Shown: in pieces, positions 1-37,703 of the stretch
Layout: every line of letters starts with the position of its first letter
How positions within the stretch are numbered: position 1 is the stretch's first letter
Virus record (IMG/VR): IMGVR_UViG_3300032296_000770
Location: 1-37,703 of that record
Reading direction: 5' to 3' (one strand)
DNA: 37,703 nucleotides
Source of the DNA: a virus
The notes under the pieces: generated by a model
The model's database searches: none
What the model was told of the DNA's origin: nothing
The model's input: only the letters and a program-made list of their open reading frames with translations
Program-made: the position numbers and the translations under genes

Positions 1-121
1 CAAAGACCATGAGCGCACGCCGTCAAGTTTTGAAGTAACAGAGATTTTCATTGGCCGGTTCCCTTGTGAGTGATTAATAAGCAAGACACATAAAGACAAA
101 TAGCGCGAGTGATGCAAAGCC
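1..121. repeat. Terminal direct repeat, left copy
   Basis: Bases 1-121 are identical to 37583-37703. An exact overlap of this size at both ends is the usual sign of a circular assembly, though a true short terminal repeat cannot be excluded. It holds the start of the GP88-like gene and the end of the 28-residue membrane protein gene, so both are complete only on the circle. Confidence 0.95.
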
Positions 122-160
122 GATCACGGCGCAAGCGATTTCGAGGATGGTAGGCTTCAT
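74..160 (-). CDS. 28-residue single-pass membrane protein
   Basis: Too short for ordinary gene finding, but well supported. ATG at 160 is preceded on the minus strand by AGGGG about six bases away, and the frame ends at TAA 74-76. The product begins MKPTILEIACAVIGFASLAL and is almost wholly hydrophobic after the first seven residues, so it should form one membrane helix. It lies between the 50-residue protein upstream and the GP88-like gene downstream, with 22 bases to the latter on the circle. Function is unknown. Small hydrophobic proteins are common in early phage operons; any role in modifying the host membrane is only inference. Confidence 0.7.
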   Translation of the reverse strand: MKPTILEIACAVIGFASLALFVFMCLAY

Positions 161-172
161 ATCGTGCCCCTA

Positions 173-325
173 TTAAATAAATGATAAGCCGGCAATGCGG
201 AAACATGCGCCGGTAGCGGTTTCGATATCGATCGTGCCGAATGGATGAACAGCGAGAACAGTAACAGTCTGCAATTTGCCGTATATGGGCATTTCGATTT
301 TTTGGCCGATAGTAGGTTTTTGCAT
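173..325 (-). CDS. Hypothetical small protein, 50 aa
   Basis: ATG at 325 follows GGAG with eight bases between. The frame reads MQKPTIGQKIEMPIYGKL and ends at TAA 173-175, 12 bases before the next gene. The sequence alternates short beta-type segments (QTVTVLAV, TIDIETA, CFRIAGLSF), which would fit a small SH3-like barrel, but this is only an impression. It has no membrane segment or cysteine motif. It is the second gene of the minus-strand early operon. Confidence 0.75.
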   Translation of the reverse strand: MQKPTIGQKIEMPIYGKLQTVTVLAVHPFGTIDIETATGACFRIAGLSFI

Positions 326-368
326 TTTCTTTTCTCCGATAGTGGCCGGCTTGCGCCGGCCGTTTGAT

Positions 369-542
369 TTACAGGTAATTCCAAGGTTTTGCGCCGATCG
401 CTTTTGCGGCTTGTTTCGCGGCGGTTTTATTCTGATAAGTGGCTTGCGCTATCACGTTATCGCCGTTTATCTGGCCGATCGGCGATTTACTGATAATCAG
501 AGTCCAGACGCCGCCTTTTGCTTTGAAGATATGAGCTGTCAT
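369..542 (-). CDS. Hypothetical small protein, 57 aa, first gene of the minus-strand operon
   Basis: ATG at 542 is preceded by GGAG with eight bases between, and the frame closes at TAA 369-371. The product (MTAHIFKAKGGVWTLIISKS...) is basic, with an Ala/Lys-rich C-terminal half (TAAKQAAKAIGAKPWNYL). It vaguely recalls YegP/DUF1508 repeats, but the match is too weak to name. It is the first gene downstream of the promoter at 590-618, so it is probably among the earliest transcribed. Confidence 0.75.
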   Translation of the reverse strand: MTAHIFKAKGGVWTLIISKSPIGQINGDNVIAQATYQNKTAAKQAAKAIGAKPWNYL

Positions 543-589
543 GATTTTTTCTCCGCTTAAGTGAATAAAATATTGTGTTGCTGAAACCC

Positions 590-618
590 ATGTTAGTCCA
601 TGTTTCGGAATATGTCAA
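590..618 (-). promoter_or_regulatory. Predicted sigma70-type promoter for the minus-strand operon
   Basis: On the minus strand TTGACA (618-613) and TAACAT (595-590) are separated by exactly 17 bases. The -35 is perfect and the -10 matches four of six. Transcription would start near 583, about 40 bases before the first ATG at 542. This is the only strong promoter candidate for the leftward operon that crosses the contig ends. Confidence 0.7.
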
Positions 619-652
619 ACAATCTTTTGCATTTATTTGCGATTCGCGATTT

Positions 653-682
653 GTAGGTCATGCGTAGGTCATGTGTAGGTCA
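653..682. repeat. Three 11-bp phased iterons GTAGGTCA
   Basis: GTAGGTCA begins at 653, 664 and 675. The spacing of 11 bp is close to one helical turn, so all copies face the same side of the DNA. They lie just upstream of the leftward promoter at 590-618. This suits cooperative binding of a regulator or an origin protein. Confidence 0.8.
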
Positions 683-696
683 TTATTTCGGCGTGA

Positions 697-898
697 TTGC
701 CTACGTCAAAAGGCACAGCCAGAGCGGCTTTTGGCCATTTGTAGGCAATGTAGCCATTTATTTTTAGATGTTAGGTAAGGTAATAGATATATGGGTATAA
801 AGTGGCCTATATGGGCGCGCCGTGTGCCAATTCGCGCCGATTGCGTTGGGGGTCGGAGCGATTTAAAATCGTTGCCTACATTGCCTACATTGCCTACA
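697..898. repeat. TTGCCTAC repeat family, direct and inverted
   Basis: TTGCCTAC occurs at 697-704 and inverted (GTAGGCAA) at 741-748. A 9-bp unit, TTGCCTACA, is then repeated three times in tandem at 872-898, ending 14 bases before the ATG at 913. The core GTAGG is shared with the 653-682 iterons. Likely operators of the divergent control region or origin iterons. Confidence 0.75.
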
Positions 899-912
899 AT
901 TTTCATTTTGAT

Positions 913-1158
913 ATGAAAACTCCTGGTCGCCGCGCCTCTGTTCGCACGCGCAATTTCCGCCGGTTTTTGTCCGATGCCGATGCCGCGATTCTTGCGGCCG
1001 CTGGTCATGGTGATATGTCCGCCGGCTTTAAAAACTTATTGGCCGCGTATCAAAAACTCTATTCTTGCGGCCTGATAACCCTAGATGATATTGATTGTCA
1101 TTTAGATAAATATGCACAATCAAACATATCTAACGGCACGGATAAACCTATTAGCTAA
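913..1158 (+). CDS. Putative small DNA-binding protein, 81 aa
   Basis: The frame is open from 802, but the part before 913 is made of repeat DNA, so ATG 913 (MKTPGRRASVRTRNFRRF...) is preferred; neither start has a clear Shine-Dalgarno sequence. The N-terminus is very basic. The segment LAAAGHGDMSAGFKNLLAAY resembles the 'GDGNLSxGIRxL' pattern of small ribbon-helix-helix-like phage and bacterial proteins, from memory only. Its position directly behind three tandem TTGCCTACA repeats suggests that it binds them and controls its own expression and the leftward operon. This role is inferred. Confidence 0.55.
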   Translation: MKTPGRRASVRTRNFRRFLSDADAAILAAAGHGDMSAGFKNLLAAYQKLYSCGLITLDDIDCHLDKYAQSNISNGTDKPIS

Positions 1159-1323
1159 TGGCCGTCAGGTACCAGCAAAACAATTATCAGGTACCGGCAA
1201 AATGGTGCCGCGCTCTTTTCCGCTTCCCCTCGCCCCATAGCCTTCCCCTATCAATCCTGGCTAGCTGATAGTCATCCCCTCTCGCTCATAGCCGCCAGCT
1301 ATCGGCATGCGATCGCCTGCAAT

Positions 1324-1337
1324 ATAACGTGCGTTAT
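1324..1337. promoter_or_regulatory. Perfect dyad ATAACG-TG-CGTTAT
   Basis: Two perfect 6-bp arms separated by two bases, typical of an operator half-site pair. It lies 36 bp before the weak -35 at 1360. Confidence 0.5.
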
Positions 1338-1344
1338 GTAAAAC

Positions 1345-1359
1345 GCGGCTGATAGCCGC
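1345..1359. promoter_or_regulatory. Perfect dyad GCGGCT-GAT-AGCCGC
   Basis: Six-base arms with a three-base centre. The centre carries one of the recurrent GCTGATAG motifs, and the dyad ends at the base before the candidate -35 box at 1360. There is no U-tract, so an operator is more likely than a terminator. Confidence 0.5.
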
Positions 1360-1390
1360 TTGCTATTGATTTTGATGTTAGTTTGATAAT
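1360..1390 (+). promoter_or_regulatory. Weak candidate late promoter
   Basis: TTGCTA (1360-1365) and GATAAT (1385-1390) are separated by 19 bases. The boxes match the consensus at four and five positions, but the spacing is long. It would drive the terS-onward operon, leaving a ~155-base leader. Confidence 0.3.
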
Positions 1391-1555
1391 TATCTGGTTG
1401 ACAACATAGGGGGGAGGGGGTGTCGGCATCTATATAATATTCGGGGCAGCCTCCAACCCTCTGAAAAAAGGAAAACGGGAAAACGGCTGTATCTATCCCC
1501 AGCCAGCAAAAAAGCATACAATCGCGCTAACAGCTTCCACCCTAGGAAAAAAGCT

Positions 1556-1858
1556 ATGCCAGCCCCGATTAAAGACCCACCGTACGTGCCGCCAGCGACG
1601 CTGCCCAAGACTGACACGCAGCGCATCAAAGAGCTGAAACAGATGCTCATTGAGGGCAAGGGCGCTGACGTCGTGCAGAAGGTCATTACGATCGCGTTAG
1701 ACGACGGCCACCCAGGCCAGATGGCCGCCTTGAAGATGTGTATGGATCGCGCATTGCCGGCGAGCCTGTTCGAGAAGACTGCCGCCCAGCGCAGCGCGAT
1801 CAACATCACCATTACCGGCATCGGCCAGCCGGAGATCAAGGACATCGTCGATGGATAA
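1556..1858 (+). CDS. Putative terminase small subunit, 100 aa
   Basis: ATG 1556 is preceded by AGGA eight bases away. The protein begins with a Pro-rich segment, followed by helical stretches (RIKELKQMLIEGKGADVVQK) and an AALKMCMDRALPASL segment like that of short DUF5681-type phage proteins found before large terminases. I assign it as the DNA-recognition subunit from this resemblance and from its position as first gene of the packaging block, one gene before terL. Its stop overlaps the next ATG (ATGGATAA). A helix-turn-helix is not obvious. Confidence 0.6.
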   Translation: MPAPIKDPPYVPPATLPKTDTQRIKELKQMLIEGKGADVVQKVITIALDDGHPGQMAALKMCMDRALPASLFEKTAAQRSAINITITGIGQPEIKDIVDG

Positions 1859-2558
1859 CATGGTATTCATAGATGGCAACAAAGCCTATGTTGGTGTCGA
1901 GCATGGCAAAAAAGCCAACCTATCGCCCGAAGACGCTAGAAAACTAGCCCAGATAGCCGAACGATACGGCGCCTATTACGAAGGCACTGGCGGCGACACA
2001 GCAGCCGTAGGTGTCTTGCCTAAGAGCGCGTACAAAGGGTCTTGGGACACGCTAATGCAACAGAATATGCAGGGCTACCCGCCCGAGTTTCTGTACACGC
2101 TGTTTACCAATGTGGCCGTCAACAAGCAAAACGAGGCGCTGACTGCGCCTGACAAGAGCATCTTTGACGCCGTGCTAGCTGCCCAAGACAAGATTAGCGC
2201 GCTAAAAGGGCGAACGTTTACCGCCGCGACATTGCGCGAGTTTTTACAAAACGCCAGCGAAAAGAACGTTGATTTGGTAGAGCTATCCAAGCAACCGGCA
2301 ACGAAAGCTAACGTGCAACGCTTTCTCAGTACGGGCGAGAATTTGATGTGGCCAGAATCGTCCGACACCAACGCAGTTAGTAGGGCCGGCGCATTAGCTC
2401 AGAAAGCCAACACCCAGCGCCAACAGTTTCTAGCCAACCAGCCTAGCGGTGTCTATGTCGTCGGAAGCGACCATCTAAAAGATCTGCGCAGGCTTTCCCA
2501 ACCCACGGTTATCGAGACGCCTTTTTACAAAGACCCCTTCGGCTATGTCGGACCTTAA
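1851..2558 (+). CDS. Unknown protein between small and large terminase genes, 235 aa
   Basis: The start overlaps the preceding gene by eight bases (ATG 1851; ATG 1860 is possible) and the end overlaps terL by 14 bases, so translation is coupled on both sides. I do not recognise the family. The N-terminal third alternates strands and helices and has a Gly-rich loop (YYEGTGGDTAAVGV). The middle is helical, with Asn/Gln/Ala-rich segments (AQKANTQRQQFLANQP), and the C-terminus is rich in aromatic residues (YKDPFGYVGP). There is no membrane helix and no obvious nuclease motif such as HNH. Position suggests a packaging accessory or a virion component. Confidence 0.8.
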   Translation: MDNMVFIDGNKAYVGVEHGKKANLSPEDARKLAQIAERYGAYYEGTGGDTAAVGVLPKSAYKGSWDTLMQQNMQGYPPEFLYTLFTNVAVNKQNEALTAPDKSIFDAVLAAQDKISALKGRTFTAATLREFLQNASEKNVDLVELSKQPATKANVQRFLSTGENLMWPESSDTNAVSRAGALAQKANTQRQQFLANQPSGVYVVGSDHLKDLRRLSQPTVIETPFYKDPFGYVGP

Positions 2559-3804
2559 CTTCCAGCTGCTGCCGTGGCAGCAAGAGGTCTTCAACGATTC
2601 CACCCGATTCAAGGTCGTCGCAGCCGGGCGCCGGTGCGGCAAGTCCAGACTGGCAGCGACCACGCTCTTGATCGAAGGGCTGCGCTGCCCGTCAGGATCT
2701 GCGGTCCTGTACGTGGCGCCCACCAACGGTCAGGCGCGCCAGATTATCTGGAACGTCTTGCTGGATCTGGGACGGGATGTGATCGCCGGCAGCCACGTCA
2801 ACAACCAGGACATCACGCTGATCAACGGTGCGGTGATCTATGTCAGAGGCGCGGACAGGCCAGACACCCTGCGAGGCGTGTCCTTGACCTACGCGGTGTT
2901 AGACGAGGTCGCCGACATCAAGCCAGAAGCGTGGGAGCAGGTCATCCGCGCGTCGCTCTCAGACAAGAAAGGACGAGGTCTCTTCATCGGCACGCCCAAG
3001 GGCAGGAACTGGTTCAACGACTTGTACAAGTTAGGGCAGACGGGCGAGGATGAGGATTGGAAGAGCTGGCACTTTACGACCAAAGACAACCCGTTAATCG
3101 ACCCGAAGGAAATAGAATCCGCGAAAAAGACGTTATCGACGTTTGCATTTAAGCAAGAGTACATGGCGAGCTTCGACAATGCGGGCTCCGACATCTTCAA
3201 GGACGAGTGGGTCAAGTACGGCGAGGAGCCGGACTATGGCAGCTACTTCGTGGCGGTGGACTTGGCCGGGTTCGAGGAAGTGGCCAAGCAGGCGGCGAAT
3301 TCGAAGAAGCGGCTGGATGAGACGGCGATTGCGATTGTCAAAGTGACCGAGGATGGCAAGTGGTTCGTCAAAGAGATTCAGCACGGGCGCTGGGACATCC
3401 GTGAGACGGCGGCGAAGATTCTGATGGCCATGCGGGACTATCGGCCTTTATCCGTGGGGATCGAACGGGGCGCGTTAAAAAACGCGGTTTTGCCCTATTT
3501 GAGTGACTTAATGCGCAAGAATAATGTATATTCTCACATAGTTGATCTCACGCATGGTAACCGGAAAAAGGCTGACCGGATCATCTGGAGCCTCCAGGGT
3601 CGGTTCGAGCACGGCAGGATCGTGCTGAACCAAGAAGGTGACTGGGATGTATTCCTTGACCAACTTCTTATGTATCCCGCGCAAGGTGTCCACGATGACC
3701 TACCCGACGCGCTTGCATACATAGACCAGTTGGCGGTGACTTCCTACTTCGAAGGCGACGCTGACGATGAATGGGAGCCGATAGACGTAATTTCTGGGGT
3801 GTAA
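2545..3804 (+). CDS. terL: Terminase large subunit (packaging ATPase-nuclease)
   Basis: This 419-residue protein is the motor that drives DNA into the prohead and cuts concatemers. The N-terminal ATPase has Walker A AGRRCGKS (27-34, Lys33), Walker B LTYAVLDE (114-121, Asp120 and Glu121) and a coupling motif GTPKG (149-153). The C-terminal RNase H-like nuclease begins at VAVDLAG (first acidic residue Asp239), and a late acidic pair (HDDLPDALAY) sits near residue 395. All key motifs look intact and the length is normal for a compact terminase. It overlaps the preceding gene, and the portal ATG follows the stop by one base. Confidence 0.96.
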   Translation: MSDLNFQLLPWQQEVFNDSTRFKVVAAGRRCGKSRLAATTLLIEGLRCPSGSAVLYVAPTNGQARQIIWNVLLDLGRDVIAGSHVNNQDITLINGAVIYVRGADRPDTLRGVSLTYAVLDEVADIKPEAWEQVIRASLSDKKGRGLFIGTPKGRNWFNDLYKLGQTGEDEDWKSWHFTTKDNPLIDPKEIESAKKTLSTFAFKQEYMASFDNAGSDIFKDEWVKYGEEPDYGSYFVAVDLAGFEEVAKQAANSKKRLDETAIAIVKVTEDGKWFVKEIQHGRWDIRETAAKILMAMRDYRPLSVGIERGALKNAVLPYLSDLMRKNNVYSHIVDLTHGNRKKADRIIWSLQGRFEHGRIVLNQEGDWDVFLDQLLMYPAQGVHDDLPDALAYIDQLAVTSYFEGDADDEWEPIDVISGV

Positions 3805-3805
3805 G

Positions 3806-5854
3806 ATGGACCGAAACGATTTTGACGAACCCACGGAAAACGATAAAGAGCTTATCGCTTTCGTGGTTGACCATTGCGACCGCTGGCGTGACTACCGCAA
3901 TGTGAACTTCCTCCCGCAATGGGAAGAATACGAGCGCATCTTCCGTGGCGAGTGGGCCGTTGAAGACAAGACACGCGACTCTGAACGCTCCCGTATTGTG
4001 ACCCCCATGACGCAGCAGGCCGTTGAGACGCGCCATGCAGAGATCATGGAAGCGATCTTCGGCTCTGGGGAATACTTCGACATCAAGGACGACGTCCAAG
4101 ACATCAACGGCAATCCGATGGATGTCGAGATGTTGAAGATCCAGATGATGGAGGATCTCAAAAAAGACAAGTTTAGGAAGTACGTCGATCAGATCGAGTT
4201 GTTGGCTGAGATCTATGGTACGGGTATCGCCGAGATCACAACGACAATGGAAAAGGAATACATCCCAGCGACCCAGCCAATCCCTGGCATGGCAGGCCAA
4301 GCGGCCATCGGTGTGCAAGAGGTGGAGCGCGTATCGGTCAAGCCCATACCGGTGAACCCGAAGAATTTCCTGTGGGATCCCAACGGCACGTCGGTGGACG
4401 ACTGCATGGGTGTGGCAATCGAGAAGTACGTGTCCATCCACAAGGTGGTGGCTAACATTGAGAAGGGCGTCTATCGTAAGGTCAACATCGTTCCGACCTA
4501 CGACGACACCGACTTGGAACCCACACAAGAGGTCAGTCAGTATCAGAACGAGAAGGTGAAGCTCCTGACGTACTACGGCCTAGTGCCCAAAGAGTACATC
4601 GCTAAGCTGAATAAAGAAGACGAGGAAATGGTCGAGTTGTTCCCCGACGATTCAGTGGCCGAGGACTACAGCGACTTGGTGGAAGCGATCATCGTCATCG
4701 GTAACGACGGCATGCTGTTGAAAGCCGAAGAGAATCCGTACATGATGAAGGATCGCCCGGTACTGACCTACCAGGACGACACGGTGCCAAACCGGCTGCC
4801 TGGCCGTGGTACGGTGGAGAAAGCCTACAACATGCAAAAGGCGATCGATGCGCAGGTCAGAACGCATCTGGACTCGCTGGCGTTGACTGCCGTTCCGATG
4901 GTGGCGATGGACGCCACACGCTTGCCCCGAGGGGCAAAGTTTGAAGTCCGTCCGGGCAAGGCGTTCATGACCAACGGCAACCCGAGCGAGATTTTGTTCC
5001 CGTTCAAGTTCGGTCAGACCGATGGCAACAACCTGACGACTGCACAAGCGTTCGAGCGCATGCTCTTGCAAGCCACAGGCACACTGGACAGCCAAGGGAT
5101 GGTGAGCCAAGTCGCCCGCGATGGCGGCAACGCCGGCATGTCGATGGCAGTGGCCACGATCATTAAGAAGTACAAGCGCACGCTGGTGAACTTTCAGGAA
5201 GACTTCCTGATTCCGTTCATCAAAAAAGCGGCTTTCCGGTACATGCAGTTCGATCCCGAGCGATATCCGTCGGTCGATCTGAATTTCGTGCCGACCGCCA
5301 CACTGGGTATCATCGCGCGCGAGTACGAGCAGGCGCAGTTTATTGCGCTCCTGCAGACGCTGGGTCCTGACACACCGGTGCTGCCACTGATTCTGAAAGG
5401 GATCGTGGCCAACAGCTCGCTGTCTAACCGCATGGAGTTGATGGAGTCGTTGACGCAGATGGCGCAGCCGAACCCTGAAGCGCAGCAAGCAGCGATGATG
5501 CAGCAGCAGCTGGCCATGCAGGCGGCTCAGTCGCAGATTGCGGTCAATCAGACGCAGGCTGAGCGCAACCGGGCGGAAGCGATTAACACCACGATTGAGA
5601 CGAAATTGAAGCCCATCGAGGTGCAGAGCAAGATTATGGCGGCCAACACGCAGAATCTGCCCAATGATGCCGAATTGGCCTCCAAAGAGTTCGACAAACG
5701 GGTGAAGATCGCTGAGCTGATGCTAAAAGAAGCCGACATCAAGAACAAATCGAAGATTGTTGAGATGCAAATGGCGGAAAAGGCGAACAAGATCAGCGGT
5801 ATGGAAGAGGATTTCTTGGAAGAATTGACCAAGGAGCTGTCTGGTGGACGTTGA
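3806..5854 (+). CDS. Portal (head-tail connector) protein
   Basis: At 682 residues this fits the P22-type portals of short-tailed phages. The portal forms the ring at the head vertex through which DNA passes. Typical segments are NPKNFLWDPNGTSVDDCMG, a KAYNMQKAIDAQVRTHLDS stretch and a long helical region ending in FIKKAAFRYMQF. From about residue 550 the protein is rich in Gln, Ala and Met and strongly helical (AAMMQQQLAMQAAQSQIA), as in the P22 portal barrel. It starts one base after the terL stop. Its last codons carry the ribosome binding site of the next gene, so the two are coupled. The portal role is firm; the P22-type label rests on length and C-terminal composition. Confidence 0.93.
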   Translation: MDRNDFDEPTENDKELIAFVVDHCDRWRDYRNVNFLPQWEEYERIFRGEWAVEDKTRDSERSRIVTPMTQQAVETRHAEIMEAIFGSGEYFDIKDDVQDINGNPMDVEMLKIQMMEDLKKDKFRKYVDQIELLAEIYGTGIAEITTTMEKEYIPATQPIPGMAGQAAIGVQEVERVSVKPIPVNPKNFLWDPNGTSVDDCMGVAIEKYVSIHKVVANIEKGVYRKVNIVPTYDDTDLEPTQEVSQYQNEKVKLLTYYGLVPKEYIAKLNKEDEEMVELFPDDSVAEDYSDLVEAIIVIGNDGMLLKAEENPYMMKDRPVLTYQDDTVPNRLPGRGTVEKAYNMQKAIDAQVRTHLDSLALTAVPMVAMDATRLPRGAKFEVRPGKAFMTNGNPSEILFPFKFGQTDGNNLTTAQAFERMLLQATGTLDSQGMVSQVARDGGNAGMSMAVATIIKKYKRTLVNFQEDFLIPFIKKAAFRYMQFDPERYPSVDLNFVPTATLGIIAREYEQAQFIALLQTLGPDTPVLPLILKGIVANSSLSNRMELMESLTQMAQPNPEAQQAAMMQQQLAMQAAQSQIAVNQTQAERNRAEAINTTIETKLKPIEVQSKIMAANTQNLPNDAELASKEFDKRVKIAELMLKEADIKNKSKIVEMQMAEKANKISGMEEDFLEELTKELSGGR

Positions 5855-8210
5855 AAGCCTAGCTAAGCAGTTAATCCTGCAGAACATGACGCCAGAGCAG
5901 CAGACTGCTGTTCTGGAGTCGGTTCGCGCAACGCTCCAAGAGGCCAGAGGCAACCAGAAACGACGGGTTAGTGAGAACGTCGGGGTGGTGGTCGATGCTT
6001 TGAAGAAGATTGAAGCCGACATTCGGGCGAAATACGACGACTTAGGTCAGAAAATCACCGATCGAGTGAACTCGATCCAAGACGGACGCGATGGCGTCAA
6101 TGGATCTGATGGTCGTGACGGTAAGGATGGCAAAGATGGCCGTCCAGGACGTGACGGCAAGGACGGTCGGGACGGGATGCAGGGTGCAGCAGGCGTGCCG
6201 GGCGAAGATGGGGTGTCGGTAACCGACGCTAAGATCGATTTCGACGGCTCGCTGGTTATAAGTCTGTCTAACGGGCGTGAAATCAACGTTGGTGAGGTCG
6301 TTGCACCCGACTTGGCCGAGCGGATCAAGGTCATCACTAACGGTGGTGGCACCTCGCAGGCGGTGTTGGATACTTTAGCGTCACTGCAGACGCAAATCAA
6401 CAACCTAATCCCCAGCCAGACAGGCAATGCGGGCAAGTTTCTGACCACCAATGGGTCGGTATTGTCGTGGGCTGATGTGGCAGGTGGCCTGGATTACCAA
6501 GGTACTTGGAACGCGGCGACTAATACACCCACTTTGGCCTCGGGTGTCGGCACCAACGGCTACTACTACGTGGTGTCGGTCGATGGTACGACCACGTTGG
6601 ATGGCATTAGTGACTGGAAAGCGGGCGATTGGCTGCTGTTTAACGGCACCGTTTGGCAAAAGATCGACCAGAGCTGGGCGATTGCAGGCGCGAACGACAA
6701 TATCACGTCGATGACGGGTATCACAGGCGGTATTTACTCACCTGACTTTATTCAGTTCGACACAGGTGCAAGCGTTACCAACGCAGCAGGCCGCCTGTAC
6801 TGGGACAGCACGCAGCAGACGCTAACTGTTGGTTTGAACGCCAATATTGCAGCGGATGTGGGTCAGACGCTCTATGCGTACGTGACTAACGACGAGTCGG
6901 TGACGATTACCAAGGGTCAGCCGGTTTATATGTACGCGGCAGCTGGGGATAGGGTGTCGGTCAAGCTTGCGTACAACACCAGCGACACGACATCGGGCAA
7001 AACTTTGGGTGTTTGCGCTGAAAATATCGCTGCGGGTCAGGCCGGCATGGTTTTGTGCCAAGGCGTGCAGGACGGTCTAGATCTGAGTGCTTACAGCCCA
7101 GGCGACACGCTCTATTTGGGCGCCACAGCAGGTACGTTGACGTCTACCAAGCCCTACGCACCCAACCATCTGGTCTATATCGGTGTGGTGGAGCGCGCCA
7201 ACATGGGTAATGGCCGTCTGTACGTGCGCGTGCAGAACGGATATGAGTTAGACGAGCTGCATAACGTCTCGGCTCAATCACCCAGCAACGGTCAGACGCT
7301 GATTTATAACGCAAGCACTAGCTTGTGGGAGAAGAACACCTTAACTGACGGCACCGGCATCAGTATCACTGAGGGTGCTGGTACGATTACGATTGCTAAC
7401 TCAGGTGTGCTGAGCGCCGTAGCGGGTACGGGCATCTCTGTGTCGGGCGCCACAGGCAATGTAACGATCACCAACAGCGCGCCAGACCAGACAGTGGCAT
7501 TAACAGGTGCTGGAACGACCAGCATCAGTGGTACGTACCCTAATTTCACCATCACGTCGAATGATCAGTACACGGGCACGGTAACCAGTGTAGGCGGCAC
7601 CGGTACGGTCAACGGAATTAGCCTTTCAGGCACGGTTACATCCAGCGGCAACCTGACATTGGGCGGCACGCTCTCCGGCGTTGATCTGACGACGCAAGTA
7701 ACAGGCACACTGCCGATCGCCAATGGCGGTACTGGCCAGACAAGCCAGACGGCAGCGTTTGACGCACTAGCACCGACTACAACCAAGGGTGACTTGATTG
7801 TCAATGATGGGTCTGACAATATCCGCTTAGCAGTTGGCACTAACAACTATGTTCTGACGGCTGATTCTACACAGGCTTCCGGTGTTAAGTGGGCAGCAGT
7901 CGCCGCAGGCACGACGGTGTCGGACGACACCACGACGAACGCAAGCTACTACCCGACGTTTGCAACGGCGACCAGCGGTACGTTCTCAACTGCTACGGTA
8001 TCCAGCACTAAGCTAACCTACAACCCGTCGCTGGGTGATTTGAGAGCGACACAATTAGCCGCTTCAAACGGCATTATGTTCACCAACCAAACGATCAACA
8101 CGTCGGTGACGTTCCCCACTGGGTACGACGGTATCAGCGGTAAGAACTCAACGATCGCCTCTGGCGTAACGGTGACGGTGCCAAGCGGCGCCACCTGGAC
8201 GATTGTGTAA
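5844..8210 (+). CDS. Collagen-like tail fibre protein, 788 aa
   Basis: The start is GTG 5844, served by AAGGAG inside the portal gene. Domains seen: a helical N-terminus (1-70), probably a trimerising attachment part; about 14 Gly-X-Y collagen triplets (81-123), mostly GRD/GKD; then long beta-rich fibre segments, including TLPIANGGTGQTSQTAAF and PTTTKGDLIVNDG motifs typical of phage fibres. The end is a repetitive Thr/Ser/Gly-rich region. It probably binds host receptors or the environment. A fibre directly after the portal and before the scaffold is unusual. No chaperone-type autoprotease was recognised. Confidence 0.85.
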   Translation: MDVESLAKQLILQNMTPEQQTAVLESVRATLQEARGNQKRRVSENVGVVVDALKKIEADIRAKYDDLGQKITDRVNSIQDGRDGVNGSDGRDGKDGKDGRPGRDGKDGRDGMQGAAGVPGEDGVSVTDAKIDFDGSLVISLSNGREINVGEVVAPDLAERIKVITNGGGTSQAVLDTLASLQTQINNLIPSQTGNAGKFLTTNGSVLSWADVAGGLDYQGTWNAATNTPTLASGVGTNGYYYVVSVDGTTTLDGISDWKAGDWLLFNGTVWQKIDQSWAIAGANDNITSMTGITGGIYSPDFIQFDTGASVTNAAGRLYWDSTQQTLTVGLNANIAADVGQTLYAYVTNDESVTITKGQPVYMYAAAGDRVSVKLAYNTSDTTSGKTLGVCAENIAAGQAGMVLCQGVQDGLDLSAYSPGDTLYLGATAGTLTSTKPYAPNHLVYIGVVERANMGNGRLYVRVQNGYELDELHNVSAQSPSNGQTLIYNASTSLWEKNTLTDGTGISITEGAGTITIANSGVLSAVAGTGISVSGATGNVTITNSAPDQTVALTGAGTTSISGTYPNFTITSNDQYTGTVTSVGGTGTVNGISLSGTVTSSGNLTLGGTLSGVDLTTQVTGTLPIANGGTGQTSQTAAFDALAPTTTKGDLIVNDGSDNIRLAVGTNNYVLTADSTQASGVKWAAVAAGTTVSDDTTTNASYYPTFATATSGTFSTATVSSTKLTYNPSLGDLRATQLAASNGIMFTNQTINTSVTFPTGYDGISGKNSTIASGVTVTVPSGATWTIV

Positions 8211-8219
8211 GGAACGATT

Positions 8220-8678
8220 ATGCCAATGACATTAAGCGGAGACGGGACGATTACAGGACTAGCGGCAGGTGGTTTGCCTGATAGCTCTATTGTTACTGCT
8301 GACATTTCTAATGCTTCGATAACTGCTGCAAAACTAGATGGCGCTCAAAATGGATCGGCTCCTATTTACGCAGCTAGGGCTTGGGTGAACTTTAATGGCA
8401 CTGGAACTGTTGCTATTACGGCAAGCGGTAACGTATCAAGCATCACTGATAATGCTGTAGGTGATTACACAGTTAATTTCACTACCGCAATGTCTGACGC
8501 AAACTATAGTTTCTTTGGAAATGGGTCTAATACAACTAATGCAAACATTTTGTGCGTTCCTTTGTTAAATTGGGATAATCCAACAAAGACCACAAGTGCA
8601 TTAAGACTCTATAACATTAAAACAACTAACGGTGCTGCAACAGATCAAAACACAATTTCAATCTCCGTTTTCCGATAA
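8220..8678 (+). CDS. Short tail fibre-type protein, 152 aa
   Basis: ATG 8220 follows AAGGA by six bases. The N-terminus (MPMTLSGDGTITGLAAGG) is the cap seen at the start of many phage fibre modules, followed by an ADISNASITAAKL ladder segment. The rest is a beta-rich tip with PIYAARAWVNFNGTG and GDYTVNFTTAMSDANYS, common in phage receptor-binding tips. It is AT-richer than the gene before it. It may be a separate fibre or a tip that assembles on the large collagen-like fibre. Confidence 0.8.
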   Translation: MPMTLSGDGTITGLAAGGLPDSSIVTADISNASITAAKLDGAQNGSAPIYAARAWVNFNGTGTVAITASGNVSSITDNAVGDYTVNFTTAMSDANYSFFGNGSNTTNANILCVPLLNWDNPTKTTSALRLYNIKTTNGAATDQNTISISVFR

Positions 8679-8686
8679 GGACAACC

Positions 8687-8875
8687 ATGAACTCACGCAT
8701 AATTTACCCAACAGATGACGGCGGTGTTGCTGTCATAGTTCCAGCCGCTGAGTGTGGATTAACCATTGAGGAAATCGCTGCTAAGGATGTACCGGCAGGT
8801 AAGCCTTACGAGATCGTAGACGTAGCGGATATTCCTTCAGATCGTACATTCCGTAACGCATGGGAAATGGCATGA
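8687..8875 (+). CDS. Small fibre-associated protein, 62 aa
   Basis: ATG 8687 follows AAGGA. The product (MNSRIIYPTDDGGVAVIVPA...) has a compact alpha/beta look, with a conserved-looking TIEEIAAKDVPAGKPYEIVD segment. I recall proteins of this type next to tail fibre genes in many phages, where they are taken for assembly factors; that function is inferred from context. It overlaps the next start by four bases if ATG 8872 is used. Confidence 0.75.
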   Translation: MNSRIIYPTDDGGVAVIVPAAECGLTIEEIAAKDVPAGKPYEIVDVADIPSDRTFRNAWEMA

Positions 8876-9099
8876 TTGTTGTAAACATTGATAAAGCTAA
8901 ACAGATAGCTCATGAAATGCGTCGTGATAAGAGAGCGCAGGAGTTTGCTCCACTTGATCTAAAGGCTACTATCCCGTCAGATGCTGTTGAAGCAGAATCA
9001 GCTAGACAAGCAATCCGTGAAAAGTACGCTGTTATTCAGCAGAATATTGATGCAGCAGAATCACCAGAACAGATTAAAGAGGCTCTAAATGCCGCTTAA
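8872..9099 (+). CDS. Small helical fibre-associated protein, 75 aa
   Basis: The frame opens at 8860, but ATG 8872 is preferred. It makes an ATGA overlap with the preceding stop, and the N-terminus MIVVNIDKAKQIAHEMRRDK is like that of similar phage proteins I remember. The product is highly charged and almost wholly helical (ESARQAIREKYAVIQQNIDA), so a coiled coil is likely. Together with the 62-residue protein it looks like a tail fibre assembly pair, an inference from position. Confidence 0.75.
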   Translation: MIVVNIDKAKQIAHEMRRDKRAQEFAPLDLKATIPSDAVEAESARQAIREKYAVIQQNIDAAESPEQIKEALNAA

Positions 9100-9685
9100 A
9101 CTAAACAGCTCAAGTGGTGGTAGCGTAACGCTTCAGGAGCCTACGACTGCTTCTAATAGAACTATTACATTCCCAGATGGTACTGGAACTGTAGCTGTTA
9201 ATGGTGTTAGTTCTAATATCGTAAGTGGTACTTCTCAAGCCTCCACTAGCGGAACGAACATTGATTTTACAAGCATCCCATCGTGGGCTAAACGAGTTAC
9301 TGTAATGTTTGATCAAGTGTCAACAAACGGCACTTCTAATATGCAAATTCAGCTTGGTACGTCTTCTGGTATACAAGCAACAAGTTATAACTGCGTTTGG
9401 TCTTATAACGGTCCCGGTAATTCAGGTGCAGCTATTACAACTGGATTTGGTATTTTTCATAATTCTGCTGGCGATAATAAAACAGGTTCAGTAAGTTTTG
9501 TTCTTTTTAACAATAATACTTGGGTTGGTTTTGGTGGATTTGCTAATCTTGGTGCGCAGCCGGGTTACACAATGTTTACTAGCGGGAGTAAATCTCTTGG
9601 TGCAACACTAGACCGAGTTCGCATTACAACAGTCAACGGCACCGACACCTTTGACGCTGGCACAATTAACATTCTTTACGAGTAA
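9089..9685 (+). CDS. Tail fibre-type protein, 198 aa
   Basis: The start overlaps the preceding gene by 11 bases, with AGAGG upstream. The N-terminal segment (GGSVTLQEPTTASNRTITFP) followed by DGTGTVAVNG is a common phage fibre repeat unit. The remainder is beta-rich, with many Ser, Thr, Asn and Gly (FTSIPSWAKRVTVMFDQVS), resembling virion surface tips of about 150 residues. Codon use is AT-richer than that of the head genes. Probably a second receptor-binding protein. Confidence 0.8.
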   Translation: MPLKLNSSSGGSVTLQEPTTASNRTITFPDGTGTVAVNGVSSNIVSGTSQASTSGTNIDFTSIPSWAKRVTVMFDQVSTNGTSNMQIQLGTSSGIQATSYNCVWSYNGPGNSGAAITTGFGIFHNSAGDNKTGSVSFVLFNNNTWVGFGGFANLGAQPGYTMFTSGSKSLGATLDRVRITTVNGTDTFDAGTINILYE

Positions 9686-9688
9686 ACT

Positions 9689-10768
9689 ATGTCAGTATCA
9701 ATTAACGGCACTAACGGATTGACGTTTAACGACGGTAGCGCACAGACTACTGCTGCTACTGGCTTTGGCTTCAAGAACCGGATTATTAACGGTGCTTTTG
9801 ATGTATGGCAGCGTGGCACCAGCTTTACTGGAAATTTTACAAGTCAGTACGGGGCAGATAGGTGGTCGCAGGGTCAATTTCAAACAGGCCCACAATCTCG
9901 TCAAAGTATATCTACCGCCGGTATTGGGTTTAATTACGCATGTCGCATCTCATCAAGCAGCGTTGCTTCCGTTTCAACAGGCTCGCGTATGGCTCTGGGG
10001 CAGATGGTAGAGTCTGTTAACTGCTACGATTTAAAAGGCACACAAGTAACATTGAGTTTTTGGGCCAGATTTTCCAACGCAACTTTTACAAGTAGTACCG
10101 CTACCCCATTTCAAAATTTTGGTGCAGTTATTTGGCAATACACCACTACTACCGACGCTAGTTTTGCTACTACTGCACCAAATATAGTTAATGTAACCTA
10201 CATCACTAATGGCTCTTTACCTACAACTTGGACTAAGTACACTTACACAATTACCACAAGCTCTTCACTAAACAATATAGCTGTCAGATTTAATTTTGAC
10301 GGACTTGGAAGCACAGCGGCTGACGATACGTTGTGGTATGAGATTGCAGGCGTACAACTCGAAAAAGGCAGCACAGCCACCAGCTTTGACTACAGGCCGT
10401 ATGGTACGGAGTTGGCGTTGTGTCAGCGGTATTATTACAGGCAAACAGGTCAAGCAGCAGGTGATTATTTTGTACCTAACGCATACGCAATTTCTACAAC
10501 ATTAGCGTTTGGCTATGTTGCTTTTCCTGTGCCAATGCGTACAAGACCAACTGCTTTAGAGCAATCTGGAACTGCTGCTGATTACAATGTAGTTCGTTGC
10601 GGATTAGGTACAAACGCTAACTGTAGTGCTGTTCCAACCTTTGGTGTTGCAAATCTTACAAATGCTCAAACAGTGTTTACTGTTGCATCTGGTCTTAGTA
10701 ATGGTGTTGCTGGATCTGTTCAAACAAACAACACAAGTGCATATCTTGGATGGAGTGCTGAACTATGA
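9689..10768 (+). CDS. Tail fibre protein with carbohydrate-binding-type domain, 359 aa
   Basis: It begins with the MSVSINGTNGLTFNDGSAQ fibre cap. It continues with FKNRIINGAFDVWQRGTSF, the hallmark opening of a jelly-roll, carbohydrate-binding-module-like domain in phage fibres, and this domain ends near AGVQLEKGSTATSFDYRPYG, also typical. A small C-terminal tip follows (residues 240-359). Likely a receptor-binding protein for surface glycans. The stop overlaps the next start by four bases (ATGA). Confidence 0.85.
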   Translation: MSVSINGTNGLTFNDGSAQTTAATGFGFKNRIINGAFDVWQRGTSFTGNFTSQYGADRWSQGQFQTGPQSRQSISTAGIGFNYACRISSSSVASVSTGSRMALGQMVESVNCYDLKGTQVTLSFWARFSNATFTSSTATPFQNFGAVIWQYTTTTDASFATTAPNIVNVTYITNGSLPTTWTKYTYTITTSSSLNNIAVRFNFDGLGSTAADDTLWYEIAGVQLEKGSTATSFDYRPYGTELALCQRYYYRQTGQAAGDYFVPNAYAISTTLAFGYVAFPVPMRTRPTALEQSGTAADYNVVRCGLGTNANCSAVPTFGVANLTNAQTVFTVASGLSNGVAGSVQTNNTSAYLGWSAEL

Positions 10769-10923
10769 TGTACAAAATGCTTCCATTGATTGAAGGACAG
10801 CAACAAATTTACGCTCGAATTGATGATGACGGTTTGTGCCGCTTAACTTGTGCGGCTGATTATCCAGAATTTAAAGCGTGGCTTGAAGAAGGCAACGTAC
10901 CGGAGCCAGCCGATGACGCCTGA
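10765..10923 (+). CDS. Small fibre-linked protein, 52 aa
   Basis: A gene below the usual size cut-off. ATG 10765 overlaps the stop of the 359-residue fibre gene (ATGA), and the frame ends at TGA 10921. The product starts MMYKMLPLIEGQQQIYARID and carries ADYPEFKAWLEEG, a motif I associate with short proteins after fibre genes. Ends overlap both neighbours. Function unknown; assembly factor is possible. Confidence 0.7.
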   Translation: MMYKMLPLIEGQQQIYARIDDDGLCRLTCAADYPEFKAWLEEGNVPEPADDA

Positions 10924-11152
10924 ACTGCAGCGCTACTACGAAGATCGGTTCGCCATGATGACCCACCAGGGCTGGCGCGATCTGCTGGAAGATATTGACT
11001 TAATGATAACGTCTTTGAACAATGTTGCTACAATCCAAGACGAAAAAGATTTACAATTTAAAAAGGGTGAGTTATCTATTTTAAATTGGCTGAAAACCTT
11101 GAAACAGGTCAGCGAAGAGGCATACGAGGCACTCAATGAGAAAGATATTTGA
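10913..11152 (+). CDS. Hypothetical helical protein, 79 aa
   Basis: ATG 10913 (MTPELQRYYEDRFAMMTHQG) with CGGAG eight bases upstream is chosen over the earlier in-frame start at 10850, which lies inside the preceding gene. The protein is mostly helical, with an acidic middle and a predicted coiled coil. It overlaps both neighbours. The GC-rich start and AT-rich end place it on the border of the fibre cassette. Role unknown; its place before the scaffold suggests a head-related protein. Confidence 0.7.
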   Translation: MTPELQRYYEDRFAMMTHQGWRDLLEDIDLMITSLNNVATIQDEKDLQFKKGELSILNWLKTLKQVSEEAYEALNEKDI

Positions 11153-11363
11153 ATTTCTCTGCGAAAGCGGAGAGCGCATCGAACGGTTTACCGAATATGA
11201 GGATAAGCTCGTTCGTTGCAATTGCGGCAAGACGGCCAGCCGCACCATATCTGCGCCGGCGTTTAAATTGGAAGGGTGGTCGGGAGCGTTTCCTACAGCT
11301 CACGCAAAGTTTGATAAAAGCCACCGAGACAAGCTAAAATCCGAGCAGAAGGCGAACAGATAA
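11136..11363 (+). CDS. FmdB-like zinc-ribbon protein, degenerate, 75 aa
   Basis: ATG 11136 overlaps the end of the preceding gene by 17 bases. The product resembles the small FmdB-type zinc ribbons seen in many phages (VRCNCGKTASRTISAPAFKL). The metal site looks incomplete: Cys9, then Cys28 and Cys30 in a C-x-C rather than paired C-x2-C knuckles. The C-terminus is strongly basic (SHRDKLKSEQKANR). Commonly found just before scaffold or coat genes; function unknown. Confidence 0.7.
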   Translation: MRKIFEFLCESGERIERFTEYEDKLVRCNCGKTASRTISAPAFKLEGWSGAFPTAHAKFDKSHRDKLKSEQKANR

Positions 11364-11427
11364 GCAGAAATGCCCTGTTCATGTTTAATCCTGAGAACCA
11401 AAAGATGGCAGGAAAAGGAACTTCGAC

Positions 11428-12186
11428 ATGTTGATTGACAAAGAACCAGAGATGCCTAGTGAGTTAGAGGCAGAGGAAGCAAAACTACCTGAGTACGCAG
11501 CGCCCGAAATCCCTGAACTACCTGACCGCTATCGCGGCAAGTCGATTGAGGATGTCGTCAAGATGCACCAAGAGGCCGAAAAGGTCATTGGTCGCCAGGC
11601 GCAGGAAGTCGGGGAAGTGCGAAAACTTGCCGATGAGCTGATTAAGCAGAATCTCTCGTCAAAATCTCAACCTGTTGAGCAGGTAGAGCCTGAAGTAGAC
11701 TTTTTTGATGACCCTAAAAAGGCGATTCAGAAGACCGTTGAGACACATCCTGATGTTGTCGCTGCCCGCCAGGCGGGTATCGAGTTCAAACGGATGCAAA
11801 CTCAGCAGCGTCTGGCGCAAGAGCACCCTGATTTCATGGAAATCGGGGCTGACAAGGACTTTGAGACATGGATTAAATCGTCTCAGGTACGACTCGAACT
11901 CTACGCCAGAGCCGATGCGCAGTTTGATTTCGATGCGGCCAATGAATTGCTAAGCACCTACAAGCAGTTGCGTGGCATTAAGCAAAAGCAGGTCGAGCAA
12001 TCCGGTAAGGAGGCTCGCCAGCAGTCGCTAAAAGCAGCGCAAGTGGATACAGGCGGCACCGGGGAGAGTTCGAAACGTGTCTACCGCAGAGCTGACCTTA
12101 TTCGGCTGAAAATGACCGATCCAGCTCGATATGACGCGCTGTCCGACGAAATTATGGCGGCGTATTCAGAGGGCCGGGTCAAATAA
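11428..12186 (+). CDS. Capsid scaffolding protein, 252 aa
   Basis: ATG 11428 follows AAGGAA by seven bases. The protein is acidic at the N-terminus, helical and rich in Glu, Gln, Lys and Ala (EEAKLPEYAAPEIPELPDRY; GKSIEDVVKMHQEAEKVIG). It ends in a basic helical region, the usual scaffold layout in which the C-terminus binds coat protein. It sits immediately before the major capsid gene. No protease active site was seen, so the scaffold is probably removed intact. The internal KQ-rich stretch near residues 185-205 may be a coiled coil. Confidence 0.85.
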   Translation: MLIDKEPEMPSELEAEEAKLPEYAAPEIPELPDRYRGKSIEDVVKMHQEAEKVIGRQAQEVGEVRKLADELIKQNLSSKSQPVEQVEPEVDFFDDPKKAIQKTVETHPDVVAARQAGIEFKRMQTQQRLAQEHPDFMEIGADKDFETWIKSSQVRLELYARADAQFDFDAANELLSTYKQLRGIKQKQVEQSGKEARQQSLKAAQVDTGGTGESSKRVYRRADLIRLKMTDPARYDALSDEIMAAYSEGRVK

Positions 12187-12213
12187 ATTTACTTTTGACT
12201 TTAGGAGTTAGAC

Positions 12214-13185
12214 ATGGCAACCGCATTTAGCCCATCAAACAGCGTAACGACAACGACAGCAGCAACGTTCATTCCAGAGATTTGGAGTGATGAAATTGTT
12301 GCGGCCTACAAAAAGAACCTGGTTCTGGCCAACATCGTTATGAAGATGAACTTCAAAGGCAAGAAAGGTGACACCGTTCACGTTCCTGCCCCAACCCGTG
12401 GTAGCGCCTCGGCCAAAGTGGCAACTAATGCCGTCACGCTGATCGCTGCAACTGAATCTGAAGTCCAGATTCTGATCAACAAGCACTACGAGTACAGCCG
12501 TCTGATCGAAGACATCGTCGAAGCCCAGGCGCTGAACTCACTGCGTCAGTTCTACACCAACGACGCCGGCTATGCGCTGGCTCGCCAAGTAGATACCGAT
12601 CTGGTGCAGCTCGGTCGTGCGTTCAACGGCGCAACCGTTGGCACCGACGACTACGCAACCAGCAACACCACAACCAAAGCCTACATCGGCTCGGACGGTA
12701 CAACTGCGTACAACAGCACCAGCTCTAACGCTGCTGCCCTGACTGACGCTGCAATCCGTCGCACCATCCAGCGTCTGGATGACAACGACACCCCGATGGA
12801 TGGCCGTTTCTTCATCATCCCACCATCAAGCCGTAACACCCTGATGGGTCTGGCTCGCTACACCGAACAGGCATTTGTCGGCGACGGCAATGCTATTCGT
12901 AACGGCGAAATCGGCAACCTGTACGGTATTCCTGTATTCGTGACTTCCAACGCTGATACTGGCGCTGGTAACACGGCTACTGACCGTATCTGCCTGATGG
13001 GTCACAAGGAGTCGATGGTGCTGGTTGAGCAGATGGGCGTTCGTTCGCAGACCCAGTACAAGCAGGAATACCTGGGCACGCTGTTCACCTCTGACATGCT
13101 CTATGGTGTCAAGGCAATGCGTACTGCGGCAACCGTCGGCGCTGCAACATCGTCCTCGGCCTTTGCACTGGCTGTTCCAGCCTAA
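12214..13185 (+). CDS. Major capsid protein, 323 aa
   Basis: ATG 12214 is preceded by TAGGAG six bases away, a strong site. The Ser/Thr-rich N-terminal arm leads into FIPEIWSDEIVAAYKKNLV, typical of HK97-fold phage coat proteins of this length. Later parts include DGRFFIIPPSSRNTLMG and GNLYGIPVFVTSN, also common in such coats. It follows the scaffold gene, and a strong terminator lies seven bases after the stop, which fits high expression. Codons are noticeably biased to C-ending forms, as expected for the most abundant protein. Confidence 0.95.
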   Translation: MATAFSPSNSVTTTTAATFIPEIWSDEIVAAYKKNLVLANIVMKMNFKGKKGDTVHVPAPTRGSASAKVATNAVTLIAATESEVQILINKHYEYSRLIEDIVEAQALNSLRQFYTNDAGYALARQVDTDLVQLGRAFNGATVGTDDYATSNTTTKAYIGSDGTTAYNSTSSNAAALTDAAIRRTIQRLDDNDTPMDGRFFIIPPSSRNTLMGLARYTEQAFVGDGNAIRNGEIGNLYGIPVFVTSNADTGAGNTATDRICLMGHKESMVLVEQMGVRSQTQYKQEYLGTLFTSDMLYGVKAMRTAATVGAATSSSAFALAVPA

Positions 13186-13192
13186 TTAAACT

Positions 13193-13216
13193 CCCCGGCT
13201 TCGGCCGGGGGTTTTT
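13193..13216 (+). terminator. Rho-independent terminator after the capsid gene
   Basis: CCCCGGC, a TTCG tetraloop and GCCGGGG form a perfect 7-bp stem, followed by G and five T. It lies directly after the major capsid stop. Partial read-through would set the ratio of coat to downstream proteins. Confidence 0.9.
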
Positions 13217-13236
13217 AACCTAATTAGGAGAACATC

Positions 13237-13563
13237 ATGGCAAATGCAACATCCGTCGTCGTCCGCGCTGGCAATGACCAGTTTCGCGGTCTTTACACTG
13301 ATACTTTTCTTGTACGCGCTTCACTTAACGCCGACAGCTTGTCTGACGGCGCAGGTGACACCGACACCGTAGCCGTCCCCGGCGTAGCTTTGGGCGATAT
13401 GGTGCTTAGCGCCTCTTTGGCAGTGGATGTAGCCGGTCTGATCGTGACCGCTTACGTCAGTGCTGCTAACGTGGTCAGTATCCGTTTCCAGAACGAAACC
13501 GGCGGCACCGTCGATCTGGCAGCAGCTACCCTGCGTCTCGTAATCGCACGTTCATTGGCGTAA
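13237..13563 (+). CDS. Putative head decoration-type protein, 108 aa
   Basis: AGGAG precedes ATG 13237. The product is beta-rich with many Val, Ala, Thr and Asp, no cysteines and no long helices (VAVPGVALGDMVLSASLAVD). It stands between two hairpins after the capsid gene, a common place for decoration or small head proteins. I do not recognise a named family; the decoration role is inferred from position and composition. Confidence 0.75.
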   Translation: MANATSVVVRAGNDQFRGLYTDTFLVRASLNADSLSDGAGDTDTVAVPGVALGDMVLSASLAVDVAGLIVTAYVSAANVVSIRFQNETGGTVDLAAATLRLVIARSLA

Positions 13564-13568
13564 AAGCC

Positions 13569-13589
13569 GGGGGCTTTGGCCCCCGTCTT
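13569..13589 (+). terminator. GC hairpin after the 108-residue gene
   Basis: GGGGGC-TTTG-GCCCCC is a perfect 6-bp stem followed by GTCTT. The U-tract is poor, so termination is probably partial or the hairpin protects the mRNA end. Confidence 0.55.
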
Positions 13590-13605
13590 GCCATCAGGAG
13601 GTTTC

Positions 13606-13809
13606 ATGGCAACTTTTAAGTGTCTATCCAGTGGCCATACGGTCACGTTTACTTTGCAACACGACATCGACAGCATGAAAGGCCATCAAGGCTATATCCG
13701 CGTCGATTTACCAGAGGATACGCACAGCGAAGAAGCTCATTTGGTAACCCTATCCCCGCCAGCAAAACGGCAGGGGCGGCCAAGGAAGATGGAAAATGTC
13801 GGAAATTGA
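13606..13809 (+). CDS. Hypothetical small protein with GRPRK tail, 67 aa
   Basis: ATG 13606 with AGGAGG five bases upstream is chosen over the longer frame from 13576, which starts inside the hairpin. The N-terminal part (MATFKCLSSGHTVTFTLQHD) looks like a short beta-hairpin domain. The C-terminus RQGRPRKMENV carries an AT-hook-like GRPRK. Small proteins of this type are often found near coat genes in related phages, as I recall. It overlaps the next gene by 14 bases. Confidence 0.7.
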   Translation: MATFKCLSSGHTVTFTLQHDIDSMKGHQGYIRVDLPEDTHSEEAHLVTLSPPAKRQGRPRKMENVGN

Positions 13810-14002
13810 TCCAAGAGAATTCGGCAAACTAGAGGCGCAAGTAGAACTCATGCAGTCAGAGATCCATGCGCTGCGCAATGACGTCAAGCAGTTGCTGGAA
13901 ATGGCTAACAAGTCCAAAGGTGGATTTTGGATGGGTATGACGATCGCGTCTGCTTTGGGCGGCATACTGACTTTTGTTGCAGATAGACTGTTTTTCAAAT
14001 AA
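13796..14002 (+). CDS. Coiled-coil plus membrane helix protein, 68 aa
   Basis: Residues 1-42 form a charged coiled coil (GKLEAQVELMQSEIHALRND). Residues 45-64 form one membrane helix (GMTIASALGGILTFVADRLF), and the end is LFFK. This layout is seen in small phage membrane proteins sometimes called holin-like. Here it stands among head genes, far from the lysis cassette, so that role is uncertain. It overlaps the preceding gene by 14 bases. Confidence 0.7.
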   Translation: MSEIDPREFGKLEAQVELMQSEIHALRNDVKQLLEMANKSKGGFWMGMTIASALGGILTFVADRLFFK

Positions 14003-14013
14003 GGGGTGACATC

Positions 14014-14178
14014 ATGCCAATGGTTGACGGAAAGAAGTACCCATACACGAAAAAAGGCAAGCAGGAAGCTGCTTCGGCCAAGATCAGCAAACTGCGCAAA
14101 GAGGGCTACCCGCAGAAACAGGCCGTAGCCATCGGGCTTAGCATGGCCGGCATGGCCAAGAAAAAGGCCAAGAAATGA
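14014..14178 (+). CDS. Lys-rich small protein, DUF6496-like, 54 aa
   Basis: ATG 14014 follows AAGGGG. The product starts MPMVDGKKYPYTKKGKQEAA and is about a quarter Lys. The VDGKKYPYT opening is typical of small basic phage proteins of the DUF6496 type. It ends with MAKKKAKK, and its stop overlaps the next ATG (ATGA). Strong positive charge suggests binding of DNA inside the head or of the portal; no function is established. Confidence 0.7.
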   Translation: MPMVDGKKYPYTKKGKQEAASAKISKLRKEGYPQKQAVAIGLSMAGMAKKKAKK

Positions 14179-14327
14179 AGGCCGGCTTGTATGCCAACAT
14201 CAACGCCAAACAGGCACGCATTAAGGCTGGCTCTGGCGAGAAGATGAGGAAACCTGGCTCCAAAGGCGCGCCAACTGCCGCTGCGTTTAAGGAATCCGCT
14301 AAAACGGCTAAACCGAGGAAAAAATGA
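14175..14327 (+). CDS. Lys/Ala-rich small basic protein, 50 aa
   Basis: A gene of 50 codons in an ATGA chain with both neighbours. The product (MKAGLYANINAKQARIKAGS...) is very basic, contains an RKPGSKGAPT linker and ends KPRKK. The GLYANINAKQARIKAGS opening is a recurrent feature of small phage proteins next to tail adaptor genes, from memory. The coupling argues that it is translated with the two flanking basic proteins. Confidence 0.7.
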   Translation: MKAGLYANINAKQARIKAGSGEKMRKPGSKGAPTAAAFKESAKTAKPRKK

Positions 14328-14626
14328 AGACACCCGCTTGGCAAAGAAAAGCCGGTCAAAATGCAAAAGGCGGCTTGAATGCCAAGGGCAGGGAGTCTTA
14401 TAATGCAACAACTGGGGGCAACCTCAAAGCGCCGGTGAAATCCGGCGACAACCCACGACGAGCTTCTTTTCTTGCCAGGATGGGCGGTATGCCCGGTCCG
14501 GAGCGTGTAGACGGTAAGCCCACCCGGCTGCTGTTGTCCCTAAACGCTTGGGGCGCTACATCCAAGGCAGATGCAAAGGTAAAAGCTAAAGCTATCTCCG
14601 CAAGGAATAAGGCGAAAAGCAAATGA
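14324..14626 (+). CDS. Basic protein, DUF6321-like, 100 aa
   Basis: The N-terminal half matches the DUF6321 pattern I know: AWQRKAGQNAKGGLNAKGR, then GGNLKAPV and SFLARMGGMPGPE. The C-terminal third is a Lys/Ala-rich helix (SKADAKVKAKAISARNKAKS). Third member of a run of small basic proteins before the tail genes, linked by ATGA overlaps on both sides. Function of the family is not known; a DNA-associated virion protein is plausible. Confidence 0.8.
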   Translation: MKTPAWQRKAGQNAKGGLNAKGRESYNATTGGNLKAPVKSGDNPRRASFLARMGGMPGPERVDGKPTRLLLSLNAWGATSKADAKVKAKAISARNKAKSK

Positions 14627-15273
14627 CCTACCTAGAACTCGTCAACGATGTGTTAGCTCGCCTGCGGGAGACGCAGGTGACGACCGTCAACTTGACCACC
14701 TATTCTTCTCTCATTGGCAAATTCGTCAATGACGCCAAGCGCCAGATCGAGGACGCCTACGATTGGAACGCGCTTGGCCAAGAAATTACTTTCACTACGA
14801 CATCCGCCACGTACGAATATTCGTTGACCGGCGCTGGGCAGAAATTCCGCGTTACCAGCGATCCGCTAAACACCACCAGCAATGTCGTCATGGAAGTCAT
14901 TCCTGTGGGTGAGATGCGCCGCAAGCAGAACCTGCAGCCACAAGTAACCGCTGTCCCTACCGAATACTGCTTTGAGGGCGTGGACGGCAACGGCGACGCC
15001 AAAGTGCAACTGTGGGGTCGTCCTAACGGCGTCTACACCATCAAGTTTTTCCTATCTATCCCACAAGCCGCGCTGACTTCGGACTCGACATCCGTGCTGG
15101 TGCCGGACGTGCTGGTGACGCAAAATGCTTACGCAAGAGCTTTGGTTGAGCGCGGCGAAGATGGCGGCCTGAACTCTTCAGAAGCCTACGCGCTGTATAA
15201 ATCCATGCTGTCCGACTACATTGCTTTGGAAGCCACACGGTTCCCAGAAATGCAGGAGTTCTACGCCTCATGA
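14623..15273 (+). CDS. Head-tail adaptor (tubular tail protein A-like), 216 aa
   Basis: Comparable in size to T7 gp11 (about 196 residues). The helical N-terminus TYLELVNDVLARLRETQVTT and the SLIGKFVNDAKRQIEDAYDW helix are typical of the podovirus adaptor that binds the portal and starts the tail tube. A beta-rich middle and a helical end (SEAYALYKSMLSDYIALEAT) complete the fold. It is followed by the nozzle-like gene with a four-base overlap, the order seen in T7 and P22-like phages. Confidence 0.85.
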   Translation: MTYLELVNDVLARLRETQVTTVNLTTYSSLIGKFVNDAKRQIEDAYDWNALGQEITFTTTSATYEYSLTGAGQKFRVTSDPLNTTSNVVMEVIPVGEMRRKQNLQPQVTAVPTEYCFEGVDGNGDAKVQLWGRPNGVYTIKFFLSIPQAALTSDSTSVLVPDVLVTQNAYARALVERGEDGGLNSSEAYALYKSMLSDYIALEATRFPEMQEFYAS

Positions 15274-16829
15274 GCCAGCCACTGCGCATCGATACGATCT
15301 CGGCGCCAGGCTTTTACGGCCTGAACACCCAAGATTCGCCGCTCGATTTGAACGCGGGGTTTGCTTTGGTGGCGACGAATTGCGTCATTGATCAGTACGG
15401 CCGGGTGGGCGCGAGAGCCGGCTGGTCTAAGGTCAACAGCAGCTCTGGCAATCTCGGTGCGAACGACCCCGGCGTCATCCATGAGCTGGTGGTCGCCGAT
15501 GGCACGTACACAATCCTGTTTGCCGGCAACAACAAAATTTTTAAGCTCGATGGCAGCAATGCAGTTGTCGAGTTGACCTACGGGGGAGGGGGTACCGCCC
15601 CAACCATCACGGCCAACAACTGGCAGTGCGCGTCCCTTAATGGCATCACGTATTTCTTTCAGACAGGCCATGACCCGCTGATCTACGATCCGGCAGTTAG
15701 CACCACGACCTACCGCCGCGTCAGTGAGAAGACGGGATACGCTGGCACGGTGCCGTCTGGCAATATCGTCATCTCAGCGTACGGTCGTCTGTGGATTGCC
15801 AATACTGCGGCGGACAAGCAAACTCTGACGTTCTCTGACTTGCTGGCCGGCCACATCTATACGGGCGGCACATCTGGCACGCTGAATGTGAACAATGTAT
15901 GGCCTGCAGGACCCGATGAGATTGTCGGCTTGGCTGCGCATAACAACTTCCTAATCATCTTCGGTAAGCGCCAGATACTGGTTTACCAGGGTGCGACAGC
16001 ACCAGCGACGATGTCGCTAAACGATACGGTGGTCGGCATTGGCTGCATCGCGCGCGACTCGATTCAGCCTACCGCTACGGACGTTTTCTTCCTGTCTAAC
16101 AGCGGCGTGCGTTCATTGATGCGCACAATTCAAGAAAAGTCCGCGCCGTTCCGGGATATCAGTAAGAACGTGCGTAACGATTTGATGGGGATCGTGGCCG
16201 GCGAGACGGCGGCAAATATTAAAGCCGTGTACTCGGAACTCAACGCGTTCTATCTGCTGACGTTGCCAACCAATCAGTCTGTCTACGTGTTTGATACGCG
16301 TGGATACTTACCTGACGGATCTGCGCGTGTGACGCAGTGGACATCGATTACGCCGTCTGCATTATTATCGCGTCGCAATGGCGACTTGCTGCTTGGGCAG
16401 ACCGGCTACATCGGAAAGTACGGCACGTATTTAGATGACACAGCTGAGTACCGATTCCAGTATTACACCAATCACAGCGACTTAGGCGACCAGAGCGTTA
16501 CGTCCATATTGAAACGCATCGGCGTCGTTGTTATTGGCGGCACAAACCAGTTCTTGACGATTAAATGGGGTTTCGATTTTAACGAAAACTATCTGTCGCA
16601 GAACACGCAGATCCCCACACAAAGCGTGTCTGAATATGGAGTGGCAGAATATGGCGCCAATGGAGTCCCCGTCGCGCAATACGCCGATGGTATTGCACTA
16701 CAAACGCTATACGCGCAAGGTACGGGTACTGGCCGTATTGTTCAGACGGGCTATGAGGCTGATATTAACGCTTCGCCGCTGTCGATTCAAAAAATTGAAA
16801 TTCTGTCGAAAAACGGAAGGGTGACATGA
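15270..16829 (+). CDS. Tail nozzle protein (tubular tail B / P22 gp10-like), 519 aa
   Basis: A beta-rich protein of 519 residues directly after the adaptor gene. It has repeated blade-like segments (GTYTILFAGNNKIFKLDGS; AYGRLWIANTAADKQTLTFS; LIIFGKRQILVYQG), as in the beta-propeller tail nozzles of short-tailed phages. The N-terminal APGFYGLNTQDSPLDLNAGF is a familiar opening for this family. Length is closer to P22 gp10 (about 470) than to T7 gp12 (about 790). It should close the tail and hold the fibres. Confidence 0.85.
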   Translation: MSQPLRIDTISAPGFYGLNTQDSPLDLNAGFALVATNCVIDQYGRVGARAGWSKVNSSSGNLGANDPGVIHELVVADGTYTILFAGNNKIFKLDGSNAVVELTYGGGGTAPTITANNWQCASLNGITYFFQTGHDPLIYDPAVSTTTYRRVSEKTGYAGTVPSGNIVISAYGRLWIANTAADKQTLTFSDLLAGHIYTGGTSGTLNVNNVWPAGPDEIVGLAAHNNFLIIFGKRQILVYQGATAPATMSLNDTVVGIGCIARDSIQPTATDVFFLSNSGVRSLMRTIQEKSAPFRDISKNVRNDLMGIVAGETAANIKAVYSELNAFYLLTLPTNQSVYVFDTRGYLPDGSARVTQWTSITPSALLSRRNGDLLLGQTGYIGKYGTYLDDTAEYRFQYYTNHSDLGDQSVTSILKRIGVVVIGGTNQFLTIKWGFDFNENYLSQNTQIPTQSVSEYGVAEYGANGVPVAQYADGIALQTLYAQGTGTGRIVQTGYEADINASPLSIQKIEILSKNGRVT

Positions 16830-17515
16830 GTAACTATACAAAGAGCACGGATTTCGCCGCCAAAGATGCGCTGGCGTCCGGCAATGCGGCCAAGATTGTT
16901 AAGGGCACGGAGATTGACACCGAGTTTAACAATATCGCTACAGCTATTGCCACCAAAGCTGATCTGGCCAGTCCTACGTTTACCGGCACGCCTGCGCTGC
17001 CTACTGGCACAACGGCAGTTACGCAGTCAACATCCGACGACAGCACAAAGTTAGCCACGACGGCTTTTGTGCAAGATATCGCTGACGCCATTAAAAGCGC
17101 GTTGTATCCCGTAGGTTCTATCTACACCAACGCAACTAGCAGCACCAATCCCGGTACGTTGTTGGGATTTGGTACGTGGACGGCATTCGGTGCTGGCCGC
17201 GTCATGGTTGGTTTGGATGCAAGCAATTCGCTGTTTGATACCGCAGAAGAAACGGGTGGATCGGCAAACGCAATCGTAGTAAGCCACACGCACACTGCTA
17301 CGGTGACTGACCCAGGTCACTTGCATACATTTAGTTATGAGCCAGGGTTAGCTCAAAATGGTGCTGGTAGAAACGGTGTTGGCGGCACTACGCCATTTAG
17401 CACAAATAGTAATACTACTGGCATTACAGTTTCAAATAGCACAGAAGGCTCTAGCGGCACCAACGCAAACTACCAGCCGTACATTACAGTTTATTTATGG
17501 AAGCGCACAGCATGA
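16826..17515 (+). CDS. Tail fibre/collar protein with His-rich tip, 229 aa
   Basis: ATG 16826 overlaps the nozzle stop. Residues 50-90 form a fibre repeat (LASPTFTGTPALPTGTTAVT) with the SDDSTKLATTAFV motif typical of phage fibre shafts. The C-terminal half is a collar-type tip: YPVGSIYTN, GFGTWTAFGAGRVMVG, then a His-rich part (VVSHTHTATVTDPGHLHTF, from about residue 151) that in related fibres binds metal at a trimer axis. It ends NYQPYITVYLWKR, the usual collar terminus. A short fibre of the tail tip. Confidence 0.88.
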   Translation: MSNYTKSTDFAAKDALASGNAAKIVKGTEIDTEFNNIATAIATKADLASPTFTGTPALPTGTTAVTQSTSDDSTKLATTAFVQDIADAIKSALYPVGSIYTNATSSTNPGTLLGFGTWTAFGAGRVMVGLDASNSLFDTAEETGGSANAIVVSHTHTATVTDPGHLHTFSYEPGLAQNGAGRNGVGGTTPFSTNSNTTGITVSNSTEGSSGTNANYQPYITVYLWKRTA

Positions 17516-17835
17516 TCGTCAAAAATTTACTCGATCATCAGATTATTCATCACTTCTCTGATGGTATGTACGCTAAAGAGATGCGTGTAGAAGCAGGACA
17601 GGCTATTCTGAAGCACACGCATGACTTTAGCCACTTGTCGATTCTGGCTAGAGGTCGTGTAGCCATGCTGATCGGCGATGAGATAGAAGTTATTGAAGCG
17701 CCTGCTTGCATAGATGTCAAGGCAGGTTTAGTACATGGCATAAAAGCCATTGAAGATTGTGTTTGGTATTGCATCCACGCCACTGACGAGAAAGATCCGG
17801 CAAAGGTGGATGAAGTTTTGATAAAGGGGTACTAA
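17512..17835 (+). CDS. Cupin-fold protein, 107 aa
   Basis: ATG 17512 overlaps the fibre stop (ATGA); the frame is open from 17497, but that start lies inside the fibre end. A single cupin domain: motif 1 supplies His35, His37 and His41 (LKHTHDFSHLSIL), and motif 2 has KAGLVHGI with His75. This is a near-complete metal site, although the usual Glu of motif 1 is not at its standard place. Cupins bind small molecules or sugars. Its coupling to a fibre gene suggests a virion-associated role, but an enzyme acting on a sugar is possible. Confidence 0.82.
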   Translation: MIVKNLLDHQIIHHFSDGMYAKEMRVEAGQAILKHTHDFSHLSILARGRVAMLIGDEIEVIEAPACIDVKAGLVHGIKAIEDCVWYCIHATDEKDPAKVDEVLIKGY

Positions 17836-17836
17836 C

Positions 17837-18922
17837 ATGCCAGCATTACTTGTAAGCGCCGGCGCCAGCCTTCTGGGCGGTTATCTAGGTGGAAAATCAC
17901 AAGAAAAAGCCGCAAGGACTTCCGCAGCAGCGCAACTAGAAGCTGCGCGCATCGCGGCGGATGCCGCTCGATTCCGCCCCGTAGGTGTAACTACCCGGTT
18001 TGGGCAGAGTCAATTTCAATTTGACCCCAGCGGTAATTTGACGGGTGCTGGGTATCAGATTGACCCACGTCTGGCCGCGTACCAAGAACGCTTAGATACG
18101 CTGGCTGGCCAGCGGCTGAGTGAAGCTGAGATGGCGCCACAAGCCTACGCCCCGCTGCAGCGGGCTGGGCAGCAGCTGTTTCAACTGGGCGGTCAGTACC
18201 TAGCTGAGACGCCTGAACAGGTGGCTGAACGCTACATGGCGCGTCAGATGGATCTGTTGGCGCCCAGCCGTGAACGTCAGTACGCGCAGCTGCAGAACCA
18301 GCTATTTCAAACTGGCCGTGGCGGCTTGTCTGTTGGCGGCACAGGCGCGCGCCCAAGCGGCAGTCCCGGCCTGGCAGCGGCTAATCCTGAGTTGGAGGCG
18401 TACTACAACGCCTTGGCGCAGCAAGACGCGCAGCTGGCAGCGCAAGCCCAACAGGAAGGCCAGCGTCAGCTGGCGTTTGGCACGGGTCTGTTTGGCCAAG
18501 GCGCTGGTTTGTTGGGTGGTTACGAGTCGGGTGTCACCGGCGCGTTGAATCCGTTCACTACCACAATAGGTGGCATCTCAACGTTGGAGAGCTTGGGTCA
18601 ACAGCCGTTGGACATTGGTTCTGGATTAGGTGGTCGGGCAGCGCAGGCAGGCGGCAATGTGGGTCAGGCACTGCTGCAGGGTGGTGTGAGCGCTGCTAAA
18701 ACAACGCAAGCGGCTAACTTTGACCCAATATCTGCGGCCTTGATGGGGTTTGGTAGTAATTCAGCGTTGACCGGTGGTGTAGCAGGTTTGTTTGGCGGCG
18801 GCACCGCCCCCAGCACAATGTCTACTACTGCCACCACGCCAACGGCATATTATTTACCTTCGTTTGGCCAAATTGCACCGCCGAGGGGTACAAGCGGATA
18901 CCTTTACCAGCAGCCTCTTTAA
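17837..18922 (+). CDS. Internal virion (ejection) protein 1, 361 aa
   Basis: It starts one base after the cupin stop. The N-terminus has a Gly/Ala-rich hydrophobic stretch (PALLVSAGASLLGGYLGG), then an Ala-rich helix. The middle is rich in Gln and Ala (LQNQLFQTGRGGLSVGG; YYNALAQQDAQLAAQAQQEG). The end is Gly/Ser/Thr-rich and flexible. Position and composition match the first of the three internal proteins that podoviruses eject to make a channel through the cell envelope. No transglycosylase motif was found. Confidence 0.75.
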   Translation: MPALLVSAGASLLGGYLGGKSQEKAARTSAAAQLEAARIAADAARFRPVGVTTRFGQSQFQFDPSGNLTGAGYQIDPRLAAYQERLDTLAGQRLSEAEMAPQAYAPLQRAGQQLFQLGGQYLAETPEQVAERYMARQMDLLAPSRERQYAQLQNQLFQTGRGGLSVGGTGARPSGSPGLAAANPELEAYYNALAQQDAQLAAQAQQEGQRQLAFGTGLFGQGAGLLGGYESGVTGALNPFTTTIGGISTLESLGQQPLDIGSGLGGRAAQAGGNVGQALLQGGVSAAKTTQAANFDPISAALMGFGSNSALTGGVAGLFGGGTAPSTMSTTATTPTAYYLPSFGQIAPPRGTSGYLYQQPL

Positions 18923-18946
18923 GCTAAATAATGGTTAGGATGAGTT

Positions 18947-20686
18947 ATGGCAACCAGTGATATCTTAGGTCTGTTTATGTCGCCTGAACAATATCAGGCG
19001 CAGCAGATGGCGCAACAGCAGGCCGGTGAACAGCAACGGGCGATAAATTTTGCGGGGCTTACCCCATTGCAGCAGGCCAATTACGGCGTTTTCATGGGCG
19101 CCCAGCAGCTGGGTCGCGGCTTTGGTGGTTTGCTGGGCGTGCAAGACCCGCAGCTGCAGCGCATCCGCCAGCGTCAGGAGATCATGCAGTCGATCAACCC
19201 TGCAGACCCTGAGTCGCTTATGGCTGGTATCCAGCGCGCGTCGCAGATGGGTGATCAAGAGCTGGCGCTGACGTTGGCGGATTATGCGCGTAAGGCGCGG
19301 GGTGATTTAGCGTTGGCTGAACAGCGCGAAAGAGAAAAAGTACCTGAAGCCATACAGATCGCTGAAGAAATTCGCAAATTGACTGTGAAACGCGATGGTC
19401 TGCCTGAGGGTGCGGAGCGTAACTCCATTGACGCGCAAATAAAGCGTTTGCAACTAGCTCAAAAAGCCGCTGGGTCAACGGAAACCGCAGAGTATAAGAA
19501 CGCGTTTCAACTTACCGTTGCGGAAAATCCAACGCTTGATACTGAATCTGCTGATTTTAAAACTAAATTTGCGACTAACTTGCAAAATCTAGTGAAAAAA
19601 GGTGGTGAAAATAAAATTGAAAATTTGCGTCAGCTATATAAAGAGAAAGATGACGCGGTAAGAATATTTGGCGCGGACTCGGAGGAAGTAGCTAGGGTTG
19701 ATAGGCTTATCAATGCGGTGGCTCCTGCAAAAGAAGTTACTGAGCCAGAACGCGTGCGTGTAGGTAAACAAATACGCAGTCTAAAAGATAAGCAGAAAGA
19801 TCTACCTGAAGATTCAGACCAGTGGAAAAATCTTCAAGAAGATATTGAATTTTTGGAAAACAAACGCGAAGACAAAACACCTACTGTTAGCGCAGCGCTT
19901 AATGAAATTTCGTTAGAAGACTTTAACAAACCTTATACTGACCTAACACCTACACAGCGAACAAAAGTTCGGGAAAAACAAAAACGCGAAGTCGAGGAAG
20001 CCAAAGACGTCGCGTATGGTGTAGATCGTGAAGCTACAGCTAGAGCCGAGTTTGGAAAGCGGTTTGATGATTTAGATCAAAACGAACAAAAAGCCGTCAA
20101 TAAAATTGTTGACGCTGAACGACGCATAAATGCACCTAAAGTTGAAGTTAAAAACGTGCTTCCAAAGGAGCCTGTTGACATTGCTAAAACTGAAAAAGCT
20201 ATACGCGACACAGTTGAACCGCAGTTACGCACTGTGACTACTGTGGACTCCGCGTTAGCTACGTTAGCATTGGCTAAAAAGGATAACAACCCAGCAGCTT
20301 TTAACGCCGCGCGGGTTCAACTTGCTAAATCTTTGGGTGATTCTACGTTAAGCGCCACCGACATTAGAAATGCCGGCGGTGATCCATCATTGTGGGGAAC
20401 AATTAGAGATAAAACCAGTACGGTTGTTTTTGGTACGCCTGGAAATCCAACATTGGATGCAGTAGAAAAAACCTTACTAGCTATACGTAAAGTAGCTAGA
20501 AAACAAGCTACAAATACGCTAGATAGGCAAAAACGTTTAGCTCGAAGCGCCATCTTCAATGACGGCACTAAGGTATATACGGACCAACAGATAAAAGATC
20601 TATTTGAGTTCCCCGATTTAAACCCTGACACAGCGGCGGGCGACGGAGATAAAAAAGCTGTACCGTGGAACCAATTAAAGAAATAG
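18947..20686 (+). CDS. Internal virion (ejection) protein 2, 579 aa
   Basis: ATG 18947 follows TTAGGA. The N-terminal 60 residues are rich in Gln (QYQAQQMAQQQAGEQQRAIN); the remainder is highly charged and almost entirely helical, with coiled-coil stretches (EEIRKLTVKRDGLPEGAERN). It has no membrane helix or enzyme motif. It lies between the two other putative ejection proteins. From about position 19480 the base composition becomes AT-richer. Confidence 0.75.
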   Translation: MATSDILGLFMSPEQYQAQQMAQQQAGEQQRAINFAGLTPLQQANYGVFMGAQQLGRGFGGLLGVQDPQLQRIRQRQEIMQSINPADPESLMAGIQRASQMGDQELALTLADYARKARGDLALAEQREREKVPEAIQIAEEIRKLTVKRDGLPEGAERNSIDAQIKRLQLAQKAAGSTETAEYKNAFQLTVAENPTLDTESADFKTKFATNLQNLVKKGGENKIENLRQLYKEKDDAVRIFGADSEEVARVDRLINAVAPAKEVTEPERVRVGKQIRSLKDKQKDLPEDSDQWKNLQEDIEFLENKREDKTPTVSAALNEISLEDFNKPYTDLTPTQRTKVREKQKREVEEAKDVAYGVDREATARAEFGKRFDDLDQNEQKAVNKIVDAERRINAPKVEVKNVLPKEPVDIAKTEKAIRDTVEPQLRTVTTVDSALATLALAKKDNNPAAFNAARVQLAKSLGDSTLSATDIRNAGGDPSLWGTIRDKTSTVVFGTPGNPTLDAVEKTLLAIRKVARKQATNTLDRQKRLARSAIFNDGTKVYTDQQIKDLFEFPDLNPDTAAGDGDKKAVPWNQLKK

Positions 20687-20695
20687 GAGCCCGCA

Positions 20696-23419
20696 ATGGA
20701 TGTAGTTTTACCTAACGGCGTAACAATACCGGATGTACCCGAGGGCACGACGCAGACAGAAGTTATGCGTGTTGCGGTTATGAATGGCCTAATCACGGAA
20801 GATGAGGCTAAACAAGCGTTGGCTGGCCCACGTCGTCAACCCTTTGCGCCCACTACAAGCGATTTAATTGCAGAAGAAGCGCGCCGTGGTTTAACTAATA
20901 CGCCATCGTTCCTGTCTGGCCTTGGGAATATCTTAGCTAATTACGGCATTAACCCAATTAACCCTAGTGGGTATGTTAATCAGCAACGGCCAAGATTTGC
21001 TACAGCTGGAGAAGCATTCACGCAAGGTGAGAAGACCGTTCGCGAACCACTAATGAACATGCTGGGTAGCACTGGCGTGCAGCCTTCAACTACCGGCGAA
21101 GCTATTCTTGGTGGCGGTGTTCAGGCAGTGACTGATCCGTTTAGCTATATGTTCGGCGGCACGGGTCTGTTTCGCGGCCCAGTTGCGCGTGTTTTAGGCG
21201 CGCCGGTCGAACAATTTGGTATTGGCGTCGGCGCGCAGACTGGCGTCGAAACGGGACGTGCAACCGGCCTTCCTGGTGGTGAGTTTGTGGGTGGGCTGCT
21301 GGGTGGCGCAGGCACAAGTTTTCTTTTAGGCCGAGGCCGTAGTGTAATTGACTTAACCGGCAAAGCTACGGATATTGTCGTTAAAAAAGTTAAAGATTTG
21401 ACGGGTACAGTACCGCAAGATGAATTATTGCGCGACGTCAATACGCGTATCAACAACATCTTTGCCGCTGCAGCCGCTGCCGACCCTAAATTTATGGATG
21501 TGCTGGAAAAAGCGTCTAAAGCGCAGCAGAGCGTGTCGCTTAAAGCGCCAGGCGCGCCGGCCGTGCAGCTGCCATTGAACGCGCTGTTGATGGACAACCC
21601 CGTCATCAACAGTTTTATCCAGAACCTATCTTCGCGCGATCCTAAGTTTCAAGCGCTATACGGTTCGCAGTTTGAATCCGCTAAAGACGCCTTGCGCCAA
21701 AATCAACTTCGTTTGTTTGGTGACCCTAGCCAAGTCAACTTGACTGGCATAAGCCGCGCTGGCGCTGCTGCGCAAGCTAGAGCCACTGAAAAGTCGGTGG
21801 CGCGACAAGTTCGCAGTTTGGATCAGCAAATTGCTGACGCTTATCAAGGCCAATCAATCGACCCGACCACGTTTGGCACGCGAGTAGAAACCTTGCTTGG
21901 CCAAAAAGAGAAAGCAGCTCGCGAATCTACTAAGCCACTGTACAAAGAAGCGTTTGATCTGGCTGCCAAGAATAACGTCGTGCTGCCTGCAGCGGCGGTA
22001 GACGACATCTATTCGTTCGTTACCAGCCAAACCAACAGGGAAATATTTAATAAGTTCCCAACGCTTTACGGCTTGGTTGAAAAACGATTCCGCCCAACCA
22101 CTACGGAACCTAGCCGTATTCTGACGGCAGAAGGTACGCCTGCCACGCCTGGTGGCATGGAGTTCTCGGACGTTAGTCCTGAAGCGTTAGATTCGTTGAA
22201 GCGTCGCATCAACGCGGATCTGCGCACGACCAACAACACGGATCAGATTCGATTCCTGACCATGTTGAAAGAAAAAGTGTCGGGTCATATCGACAATCTC
22301 AACCCCGAGTTTGTCAACGCCTACCGCAACGCGGATAACGCGTATCTGCAACGTGTTGGTTTGCCGTACAGCGCTGAGACGATAAAGAGTGTAGACCGTA
22401 AACGGTTTGTGGAGCAGATCGCGCCAGCGTTAATTGGTAACCGCACAAACGTTGATGAGCTTATCCGCGCAACGGGCGCCGAGGGCGAACGTCTGGCACG
22501 CGACGCGTTCTACGATAGTTTTACTACGGCAGCGCTGAAAGACGGCGTTCTTGACCCGAAAGCGGCGAATAAGTGGTTGTCCAAAAACGCAACTAAGATG
22601 ACGTCAATCCCAGGCTTAGAGGTGGAATTGCGTGAATCGGTCAACGACGTGCAACAACTGATGAACCGCCGCACGGCTTTGGAAGCTAATTTCCGACGTG
22701 TAACCGGCGACCAAGTCGTTCGCGAAGGCGGCTTTGCTAACGCGGGTGATTTGGTATCTAAGCTGTACGGCGACATTAGCTACACAAACAAGTTCATGTC
22801 GCAGTATGGCGGCAATAAAGACGCCGTCAATGCAGTACGGTCGTTCATGCTGGACGATTTGCTTAACGCCAGCGATCCGAAAGCCATGCTGTCTGACCGG
22901 ACAAGAGCTGCTGTGTTCAACCGCGTCTTTGGCCCAACCTACGCGCAGAAAGTTGGCGATTTTGTAGAGGTGGCCCAGCGTTTGGACAGAAACCCAGCTA
23001 ACGTGTCGTTCCGTGGCGAAACGATACCAAAGACGCCGATTGAAGAAATGACGGGCATCCCGCCAGAGATGATCCTCTCGCGTCTTAACAACCGCGTATC
23101 GGGAACAACGTACGCCATAACGTCGCTCTTTAGTAAGTGGTGGGCTGGCAGCGTGGCTAGGTCTACGGAAGAAAAACTTAAAGCTATCCTGCTAAATCCA
23201 TCAGATGCGCAGAAGATTTTTGCATCTTTACCAAAGAAAGATGGCGCGTTTGACCCAAATAAGATTAATGAAATTGGGAGAATCGGTTTGAAATACGGTT
23301 TGGATTGGGTTAAAGAAGCAACAGCGAATATTACGTCGGGTGCAACCCGAGGCGCCTATCGTGCTGGTTCCTCAGAAGCGCCGGTGCCTGTAGCCGAGCC
23401 TGTCGATATGGAGGAATAA
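20696..23419 (+). CDS. Internal virion (ejection) protein 3, 907 aa
   Basis: The largest protein of the genome. TAGGAG precedes ATG 20696. The N-terminus (DVVLPNGVTIPDVPEGTTQT) resembles the opening of large internal proteins in several podophages. A Gly-rich hydrophobic part near residues 150-220 may interact with membrane (GGLLGGAGTSFLLGRGRS). The rest is helical. By analogy with T7 gp16 or P22 gp16 it should enter the cell with the DNA. I looked for a lytic transglycosylase site and saw none. Confidence 0.78.
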   Translation: MDVVLPNGVTIPDVPEGTTQTEVMRVAVMNGLITEDEAKQALAGPRRQPFAPTTSDLIAEEARRGLTNTPSFLSGLGNILANYGINPINPSGYVNQQRPRFATAGEAFTQGEKTVREPLMNMLGSTGVQPSTTGEAILGGGVQAVTDPFSYMFGGTGLFRGPVARVLGAPVEQFGIGVGAQTGVETGRATGLPGGEFVGGLLGGAGTSFLLGRGRSVIDLTGKATDIVVKKVKDLTGTVPQDELLRDVNTRINNIFAAAAAADPKFMDVLEKASKAQQSVSLKAPGAPAVQLPLNALLMDNPVINSFIQNLSSRDPKFQALYGSQFESAKDALRQNQLRLFGDPSQVNLTGISRAGAAAQARATEKSVARQVRSLDQQIADAYQGQSIDPTTFGTRVETLLGQKEKAARESTKPLYKEAFDLAAKNNVVLPAAAVDDIYSFVTSQTNREIFNKFPTLYGLVEKRFRPTTTEPSRILTAEGTPATPGGMEFSDVSPEALDSLKRRINADLRTTNNTDQIRFLTMLKEKVSGHIDNLNPEFVNAYRNADNAYLQRVGLPYSAETIKSVDRKRFVEQIAPALIGNRTNVDELIRATGAEGERLARDAFYDSFTTAALKDGVLDPKAANKWLSKNATKMTSIPGLEVELRESVNDVQQLMNRRTALEANFRRVTGDQVVREGGFANAGDLVSKLYGDISYTNKFMSQYGGNKDAVNAVRSFMLDDLLNASDPKAMLSDRTRAAVFNRVFGPTYAQKVGDFVEVAQRLDRNPANVSFRGETIPKTPIEEMTGIPPEMILSRLNNRVSGTTYAITSLFSKWWAGSVARSTEEKLKAILLNPSDAQKIFASLPKKDGAFDPNKINEIGRIGLKYGLDWVKEATANITSGATRGAYRAGSSEAPVPVAEPVDMEE

Positions 23420-23420
23420 A

Positions 23421-24131
23421 ATTGACCCGCTCACCCTTCTGGCCGCAGCCAACGCGGCAGTGGCTGCAGTCAAGAAGGGATGTCAGCTCTACAAGGACAT
23501 CAAGGGCGCCGCAGGCGAGGTTAAGGATGTACTGGATGATCTGAAGTCGCAGTTCGGGAAGATTCAAAACCCGACTAACGCACAGAAGATCCAGTACAAC
23601 GAAGAAGTACAGCGGGTGCAGGAGATCGGCAGAGCTGATCCCAACGACGTATTCATCCAGATCGGTACCGACTTAGGCGCCCTGATGGACGAGTACGACA
23701 AGATCGGCAAGGTCTTTATCCAGCAGGAAGCGGAAGCGACGCAGGTCTACACAGGTACGGATTCGGTTGGCAAGCGGGCGCTAATGCGTGTCATCGTCCG
23801 GTCAAGGTTAGACGCCATGCTGGCGGAGCTGCGCGAGACGATGGTCTACAAAGCACCGCCCGAACTAGGCGCGTTGTGGACCAAGTACGAAGCGATGTGG
23901 AAGCAGATTGTCATTGAGCAGGATCAGGCACACAAGCGGGAAACCGCGAAGATGCAGATTGAAGCGGCGCGGCAACGCAGGTTGAGAAGGAAAAGGAAGG
24001 AAGAGGCGGTATGGGTTGGAGCAATCCTTTTCGTCGTGGCGTGGTACGTCGGAGCCCTCCTCCTACTTCGAATGAGCCAGACGTACCGTGGGCTTTACTC
24101 GTCGCCGTGGTGGTCTTGTGTTTTGTGCTAG
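23421..24131 (+). CDS. Helical protein with C-terminal membrane helix, probable ATT start, 236 aa
   Basis: No ATG gives a sensible N-terminus. A GTG exists at 23460, but the frame is open from 23421, where ATT follows a perfect GGAGG (23410-23414) by six bases. The sequence then reads (I/M)DPLTLLAAANAAVAAVKKG, the N-terminus I remember for similar phage proteins (MDPLTL...). The body is helical and charged and becomes strongly basic before a membrane helix (VGAILFVVAWYVGALLLL). It follows the ejection proteins and precedes the lysis genes. Function unknown; possibly virion or lysis related. Confidence 0.7.
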   Translation: MDPLTLLAAANAAVAAVKKGCQLYKDIKGAAGEVKDVLDDLKSQFGKIQNPTNAQKIQYNEEVQRVQEIGRADPNDVFIQIGTDLGALMDEYDKIGKVFIQQEAEATQVYTGTDSVGKRALMRVIVRSRLDAMLAELRETMVYKAPPELGALWTKYEAMWKQIVIEQDQAHKRETAKMQIEAARQRRLRRKRKEEAVWVGAILFVVAWYVGALLLLRMSQTYRGLYSSPWWSCVLC

Positions 24132-24262
24132 TCATCGCCCTGCCTGTAATGGGTGTGATGTACATGGACATGAACAACGCGCTGCACCGCGCGGCAGATG
24201 AAACCCGCAAGATGAAAGAGTTACGGCTAAAAGTTTTACGGGAAATGAGGGGTGAAGAATGA
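24011..24262 (+). CDS. Small membrane protein, possible holin, 83 aa
   Basis: It begins 121 bases before the end of the preceding gene, in another frame. Residues 1-24 are basic and Pro-rich, one membrane helix follows (WALLVAVVVLCFVLVIALPV), then a charged coiled coil (AADETRKMKELRLKVLREMR). The stop overlaps the endolysin start (ATGA). A single-helix, coiled-coil protein beside an endolysin may be a holin or pinholin-like regulator; not proven. Confidence 0.7.
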   Translation: MGWSNPFRRGVVRRSPPPTSNEPDVPWALLVAVVVLCFVLVIALPVMGVMYMDMNNALHRAADETRKMKELRLKVLREMRGEE

Positions 24263-24897
24263 TCACGTTGCAGCAATTTAAGCAGTTAGTCCCCAACACC
24301 AAATACCCACAGCAGTGGTACGACGCCTTGTTCGGCAAGCAGACTGAGCTGGGCGGCAAGACCTTGCTTGCTGAGTACGAGATCACCACCCCTAAACGCA
24401 TCGCAGCGTTTATGGCGCAGTGCGGTCATGAGTCGGGCGGGTTCGTCTGGCTAACCGAGAACCTGAACTACAGCGCGGCAGGGCTTAAAAAGACGTTCGC
24501 CAAGTATTTCCCCGACGACGCTACCGCCAACGCTTACGCCCGCCAGCCCGACAAGATCGCCAACCGCGTCTATGCCAACCGCATGGGCAACGGCGACGAG
24601 GCGTCGGGTGACGGCGCCCGGTACAAGGGTCGTGGGTTGATCCAGGTTACCGGCAAGGACAACTATTTCTGGTTCGCGTCGTCGCTGGAGATCACGCCAG
24701 AGGCGGCTGCCGAATACATGCAGACCTTCGAGGGCGCAGCGCAGAGTGCCTGCTGGTACTGGGAGCAGACGAGCCTGAACAAACTGGCAGACGCTGGTGA
24801 CATTTTGACCATGACTAAGCGGATTAACGGAGGAACCATTGGACTCGCAGATCGTCAAAAACATTACGCTCATGCTTTGCATGTGCTGGGCGCTTAG
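24259..24897 (+). CDS. Endolysin, GH19 chitinase-like lysozyme, 212 aa
   Basis: Cleaves the glycan strands of peptidoglycan at the end of infection. The family GH19 catalytic Glu lies in AQCGHESGGFVWLTENLNYS (Glu58; a second acidic residue at Glu67), and RYKGRGLIQVTG is the conserved substrate-cleft motif. Total length is typical of phage GH19 endolysins. There is no signal peptide or N-terminal membrane helix, so it needs a holin to leave the cytoplasm. It is coupled to the preceding membrane protein by an ATGA overlap. Confidence 0.93.
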   Translation: MITLQQFKQLVPNTKYPQQWYDALFGKQTELGGKTLLAEYEITTPKRIAAFMAQCGHESGGFVWLTENLNYSAAGLKKTFAKYFPDDATANAYARQPDKIANRVYANRMGNGDEASGDGARYKGRGLIQVTGKDNYFWFASSLEITPEAAAEYMQTFEGAAQSACWYWEQTSLNKLADAGDILTMTKRINGGTIGLADRQKHYAHALHVLGA

Positions 24898-25033
24898 TGC
24901 GTGTAGTGATCGGTTCCGCTACCCGTGTCAAGACCCCGCGAATTGGGAAACCAAAGAGTGCAAGCCGCCCATTTGCACTGCAACCGGCACCTGTCCTGAC
25001 GATGTAACTCAACCTGAGAAGGCCAAGCCATGA
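24839..25033 (+). CDS. Small lipoprotein in the lysis cassette, 64 aa
   Basis: The start is TTG 24839 with GGAGG five bases upstream, inside the end of the endolysin gene in another frame. A short hydrophobic signal ends in a lipobox (WALSAC), so Cys22 should be lipidated. The mature part is Cys/Pro-rich: CQDPANWETKEC, then ICTATGTC. I recall similar CSDRFRYPCQDPANW proteins in other phages, uncharacterised. An envelope role such as outer-membrane association is inferred; it is not a spanin in the usual sense, as Rz/Rz1 lie downstream. Confidence 0.75.
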   Translation: MDSQIVKNITLMLCMCWALSACSDRFRYPCQDPANWETKECKPPICTATGTCPDDVTQPEKAKP

Positions 25034-25434
25034 CTCACCTAACCGAAGAACAACTTAACGCGTATCTCAAGTTCGCCATCGGCATCACGTTCTGCGCGAT
25101 CCTGGGTATGATGGCAACGCTATCCATGTATTCGGTCGTATTTGTCACCCAGCCTATGTCCGGCATGGCGCCAGCAGACAAGCAGTTTTTCCTGTTGCTC
25201 TCCGACATGTCCAAGTACATCCTGGGCGCGCTGGCCACGCTAATCGCCGTCAAAGGTAAGGAAGCGCTGCCACAATTCGTACCACCTAACCTCAGTAAGC
25301 CAGAGCCAGAGCCACCAAAGCCGGTAGTGACCACTACGGTGACCACCGTGCGTACTGAGGGCGAGCCTGCTGTCGCTGGCTACGGCGGCAAAGCTGCACC
25401 TGTTCAACCACCCCATCCGGAGAGAGACGAATGA
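25030..25434 (+). CDS. Putative holin, two membrane helices, 134 aa
   Basis: ATG 25030 overlaps the preceding stop (ATGA). Two membrane helices are visible (FAIGITFCAILGMMATLSMY and the YILGALATLIAVKG region), with a short acidic N-terminus. The C-terminal half is Pro/Thr/Val-rich (PEPEPPKPVVTTTVTT) and ends with charged residues. Two-helix topology next to an endolysin and spanins fits a class II-type holin, but the 83-residue protein upstream is a rival. The long hydrophilic Pro-rich tail is unusual for a holin. Confidence 0.7.
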   Translation: MTHLTEEQLNAYLKFAIGITFCAILGMMATLSMYSVVFVTQPMSGMAPADKQFFLLLSDMSKYILGALATLIAVKGKEALPQFVPPNLSKPEPEPPKPVVTTTVTTVRTEGEPAVAGYGGKAAPVQPPHPERDE

Positions 25435-25595
25435 AAACCCTAATTGCGATTCTGGCCTTCGTGCCGCTGGTTCTGTTTGCTGCTGAGACGAAGAAGGTCT
25501 GCCACAAAGAGAAGCAAAAGGGCAAAGAGGTTGAGGTGTGCAAGATGGTCAAGGTTCATAAGAAGTTGGACGGCACAAAAGTGCCACCCAAATGA
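25431..25595 (+). CDS. Small secreted Lys/Val-rich protein, 54 aa
   Basis: Short gene in an ATGA chain. The N-terminus (MKTLIAILAFVPLVLFAAET) is a signal peptide with a cleavage site after FAA. The mature 36 residues are basic with two cysteines (VCHKEK, EVCKMVKVHK), which may form a disulphide in the periplasm. Such small secreted proteins accompany lysis genes in related phages, as I remember. Function unknown. Confidence 0.7.
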   Translation: MKTLIAILAFVPLVLFAAETKKVCHKEKQKGKEVEVCKMVKVHKKLDGTKVPPK

Positions 25596-26065
25596 ATCCT
25601 TGGTTCCTTCTAGGCGCTGCGCTGGCGGTAGCTGCTGCCGGCGCAGGCGGTCTGTACAAGGGCCATGAACTTGGCATGGCTGAAGTTCAGCAGGCTTGGG
25701 ACAAGGAAAAGACCGAACAGTACGCCGCCTATGCTGCCGCGCAAGATATGGCGCGCCAGAAAGAGCAGGCGTTGCAGGCCGGCGCCGACCAACTGAGAAA
25801 GGAAAAAGACCGTGAGATCCGTGATCTTAACGCTCGCGCTACCGCTCTTACTAACAGCCTGCGCGACAGGCCGAGTCGCACCGCCACCGTTGCCAGTGCC
25901 GTGCCCGACACCGCCAACGCTGGATGCGCCCCCACCAGCTGTACTGGAGCAGGACTTTCTAAAGAGGATGGAGAATTTCTTGCAGGGGAGGCTGCCAGAG
26001 CAGATCAGCTCCGCACCCTCCTCAAGCAATGCCACGCCCAGTACGAAACCCTAAAGCAGAAGTAA
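25592..26065 (+). CDS. Rz: Rz-like inner-membrane spanin, 157 aa
   Basis: N-terminal membrane helix (WFLLGAALAVAAAGAGGLYK) followed by a long charged coiled coil (AGADQLRKEKDREIRDLNAR), the design of inner-membrane spanin subunits. A C-terminal helix (LRTLLKQCHAQYETLKQK) should contact the outer-membrane partner. The partner gene is embedded in this gene in the +1 frame, as in lambda. Role: fusing inner and outer membranes in the last step of lysis. The stop abuts the convergent stop of the next gene with no gap. Confidence 0.88.
   Translation: MNPWFLLGAALAVAAAGAGGLYKGHELGMAEVQQAWDKEKTEQYAAYAAAQDMARQKEQALQAGADQLRKEKDREIRDLNARATALTNSLRDRPSRTATVASAVPDTANAGCAPTSCTGAGLSKEDGEFLAGEAARADQLRTLLKQCHAQYETLKQK
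25812..26054 (+). CDS. Rz1: Rz1-like outer-membrane lipoprotein spanin, 80 aa
   Basis: It lies wholly inside the Rz gene in another frame and starts with GTG 25812 after AGGA. The signal peptide ends in lipobox LLTAC (Cys17). The mature part is Pro-rich (PPPLPVPCPTPPTLDAPPPA), a hallmark of Rz1 proteins, followed by a short helix. It should be anchored in the outer membrane and bind Rz. Nested organisation is as in lambda Rz/Rz1. Confidence 0.85.
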   Translation: MRSVILTLALPLLLTACATGRVAPPPLPVPCPTPPTLDAPPPAVLEQDFLKRMENFLQGRLPEQISSAPSSSNATPSTKP

Positions 26066-26248
26066 TTACAGGCGGTGCTGTCGCAGCTGGCGACACACCG
26101 CACGGTCTTGCGGCGACATGTCGGGAATGATTTCAGCGATCCCGCACTCAGCCGCTGTGGGCCGGCTAGGCGGCTTTGCAAAGAAGGCCAAGAAACTCAG
26201 CGTTGCTACGACAATCGCAGCGTAATAGAAGTAGACAAGTTCTTTCAT
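26066..26248 (-). CDS. Small membrane protein, last gene of the minus-strand operon, 60 aa
   Basis: ATG 26248 overlaps the stop of the upstream gene (ATGA), with GGAGG some 11 bases away. One membrane helix (YFYYAAIVVATLSFLAFF) and a cytoplasmic or periplasmic tail with two cysteines (AECGIAE, RAVCRQL). Its stop codon abuts the Rz stop on the other strand. Function unknown. Confidence 0.7.
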   Translation of the reverse strand: MKELVYFYYAAIVVATLSFLAFFAKPPSRPTAAECGIAEIIPDMSPQDRAVCRQLRQHRL

Positions 26249-26460
26249 ACGCTTAATAACCTCCCGAAGAATTTAGTGATTGGTGACTCGCGCTGTGGCT
26301 TATCACCCAACACGATGTCCTGCACGAAACGCTCTTCAGGTGTAGATGCGCGTTGATATAAGGGTGGAGTGTAGAACTCGCCAATACGTATCTTGCCTGT
26401 GTCATAGGGCGCGGGTTTTACTGTCTCGTAGGTCCTAACAAATTTACCGTTATAAAGCAT
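26245..26460 (-). CDS. Hypothetical protein, 71 aa
   Basis: ATG 26460 with AGGAGG seven bases upstream is preferred over the in-frame start at 26481. The product (MLYNGKFVRTYETVKPAPYD) has Tyr/Pro-rich segments and an amphipathic C-terminus (ESPITKFFGRLLSV). No known family. It overlaps its neighbours on both sides, so expression is coupled. Confidence 0.7.
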   Translation of the reverse strand: MLYNGKFVRTYETVKPAPYDTGKIRIGEFYTPPLYQRASTPEERFVQDIVLGDKPQRESPITKFFGRLLSV

Positions 26461-26695
26461 CGTCTTTCCTCCTATCTTCATTTGCGCGGCGAGTGTTGAC
26501 TTCTTTCTTTTTTATCAACGCTGCCTCGTCGTTAGTATAAATCGATTTCCCCACCAAAACGTTACCCGCTATCCACACCTCGGCTGAGTAGGCATTGTTC
26601 TTGCATGATGGACACTTGCGCTGTCGCCGGATGCCGCCTGGCTGCTGCGTGGTGTTTACAACGTGGGTCTTGCTGCCGCACTGCTGACATTTCAT
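26450..26695 (-). CDS. Zinc-ribbon protein, possible transcription regulator, 81 aa
   Basis: The N-terminal MKCQQCGSKTHVVNT and a later RKCPSCKNN give a four-Cys zinc ribbon (Cys3, Cys6, Cys28, Cys31), resembling the metal knuckles of NrdR or phage Ogr-like regulators. The C-terminal half is basic and charged (IKKKEVNTRRANEDRRKDD). An AAAGGCGG lies before the start. It may be a transcriptional regulator, but no DNA-binding evidence exists beyond the ribbon. Confidence 0.75.
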   Translation of the reverse strand: MKCQQCGSKTHVVNTTQQPGGIRRQRKCPSCKNNAYSAEVWIAGNVLVGKSIYTNDEAALIKKKEVNTRRANEDRRKDDAL

Positions 26696-26886
26696 GGGCG
26701 TACCGCCTTTGCCATGATCTCCAGCCGTTCACGGGCGTCACGCAGCGCGCAGTAGCGCTGGTGCAGGCGCTGCAGATGGGAGCTGCGTCGTTCATGCAGC
26801 TGCTCATGCGTCAGCATGGCGAATACTTCATCCTCAGACAGCAACGCGATTTTGTCATTTAGGGCGCGCCAGCTTAGCTTTTTCAT
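26692..26886 (-). CDS. Helical protein, 64 aa
   Basis: ATG 26886 follows AAGGA by six bases. The product is an amphipathic helical protein rich in Arg, Leu and His (RSSHLQRLHQRYCALRDARE), probably a coiled coil. Its start overlaps the upstream gene by 32 bases and its stop overlaps the zinc-ribbon start (ATGA). No family recognised. Confidence 0.7.
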   Translation of the reverse strand: MKKLSWRALNDKIALLSEDEVFAMLTHEQLHERRSSHLQRLHQRYCALRDARERLEIMAKAVRP

Positions 26887-27028
26887 GCTCTATCCTTTTT
26901 TGTATGTCATCCACTTGTTCCAGCGCGCGCTCGAATGCCCGCGCCATTTGGTTTAACTCTTTGCGGCGCTGTCGTTCCTCTGTTCGCGCTGCGGTGAGTT
27001 TGGCTTTCCAGTAATCTAGTCGGCGCAT
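26855..27028 (-). CDS. Coiled-coil protein, 57 aa
   Basis: Not visible at a 60-residue cut-off. ATG 27028 is preceded by AGGAGG six bases away, an excellent site, and the frame ends at TGA 26855. The product (MRRLDYWKAKLTAARTEERQ...) is a continuous Arg/Lys/Glu-rich helix. Overlaps on both sides fit a coupled operon. Function unknown. Confidence 0.75.
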   Translation of the reverse strand: MRRLDYWKAKLTAARTEERQRRKELNQMARAFERALEQVDDIQKRIEHEKAKLARPK

Positions 27029-27231
27029 ACGCCGCCTCCTGTCATCTTGTTTTTAATGCTCTGAGGAATCTTCGGCTTCGGGCACCAACCGAGACAGTCA
27101 TCCGTCCAGTTACCAACGATCAAGACGCCGCCTGGGTTTAACAACAGCAGGCTGCACGCCCGTGGTGGTGGGTCGAGGTCTGGATCGCGGAAGTAAAGCT
27201 GATCCGTCGTGGCCTGTAAAAACTCGGTCAT
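27016..27231 (-). CDS. Hypothetical protein, 71 aa
   Basis: ATG 27231 (MTEFLQATTDQLYFRDPDLD) follows GGAG by five bases and is chosen over the start at 27249. The sequence has LLLLNPGGVLIVGNWTDDCL, a beta-type core, and a Cys/Lys/Pro tail with DDCLGWCPKPK. Overlaps the downstream coiled-coil gene by 13 bases. No family recognised. Confidence 0.65.
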   Translation of the reverse strand: MTEFLQATTDQLYFRDPDLDPPPRACSLLLLNPGGVLIVGNWTDDCLGWCPKPKIPQSIKNKMTGGGVCAD

Positions 27232-27239
27232 GTATTCTC

Positions 27240-27449
27240 CTATACGCAAACATCACAATTGGGGTCACCGCAATTCCACGCCACCGGCGCCGGCTCAGGT
27301 GCGCTAAGTCGGGCGCGGAGGGTTTCGATTGCTTCGTGGCCTTCAACATCTTTCCCATCTAGCGGGCTTCCTTGATAGTCGTATTCAACAAATTTATAGA
27401 GCGCATCCAGCACCTGCTGCGCTTCCTCGCGGGTTAGTGTGATGGTCAT
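27240..27449 (-). CDS. Hypothetical protein, 69 aa
   Basis: ATG 27449 with GGGAGG seven bases upstream. The product opens MTITLTREEAQQVLDALYKF, and ETLRARLSAPEPAPVAWNC follows; both are frequent in small phage early proteins. The C-terminus is Cys-rich (NCGDPNCDVCV), perhaps a metal knuckle. The start makes an ATGA overlap with the gene upstream. Confidence 0.75.
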   Translation of the reverse strand: MTITLTREEAQQVLDALYKFVEYDYQGSPLDGKDVEGHEAIETLRARLSAPEPAPVAWNCGDPNCDVCV

Positions 27450-27628
27450 GGCATTACCTCCCATAGCTTCATAAACACACCAATATTCACCAACGCAAAA
27501 CCAACAGCCATCATCCATAAGCCCACCTTATCAAACCGGTTCCACATACTTCGTGATTCGTAAGGCGCACCAAATTCACGAACCAATACCCATCCAATCA
27601 CACACATTAAAAGTCCAATAGCAGTCAT
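27446..27628 (-). CDS. Two-helix membrane protein, 60 aa
   Basis: ATG 27628 with GGAAGG upstream is preferred to the longer start at 27661. Two membrane helices (IGLLMCVIGWVLV and LWMMAVGFALVNIGVFM) are joined by a charged loop (REFGAPYESRSMWNRFDK). It is linked by ATGA overlaps to the 30-residue membrane protein and to the next gene. Function unknown; small membrane proteins in early operons can act in host takeover or superinfection exclusion. Confidence 0.7.
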   Translation of the reverse strand: MTAIGLLMCVIGWVLVREFGAPYESRSMWNRFDKVGLWMMAVGFALVNIGVFMKLWEVMP

Positions 27629-27717
27629 GGCATCGCCTTCCAAATAATAAAGACCATCCAACCAATTGCGTTAACGCCATAAAGACACGCTGCAAAAAGA
27701 AGCCATTTATCAATCAT
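27625..27717 (-). CDS. Membrane microprotein coupled to the helicase gene, 30 aa
   Basis: The ATG at 27717 overlaps the helicase stop (ATGA), and the stop overlaps the next ATG, so the tiny gene is coupled on both sides. The product (MIDKWLLFAACLYGVNAIGW...) is one hydrophobic helix with a short basic end. No independent ribosome binding site is needed with such coupling. The unbroken ATGA chain is the main evidence. Confidence 0.65.
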   Translation of the reverse strand: MIDKWLLFAACLYGVNAIGWMVFIIWKAMP

Positions 27718-29051
27718 TTCAGTGCCTCCATCGCTATGTCGGAAATTGCTCGTTTGTCGTGGAGCGCGCCCCAAATCTTTTCGTCAACTGTCTTTTCGGC
27801 GAGTAAGATATAGACCCAGACATCTCGCACTTGACCGGAACGATGGAGCCTGCCGACAGTTTGTTCATAGAGTTCCAACGACCACGGCAGCGACAGAAAG
27901 ACCATGTGAGCCCCTCCGTGCTGTAGATTAAGGCCATGTCCTGCGGACTTTGGATGCACAGCGAGAAGCTCGATTTGTCCGGCGTTCCATCGCTCAATCG
28001 CTCGGTCGTCGTCGAGGGTGGCAAGCCTTGGATAGCGGCGACGAAGTTCTGCCACCTCTTCTTGAAACTGGTAAACGATAAGGGTATTGGCATGTTGGTT
28101 CTCCTCCAGTAGTTCGTCTAATCGATCAAACTTGTGCCTGCTAAACCACACCGCTTTCTTGCTAGATGTGAACTGACCCGGCGCGTCATTCGCTACCCGA
28201 CTGCTGTCGTACACAAAGCCGGACGCCATCTGTTGCAACTTTGATGTAACAGCCGCGGCATTAGCCGCCAGAATCTCGGCTGTGGGGAACTGCACCACAA
28301 AATCACGCTTCATCTTTTCGTAGGGCTTGCGGTCGTCCAACGCGCACCGCAGCTCGACCACATGACAGGGCGGCAGCTTGTCCTTGTACTCGCCAGGCTC
28401 CAGCACGAAGGTCGCCGGCTTAATGCGTTGCATGACTAGCGCCAGCGCGCCTGGGCGGGGTGCCCACTGCCCAAAGTCGCGGTTCATACATACAAAGTAT
28501 TGCTGCAAGAACGCGCCCTTGGCACGGCCCAGCAACTTCTCATCGACGATCTTGCATTGGCCAAAGACGTCTTCCAACCCGTTGCTGGTGAATGAGCCGG
28601 TCAGACCCCAACGTATTTTGAACTGGTCGATGACCTTGTGCAGCGCTTTGAAGCGTGTGCCGGAGGGGTTCTTCAACTTCGTCAGCTCATCAAACACGAT
28701 GGCGTCAAACTCGGACAGATCCTGTTCGGCTAACCACTGGATGTTGTCGTAGTTGGTTGCAACGATGTGAGCGTCGGAGTCCAGCGCCTCGCCTCGACTG
28801 CGTGGTGTGCCCACCGCCATGCGACAGTGCAGCATCGGCGCCCACTTACGCGACTCGATCGGCCACACGTCCGTGCAGACACGCTTAGGCGCCAAGACAA
28901 GGAAACGTGACGCGTACCCGTCTTGCACCATCGCCTGCATAGCGGTCAGCGTGATCGCCGTCTTGCCTGCGCCCACGGGCGCTAAGATCATCGCCCGGTC
29001 ACGCTCGTACAGGAAGTCGGCGGCTTCATCTTGATAAGGTCTAAGCTGCAT
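27714..29051 (-). CDS. SNF2/SF2-type DNA helicase, 445 aa
   Basis: Motifs in order: Q-type RPYQDEAADFLY (4-15), Walker A APVGAGKT (24-31, Lys30), motif Ia LVLAPKR, motif II DELT (121-124), motif III LTGSFTSNG, motif VI QTVGRLHRSGQ (397-407) with the arginine fingers. Motifs II and VI are the SNF2-type forms. It should use ATP to translocate on double-stranded DNA. Next to VRR-NUC, as in many phage replication cassettes, so a role in replication or recombination is likely. It overlaps the upstream gene by 11 bases. Confidence 0.93.
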   Translation of the reverse strand: MQLRPYQDEAADFLYERDRAMILAPVGAGKTAITLTAMQAMVQDGYASRFLVLAPKRVCTDVWPIESRKWAPMLHCRMAVGTPRSRGEALDSDAHIVATNYDNIQWLAEQDLSEFDAIVFDELTKLKNPSGTRFKALHKVIDQFKIRWGLTGSFTSNGLEDVFGQCKIVDEKLLGRAKGAFLQQYFVCMNRDFGQWAPRPGALALVMQRIKPATFVLEPGEYKDKLPPCHVVELRCALDDRKPYEKMKRDFVVQFPTAEILAANAAAVTSKLQQMASGFVYDSSRVANDAPGQFTSSKKAVWFSRHKFDRLDELLEENQHANTLIVYQFQEEVAELRRRYPRLATLDDDRAIERWNAGQIELLAVHPKSAGHGLNLQHGGAHMVFLSLPWSLELYEQTVGRLHRSGQVRDVWVYILLAEKTVDEKIWGALHDKRAISDIAMEALK

Positions 29052-29259
29052 CGTTGCCTCTGGCGCGGATAGATGCTGCTGCTTTTAGATATGTCTTTGC
29101 GTTAAAAGCAATCACAGCACACGCCTCGCGTTCGCGTTTTACACCAGCTTGCCATCCTTCCCACGCCCAGAACAAGGCGCTCTCCAGTTCATATGGGTTG
29201 TCGTCAAGTAGTTCATCAGAATCCCACCACTCGTTAAATTCTTTGTTTAATCCACTCAT
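29041..29259 (-). CDS. Hypothetical protein, 72 aa
   Basis: ATG 29259 follows AAGGAG by seven bases; a TTG one codon earlier is also possible. The product (MSGLNKEFNEWWDSDELLDD) continues into FWAWEGWQAGVKREREACAV, a pattern common in small phage proteins next to replication genes. Acidic N-terminus, basic helical C-terminus. It overlaps both the nuclease upstream and the helicase downstream. Function unknown. Confidence 0.75.
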   Translation of the reverse strand: MSGLNKEFNEWWDSDELLDDNPYELESALFWAWEGWQAGVKREREACAVIAFNAKTYLKAAASIRARGNDAA

Positions 29260-29509
29260 CAATCATCTCCTTCGACCATAAACAGGCGTAGTTTTGTTTT
29301 AAGCGCAACACGTCGTTGCGGAAGATCTTTTGTAGCTCGGACAGCCGGCCGCCTTTGGTTTTCAATTCGACAAACCATGTGCTGCCATCAGGCATACAAG
29401 CGATGCGGTCACTCACTCCACGCTGCGTTGGCGACCTGAACTTGTACGTTTTGCCGCCAGCACGTTCGACTGTCCAGACAAAATACTTCTCGATTTCTTT
29501 TTCTAACAT
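29234..29509 (-). CDS. VRR-NUC domain nuclease, 91 aa
   Basis: A stand-alone VRR-NUC endonuclease. The core residues are visible: Asp34 in QRGVSDRIACMP, then Glu48 and Lys50 in STWFVELKTKGG and Gln60 in LSELQK, a complete PD-(D/E)XK site. Length is normal for phage versions. In phages this domain usually sits by an SNF2 helicase, as here, and probably cuts branched DNA. There is no Shine-Dalgarno sequence, and the predicted promoter would start RNA at about the ATG, so the mRNA may be leaderless. The first gene of the minus-strand replication block. Confidence 0.9.
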   Translation of the reverse strand: MLEKEIEKYFVWTVERAGGKTYKFRSPTQRGVSDRIACMPDGSTWFVELKTKGGRLSELQKIFRNDVLRLKQNYACLWSKEMIDEWIKQRI

Positions 29510-29516
29510 GCTGCGA

Positions 29517-29545
29517 AATATAAGGCATCAAAAAGTATTTGACAA
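29517..29545 (-). promoter_or_regulatory. Predicted minus-strand promoter for VRR-NUC operon
   Basis: Minus strand TTGTCA (29545-29540), 17-base spacer, TATATT (29522-29517); each box matches five of six consensus bases. Start of RNA is expected near 29510, next to ATG 29509. Its -35 overlaps the -35 of the plus-strand promoter. Confidence 0.65.
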
Positions 29546-29567
29546 GGATTATTTTGTGCGGCATAGT
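29539..29567 (+). promoter_or_regulatory. Predicted plus-strand promoter for the replication operon
   Basis: TTGACA (29539-29544), 17-base spacer, CATAGT (29562-29567). The -35 is perfect and the -10 matches four of six. Transcription would start near 29574, some 22 bases before GTG 29596 with its GGAGG. Confidence 0.65.
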
Positions 29568-29595
29568 CGGGGCTCAAACAGTAAACGGAGGTAAA

Positions 29596-30714
29596 GTGAA
29601 CCATTCCAATGTCGTCGGCGGCAGCACCGCCAAGCGCGTCATCAACTGCCCAGCGTCGGTCAAGCTGGTGCAACAGATGCCGCCCCAACCTGAGTCCGAA
29701 CACGCAGCACGCGGAACTCTCCTGCATAACGTGATCGCCGAACTATTAGAGTTCGACAAGAGGCCAACGCAAATGCTTGGCGCTACGTACAAGACACAGA
29801 CACTCACACCGGAGCTACTCGATGAAAAGATTATCCCAGCTCTTGCGTTACTCGACGAAGTCGACCCCGAAAAGAAGATGGAGTACATGGTTGAGACCCG
29901 AGTTGGCTTTGGCGATTTTCTGCCTGGTGTCTTTGGTAGCACTGACTTACTTGGGCGTAAAGGTAAACGCGCGATCGTTCTTGATTGGAAATTTGGCGAT
30001 GGCGTACTTGTGGATGCTGAAGACAACCCTCAGCTCTTATTTTACGCAGCCGCCGCCATGAGAACACCGGCAGCACAATGGGTGTTTGAAGGCGCTGAAG
30101 AGATCGAGTGCATCATCGTGCAACCACCAGCGATGCGTCGTTGGGTCACGACACCAGAGCGCGTGAAGCAGTTCGAAGTCGAACTCGCTCGCGCTGTGCG
30201 TGAGTCGTCATGGCCGAACCCAACAATGCAAACCGGCGACCACTGCCGTTGGTGTACAGCCAAGCCGATCTGTCCTGAGATGACAGGGGCTGCTGAGCGC
30301 GCATTGAAAGTGCAGCTTGCAGCGCTGCCCGTTGACCAGATCGCCATGCAGCTGCAGCAGGCCGATATGCTGGAGGATTACGTCAAGAACCTGCGCGCGC
30401 TCGCGTTCCAGCTGCTGGAGAACGGACAGACAGTGCCAGGCTACAAACTGGTCGCCAAACGCGGCACACGCCAATGGGTAGACGAAGAGAAAGCGAAAGC
30501 GTTTCTGTTGAAATCGCTTGTTGAGCCGTACAAAGAGCTGGAAGTTATTTCGCCGGCACAAGCCGAGAAACTCTTAAAAAAGATTAAAATGGAATTACCG
30601 GCGGAGTTAGTCGTATCGATTTCGTCGGGTAGTACGTTGGCCACGGATGATGATGCACGGCCAGCGGTGTTGCAAATCGGGAAGCAGTTGTCTGCAGCCC
30701 TCTCTAAACTTTAA
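29596..30714 (+). CDS. Cas4-like Fe-S PD-(D/E)XK nuclease (DUF2800-like), 372 aa
   Basis: Start GTG 29596 with GGAGG four bases upstream is preferred to the TTG at 29539, which is part of the promoter. The protein has a Cas4/RecB-type nuclease core: His44 in ARGTLLHNVIAE, Asp117 in FGSTDLL, Asp130 and Lys132 in IVLDWKFG. Cys18 (INCPAS) and Cys217, Cys220 and Cys226 (CRWCTAKPIC) form the iron-sulphur cluster typical of Cas4-like nucleases. The DUF2800 assignment rests on the combination of these motifs and the following DUF2815-like gene. Probably makes single-stranded ends for recombination or replication. Confidence 0.85.
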   Translation: MNHSNVVGGSTAKRVINCPASVKLVQQMPPQPESEHAARGTLLHNVIAELLEFDKRPTQMLGATYKTQTLTPELLDEKIIPALALLDEVDPEKKMEYMVETRVGFGDFLPGVFGSTDLLGRKGKRAIVLDWKFGDGVLVDAEDNPQLLFYAAAAMRTPAAQWVFEGAEEIECIIVQPPAMRRWVTTPERVKQFEVELARAVRESSWPNPTMQTGDHCRWCTAKPICPEMTGAAERALKVQLAALPVDQIAMQLQQADMLEDYVKNLRALAFQLLENGQTVPGYKLVAKRGTRQWVDEEKAKAFLLKSLVEPYKELEVISPAQAEKLLKKIKMELPAELVVSISSGSTLATDDDARPAVLQIGKQLSAALSKL

Positions 30715-30729
30715 GTAAAGGAAACTACA

Positions 30730-31356
30730 ATGTCATTCGCTATAGCAAACCTGCCAAACGTATCCGCGCTCACTACTGCGCTTCGTTCATTGGAACAAGA
30801 TGTCGGCGCCGTTGGCTCCGTCATTCTGAAGATGGACAAGGGCGGCCACTGGGTCTACGGTGCGAACCAAAGCGAAGTTGAAGACGGCACCACATGGGCA
30901 GTCAATCCCATGTCGTTCGTTCACGGCTTCATTGCATGGGGTGAGGGTGAGGTGCTGGCCGAGAAGATGGTGCCAGTCACTGAGCCACGTCCTGAAGTCG
31001 GTGTTGCGCCGCCTGATGCGAAGAAGGGCTGGGAAGTGCAGGTTGGAATGGGGCTAAAATGCCTCTCCGGTCAGGACAAGGACTTGGAGGTGCGCTACAC
31101 CGTCACGTCTGTGGGTGGTAAGCGCGCTGTCCAGCAGTTGGGCGTTGCGATTGCTGCACAAGTCGAAACTGATCAAAGCAAGCCCGTGCCGGTCGTGCGT
31201 CTGAAGAAAGACCACTATCAGCACAAGTCGTACGGCAAGATCTATACACCGGTCTTCGAGATTGTTGAGTGGATCAGCATGGATGGCAAGTCGACCGACG
31301 CAGTTGATGAGACTGCTGAAGCTGAAGCCGCCCCTGCCCGCCGCCGTCGCGGCTAA
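30730..31356 (+). CDS. Putative ssDNA-binding protein (DUF2815-like), 208 aa
   Basis: AAAGGA precedes ATG 30730. The protein is beta-rich (GGHWVYGANQSEVEDGTTWA; ATGs in the middle are not used) with an acidic segment (DAVDETAEAEAAPA) and a terminal RRRRG. It stands between the Cas4-like nuclease and DNA polymerase, the place of DUF2815 proteins, which are thought to bind single-stranded DNA. The acidic tail fits SSB-like proteins, but the final Arg run is unusual. The family label is from context and general character, not a residue-level match. Confidence 0.65.
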   Translation: MSFAIANLPNVSALTTALRSLEQDVGAVGSVILKMDKGGHWVYGANQSEVEDGTTWAVNPMSFVHGFIAWGEGEVLAEKMVPVTEPRPEVGVAPPDAKKGWEVQVGMGLKCLSGQDKDLEVRYTVTSVGGKRAVQQLGVAIAAQVETDQSKPVPVVRLKKDHYQHKSYGKIYTPVFEIVEWISMDGKSTDAVDETAEAEAAPARRRRG

Positions 31357-31443
31357 GTAGCATGGGGGAAAGCGGATGCTGGAGAGTAAGCCGGGCCTTT
31401 GATCGGGACGCAGCCAGACGCAGCGAGTACCCCACCTTTCTAT

Positions 31444-31513
31444 GGCTCCTGTCATTTAATCATCAGGCTCTTCCTTGGTCGGTTCGACCTGATGCTGGCG
31501 GATGACAGGAGCC
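31444..31513 (+). promoter_or_regulatory. Hairpin that buries the polymerase ribosome binding site
   Basis: GGCTCCTGTCAT (31444-31455) and ATGACAGGAGCC (31502-31513) are perfect 12-base inverted arms. Inside lie CATCA/TGATG (31461-31465, 31490-31494) and GGTCG/CGACC (31477-31481, 31485-31489). The AGGAG at 31507-31511, 12 bases before ATG 31524, is in the outer stem. Likely a translational control element of the DNA polymerase; no U-tract, so not a standard terminator. Confidence 0.75.
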
Positions 31514-31523
31514 ACCCCTACCC

Positions 31524-33494
31524 ATGACCATATTGTTTGCAGATTTCGAGACCCGCAGTCGATGCGACCTTCCGTCGCGCGGCGGGTACAACTACAGCTT
31601 AGACGCAAGCACATCCATCCTGTGCTTTTCCTACGCATTTGGAGACGACGATGTACAAACGTGGACGCCAGATCAACCATTCCCTGAATCCGTATCAGAA
31701 CACATTCGCGCTGGTAAACAACTGCGGTTTCATAACGCCGGTTTTGATCGTCAGATCTTTTGGAATGTCTTATGCCAAGATTTTGGCGTACCAAAGCCTG
31801 CGCTTGAACAATTCTATTGCACCGCTGCACAAGCGCGAGCGAACTGCTTACCTGGCAGCCTTGAAGACGTCGGACGCGCCATCAGCAGTCAAATGCGCAA
31901 AGACCACCGAGGTGGACAGCTTATCCGACTACTTTCCATCCCTCGCGCTGATGGATCGTTTAACAATTCGCCAGAGCTGATGGCCGAGATGATCCGCTAC
32001 TGCGAACAAGATGTCCGTGCCATGCGCGCGATCAGCAAGGCCATGCGCCCGCTGTCCGACGAAGAGCTGGCCGACTACCACACAAATGAGCGCATCAACG
32101 ACCGTGGCGTGCTGCTCGACCTGCCACTGGCGCAGGCTGCCATCCGTTACGCGGAGGCCGAGAAAGCGGAGATTGAGAATCTTGTCGTCGAGTTGACCGA
32201 GGGTGAGATCGCGTCCGTGCGCAGCCCGAAAATGAAAAAGTGGGTGATGGATCGCATCAAACCGCAAGCGTTGAAGTTGATGGAGACGTACAAAGACGGC
32301 GACTTGAAGTACAGTATCGACAAGACTGTACGCGCCAATCTGCTAACGTTTGCCAAGGAGAACCCCGATGAGATTCCGACCCATGTTGCGGACGTCATTC
32401 AATGCGCAGATGACCTCTGGGCGTCGTCGGTTGCGAAGTTCGGCCGCCTTGCAAGTCTGGCAGACGAAGACGATCACCGAGTACGAGGTGCTTTTGTCTT
32501 CGCCGGAGGATCTGCCACTGGACGTGCTTCGAGCTATGGCGCGCAGGTCCATAATTTCAGCCGCGTCTGCGCCAAAGAGCCAGATGATGTTAGGCACGCT
32601 ATGGTCAGAGGCCACAGCATCACCCCAGGATTTGGAAAACGCGTTACGGATGTTCTCAAGGGAATGCTCCGGCCCGCACTGATACCGGCGCCGGGTAAGC
32701 AGTTCGTCGTCGCCGACTGGTCAGCTGTGGAGGCCCGCGTCACCGCCTGGGCGTCAGCCGACCCACAGGCCGAAGAGGTGCTACAGGTATTCCGTGAAGG
32801 CCGCGACATTTACAAACGTGAAGCCGCCGGCATTTACCGGGTGCCTGAAGACGCGGTCGACAAAGAGCAGCGCCAGATCGGCAAGGTCGCCATCTTGTCG
32901 CTAGGATTTGGAGGGTCGATTGGCGCCTTCTCAGCGATGGGTCGCAATTACGGCGTCTTCATGGCCGAGTCCGATTCGCGCCGCATTGTGGACGCCTGGC
33001 GGCGCGCAAACTCTTGGGCGGTGCGTTACTGGGGCAAGCTCGAAGAGGCGTACACAAGGGCGCTGCGCAATCCTGGGCGCGAGTTCACCGCTGGGCGAGT
33101 GACGTACCTATTCCAAGGCCAGCATCTTTGGTACGCATTACCGTCGGGTCGCATCCTGTGCTACCCATTCGCGCGGTTCGAGGGGGACGAGATCACGTAC
33201 GTCAAGGCGGCATGGAAACCTGCAGCAGATGCCAAAGAATGGCCACGGGCGCGCTTGTGGCGGGGTCTGGCTTGTGAGAACATAACGCAGGCGATCGCCA
33301 ACGATCTGCTGCGGCACGCTTTACGCCAGCTTCCTGACGTAGTGCTGCATATCCATGATGAAATTGTCCAAGAGACCGCCGACCCTGATGCACCCAATAC
33401 CCTGAAACAAGTGATGTGTACGCCGCCCGATTGGGCGGAAGGTTTACCTTTGAACGCCGAAGTCGAAGTAATGGATCGATACGGCAAAGGCTAA
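31524..33494 (+). CDS. Family A DNA polymerase with 3'-5' exonuclease, 656 aa
   Basis: Replicative polymerase. The exonuclease site has ExoI FADFETRS (Asp7, Glu9), ExoII HNAGFD (Asp75) and ExoIII YCEQD (Tyr159, Asp163). The polymerase site has motif A DWSAVEAR (398-405, catalytic Asp398), motif B RQIGKVAILSLGFG (Arg450, Lys454) and motif C HDE (611-613, Asp612). Lining up motif B with Taq and E. coli Pol I puts Leu458 at the Phe762 position and Phe462 at the conserved Tyr. No 5'-nuclease domain. It is preceded by a long hairpin covering its ribosome binding site and followed by a terminator. Confidence 0.96.
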   Translation: MTILFADFETRSRCDLPSRGGYNYSLDASTSILCFSYAFGDDDVQTWTPDQPFPESVSEHIRAGKQLRFHNAGFDRQIFWNVLCQDFGVPKPALEQFYCTAAQARANCLPGSLEDVGRAISSQMRKDHRGGQLIRLLSIPRADGSFNNSPELMAEMIRYCEQDVRAMRAISKAMRPLSDEELADYHTNERINDRGVLLDLPLAQAAIRYAEAEKAEIENLVVELTEGEIASVRSPKMKKWVMDRIKPQALKLMETYKDGDLKYSIDKTVRANLLTFAKENPDEIPTHVADVIQCADDLWASSVAKFGRLASLADEDDHRVRGAFVFAGGSATGRASSYGAQVHNFSRVCAKEPDDVRHAMVRGHSITPGFGKRVTDVLKGMLRPALIPAPGKQFVVADWSAVEARVTAWASADPQAEEVLQVFREGRDIYKREAAGIYRVPEDAVDKEQRQIGKVAILSLGFGGSIGAFSAMGRNYGVFMAESDSRRIVDAWRRANSWAVRYWGKLEEAYTRALRNPGREFTAGRVTYLFQGQHLWYALPSGRILCYPFARFEGDEITYVKAAWKPAADAKEWPRARLWRGLACENITQAIANDLLRHALRQLPDVVLHIHDEIVQETADPDAPNTLKQVMCTPPDWAEGLPLNAEVEVMDRYGKG

Positions 33495-33500
33495 TAAAAA

Positions 33501-33525
33501 AGCCGCCTGGCAGGGCGGCTCTTTC
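33501..33525 (+). terminator. Terminator after the polymerase gene
   Basis: AGCCGCC, a six-base loop and GGCGGCT form a perfect 7-bp stem after the stop codon, followed by CTTTC. The U-tract is short, so read-through into the primase gene 23 bases further on is expected. Confidence 0.7.
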
Positions 33526-33542
33526 AACTACCGGAGACTACG

Positions 33543-35846
33543 TTGGAATTCCTTGATTATATACAGAATCTCGCGCCCGAGGGCGAAACAGCCTTAATCG
33601 TACGTCAAAAACCTATCCTATCCGACGGCAAGCTACAGTTCCACGCGGATGGCGCCGTCAAGTGCACATGGCCAGCCTACCTGCCCAAACACAAGCGCAA
33701 AGACGGCGAGAGCTGGTACGGCAACACAGCGTCCTTCATCAAAGACCGCTTCAAAGATGGGCGCCCTAGCGCATCAGCTGCCAATTGCGAGTACATCTTG
33801 GTGATGATGTTAGACGACATCGGCACCAAATCGAAGACACCACCGTTAGAACCCACCTGGATCATGGAGACGTCGCCCGGCTCGTTCCAATGGGGTTACG
33901 CATTCTCAGAGCAGCCGACCAAAGCCGATTTCGCCGCAGCGATCCGCGCGATCGCAGATGCCGGCTACACGGATCCCGGTGCCTGCAACCCGGTGCGCAA
34001 CTTCCGCCTGCCCGGCTCGGTCAACATCAAGCCAGGCCGCGAGAGCTTCAAGGCGCAGCTGGCACGCTTTAACCCAGAGCGCGAGTACACACTGGAGCAG
34101 ATCTGCGCAGCGCTCGACGTCACCCCTGTGGCCGGTGTCGGTCTTGGACCGGTGCCCATTCGCCTGCAGGACGACGGCAACGACGACGTCATGGCCTGGC
34201 TCTCCGAGCAGGGATTATTTCTGCGCCACACGAACCCTGAAGGCTGGGCGGGCGTCATCTGCCCGAACCATGCCGAACACACGGACGGCAACCCCGAAGG
34301 GCGCTACCACCCGGCTAACCGGGCGTACTGCTGCCTGCACTCGCACTGCATCGAACTCGGCTCGGCGGCTTTTCTGGAGTGGGTCGCAGCTAATGGCGGA
34401 CCACAGCACACGCCTGGCCCACGTCAGGAGCTGCTCGCCGCCGTCATGACAACCGCCTTGTCGAAAATCCCCGGCGCTGGCATATTCGAAGACACGGCTG
34501 CGCAGATCGTGCAGGACATGGCCGCCAAAGACGAGCAGCGCCAGAGCGCGCGCGGACAGAAGGAAGACTGGTATGAGCGCTTTGCGTATGTACAAGAGGA
34601 TGAAAGCTATTTTGATCTGCGCGACCGTCGGGAAATTTCTCGATCTACTTTTAACGCACTTTTCCGGCATGTCCCCTGCAGGTCCATACATAACGGCGCC
34701 AAAATTGAAGCGGCTACGTGTTTCGACGAGAACCGCGAATCGAAGGGCGCTCATGCGCTGGTCGGCATAACCTATGCTGCAGGCGACGATATTATCGTTC
34801 ACCGCAACGGCCATCAGTACGGCAACCGCTGGCGCGACGCCCGGCCTGCAGGCGTCCCAGGTGATGTGACACCGTGGCTCGACCATGTCATGCGCATGAT
34901 CCCGACCGACTTCGAGCGTGAGCATTTCCTAAACGCACTCGCCTTCAAGGTCCAACACCCGGACAAGAAAATCAACCACGCTATTTTGGTCGGCGGCCAT
35001 CCAGGATCGGGCAAGGACACCATGCTGGCGCCGTTTTTCTGGGCGATCGGCGGGTTGACTAAGCAGAACTGCAGCCTGGTCAAGAACGAAGACCTAAATA
35101 GCCAGTGGGGCTACGCGCTCGAATGCGAAGTGATGGAGATCGCGGAACTCCGCCAGTCTGAGGCACGCGACCGGCGAGCGCTGGAAAACGCTCTAAAGCC
35201 CATTATTGCCGCACCTCCAGAGCTGCTACAGGTGAACCGCAAGGGCCTGCACCCCTACATGGCACTAAACCGCGTGTTCGTTGTTGCCTTTTCGAACGAG
35301 CGCGCAGCGATTTCAATCCCGTCAAATGACCGCCGCTGGTTCTGCCTGTGGGCGGAAGCAGGACGCCTGCCTGAAGCGGACGCCTCGCGCTTGTGGCGCT
35401 GGTATCACAATGGCGGCTTTGAGGCGATCGCATCTTGGCTGCATCAGCGTGACGTGGCGGCCTTCAACCCTTCAGCAGCTCCACCGATGACGGAAGCAAA
35501 GGCGATCATGATCGACCAAGGGCGCAGCACGGCCGAATCGTACCTGATCGACTTGATCGCCGGCCGGCTGGGTGAGTTCTCCAGCGGCGTGATTGCATCA
35601 CCCTTTTTCGCGCTTTGCGACCGGCTGGCCGGTGCGGCGCCTGCAGGGGTGAAGATACCGCAGGCGGCGCTCCTGCACGCGCTCAGTGAAGCTGGCTGGG
35701 TCGATATGGGGCGCATTGGTTCCAGAGAGTTCCCGACCAAAAAACAGATTTACTGCGCGCCAGAGCTGGCTACCTTGTCGAAATCGGAACTGCGCCGCAT
35801 GGCCGAAGATGTACCGGCGCCTGCAGCGGTTCGACTGGTCAAATAG
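33543..35846 (+). CDS. AEP-type primase fused to SF3-type helicase (DUF5906-like), 767 aa
   Basis: Start TTG 33543 with GGAG six bases upstream. N-terminal archaeo-eukaryotic primase-like domain: acidic pair in MMLDDIG (Asp91, Asp92), IMETSPGSFQWGYAFSEQP and VRNFRLPGSVNIKPGRES. A zinc-type Cys/His module follows (CPNHAEH at about 240, CCLHSHC at about 263). The helicase has Walker A GGHPGSGKDT (484-493, Lys491), Walker B VMEIAEL and VFVVAFSNE with NDRRWFCLW for the sensor and arginine finger. It probably primes and unwinds DNA for the polymerase. A full replacement for DnaG/DnaB or T7 gp4. Confidence 0.9.
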   Translation: MEFLDYIQNLAPEGETALIVRQKPILSDGKLQFHADGAVKCTWPAYLPKHKRKDGESWYGNTASFIKDRFKDGRPSASAANCEYILVMMLDDIGTKSKTPPLEPTWIMETSPGSFQWGYAFSEQPTKADFAAAIRAIADAGYTDPGACNPVRNFRLPGSVNIKPGRESFKAQLARFNPEREYTLEQICAALDVTPVAGVGLGPVPIRLQDDGNDDVMAWLSEQGLFLRHTNPEGWAGVICPNHAEHTDGNPEGRYHPANRAYCCLHSHCIELGSAAFLEWVAANGGPQHTPGPRQELLAAVMTTALSKIPGAGIFEDTAAQIVQDMAAKDEQRQSARGQKEDWYERFAYVQEDESYFDLRDRREISRSTFNALFRHVPCRSIHNGAKIEAATCFDENRESKGAHALVGITYAAGDDIIVHRNGHQYGNRWRDARPAGVPGDVTPWLDHVMRMIPTDFEREHFLNALAFKVQHPDKKINHAILVGGHPGSGKDTMLAPFFWAIGGLTKQNCSLVKNEDLNSQWGYALECEVMEIAELRQSEARDRRALENALKPIIAAPPELLQVNRKGLHPYMALNRVFVVAFSNERAAISIPSNDRRWFCLWAEAGRLPEADASRLWRWYHNGGFEAIASWLHQRDVAAFNPSAAPPMTEAKAIMIDQGRSTAESYLIDLIAGRLGEFSSGVIASPFFALCDRLAGAAPAGVKIPQAALLHALSEAGWVDMGRIGSREFPTKKQIYCAPELATLSKSELRRMAEDVPAPAAVRLVK

Positions 35847-35883
35847 CGCTGACGTAGCGGTCATGCGCCTACGGCGCCTGCCC

Positions 35884-35916
35884 AAAAAAGCCCGCTCAGC
35901 CTTCAGGCTGGCGGGC
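35884..35916 (-). terminator. Strong terminator for the leftward operon
   Basis: GCCCGC/GCGGGC with inner CAGCC/GGCTG form an 11-bp stem with one bulge. On the minus strand it is followed by six T, a classic Rho-independent terminator. On the plus strand it has only an A-run, so it should stop the nine-gene leftward operon and protect the convergent replication operon. Confidence 0.85.
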
Positions 35917-35968
35917 AAAACCCGTCGGAGGGATTGACGGGCGACTCAAGCGCGCGGAGACTCGCGCA

Positions 35969-36028
35969 CTACAATCGTCGCACAAGAACCCACAAGCCGA
36001 CAATCAATTTAAATGCGAGCGCTAGCAT
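35969..36028 (-). CDS. Membrane microprotein, 19 aa
   Basis: ATG 36028 is preceded by GGAGGG six bases away, and it overlaps the stop of the upstream gene (ATGCTAG). The product is MLALAFKLIVGLWVLVRRL, a single hydrophobic helix with a basic end. So short a frame may be chance, but the excellent ribosome binding site, coupling and position before the terminator speak for it. Confidence 0.45.
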   Translation of the reverse strand: MLALAFKLIVGLWVLVRRL

Positions 36029-36279
36029 GTTGGACCCTCCGCAAGCGCTTCAGCGGCTTCCCGCTCGATATCCTTGATGATGTGATCCTTCAGTAAATCG
36101 ACCACATCCACGCCGCCGGCAAACGCGTGGATTAACCAGGCGCCGCCGGTCCAGCCTACAGACCGATCTGCGGGTTCCCAGTCGACAAAGCAGAGCAGCT
36201 CGATATCGCCGTGTGTGTACGTGTACGGCCAAAGATGCGCCGGGTACCAGGGCGCAGAGGTGTCAATTTGCGTTTTCAT
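36022..36279 (-). CDS. Hypothetical protein, 85 aa
   Basis: ATG 36279 (MKTQIDTSAPWYPAHLWPYT) with GAGGA eight bases upstream is chosen over the longer frame starting at 36342. The sequence is rich in Trp, Tyr, His and Pro, with DIELLCFVDWEPADRSVGW, and ends in an acidic helix (IIKDIEREAAEALAEG). No membrane helix. The beta-type core followed by helix suggests a small folded domain; no family recognised. Confidence 0.75.
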   Translation of the reverse strand: MKTQIDTSAPWYPAHLWPYTYTHGDIELLCFVDWEPADRSVGWTGGAWLIHAFAGGVDVVDLLKDHIIKDIEREAAEALAEGPTC

Positions 36280-36550
36280 TGGATAAGTCCTCAAGTAGTG
36301 GCATTGTGTAATCGTACTGCGCGGCGCTTTCGGTACTGGCACCGGTATAGTCGACCGGCTGCAGAAAATTCAACGCATCAAACCGCCGAATGTAATCGGC
36401 CGTCGACACTGTCGGAGTCCATGTCGGAAACTTGCGGATATCTTTAGGCTTTTTCGGTTTCCAGGGTTTGCGCGCCAATTTGGCTAGCTCGACCGGATCG
36501 CGGTCAAATTTCACTTTATATGTCGTTCCATCTACTTTTATCGTTTGCAT
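36263..36550 (-). CDS. Hypothetical protein, 95 aa
   Basis: ATG 36550 follows GGAG by eight bases. N-terminal beta hairpin (MQTIKVDGTTYKVKFDRD), then a Lys/Pro-rich linker (KPWKPKKPKDIRKFPTW) and a helical acidic end. Overlaps its neighbours by 13 and 17 bases. Unknown function. Confidence 0.75.
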   Translation of the reverse strand: MQTIKVDGTTYKVKFDRDPVELAKLARKPWKPKKPKDIRKFPTWTPTVSTADYIRRFDALNFLQPVDYTGASTESAAQYDYTMPLLEDLSNENAN

Positions 36551-36741
36551 AGCTCAGACTCCAAAAGGTAAGTATTGATTAAATGTAGTGCCCGTTCGGC
36601 GCTTGTCAAACCCTCATCCGGTTCAGGATTATTGATTGCATCCGATAAGGCCGCGCGCGCTTGCCAGAGTAGTGATTCATTCGAGCCGGTAATTTCGGCG
36701 GTTTCCTGCGCGCGCAGAATCGCGGTTTTAAGTTTTGCCAT
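36538..36741 (-). CDS. Hypothetical helical protein, 67 aa
   Basis: ATG 36741 (MAKLKTAILRAQETAEITGS) with GAGGG seven bases upstream is preferred to the start at 36825, which lies within the neighbouring gene. The product is helical and ends in Leu/Glu-rich helix (RALHLINTYLLESELCKR). It follows the 77-residue gene with a two-base gap. Unknown function. Confidence 0.75.
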   Translation of the reverse strand: MAKLKTAILRAQETAEITGSNESLLWQARAALSDAINNPEPDEGLTSAERALHLINTYLLESELCKR

Positions 36742-36743
36742 AA

Positions 36744-36977
36744 TTAAACCCTCTCGAATTGAATCCGGTCCATGCGGACTAGGTTTGACGTCAATACCTT
36801 GGCCGGTATATTCGGCCGGTCCCATTCAATAGTCGCGATGTCCAGGCCATTAGATACCGGCGAGAGACTGATAATCCGCCCTTTTGCGTGCGGTATGTTG
36901 CCGGCCAGCTGGCCAGTAGAGCGGAGCCATTGACGTGCGTATTGCACGCGGTCGCCGGTCTTAAATATTGTGTGCAT
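36744..36977 (-). CDS. Hypothetical beta-rich protein, 77 aa
   Basis: ATG 36977 follows AGGGGA by four bases. Sequence pattern HTIFKTGDRVQYARQWLRST, GRIISL, IATIEWDRP, VLTSNLVRMD is typical of an SH3/KOW-like barrel, a fold often used to bind nucleic acid or protein. The call is by impression of strands, not family match. Placed 11 bases after the GP88-like gene. Confidence 0.75.
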   Translation of the reverse strand: MHTIFKTGDRVQYARQWLRSTGQLAGNIPHAKGRIISLSPVSNGLDIATIEWDRPNIPAKVLTSNLVRMDRIQFERV

Positions 36978-36988
36978 GTTTTCCCCTA

Positions 36989-37633
36989 TTAAGCGGCCAA
37001 TTTGATGCGGATAACTTTGTTCATCTTGACGCCGTGCGCCGGGTAAGCAATTACTTTGATTTTCTTGTCATAGCAGGCGCGGCATGGTCCGCATGCGCCG
37101 CCATTGTCATATGCGCCGCACAAGGTCATGCCGCGTTTTGCATCGCCTGGAGTTGGCACAATCACGGAGCCGTGAAGGCCTTTTGTGTACTGGCCCGTCA
37201 CTGAATCGCTCGAGAACCGCACACTTACATTTTTCAGCGCTTGCATCTCTGACAATACTTGCCGAAATTTCGGAAACTTGTGCATGCGTGTCGGCAACCA
37301 GTGTTTTACCCATGGCGTGCGACGCATTACTTCAAGAATCTTTTCGGCCAAAGCGAGCGTATACATATCGCCCGAATCAAACCAGCGAAAGTGCGTATCT
37401 TTGGCTAGTTCGTCGACCATGTCGTCGCACCATTCGATGCGCTGCCAATCTTCCTTGTTGTGGCGCCGCGGCGCTTTGACGTTCTCAAACCGATAATTGC
37501 CGGTCGTGGCATAACAGCCGGCGCAGGCGTCGACTAGCACACCCGGCGCCGCTATCGAGCCTGGACACGTTTCGAGCGCTTGCAAAGACCATGAGCGCAC
37601 GCCGTCAAGTTTTGAAGTAACAGAGATTTTCAT
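36989..37633 (-). CDS. GP88-like cysteine-rich protein, 214 aa
   Basis: ATG 37633 with AAGGGA eight bases upstream is chosen over 37699; on the circle the start is base 51. The sequence agrees with the phage 'gene product 88' family. It has two Cys groups: Cys23, Cys37, Cys40 (VDACAGCYATTGNY) and Cys172, Cys181, Cys184, Cys187 (GGACGPCRACYDK). The middle alternates strands and helices, with FRWFDSGDM and VKHWLPTR. The pattern suggests metal or Fe-S clusters in an alpha/beta barrel, recalling radical SAM enzymes; this is inference. Its function is unknown. Confidence 0.82.
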   Translation of the reverse strand: MKISVTSKLDGVRSWSLQALETCPGSIAAPGVLVDACAGCYATTGNYRFENVKAPRRHNKEDWQRIEWCDDMVDELAKDTHFRWFDSGDMYTLALAEKILEVMRRTPWVKHWLPTRMHKFPKFRQVLSEMQALKNVSVRFSSDSVTGQYTKGLHGSVIVPTPGDAKRGMTLCGAYDNGGACGPCRACYDKKIKVIAYPAHGVKMNKVIRIKLAA

Positions 37634-37703
37634 TGGCCGGTTCCCTTGTGAGTGATTAATAAGCAAGACACATAAAGACAAATAGCGCGAGTGATGCAAA
37701 GCC
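37583..37703. repeat. Terminal direct repeat, right copy
   Basis: Exact second copy of bases 1-121. Removing one copy leaves about 37,582 bp of unique sequence and joins the minus-strand genes at both ends into one operon. Confidence 0.95.

Follow-up and report, generated by a model that had tools for sequence, protein, structure and literature searches.

Covariation in the wing of a phage primase-helicase suggests a residue-to-base code for its probable origin repeats

What is the function of the cluster of short repeats in the first kilobase of this viral genome, and which protein reads it? The window analysed here is the whole stretch of DNA, 37,703 nucleotides in length. In the first-pass annotation, five copies of TTGCCTAC were regarded as a second iteron family beside another one, the small basic protein encoded directly downstream was proposed as their ligand, and the region was named as a possible replication origin. 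We find that the array is very probably the replication origin of this uncultured phage. Across about 90 relatives, the covariation between protein and repeats suggests that individual amino acids of a hairpin in the phage primase-helicase each dictate one letter of the repeat.

Genome context

Because the record ends with an exact 121-bp terminal direct repeat, it is probably a circular assembly that is complete, with a length of 37,582 bp. Consistent with circularity, a gene of about 236 aa on the minus strand (36989–37699) has its start within the terminal repeat and continues up to the artificial record end. The phage is podovirus-like; its portal is of the P22/SU10 type, and it encodes its own PolA-like polymerase as well as an exonuclease, a helicase and a primase-helicase. 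The polymerase gene (31524–33494, plus strand) adjoins the primase-helicase gene. The array sits between divergent genes, and the terS gene is located 0.6 kb downstream of it. Among known phages, related DNA is limited to weak terminase matches and one related GenBank genome, MW202483. Relatives are found in MAG contigs binned as Rhodoferax and other bacteria, assignments too uncertain for naming a host.

A single array of nine iterons

The five copies of TTGCCTAC are found exactly where they had been annotated, at 697, 872, 881 and 890 on the plus strand and, inverted, at 741 on the minus strand. All lie within 201 bp, with no other copy in the window, and those at 872, 881 and 890 form a perfect 9-bp tandem (872–898, 100% match). 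Judged by number only, the excess over the window is modest (1.13 copies expected; five reached in 1 of 100 shuffles). Tandem Repeats Finder, run on the whole window, returns the blocks at 653–683 and 872–898 as the only strong tandem arrays of the genome, besides one weak match. The GTAGG core, whole or mostly, is common to GTAGGTCAT (653, 664 and 675), GTAGGCAAT (696 on the minus strand and 741 on the plus strand) and the degenerate GTAGCCATT (750). The common core described earlier is thus retained, but the division into two families is not; the nine sites, within 245 bp (653–897), make a single array in which the core is GTAGG and the tail may be either TCAT or CAAT; relatives exchange the two tails freely.

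The array is ordered as three forward sites (A), one reverse site (B), two forward sites of which the second is degenerate (C), and three reverse sites (D). Iterons A1, A2 and A3 (GTAGGTCAT, plus strand) occupy 653–661, 664–672 and 675–683 with a period of 11. Iteron B (696–704) is GTAGGCAAT read on the minus strand, while C1 (GTAGGCAAT, 741–749) and degenerate C2 (GTAGCCATT, 750–758) are on the plus strand. Iterons D1, D2 and D3 occupy 871–879, 880–888 and 889–897 on the minus strand with a period of 9, and just ahead of them is the motif GCGATTTAAAATC (858–870), kept in relatives. Flanked by iterons of the array is an AT-rich stretch, the presumed DNA-unwinding element (752–801), with 74% AT and at the 99.9th percentile of the genome. 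The locus combines clustered short direct repeats with an adjoining AT-rich element, and by covariation the repeats match residues 724–728 of a presumed initiator encoded in cis, as in iteron-type origins. The raw cumulative GC skew, proposed earlier as a check, has its minimum at about 2.6 kb, within 2 kb of the array, and its maximum at 24.9 kb; the agreement is rough and is confounded by gene orientation.

Conserved geometry and variable words in relatives

A terminase search gave 80 relatives and primase searches gave about 140 further loci, some overlapping. A geometry search blind to the repeated word was run over 116 distinct loci; it replaced a first 8-mer count and spacing score, dropped after picking the wrong repeats in some relatives. 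Loci with no clear array were left out (L101, L102, L110, L112, L121, L134, L083 and some others), as was the ambiguous L100. The layout in relatives is the same, with three plus sites, one minus site, two plus sites, AT-rich DNA and two or three minus sites, and in many relatives with enough upstream sequence this A-B-C-D layout precedes a homologue of the small basic protein. Over the 116 loci, C1 and C2 are usually 9 bp apart, B is most often 43 bp before C1, A is about 88 bp before C1, and D is 100–150 bp after. In 43 of 43 relatives' arrays tested, the 50 bp after C2 is more AT-rich than the locus.

The repeated word itself differs between genomes, while copies inside one genome usually share it. 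Words include GTAGG, GTGGG, GCACG, GCGGG, GAGGG, GTGGA, GTAGT, ATGGT, GTTGG, GTGTG, GTCGG, CTGGG and TTGGG. The array is kept in relatives, with its geometry conserved and its word variable.

The primase-helicase and its C-terminal domain

The proposed reader of the origin is the primase-helicase (33543–35846, plus strand; 767 residues). Its N-terminus matches RepB_primase, just above the cut-off, and not a Toprim-type primase. Residues 483–598 match DUF5906, an SF3-type helicase (39.6 bits against a curated cut-off of 27.6), and the protein has a profile match to the PDB 'Primase' entry 6k9c (E = 4e-6), which we take to be NrS-1 polymerase. Residues from about 660 to 740 (35520–35762, plus strand) are predicted to form a winged-helix domain. 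The AlphaFold2 model of residues 640–767 is a winged helix with pLDDT above 90 over most of its length, in which residues 724–731 lie in the wing hairpin. The structural neighbours of this domain are mostly winged-helix proteins, with low Z-scores of at most 6.6. A PDB profile search with the domain alone returned nothing meaningful. The P4 OBD (presumably 1KA8) is absent among the fold matches listed, an absence that says little. The assignment as a winged helix is based on the model and the neighbours, and not on likeness to the P4 domain. Covariation with the word points to wing residues 724–731 (R-I-G-S-R-E-F-P; 35712–35735, plus strand) as the specificity segment.

Wing residues covary with bases of the word

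One word was taken per locus, giving 94 distinct combinations of primase and word, and 563 variable columns of the primase were ranked for each base by adjusted mutual information (AMI). The top columns are 728 for base 1 (AMI 0.88), 727 for base 2 (0.61), 726 for base 3 (0.32) and 724 for base 4 (0.54), near-adjacent residues in reverse order. Arg728 occurs with G at base 1 in 78 of 78 combinations, while all 16 combinations with Ala, His, Gln or Ser at this position have A, C or T. Thr727 is accompanied by C or A at base 2 (12/13, the exception being L033, which has T), and Ser or Ala with T (81/81). His or Lys at 726 is found with G at base 3 (40/40) and Met, Asn or Thr with A (14/14), while Ala726 is permissive and accompanies G, A or T. 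Leu724 occurs with T at base 4 in seven of eight cases, an association that rests mostly on one clade; six GCACG arrays keep Arg724 and have C at base 4. For base 5 the residue is ambiguous, either 726 or 731.

Ancestry was controlled for with 45 disjoint pairs of nearest relatives. Changes in these sister pairs are coupled for base 1 with residue 728 (8/8 versus 0/37, P = 4.6e-9), base 2 with residue 727 (9/9 versus 4/36, 8e-7) and base 3 with residue 726 (20/21 versus 3/24, 1e-8); each of the three residues is the top column for its own base. Base 4 has no sister-pair support; residue 724 is not its top column in the 45 pairs, nor is it in the subset of loci with the small basic protein. The primases of L029 and L085 are 99.2% identical in the core, and a change from GAGGG with the wing GRVATREL to ATGGT with the wing GRIHSAEH separates them.

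Words were partly framed by eye, and an automated assignment made without protein information differs in 6 of 76 shared words. With the automated words, residues 728, 727, 726 and 724 are again at the top for bases 1–4 in the association ranking; in the sister pairs, 728 and 726 are the leading columns, and for base 2 two other columns score as high as 727. When relatives with at least 75% core identity are removed, the full word is predicted from the wing at 34%, compared with 0% from the core, 6% from the recognition helix and 6% by chance. The recognition helix was rejected as the specificity determinant, being a poor predictor (0.06 versus 0.34 for the wing). Drift of a base inside an array, where the side chain presumed to read it is lost, is counted as support for reading by the wing. 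Base 3 drifts by 12% with Ala726 and by 0–2% with other residues; base 4 drifts by 20% with Leu724 and by 7% with Arg724.

On the circle, a distance of about 2.5 kb separates wing and array, which could be exchanged in one tract, and the covariation might in principle reflect shared ancestry or hitch-hiking, with the two co-inherited and never in contact. The sister pairs, controlling for ancestry, argue against this, as does the one-to-one pairing of base 1 with a single residue. Among distant phages, a shared wing is accompanied by a shared word more often than expected by chance. The intervening DNA is mismatched where wing and array match; the window agrees with L003 and L086 in wing and array, but with L029 in much of the DNA between. 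The pair is therefore held together in spite of recombination, and we regard co-inheritance without contact as highly improbable. Equally improbable is a packaging (pac) site read by the small terminase, which would suit the position of the array just upstream of terS. TerS is identical in L003 and L085, and likewise in L027 and L026, while the words differ, and its best column reaches only 0.21 (for base 1). This reading was rejected, as TerS does not track the word.

The small basic protein downstream of the array

The last iteron ends at 897 and the D sites stand 14–15 bases before the ATG at 913, with no Shine-Dalgarno sequence in 898–912, in agreement with the earlier description. This ATG starts the gene of the small basic protein of 81 aa (p81; 913–1158, plus strand), which is conserved beside many arrays. 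The array might be an operator through which this protein represses both its own and the divergent early genes. Its start codon borders directly on the last three sites, which contain a −35/−10-like pair, and its consensus pattern resembles that of ribbon-helix-helix proteins. A ribbon-helix-helix fold is a guess from the sequence, however; the monomer model has helices and no strand, and profile and fold searches give no support for this or any other DNA-binding fold. The protein has no match in phage records.

The variation of the protein also speaks against its being the ligand, as had been proposed. Its columns are associated with the word at 0.28 at most (base 1), compared with 0.87 for primase residue 728 in the same set. 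L010 and L011 have an identical 81-aa protein beside different words, and L003 and L029 have nearly the same protein, again with different words. In all five pairs with at least 85% identity and different words, the primase wing differs too. The 81-aa protein does not track the word, and its role as repressor at the array is quite unlikely.

The D iterons form a sigma-70-like pair, TTGCCT-17-TACAAT (window 872–900), just before the 81-aa gene. Initiator binding at these iterons could shut off the gene. With this promoter-like pair inside the last three sites, the autoregulation suggested earlier may still occur through whatever binds there, but the 81-aa protein is not supported as the ligand and was rejected as the reader of the word.

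Proposed mechanism of origin recognition

The covariation indicates that domain and word are matched, which by itself would fit either an origin or an operator of the primase-helicase. The primase-helicase might be mainly a transcriptional regulator of divergent promoters at the array, with replication starting elsewhere. The array does sit between divergent genes, and the wing covariation would look identical. However, the AT-rich element at a fixed place in the array (43/43) and the SF3-helicase context fit an origin, and the genome has no other strong tandem array. We consider a mainly regulatory role unlikely. An operator role, perhaps at the promoter-like pair in the D sites, is compatible with an origin and may coexist with it. 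The suggestion that the region is a replication origin is supported by iteron geometry, AT-rich element and covariation with the primase-helicase. At a probability of roughly 0.87, we favour an origin to which the primase-helicase would bind via its C-terminal winged helix, with the wing setting base choice.

What the computation shows is the array with its conserved geometry, the AT-rich element, the covariation and the prediction of a winged-helix fold; we infer that the protein binds physically, that its residues contact bases, that the helicase is loaded and that replication initiates. The AT-rich unwinding element would be surrounded by nine 9-bp iterons in both orientations. The primase-helicase would bind the iterons through its C-terminal winged-helix domain, assemble at the array as an SF3-type helicase, open the AT-rich DNA and then prime synthesis for the phage polymerase. 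The β-hairpin wing would choose the bases of GTAGG in antiparallel order, residue 728 reading base 1, 727 base 2, 726 base 3 and 724 base 4, with residues 726 and 731 also influencing base 5. Our best reading is that residues and bases correspond in a nearly collinear code, weaker at base 3 and mostly from one clade at base 4.

Domain and word change together, and related phages would therefore differ in origin specificity. If single wing residues dictate single letters, many natural origin-initiator pairs would be readable from sequence. With somewhat better than even confidence, we propose that origin specificity across a large group of uncultured phages is set by a largely collinear antiparallel wing code, that this group keeps diversifying its word, perhaps as an escape from satellites, rival phages or nucleases that target origins, and that it holds dozens of mutually orthogonal origin-initiator pairs.

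Comparison with known systems

In winged-helix proteins, base choice usually falls to the recognition helix. The natural variation here suggests that neighbouring wing residues choose neighbouring origin bases, in an otherwise well conserved domain. To our knowledge, few simple codes of this kind, from residue to base, exist beyond zinc fingers and TALEs. Phage P4 has a second cis element, crr, besides ori; no second array of the word is found in the present genome by a search that could miss a weak element.

In the P4 alpha protein, a primase and an SF3 helicase are joined to a C-terminal winged helix, with which the protein binds repeats of the phage origin before unwinding and priming (PMC4234260). 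Here too, one protein has a primase, an SF3-type helicase and a predicted C-terminal winged helix, and iterons are at the probable origin. By analogy with P4 alpha, the simplest account would have an initiator encoded by the phage itself read the iterons of its origin. However, the P4 primase is of the Toprim type (PMC4234260), while the N-terminus here is RepB_primase-like; the protein is therefore described as working like P4 alpha and not filed as a member. In the literature searched, we found no code linking residues to bases for origins of the P4 type. The DUF5906 helicase match and the profile match to 6k9c are shared with NrS-1/DUF5906 proteins, but an iteron-reading winged helix is not described for NrS-1 in the literature searched. 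ORF904 of pRN1 also has a primase, an SF3 helicase and a C-terminal winged helix, but the pRN1 origin is a large stem-loop instead of iterons (PMC4234260).

Geminivirus iterons lie at fixed positions and have diverse sequences matched to the cognate Rep (PMC12548392). Rep is an unrelated rolling-circle protein with a different domain, so the precedent concerns diversification only. In PLE satellites, RepA and origin swap as a module and replication occurs only in cognate pairs, and an origin-directed nuclease (Odn) of the helper phage ICP1 has been suggested as a selective force (PMC8263062). Unlike in the array here, PLE RepA belongs to the RepA_N family and its iterons are semi-palindromic, of about 30 bp and with few variants. 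PLE/ICP1 is the only comparable case from the phage world that we found. No description of the origin of this phage group or of a wing-based code was found in the literature searched, most subscription journals being outside its scope. The system opens to test how an initiator and about nine scattered sites shift specificity together, and what selects for the shift; the natural pairs would provide a ready set of orthogonal replication origins.

Further repeats in relatives

A second repeat family, AAGTTAGT/ACTAACTT, is present in or beside the origin region of L115, L102, L114, L162 and L110, about 2.8–3.6 kb after the primase end. In L080 and L081, more distant terminase relatives, TTCGGATG/CATCCGAA arrays with many copies about 10 bp apart are located upstream of terS. 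Additional iteron clusters beyond the basic nine-site layout are seen in L207, L208, L214, L213 and L209. In L026, L028, L092 and L143, whose wings have Gly726 and Thr727, GCGGG and GAGGG copies are mixed within one genome, and these mixed arrays offer a natural test of whether base 2 is read in a relaxed way.
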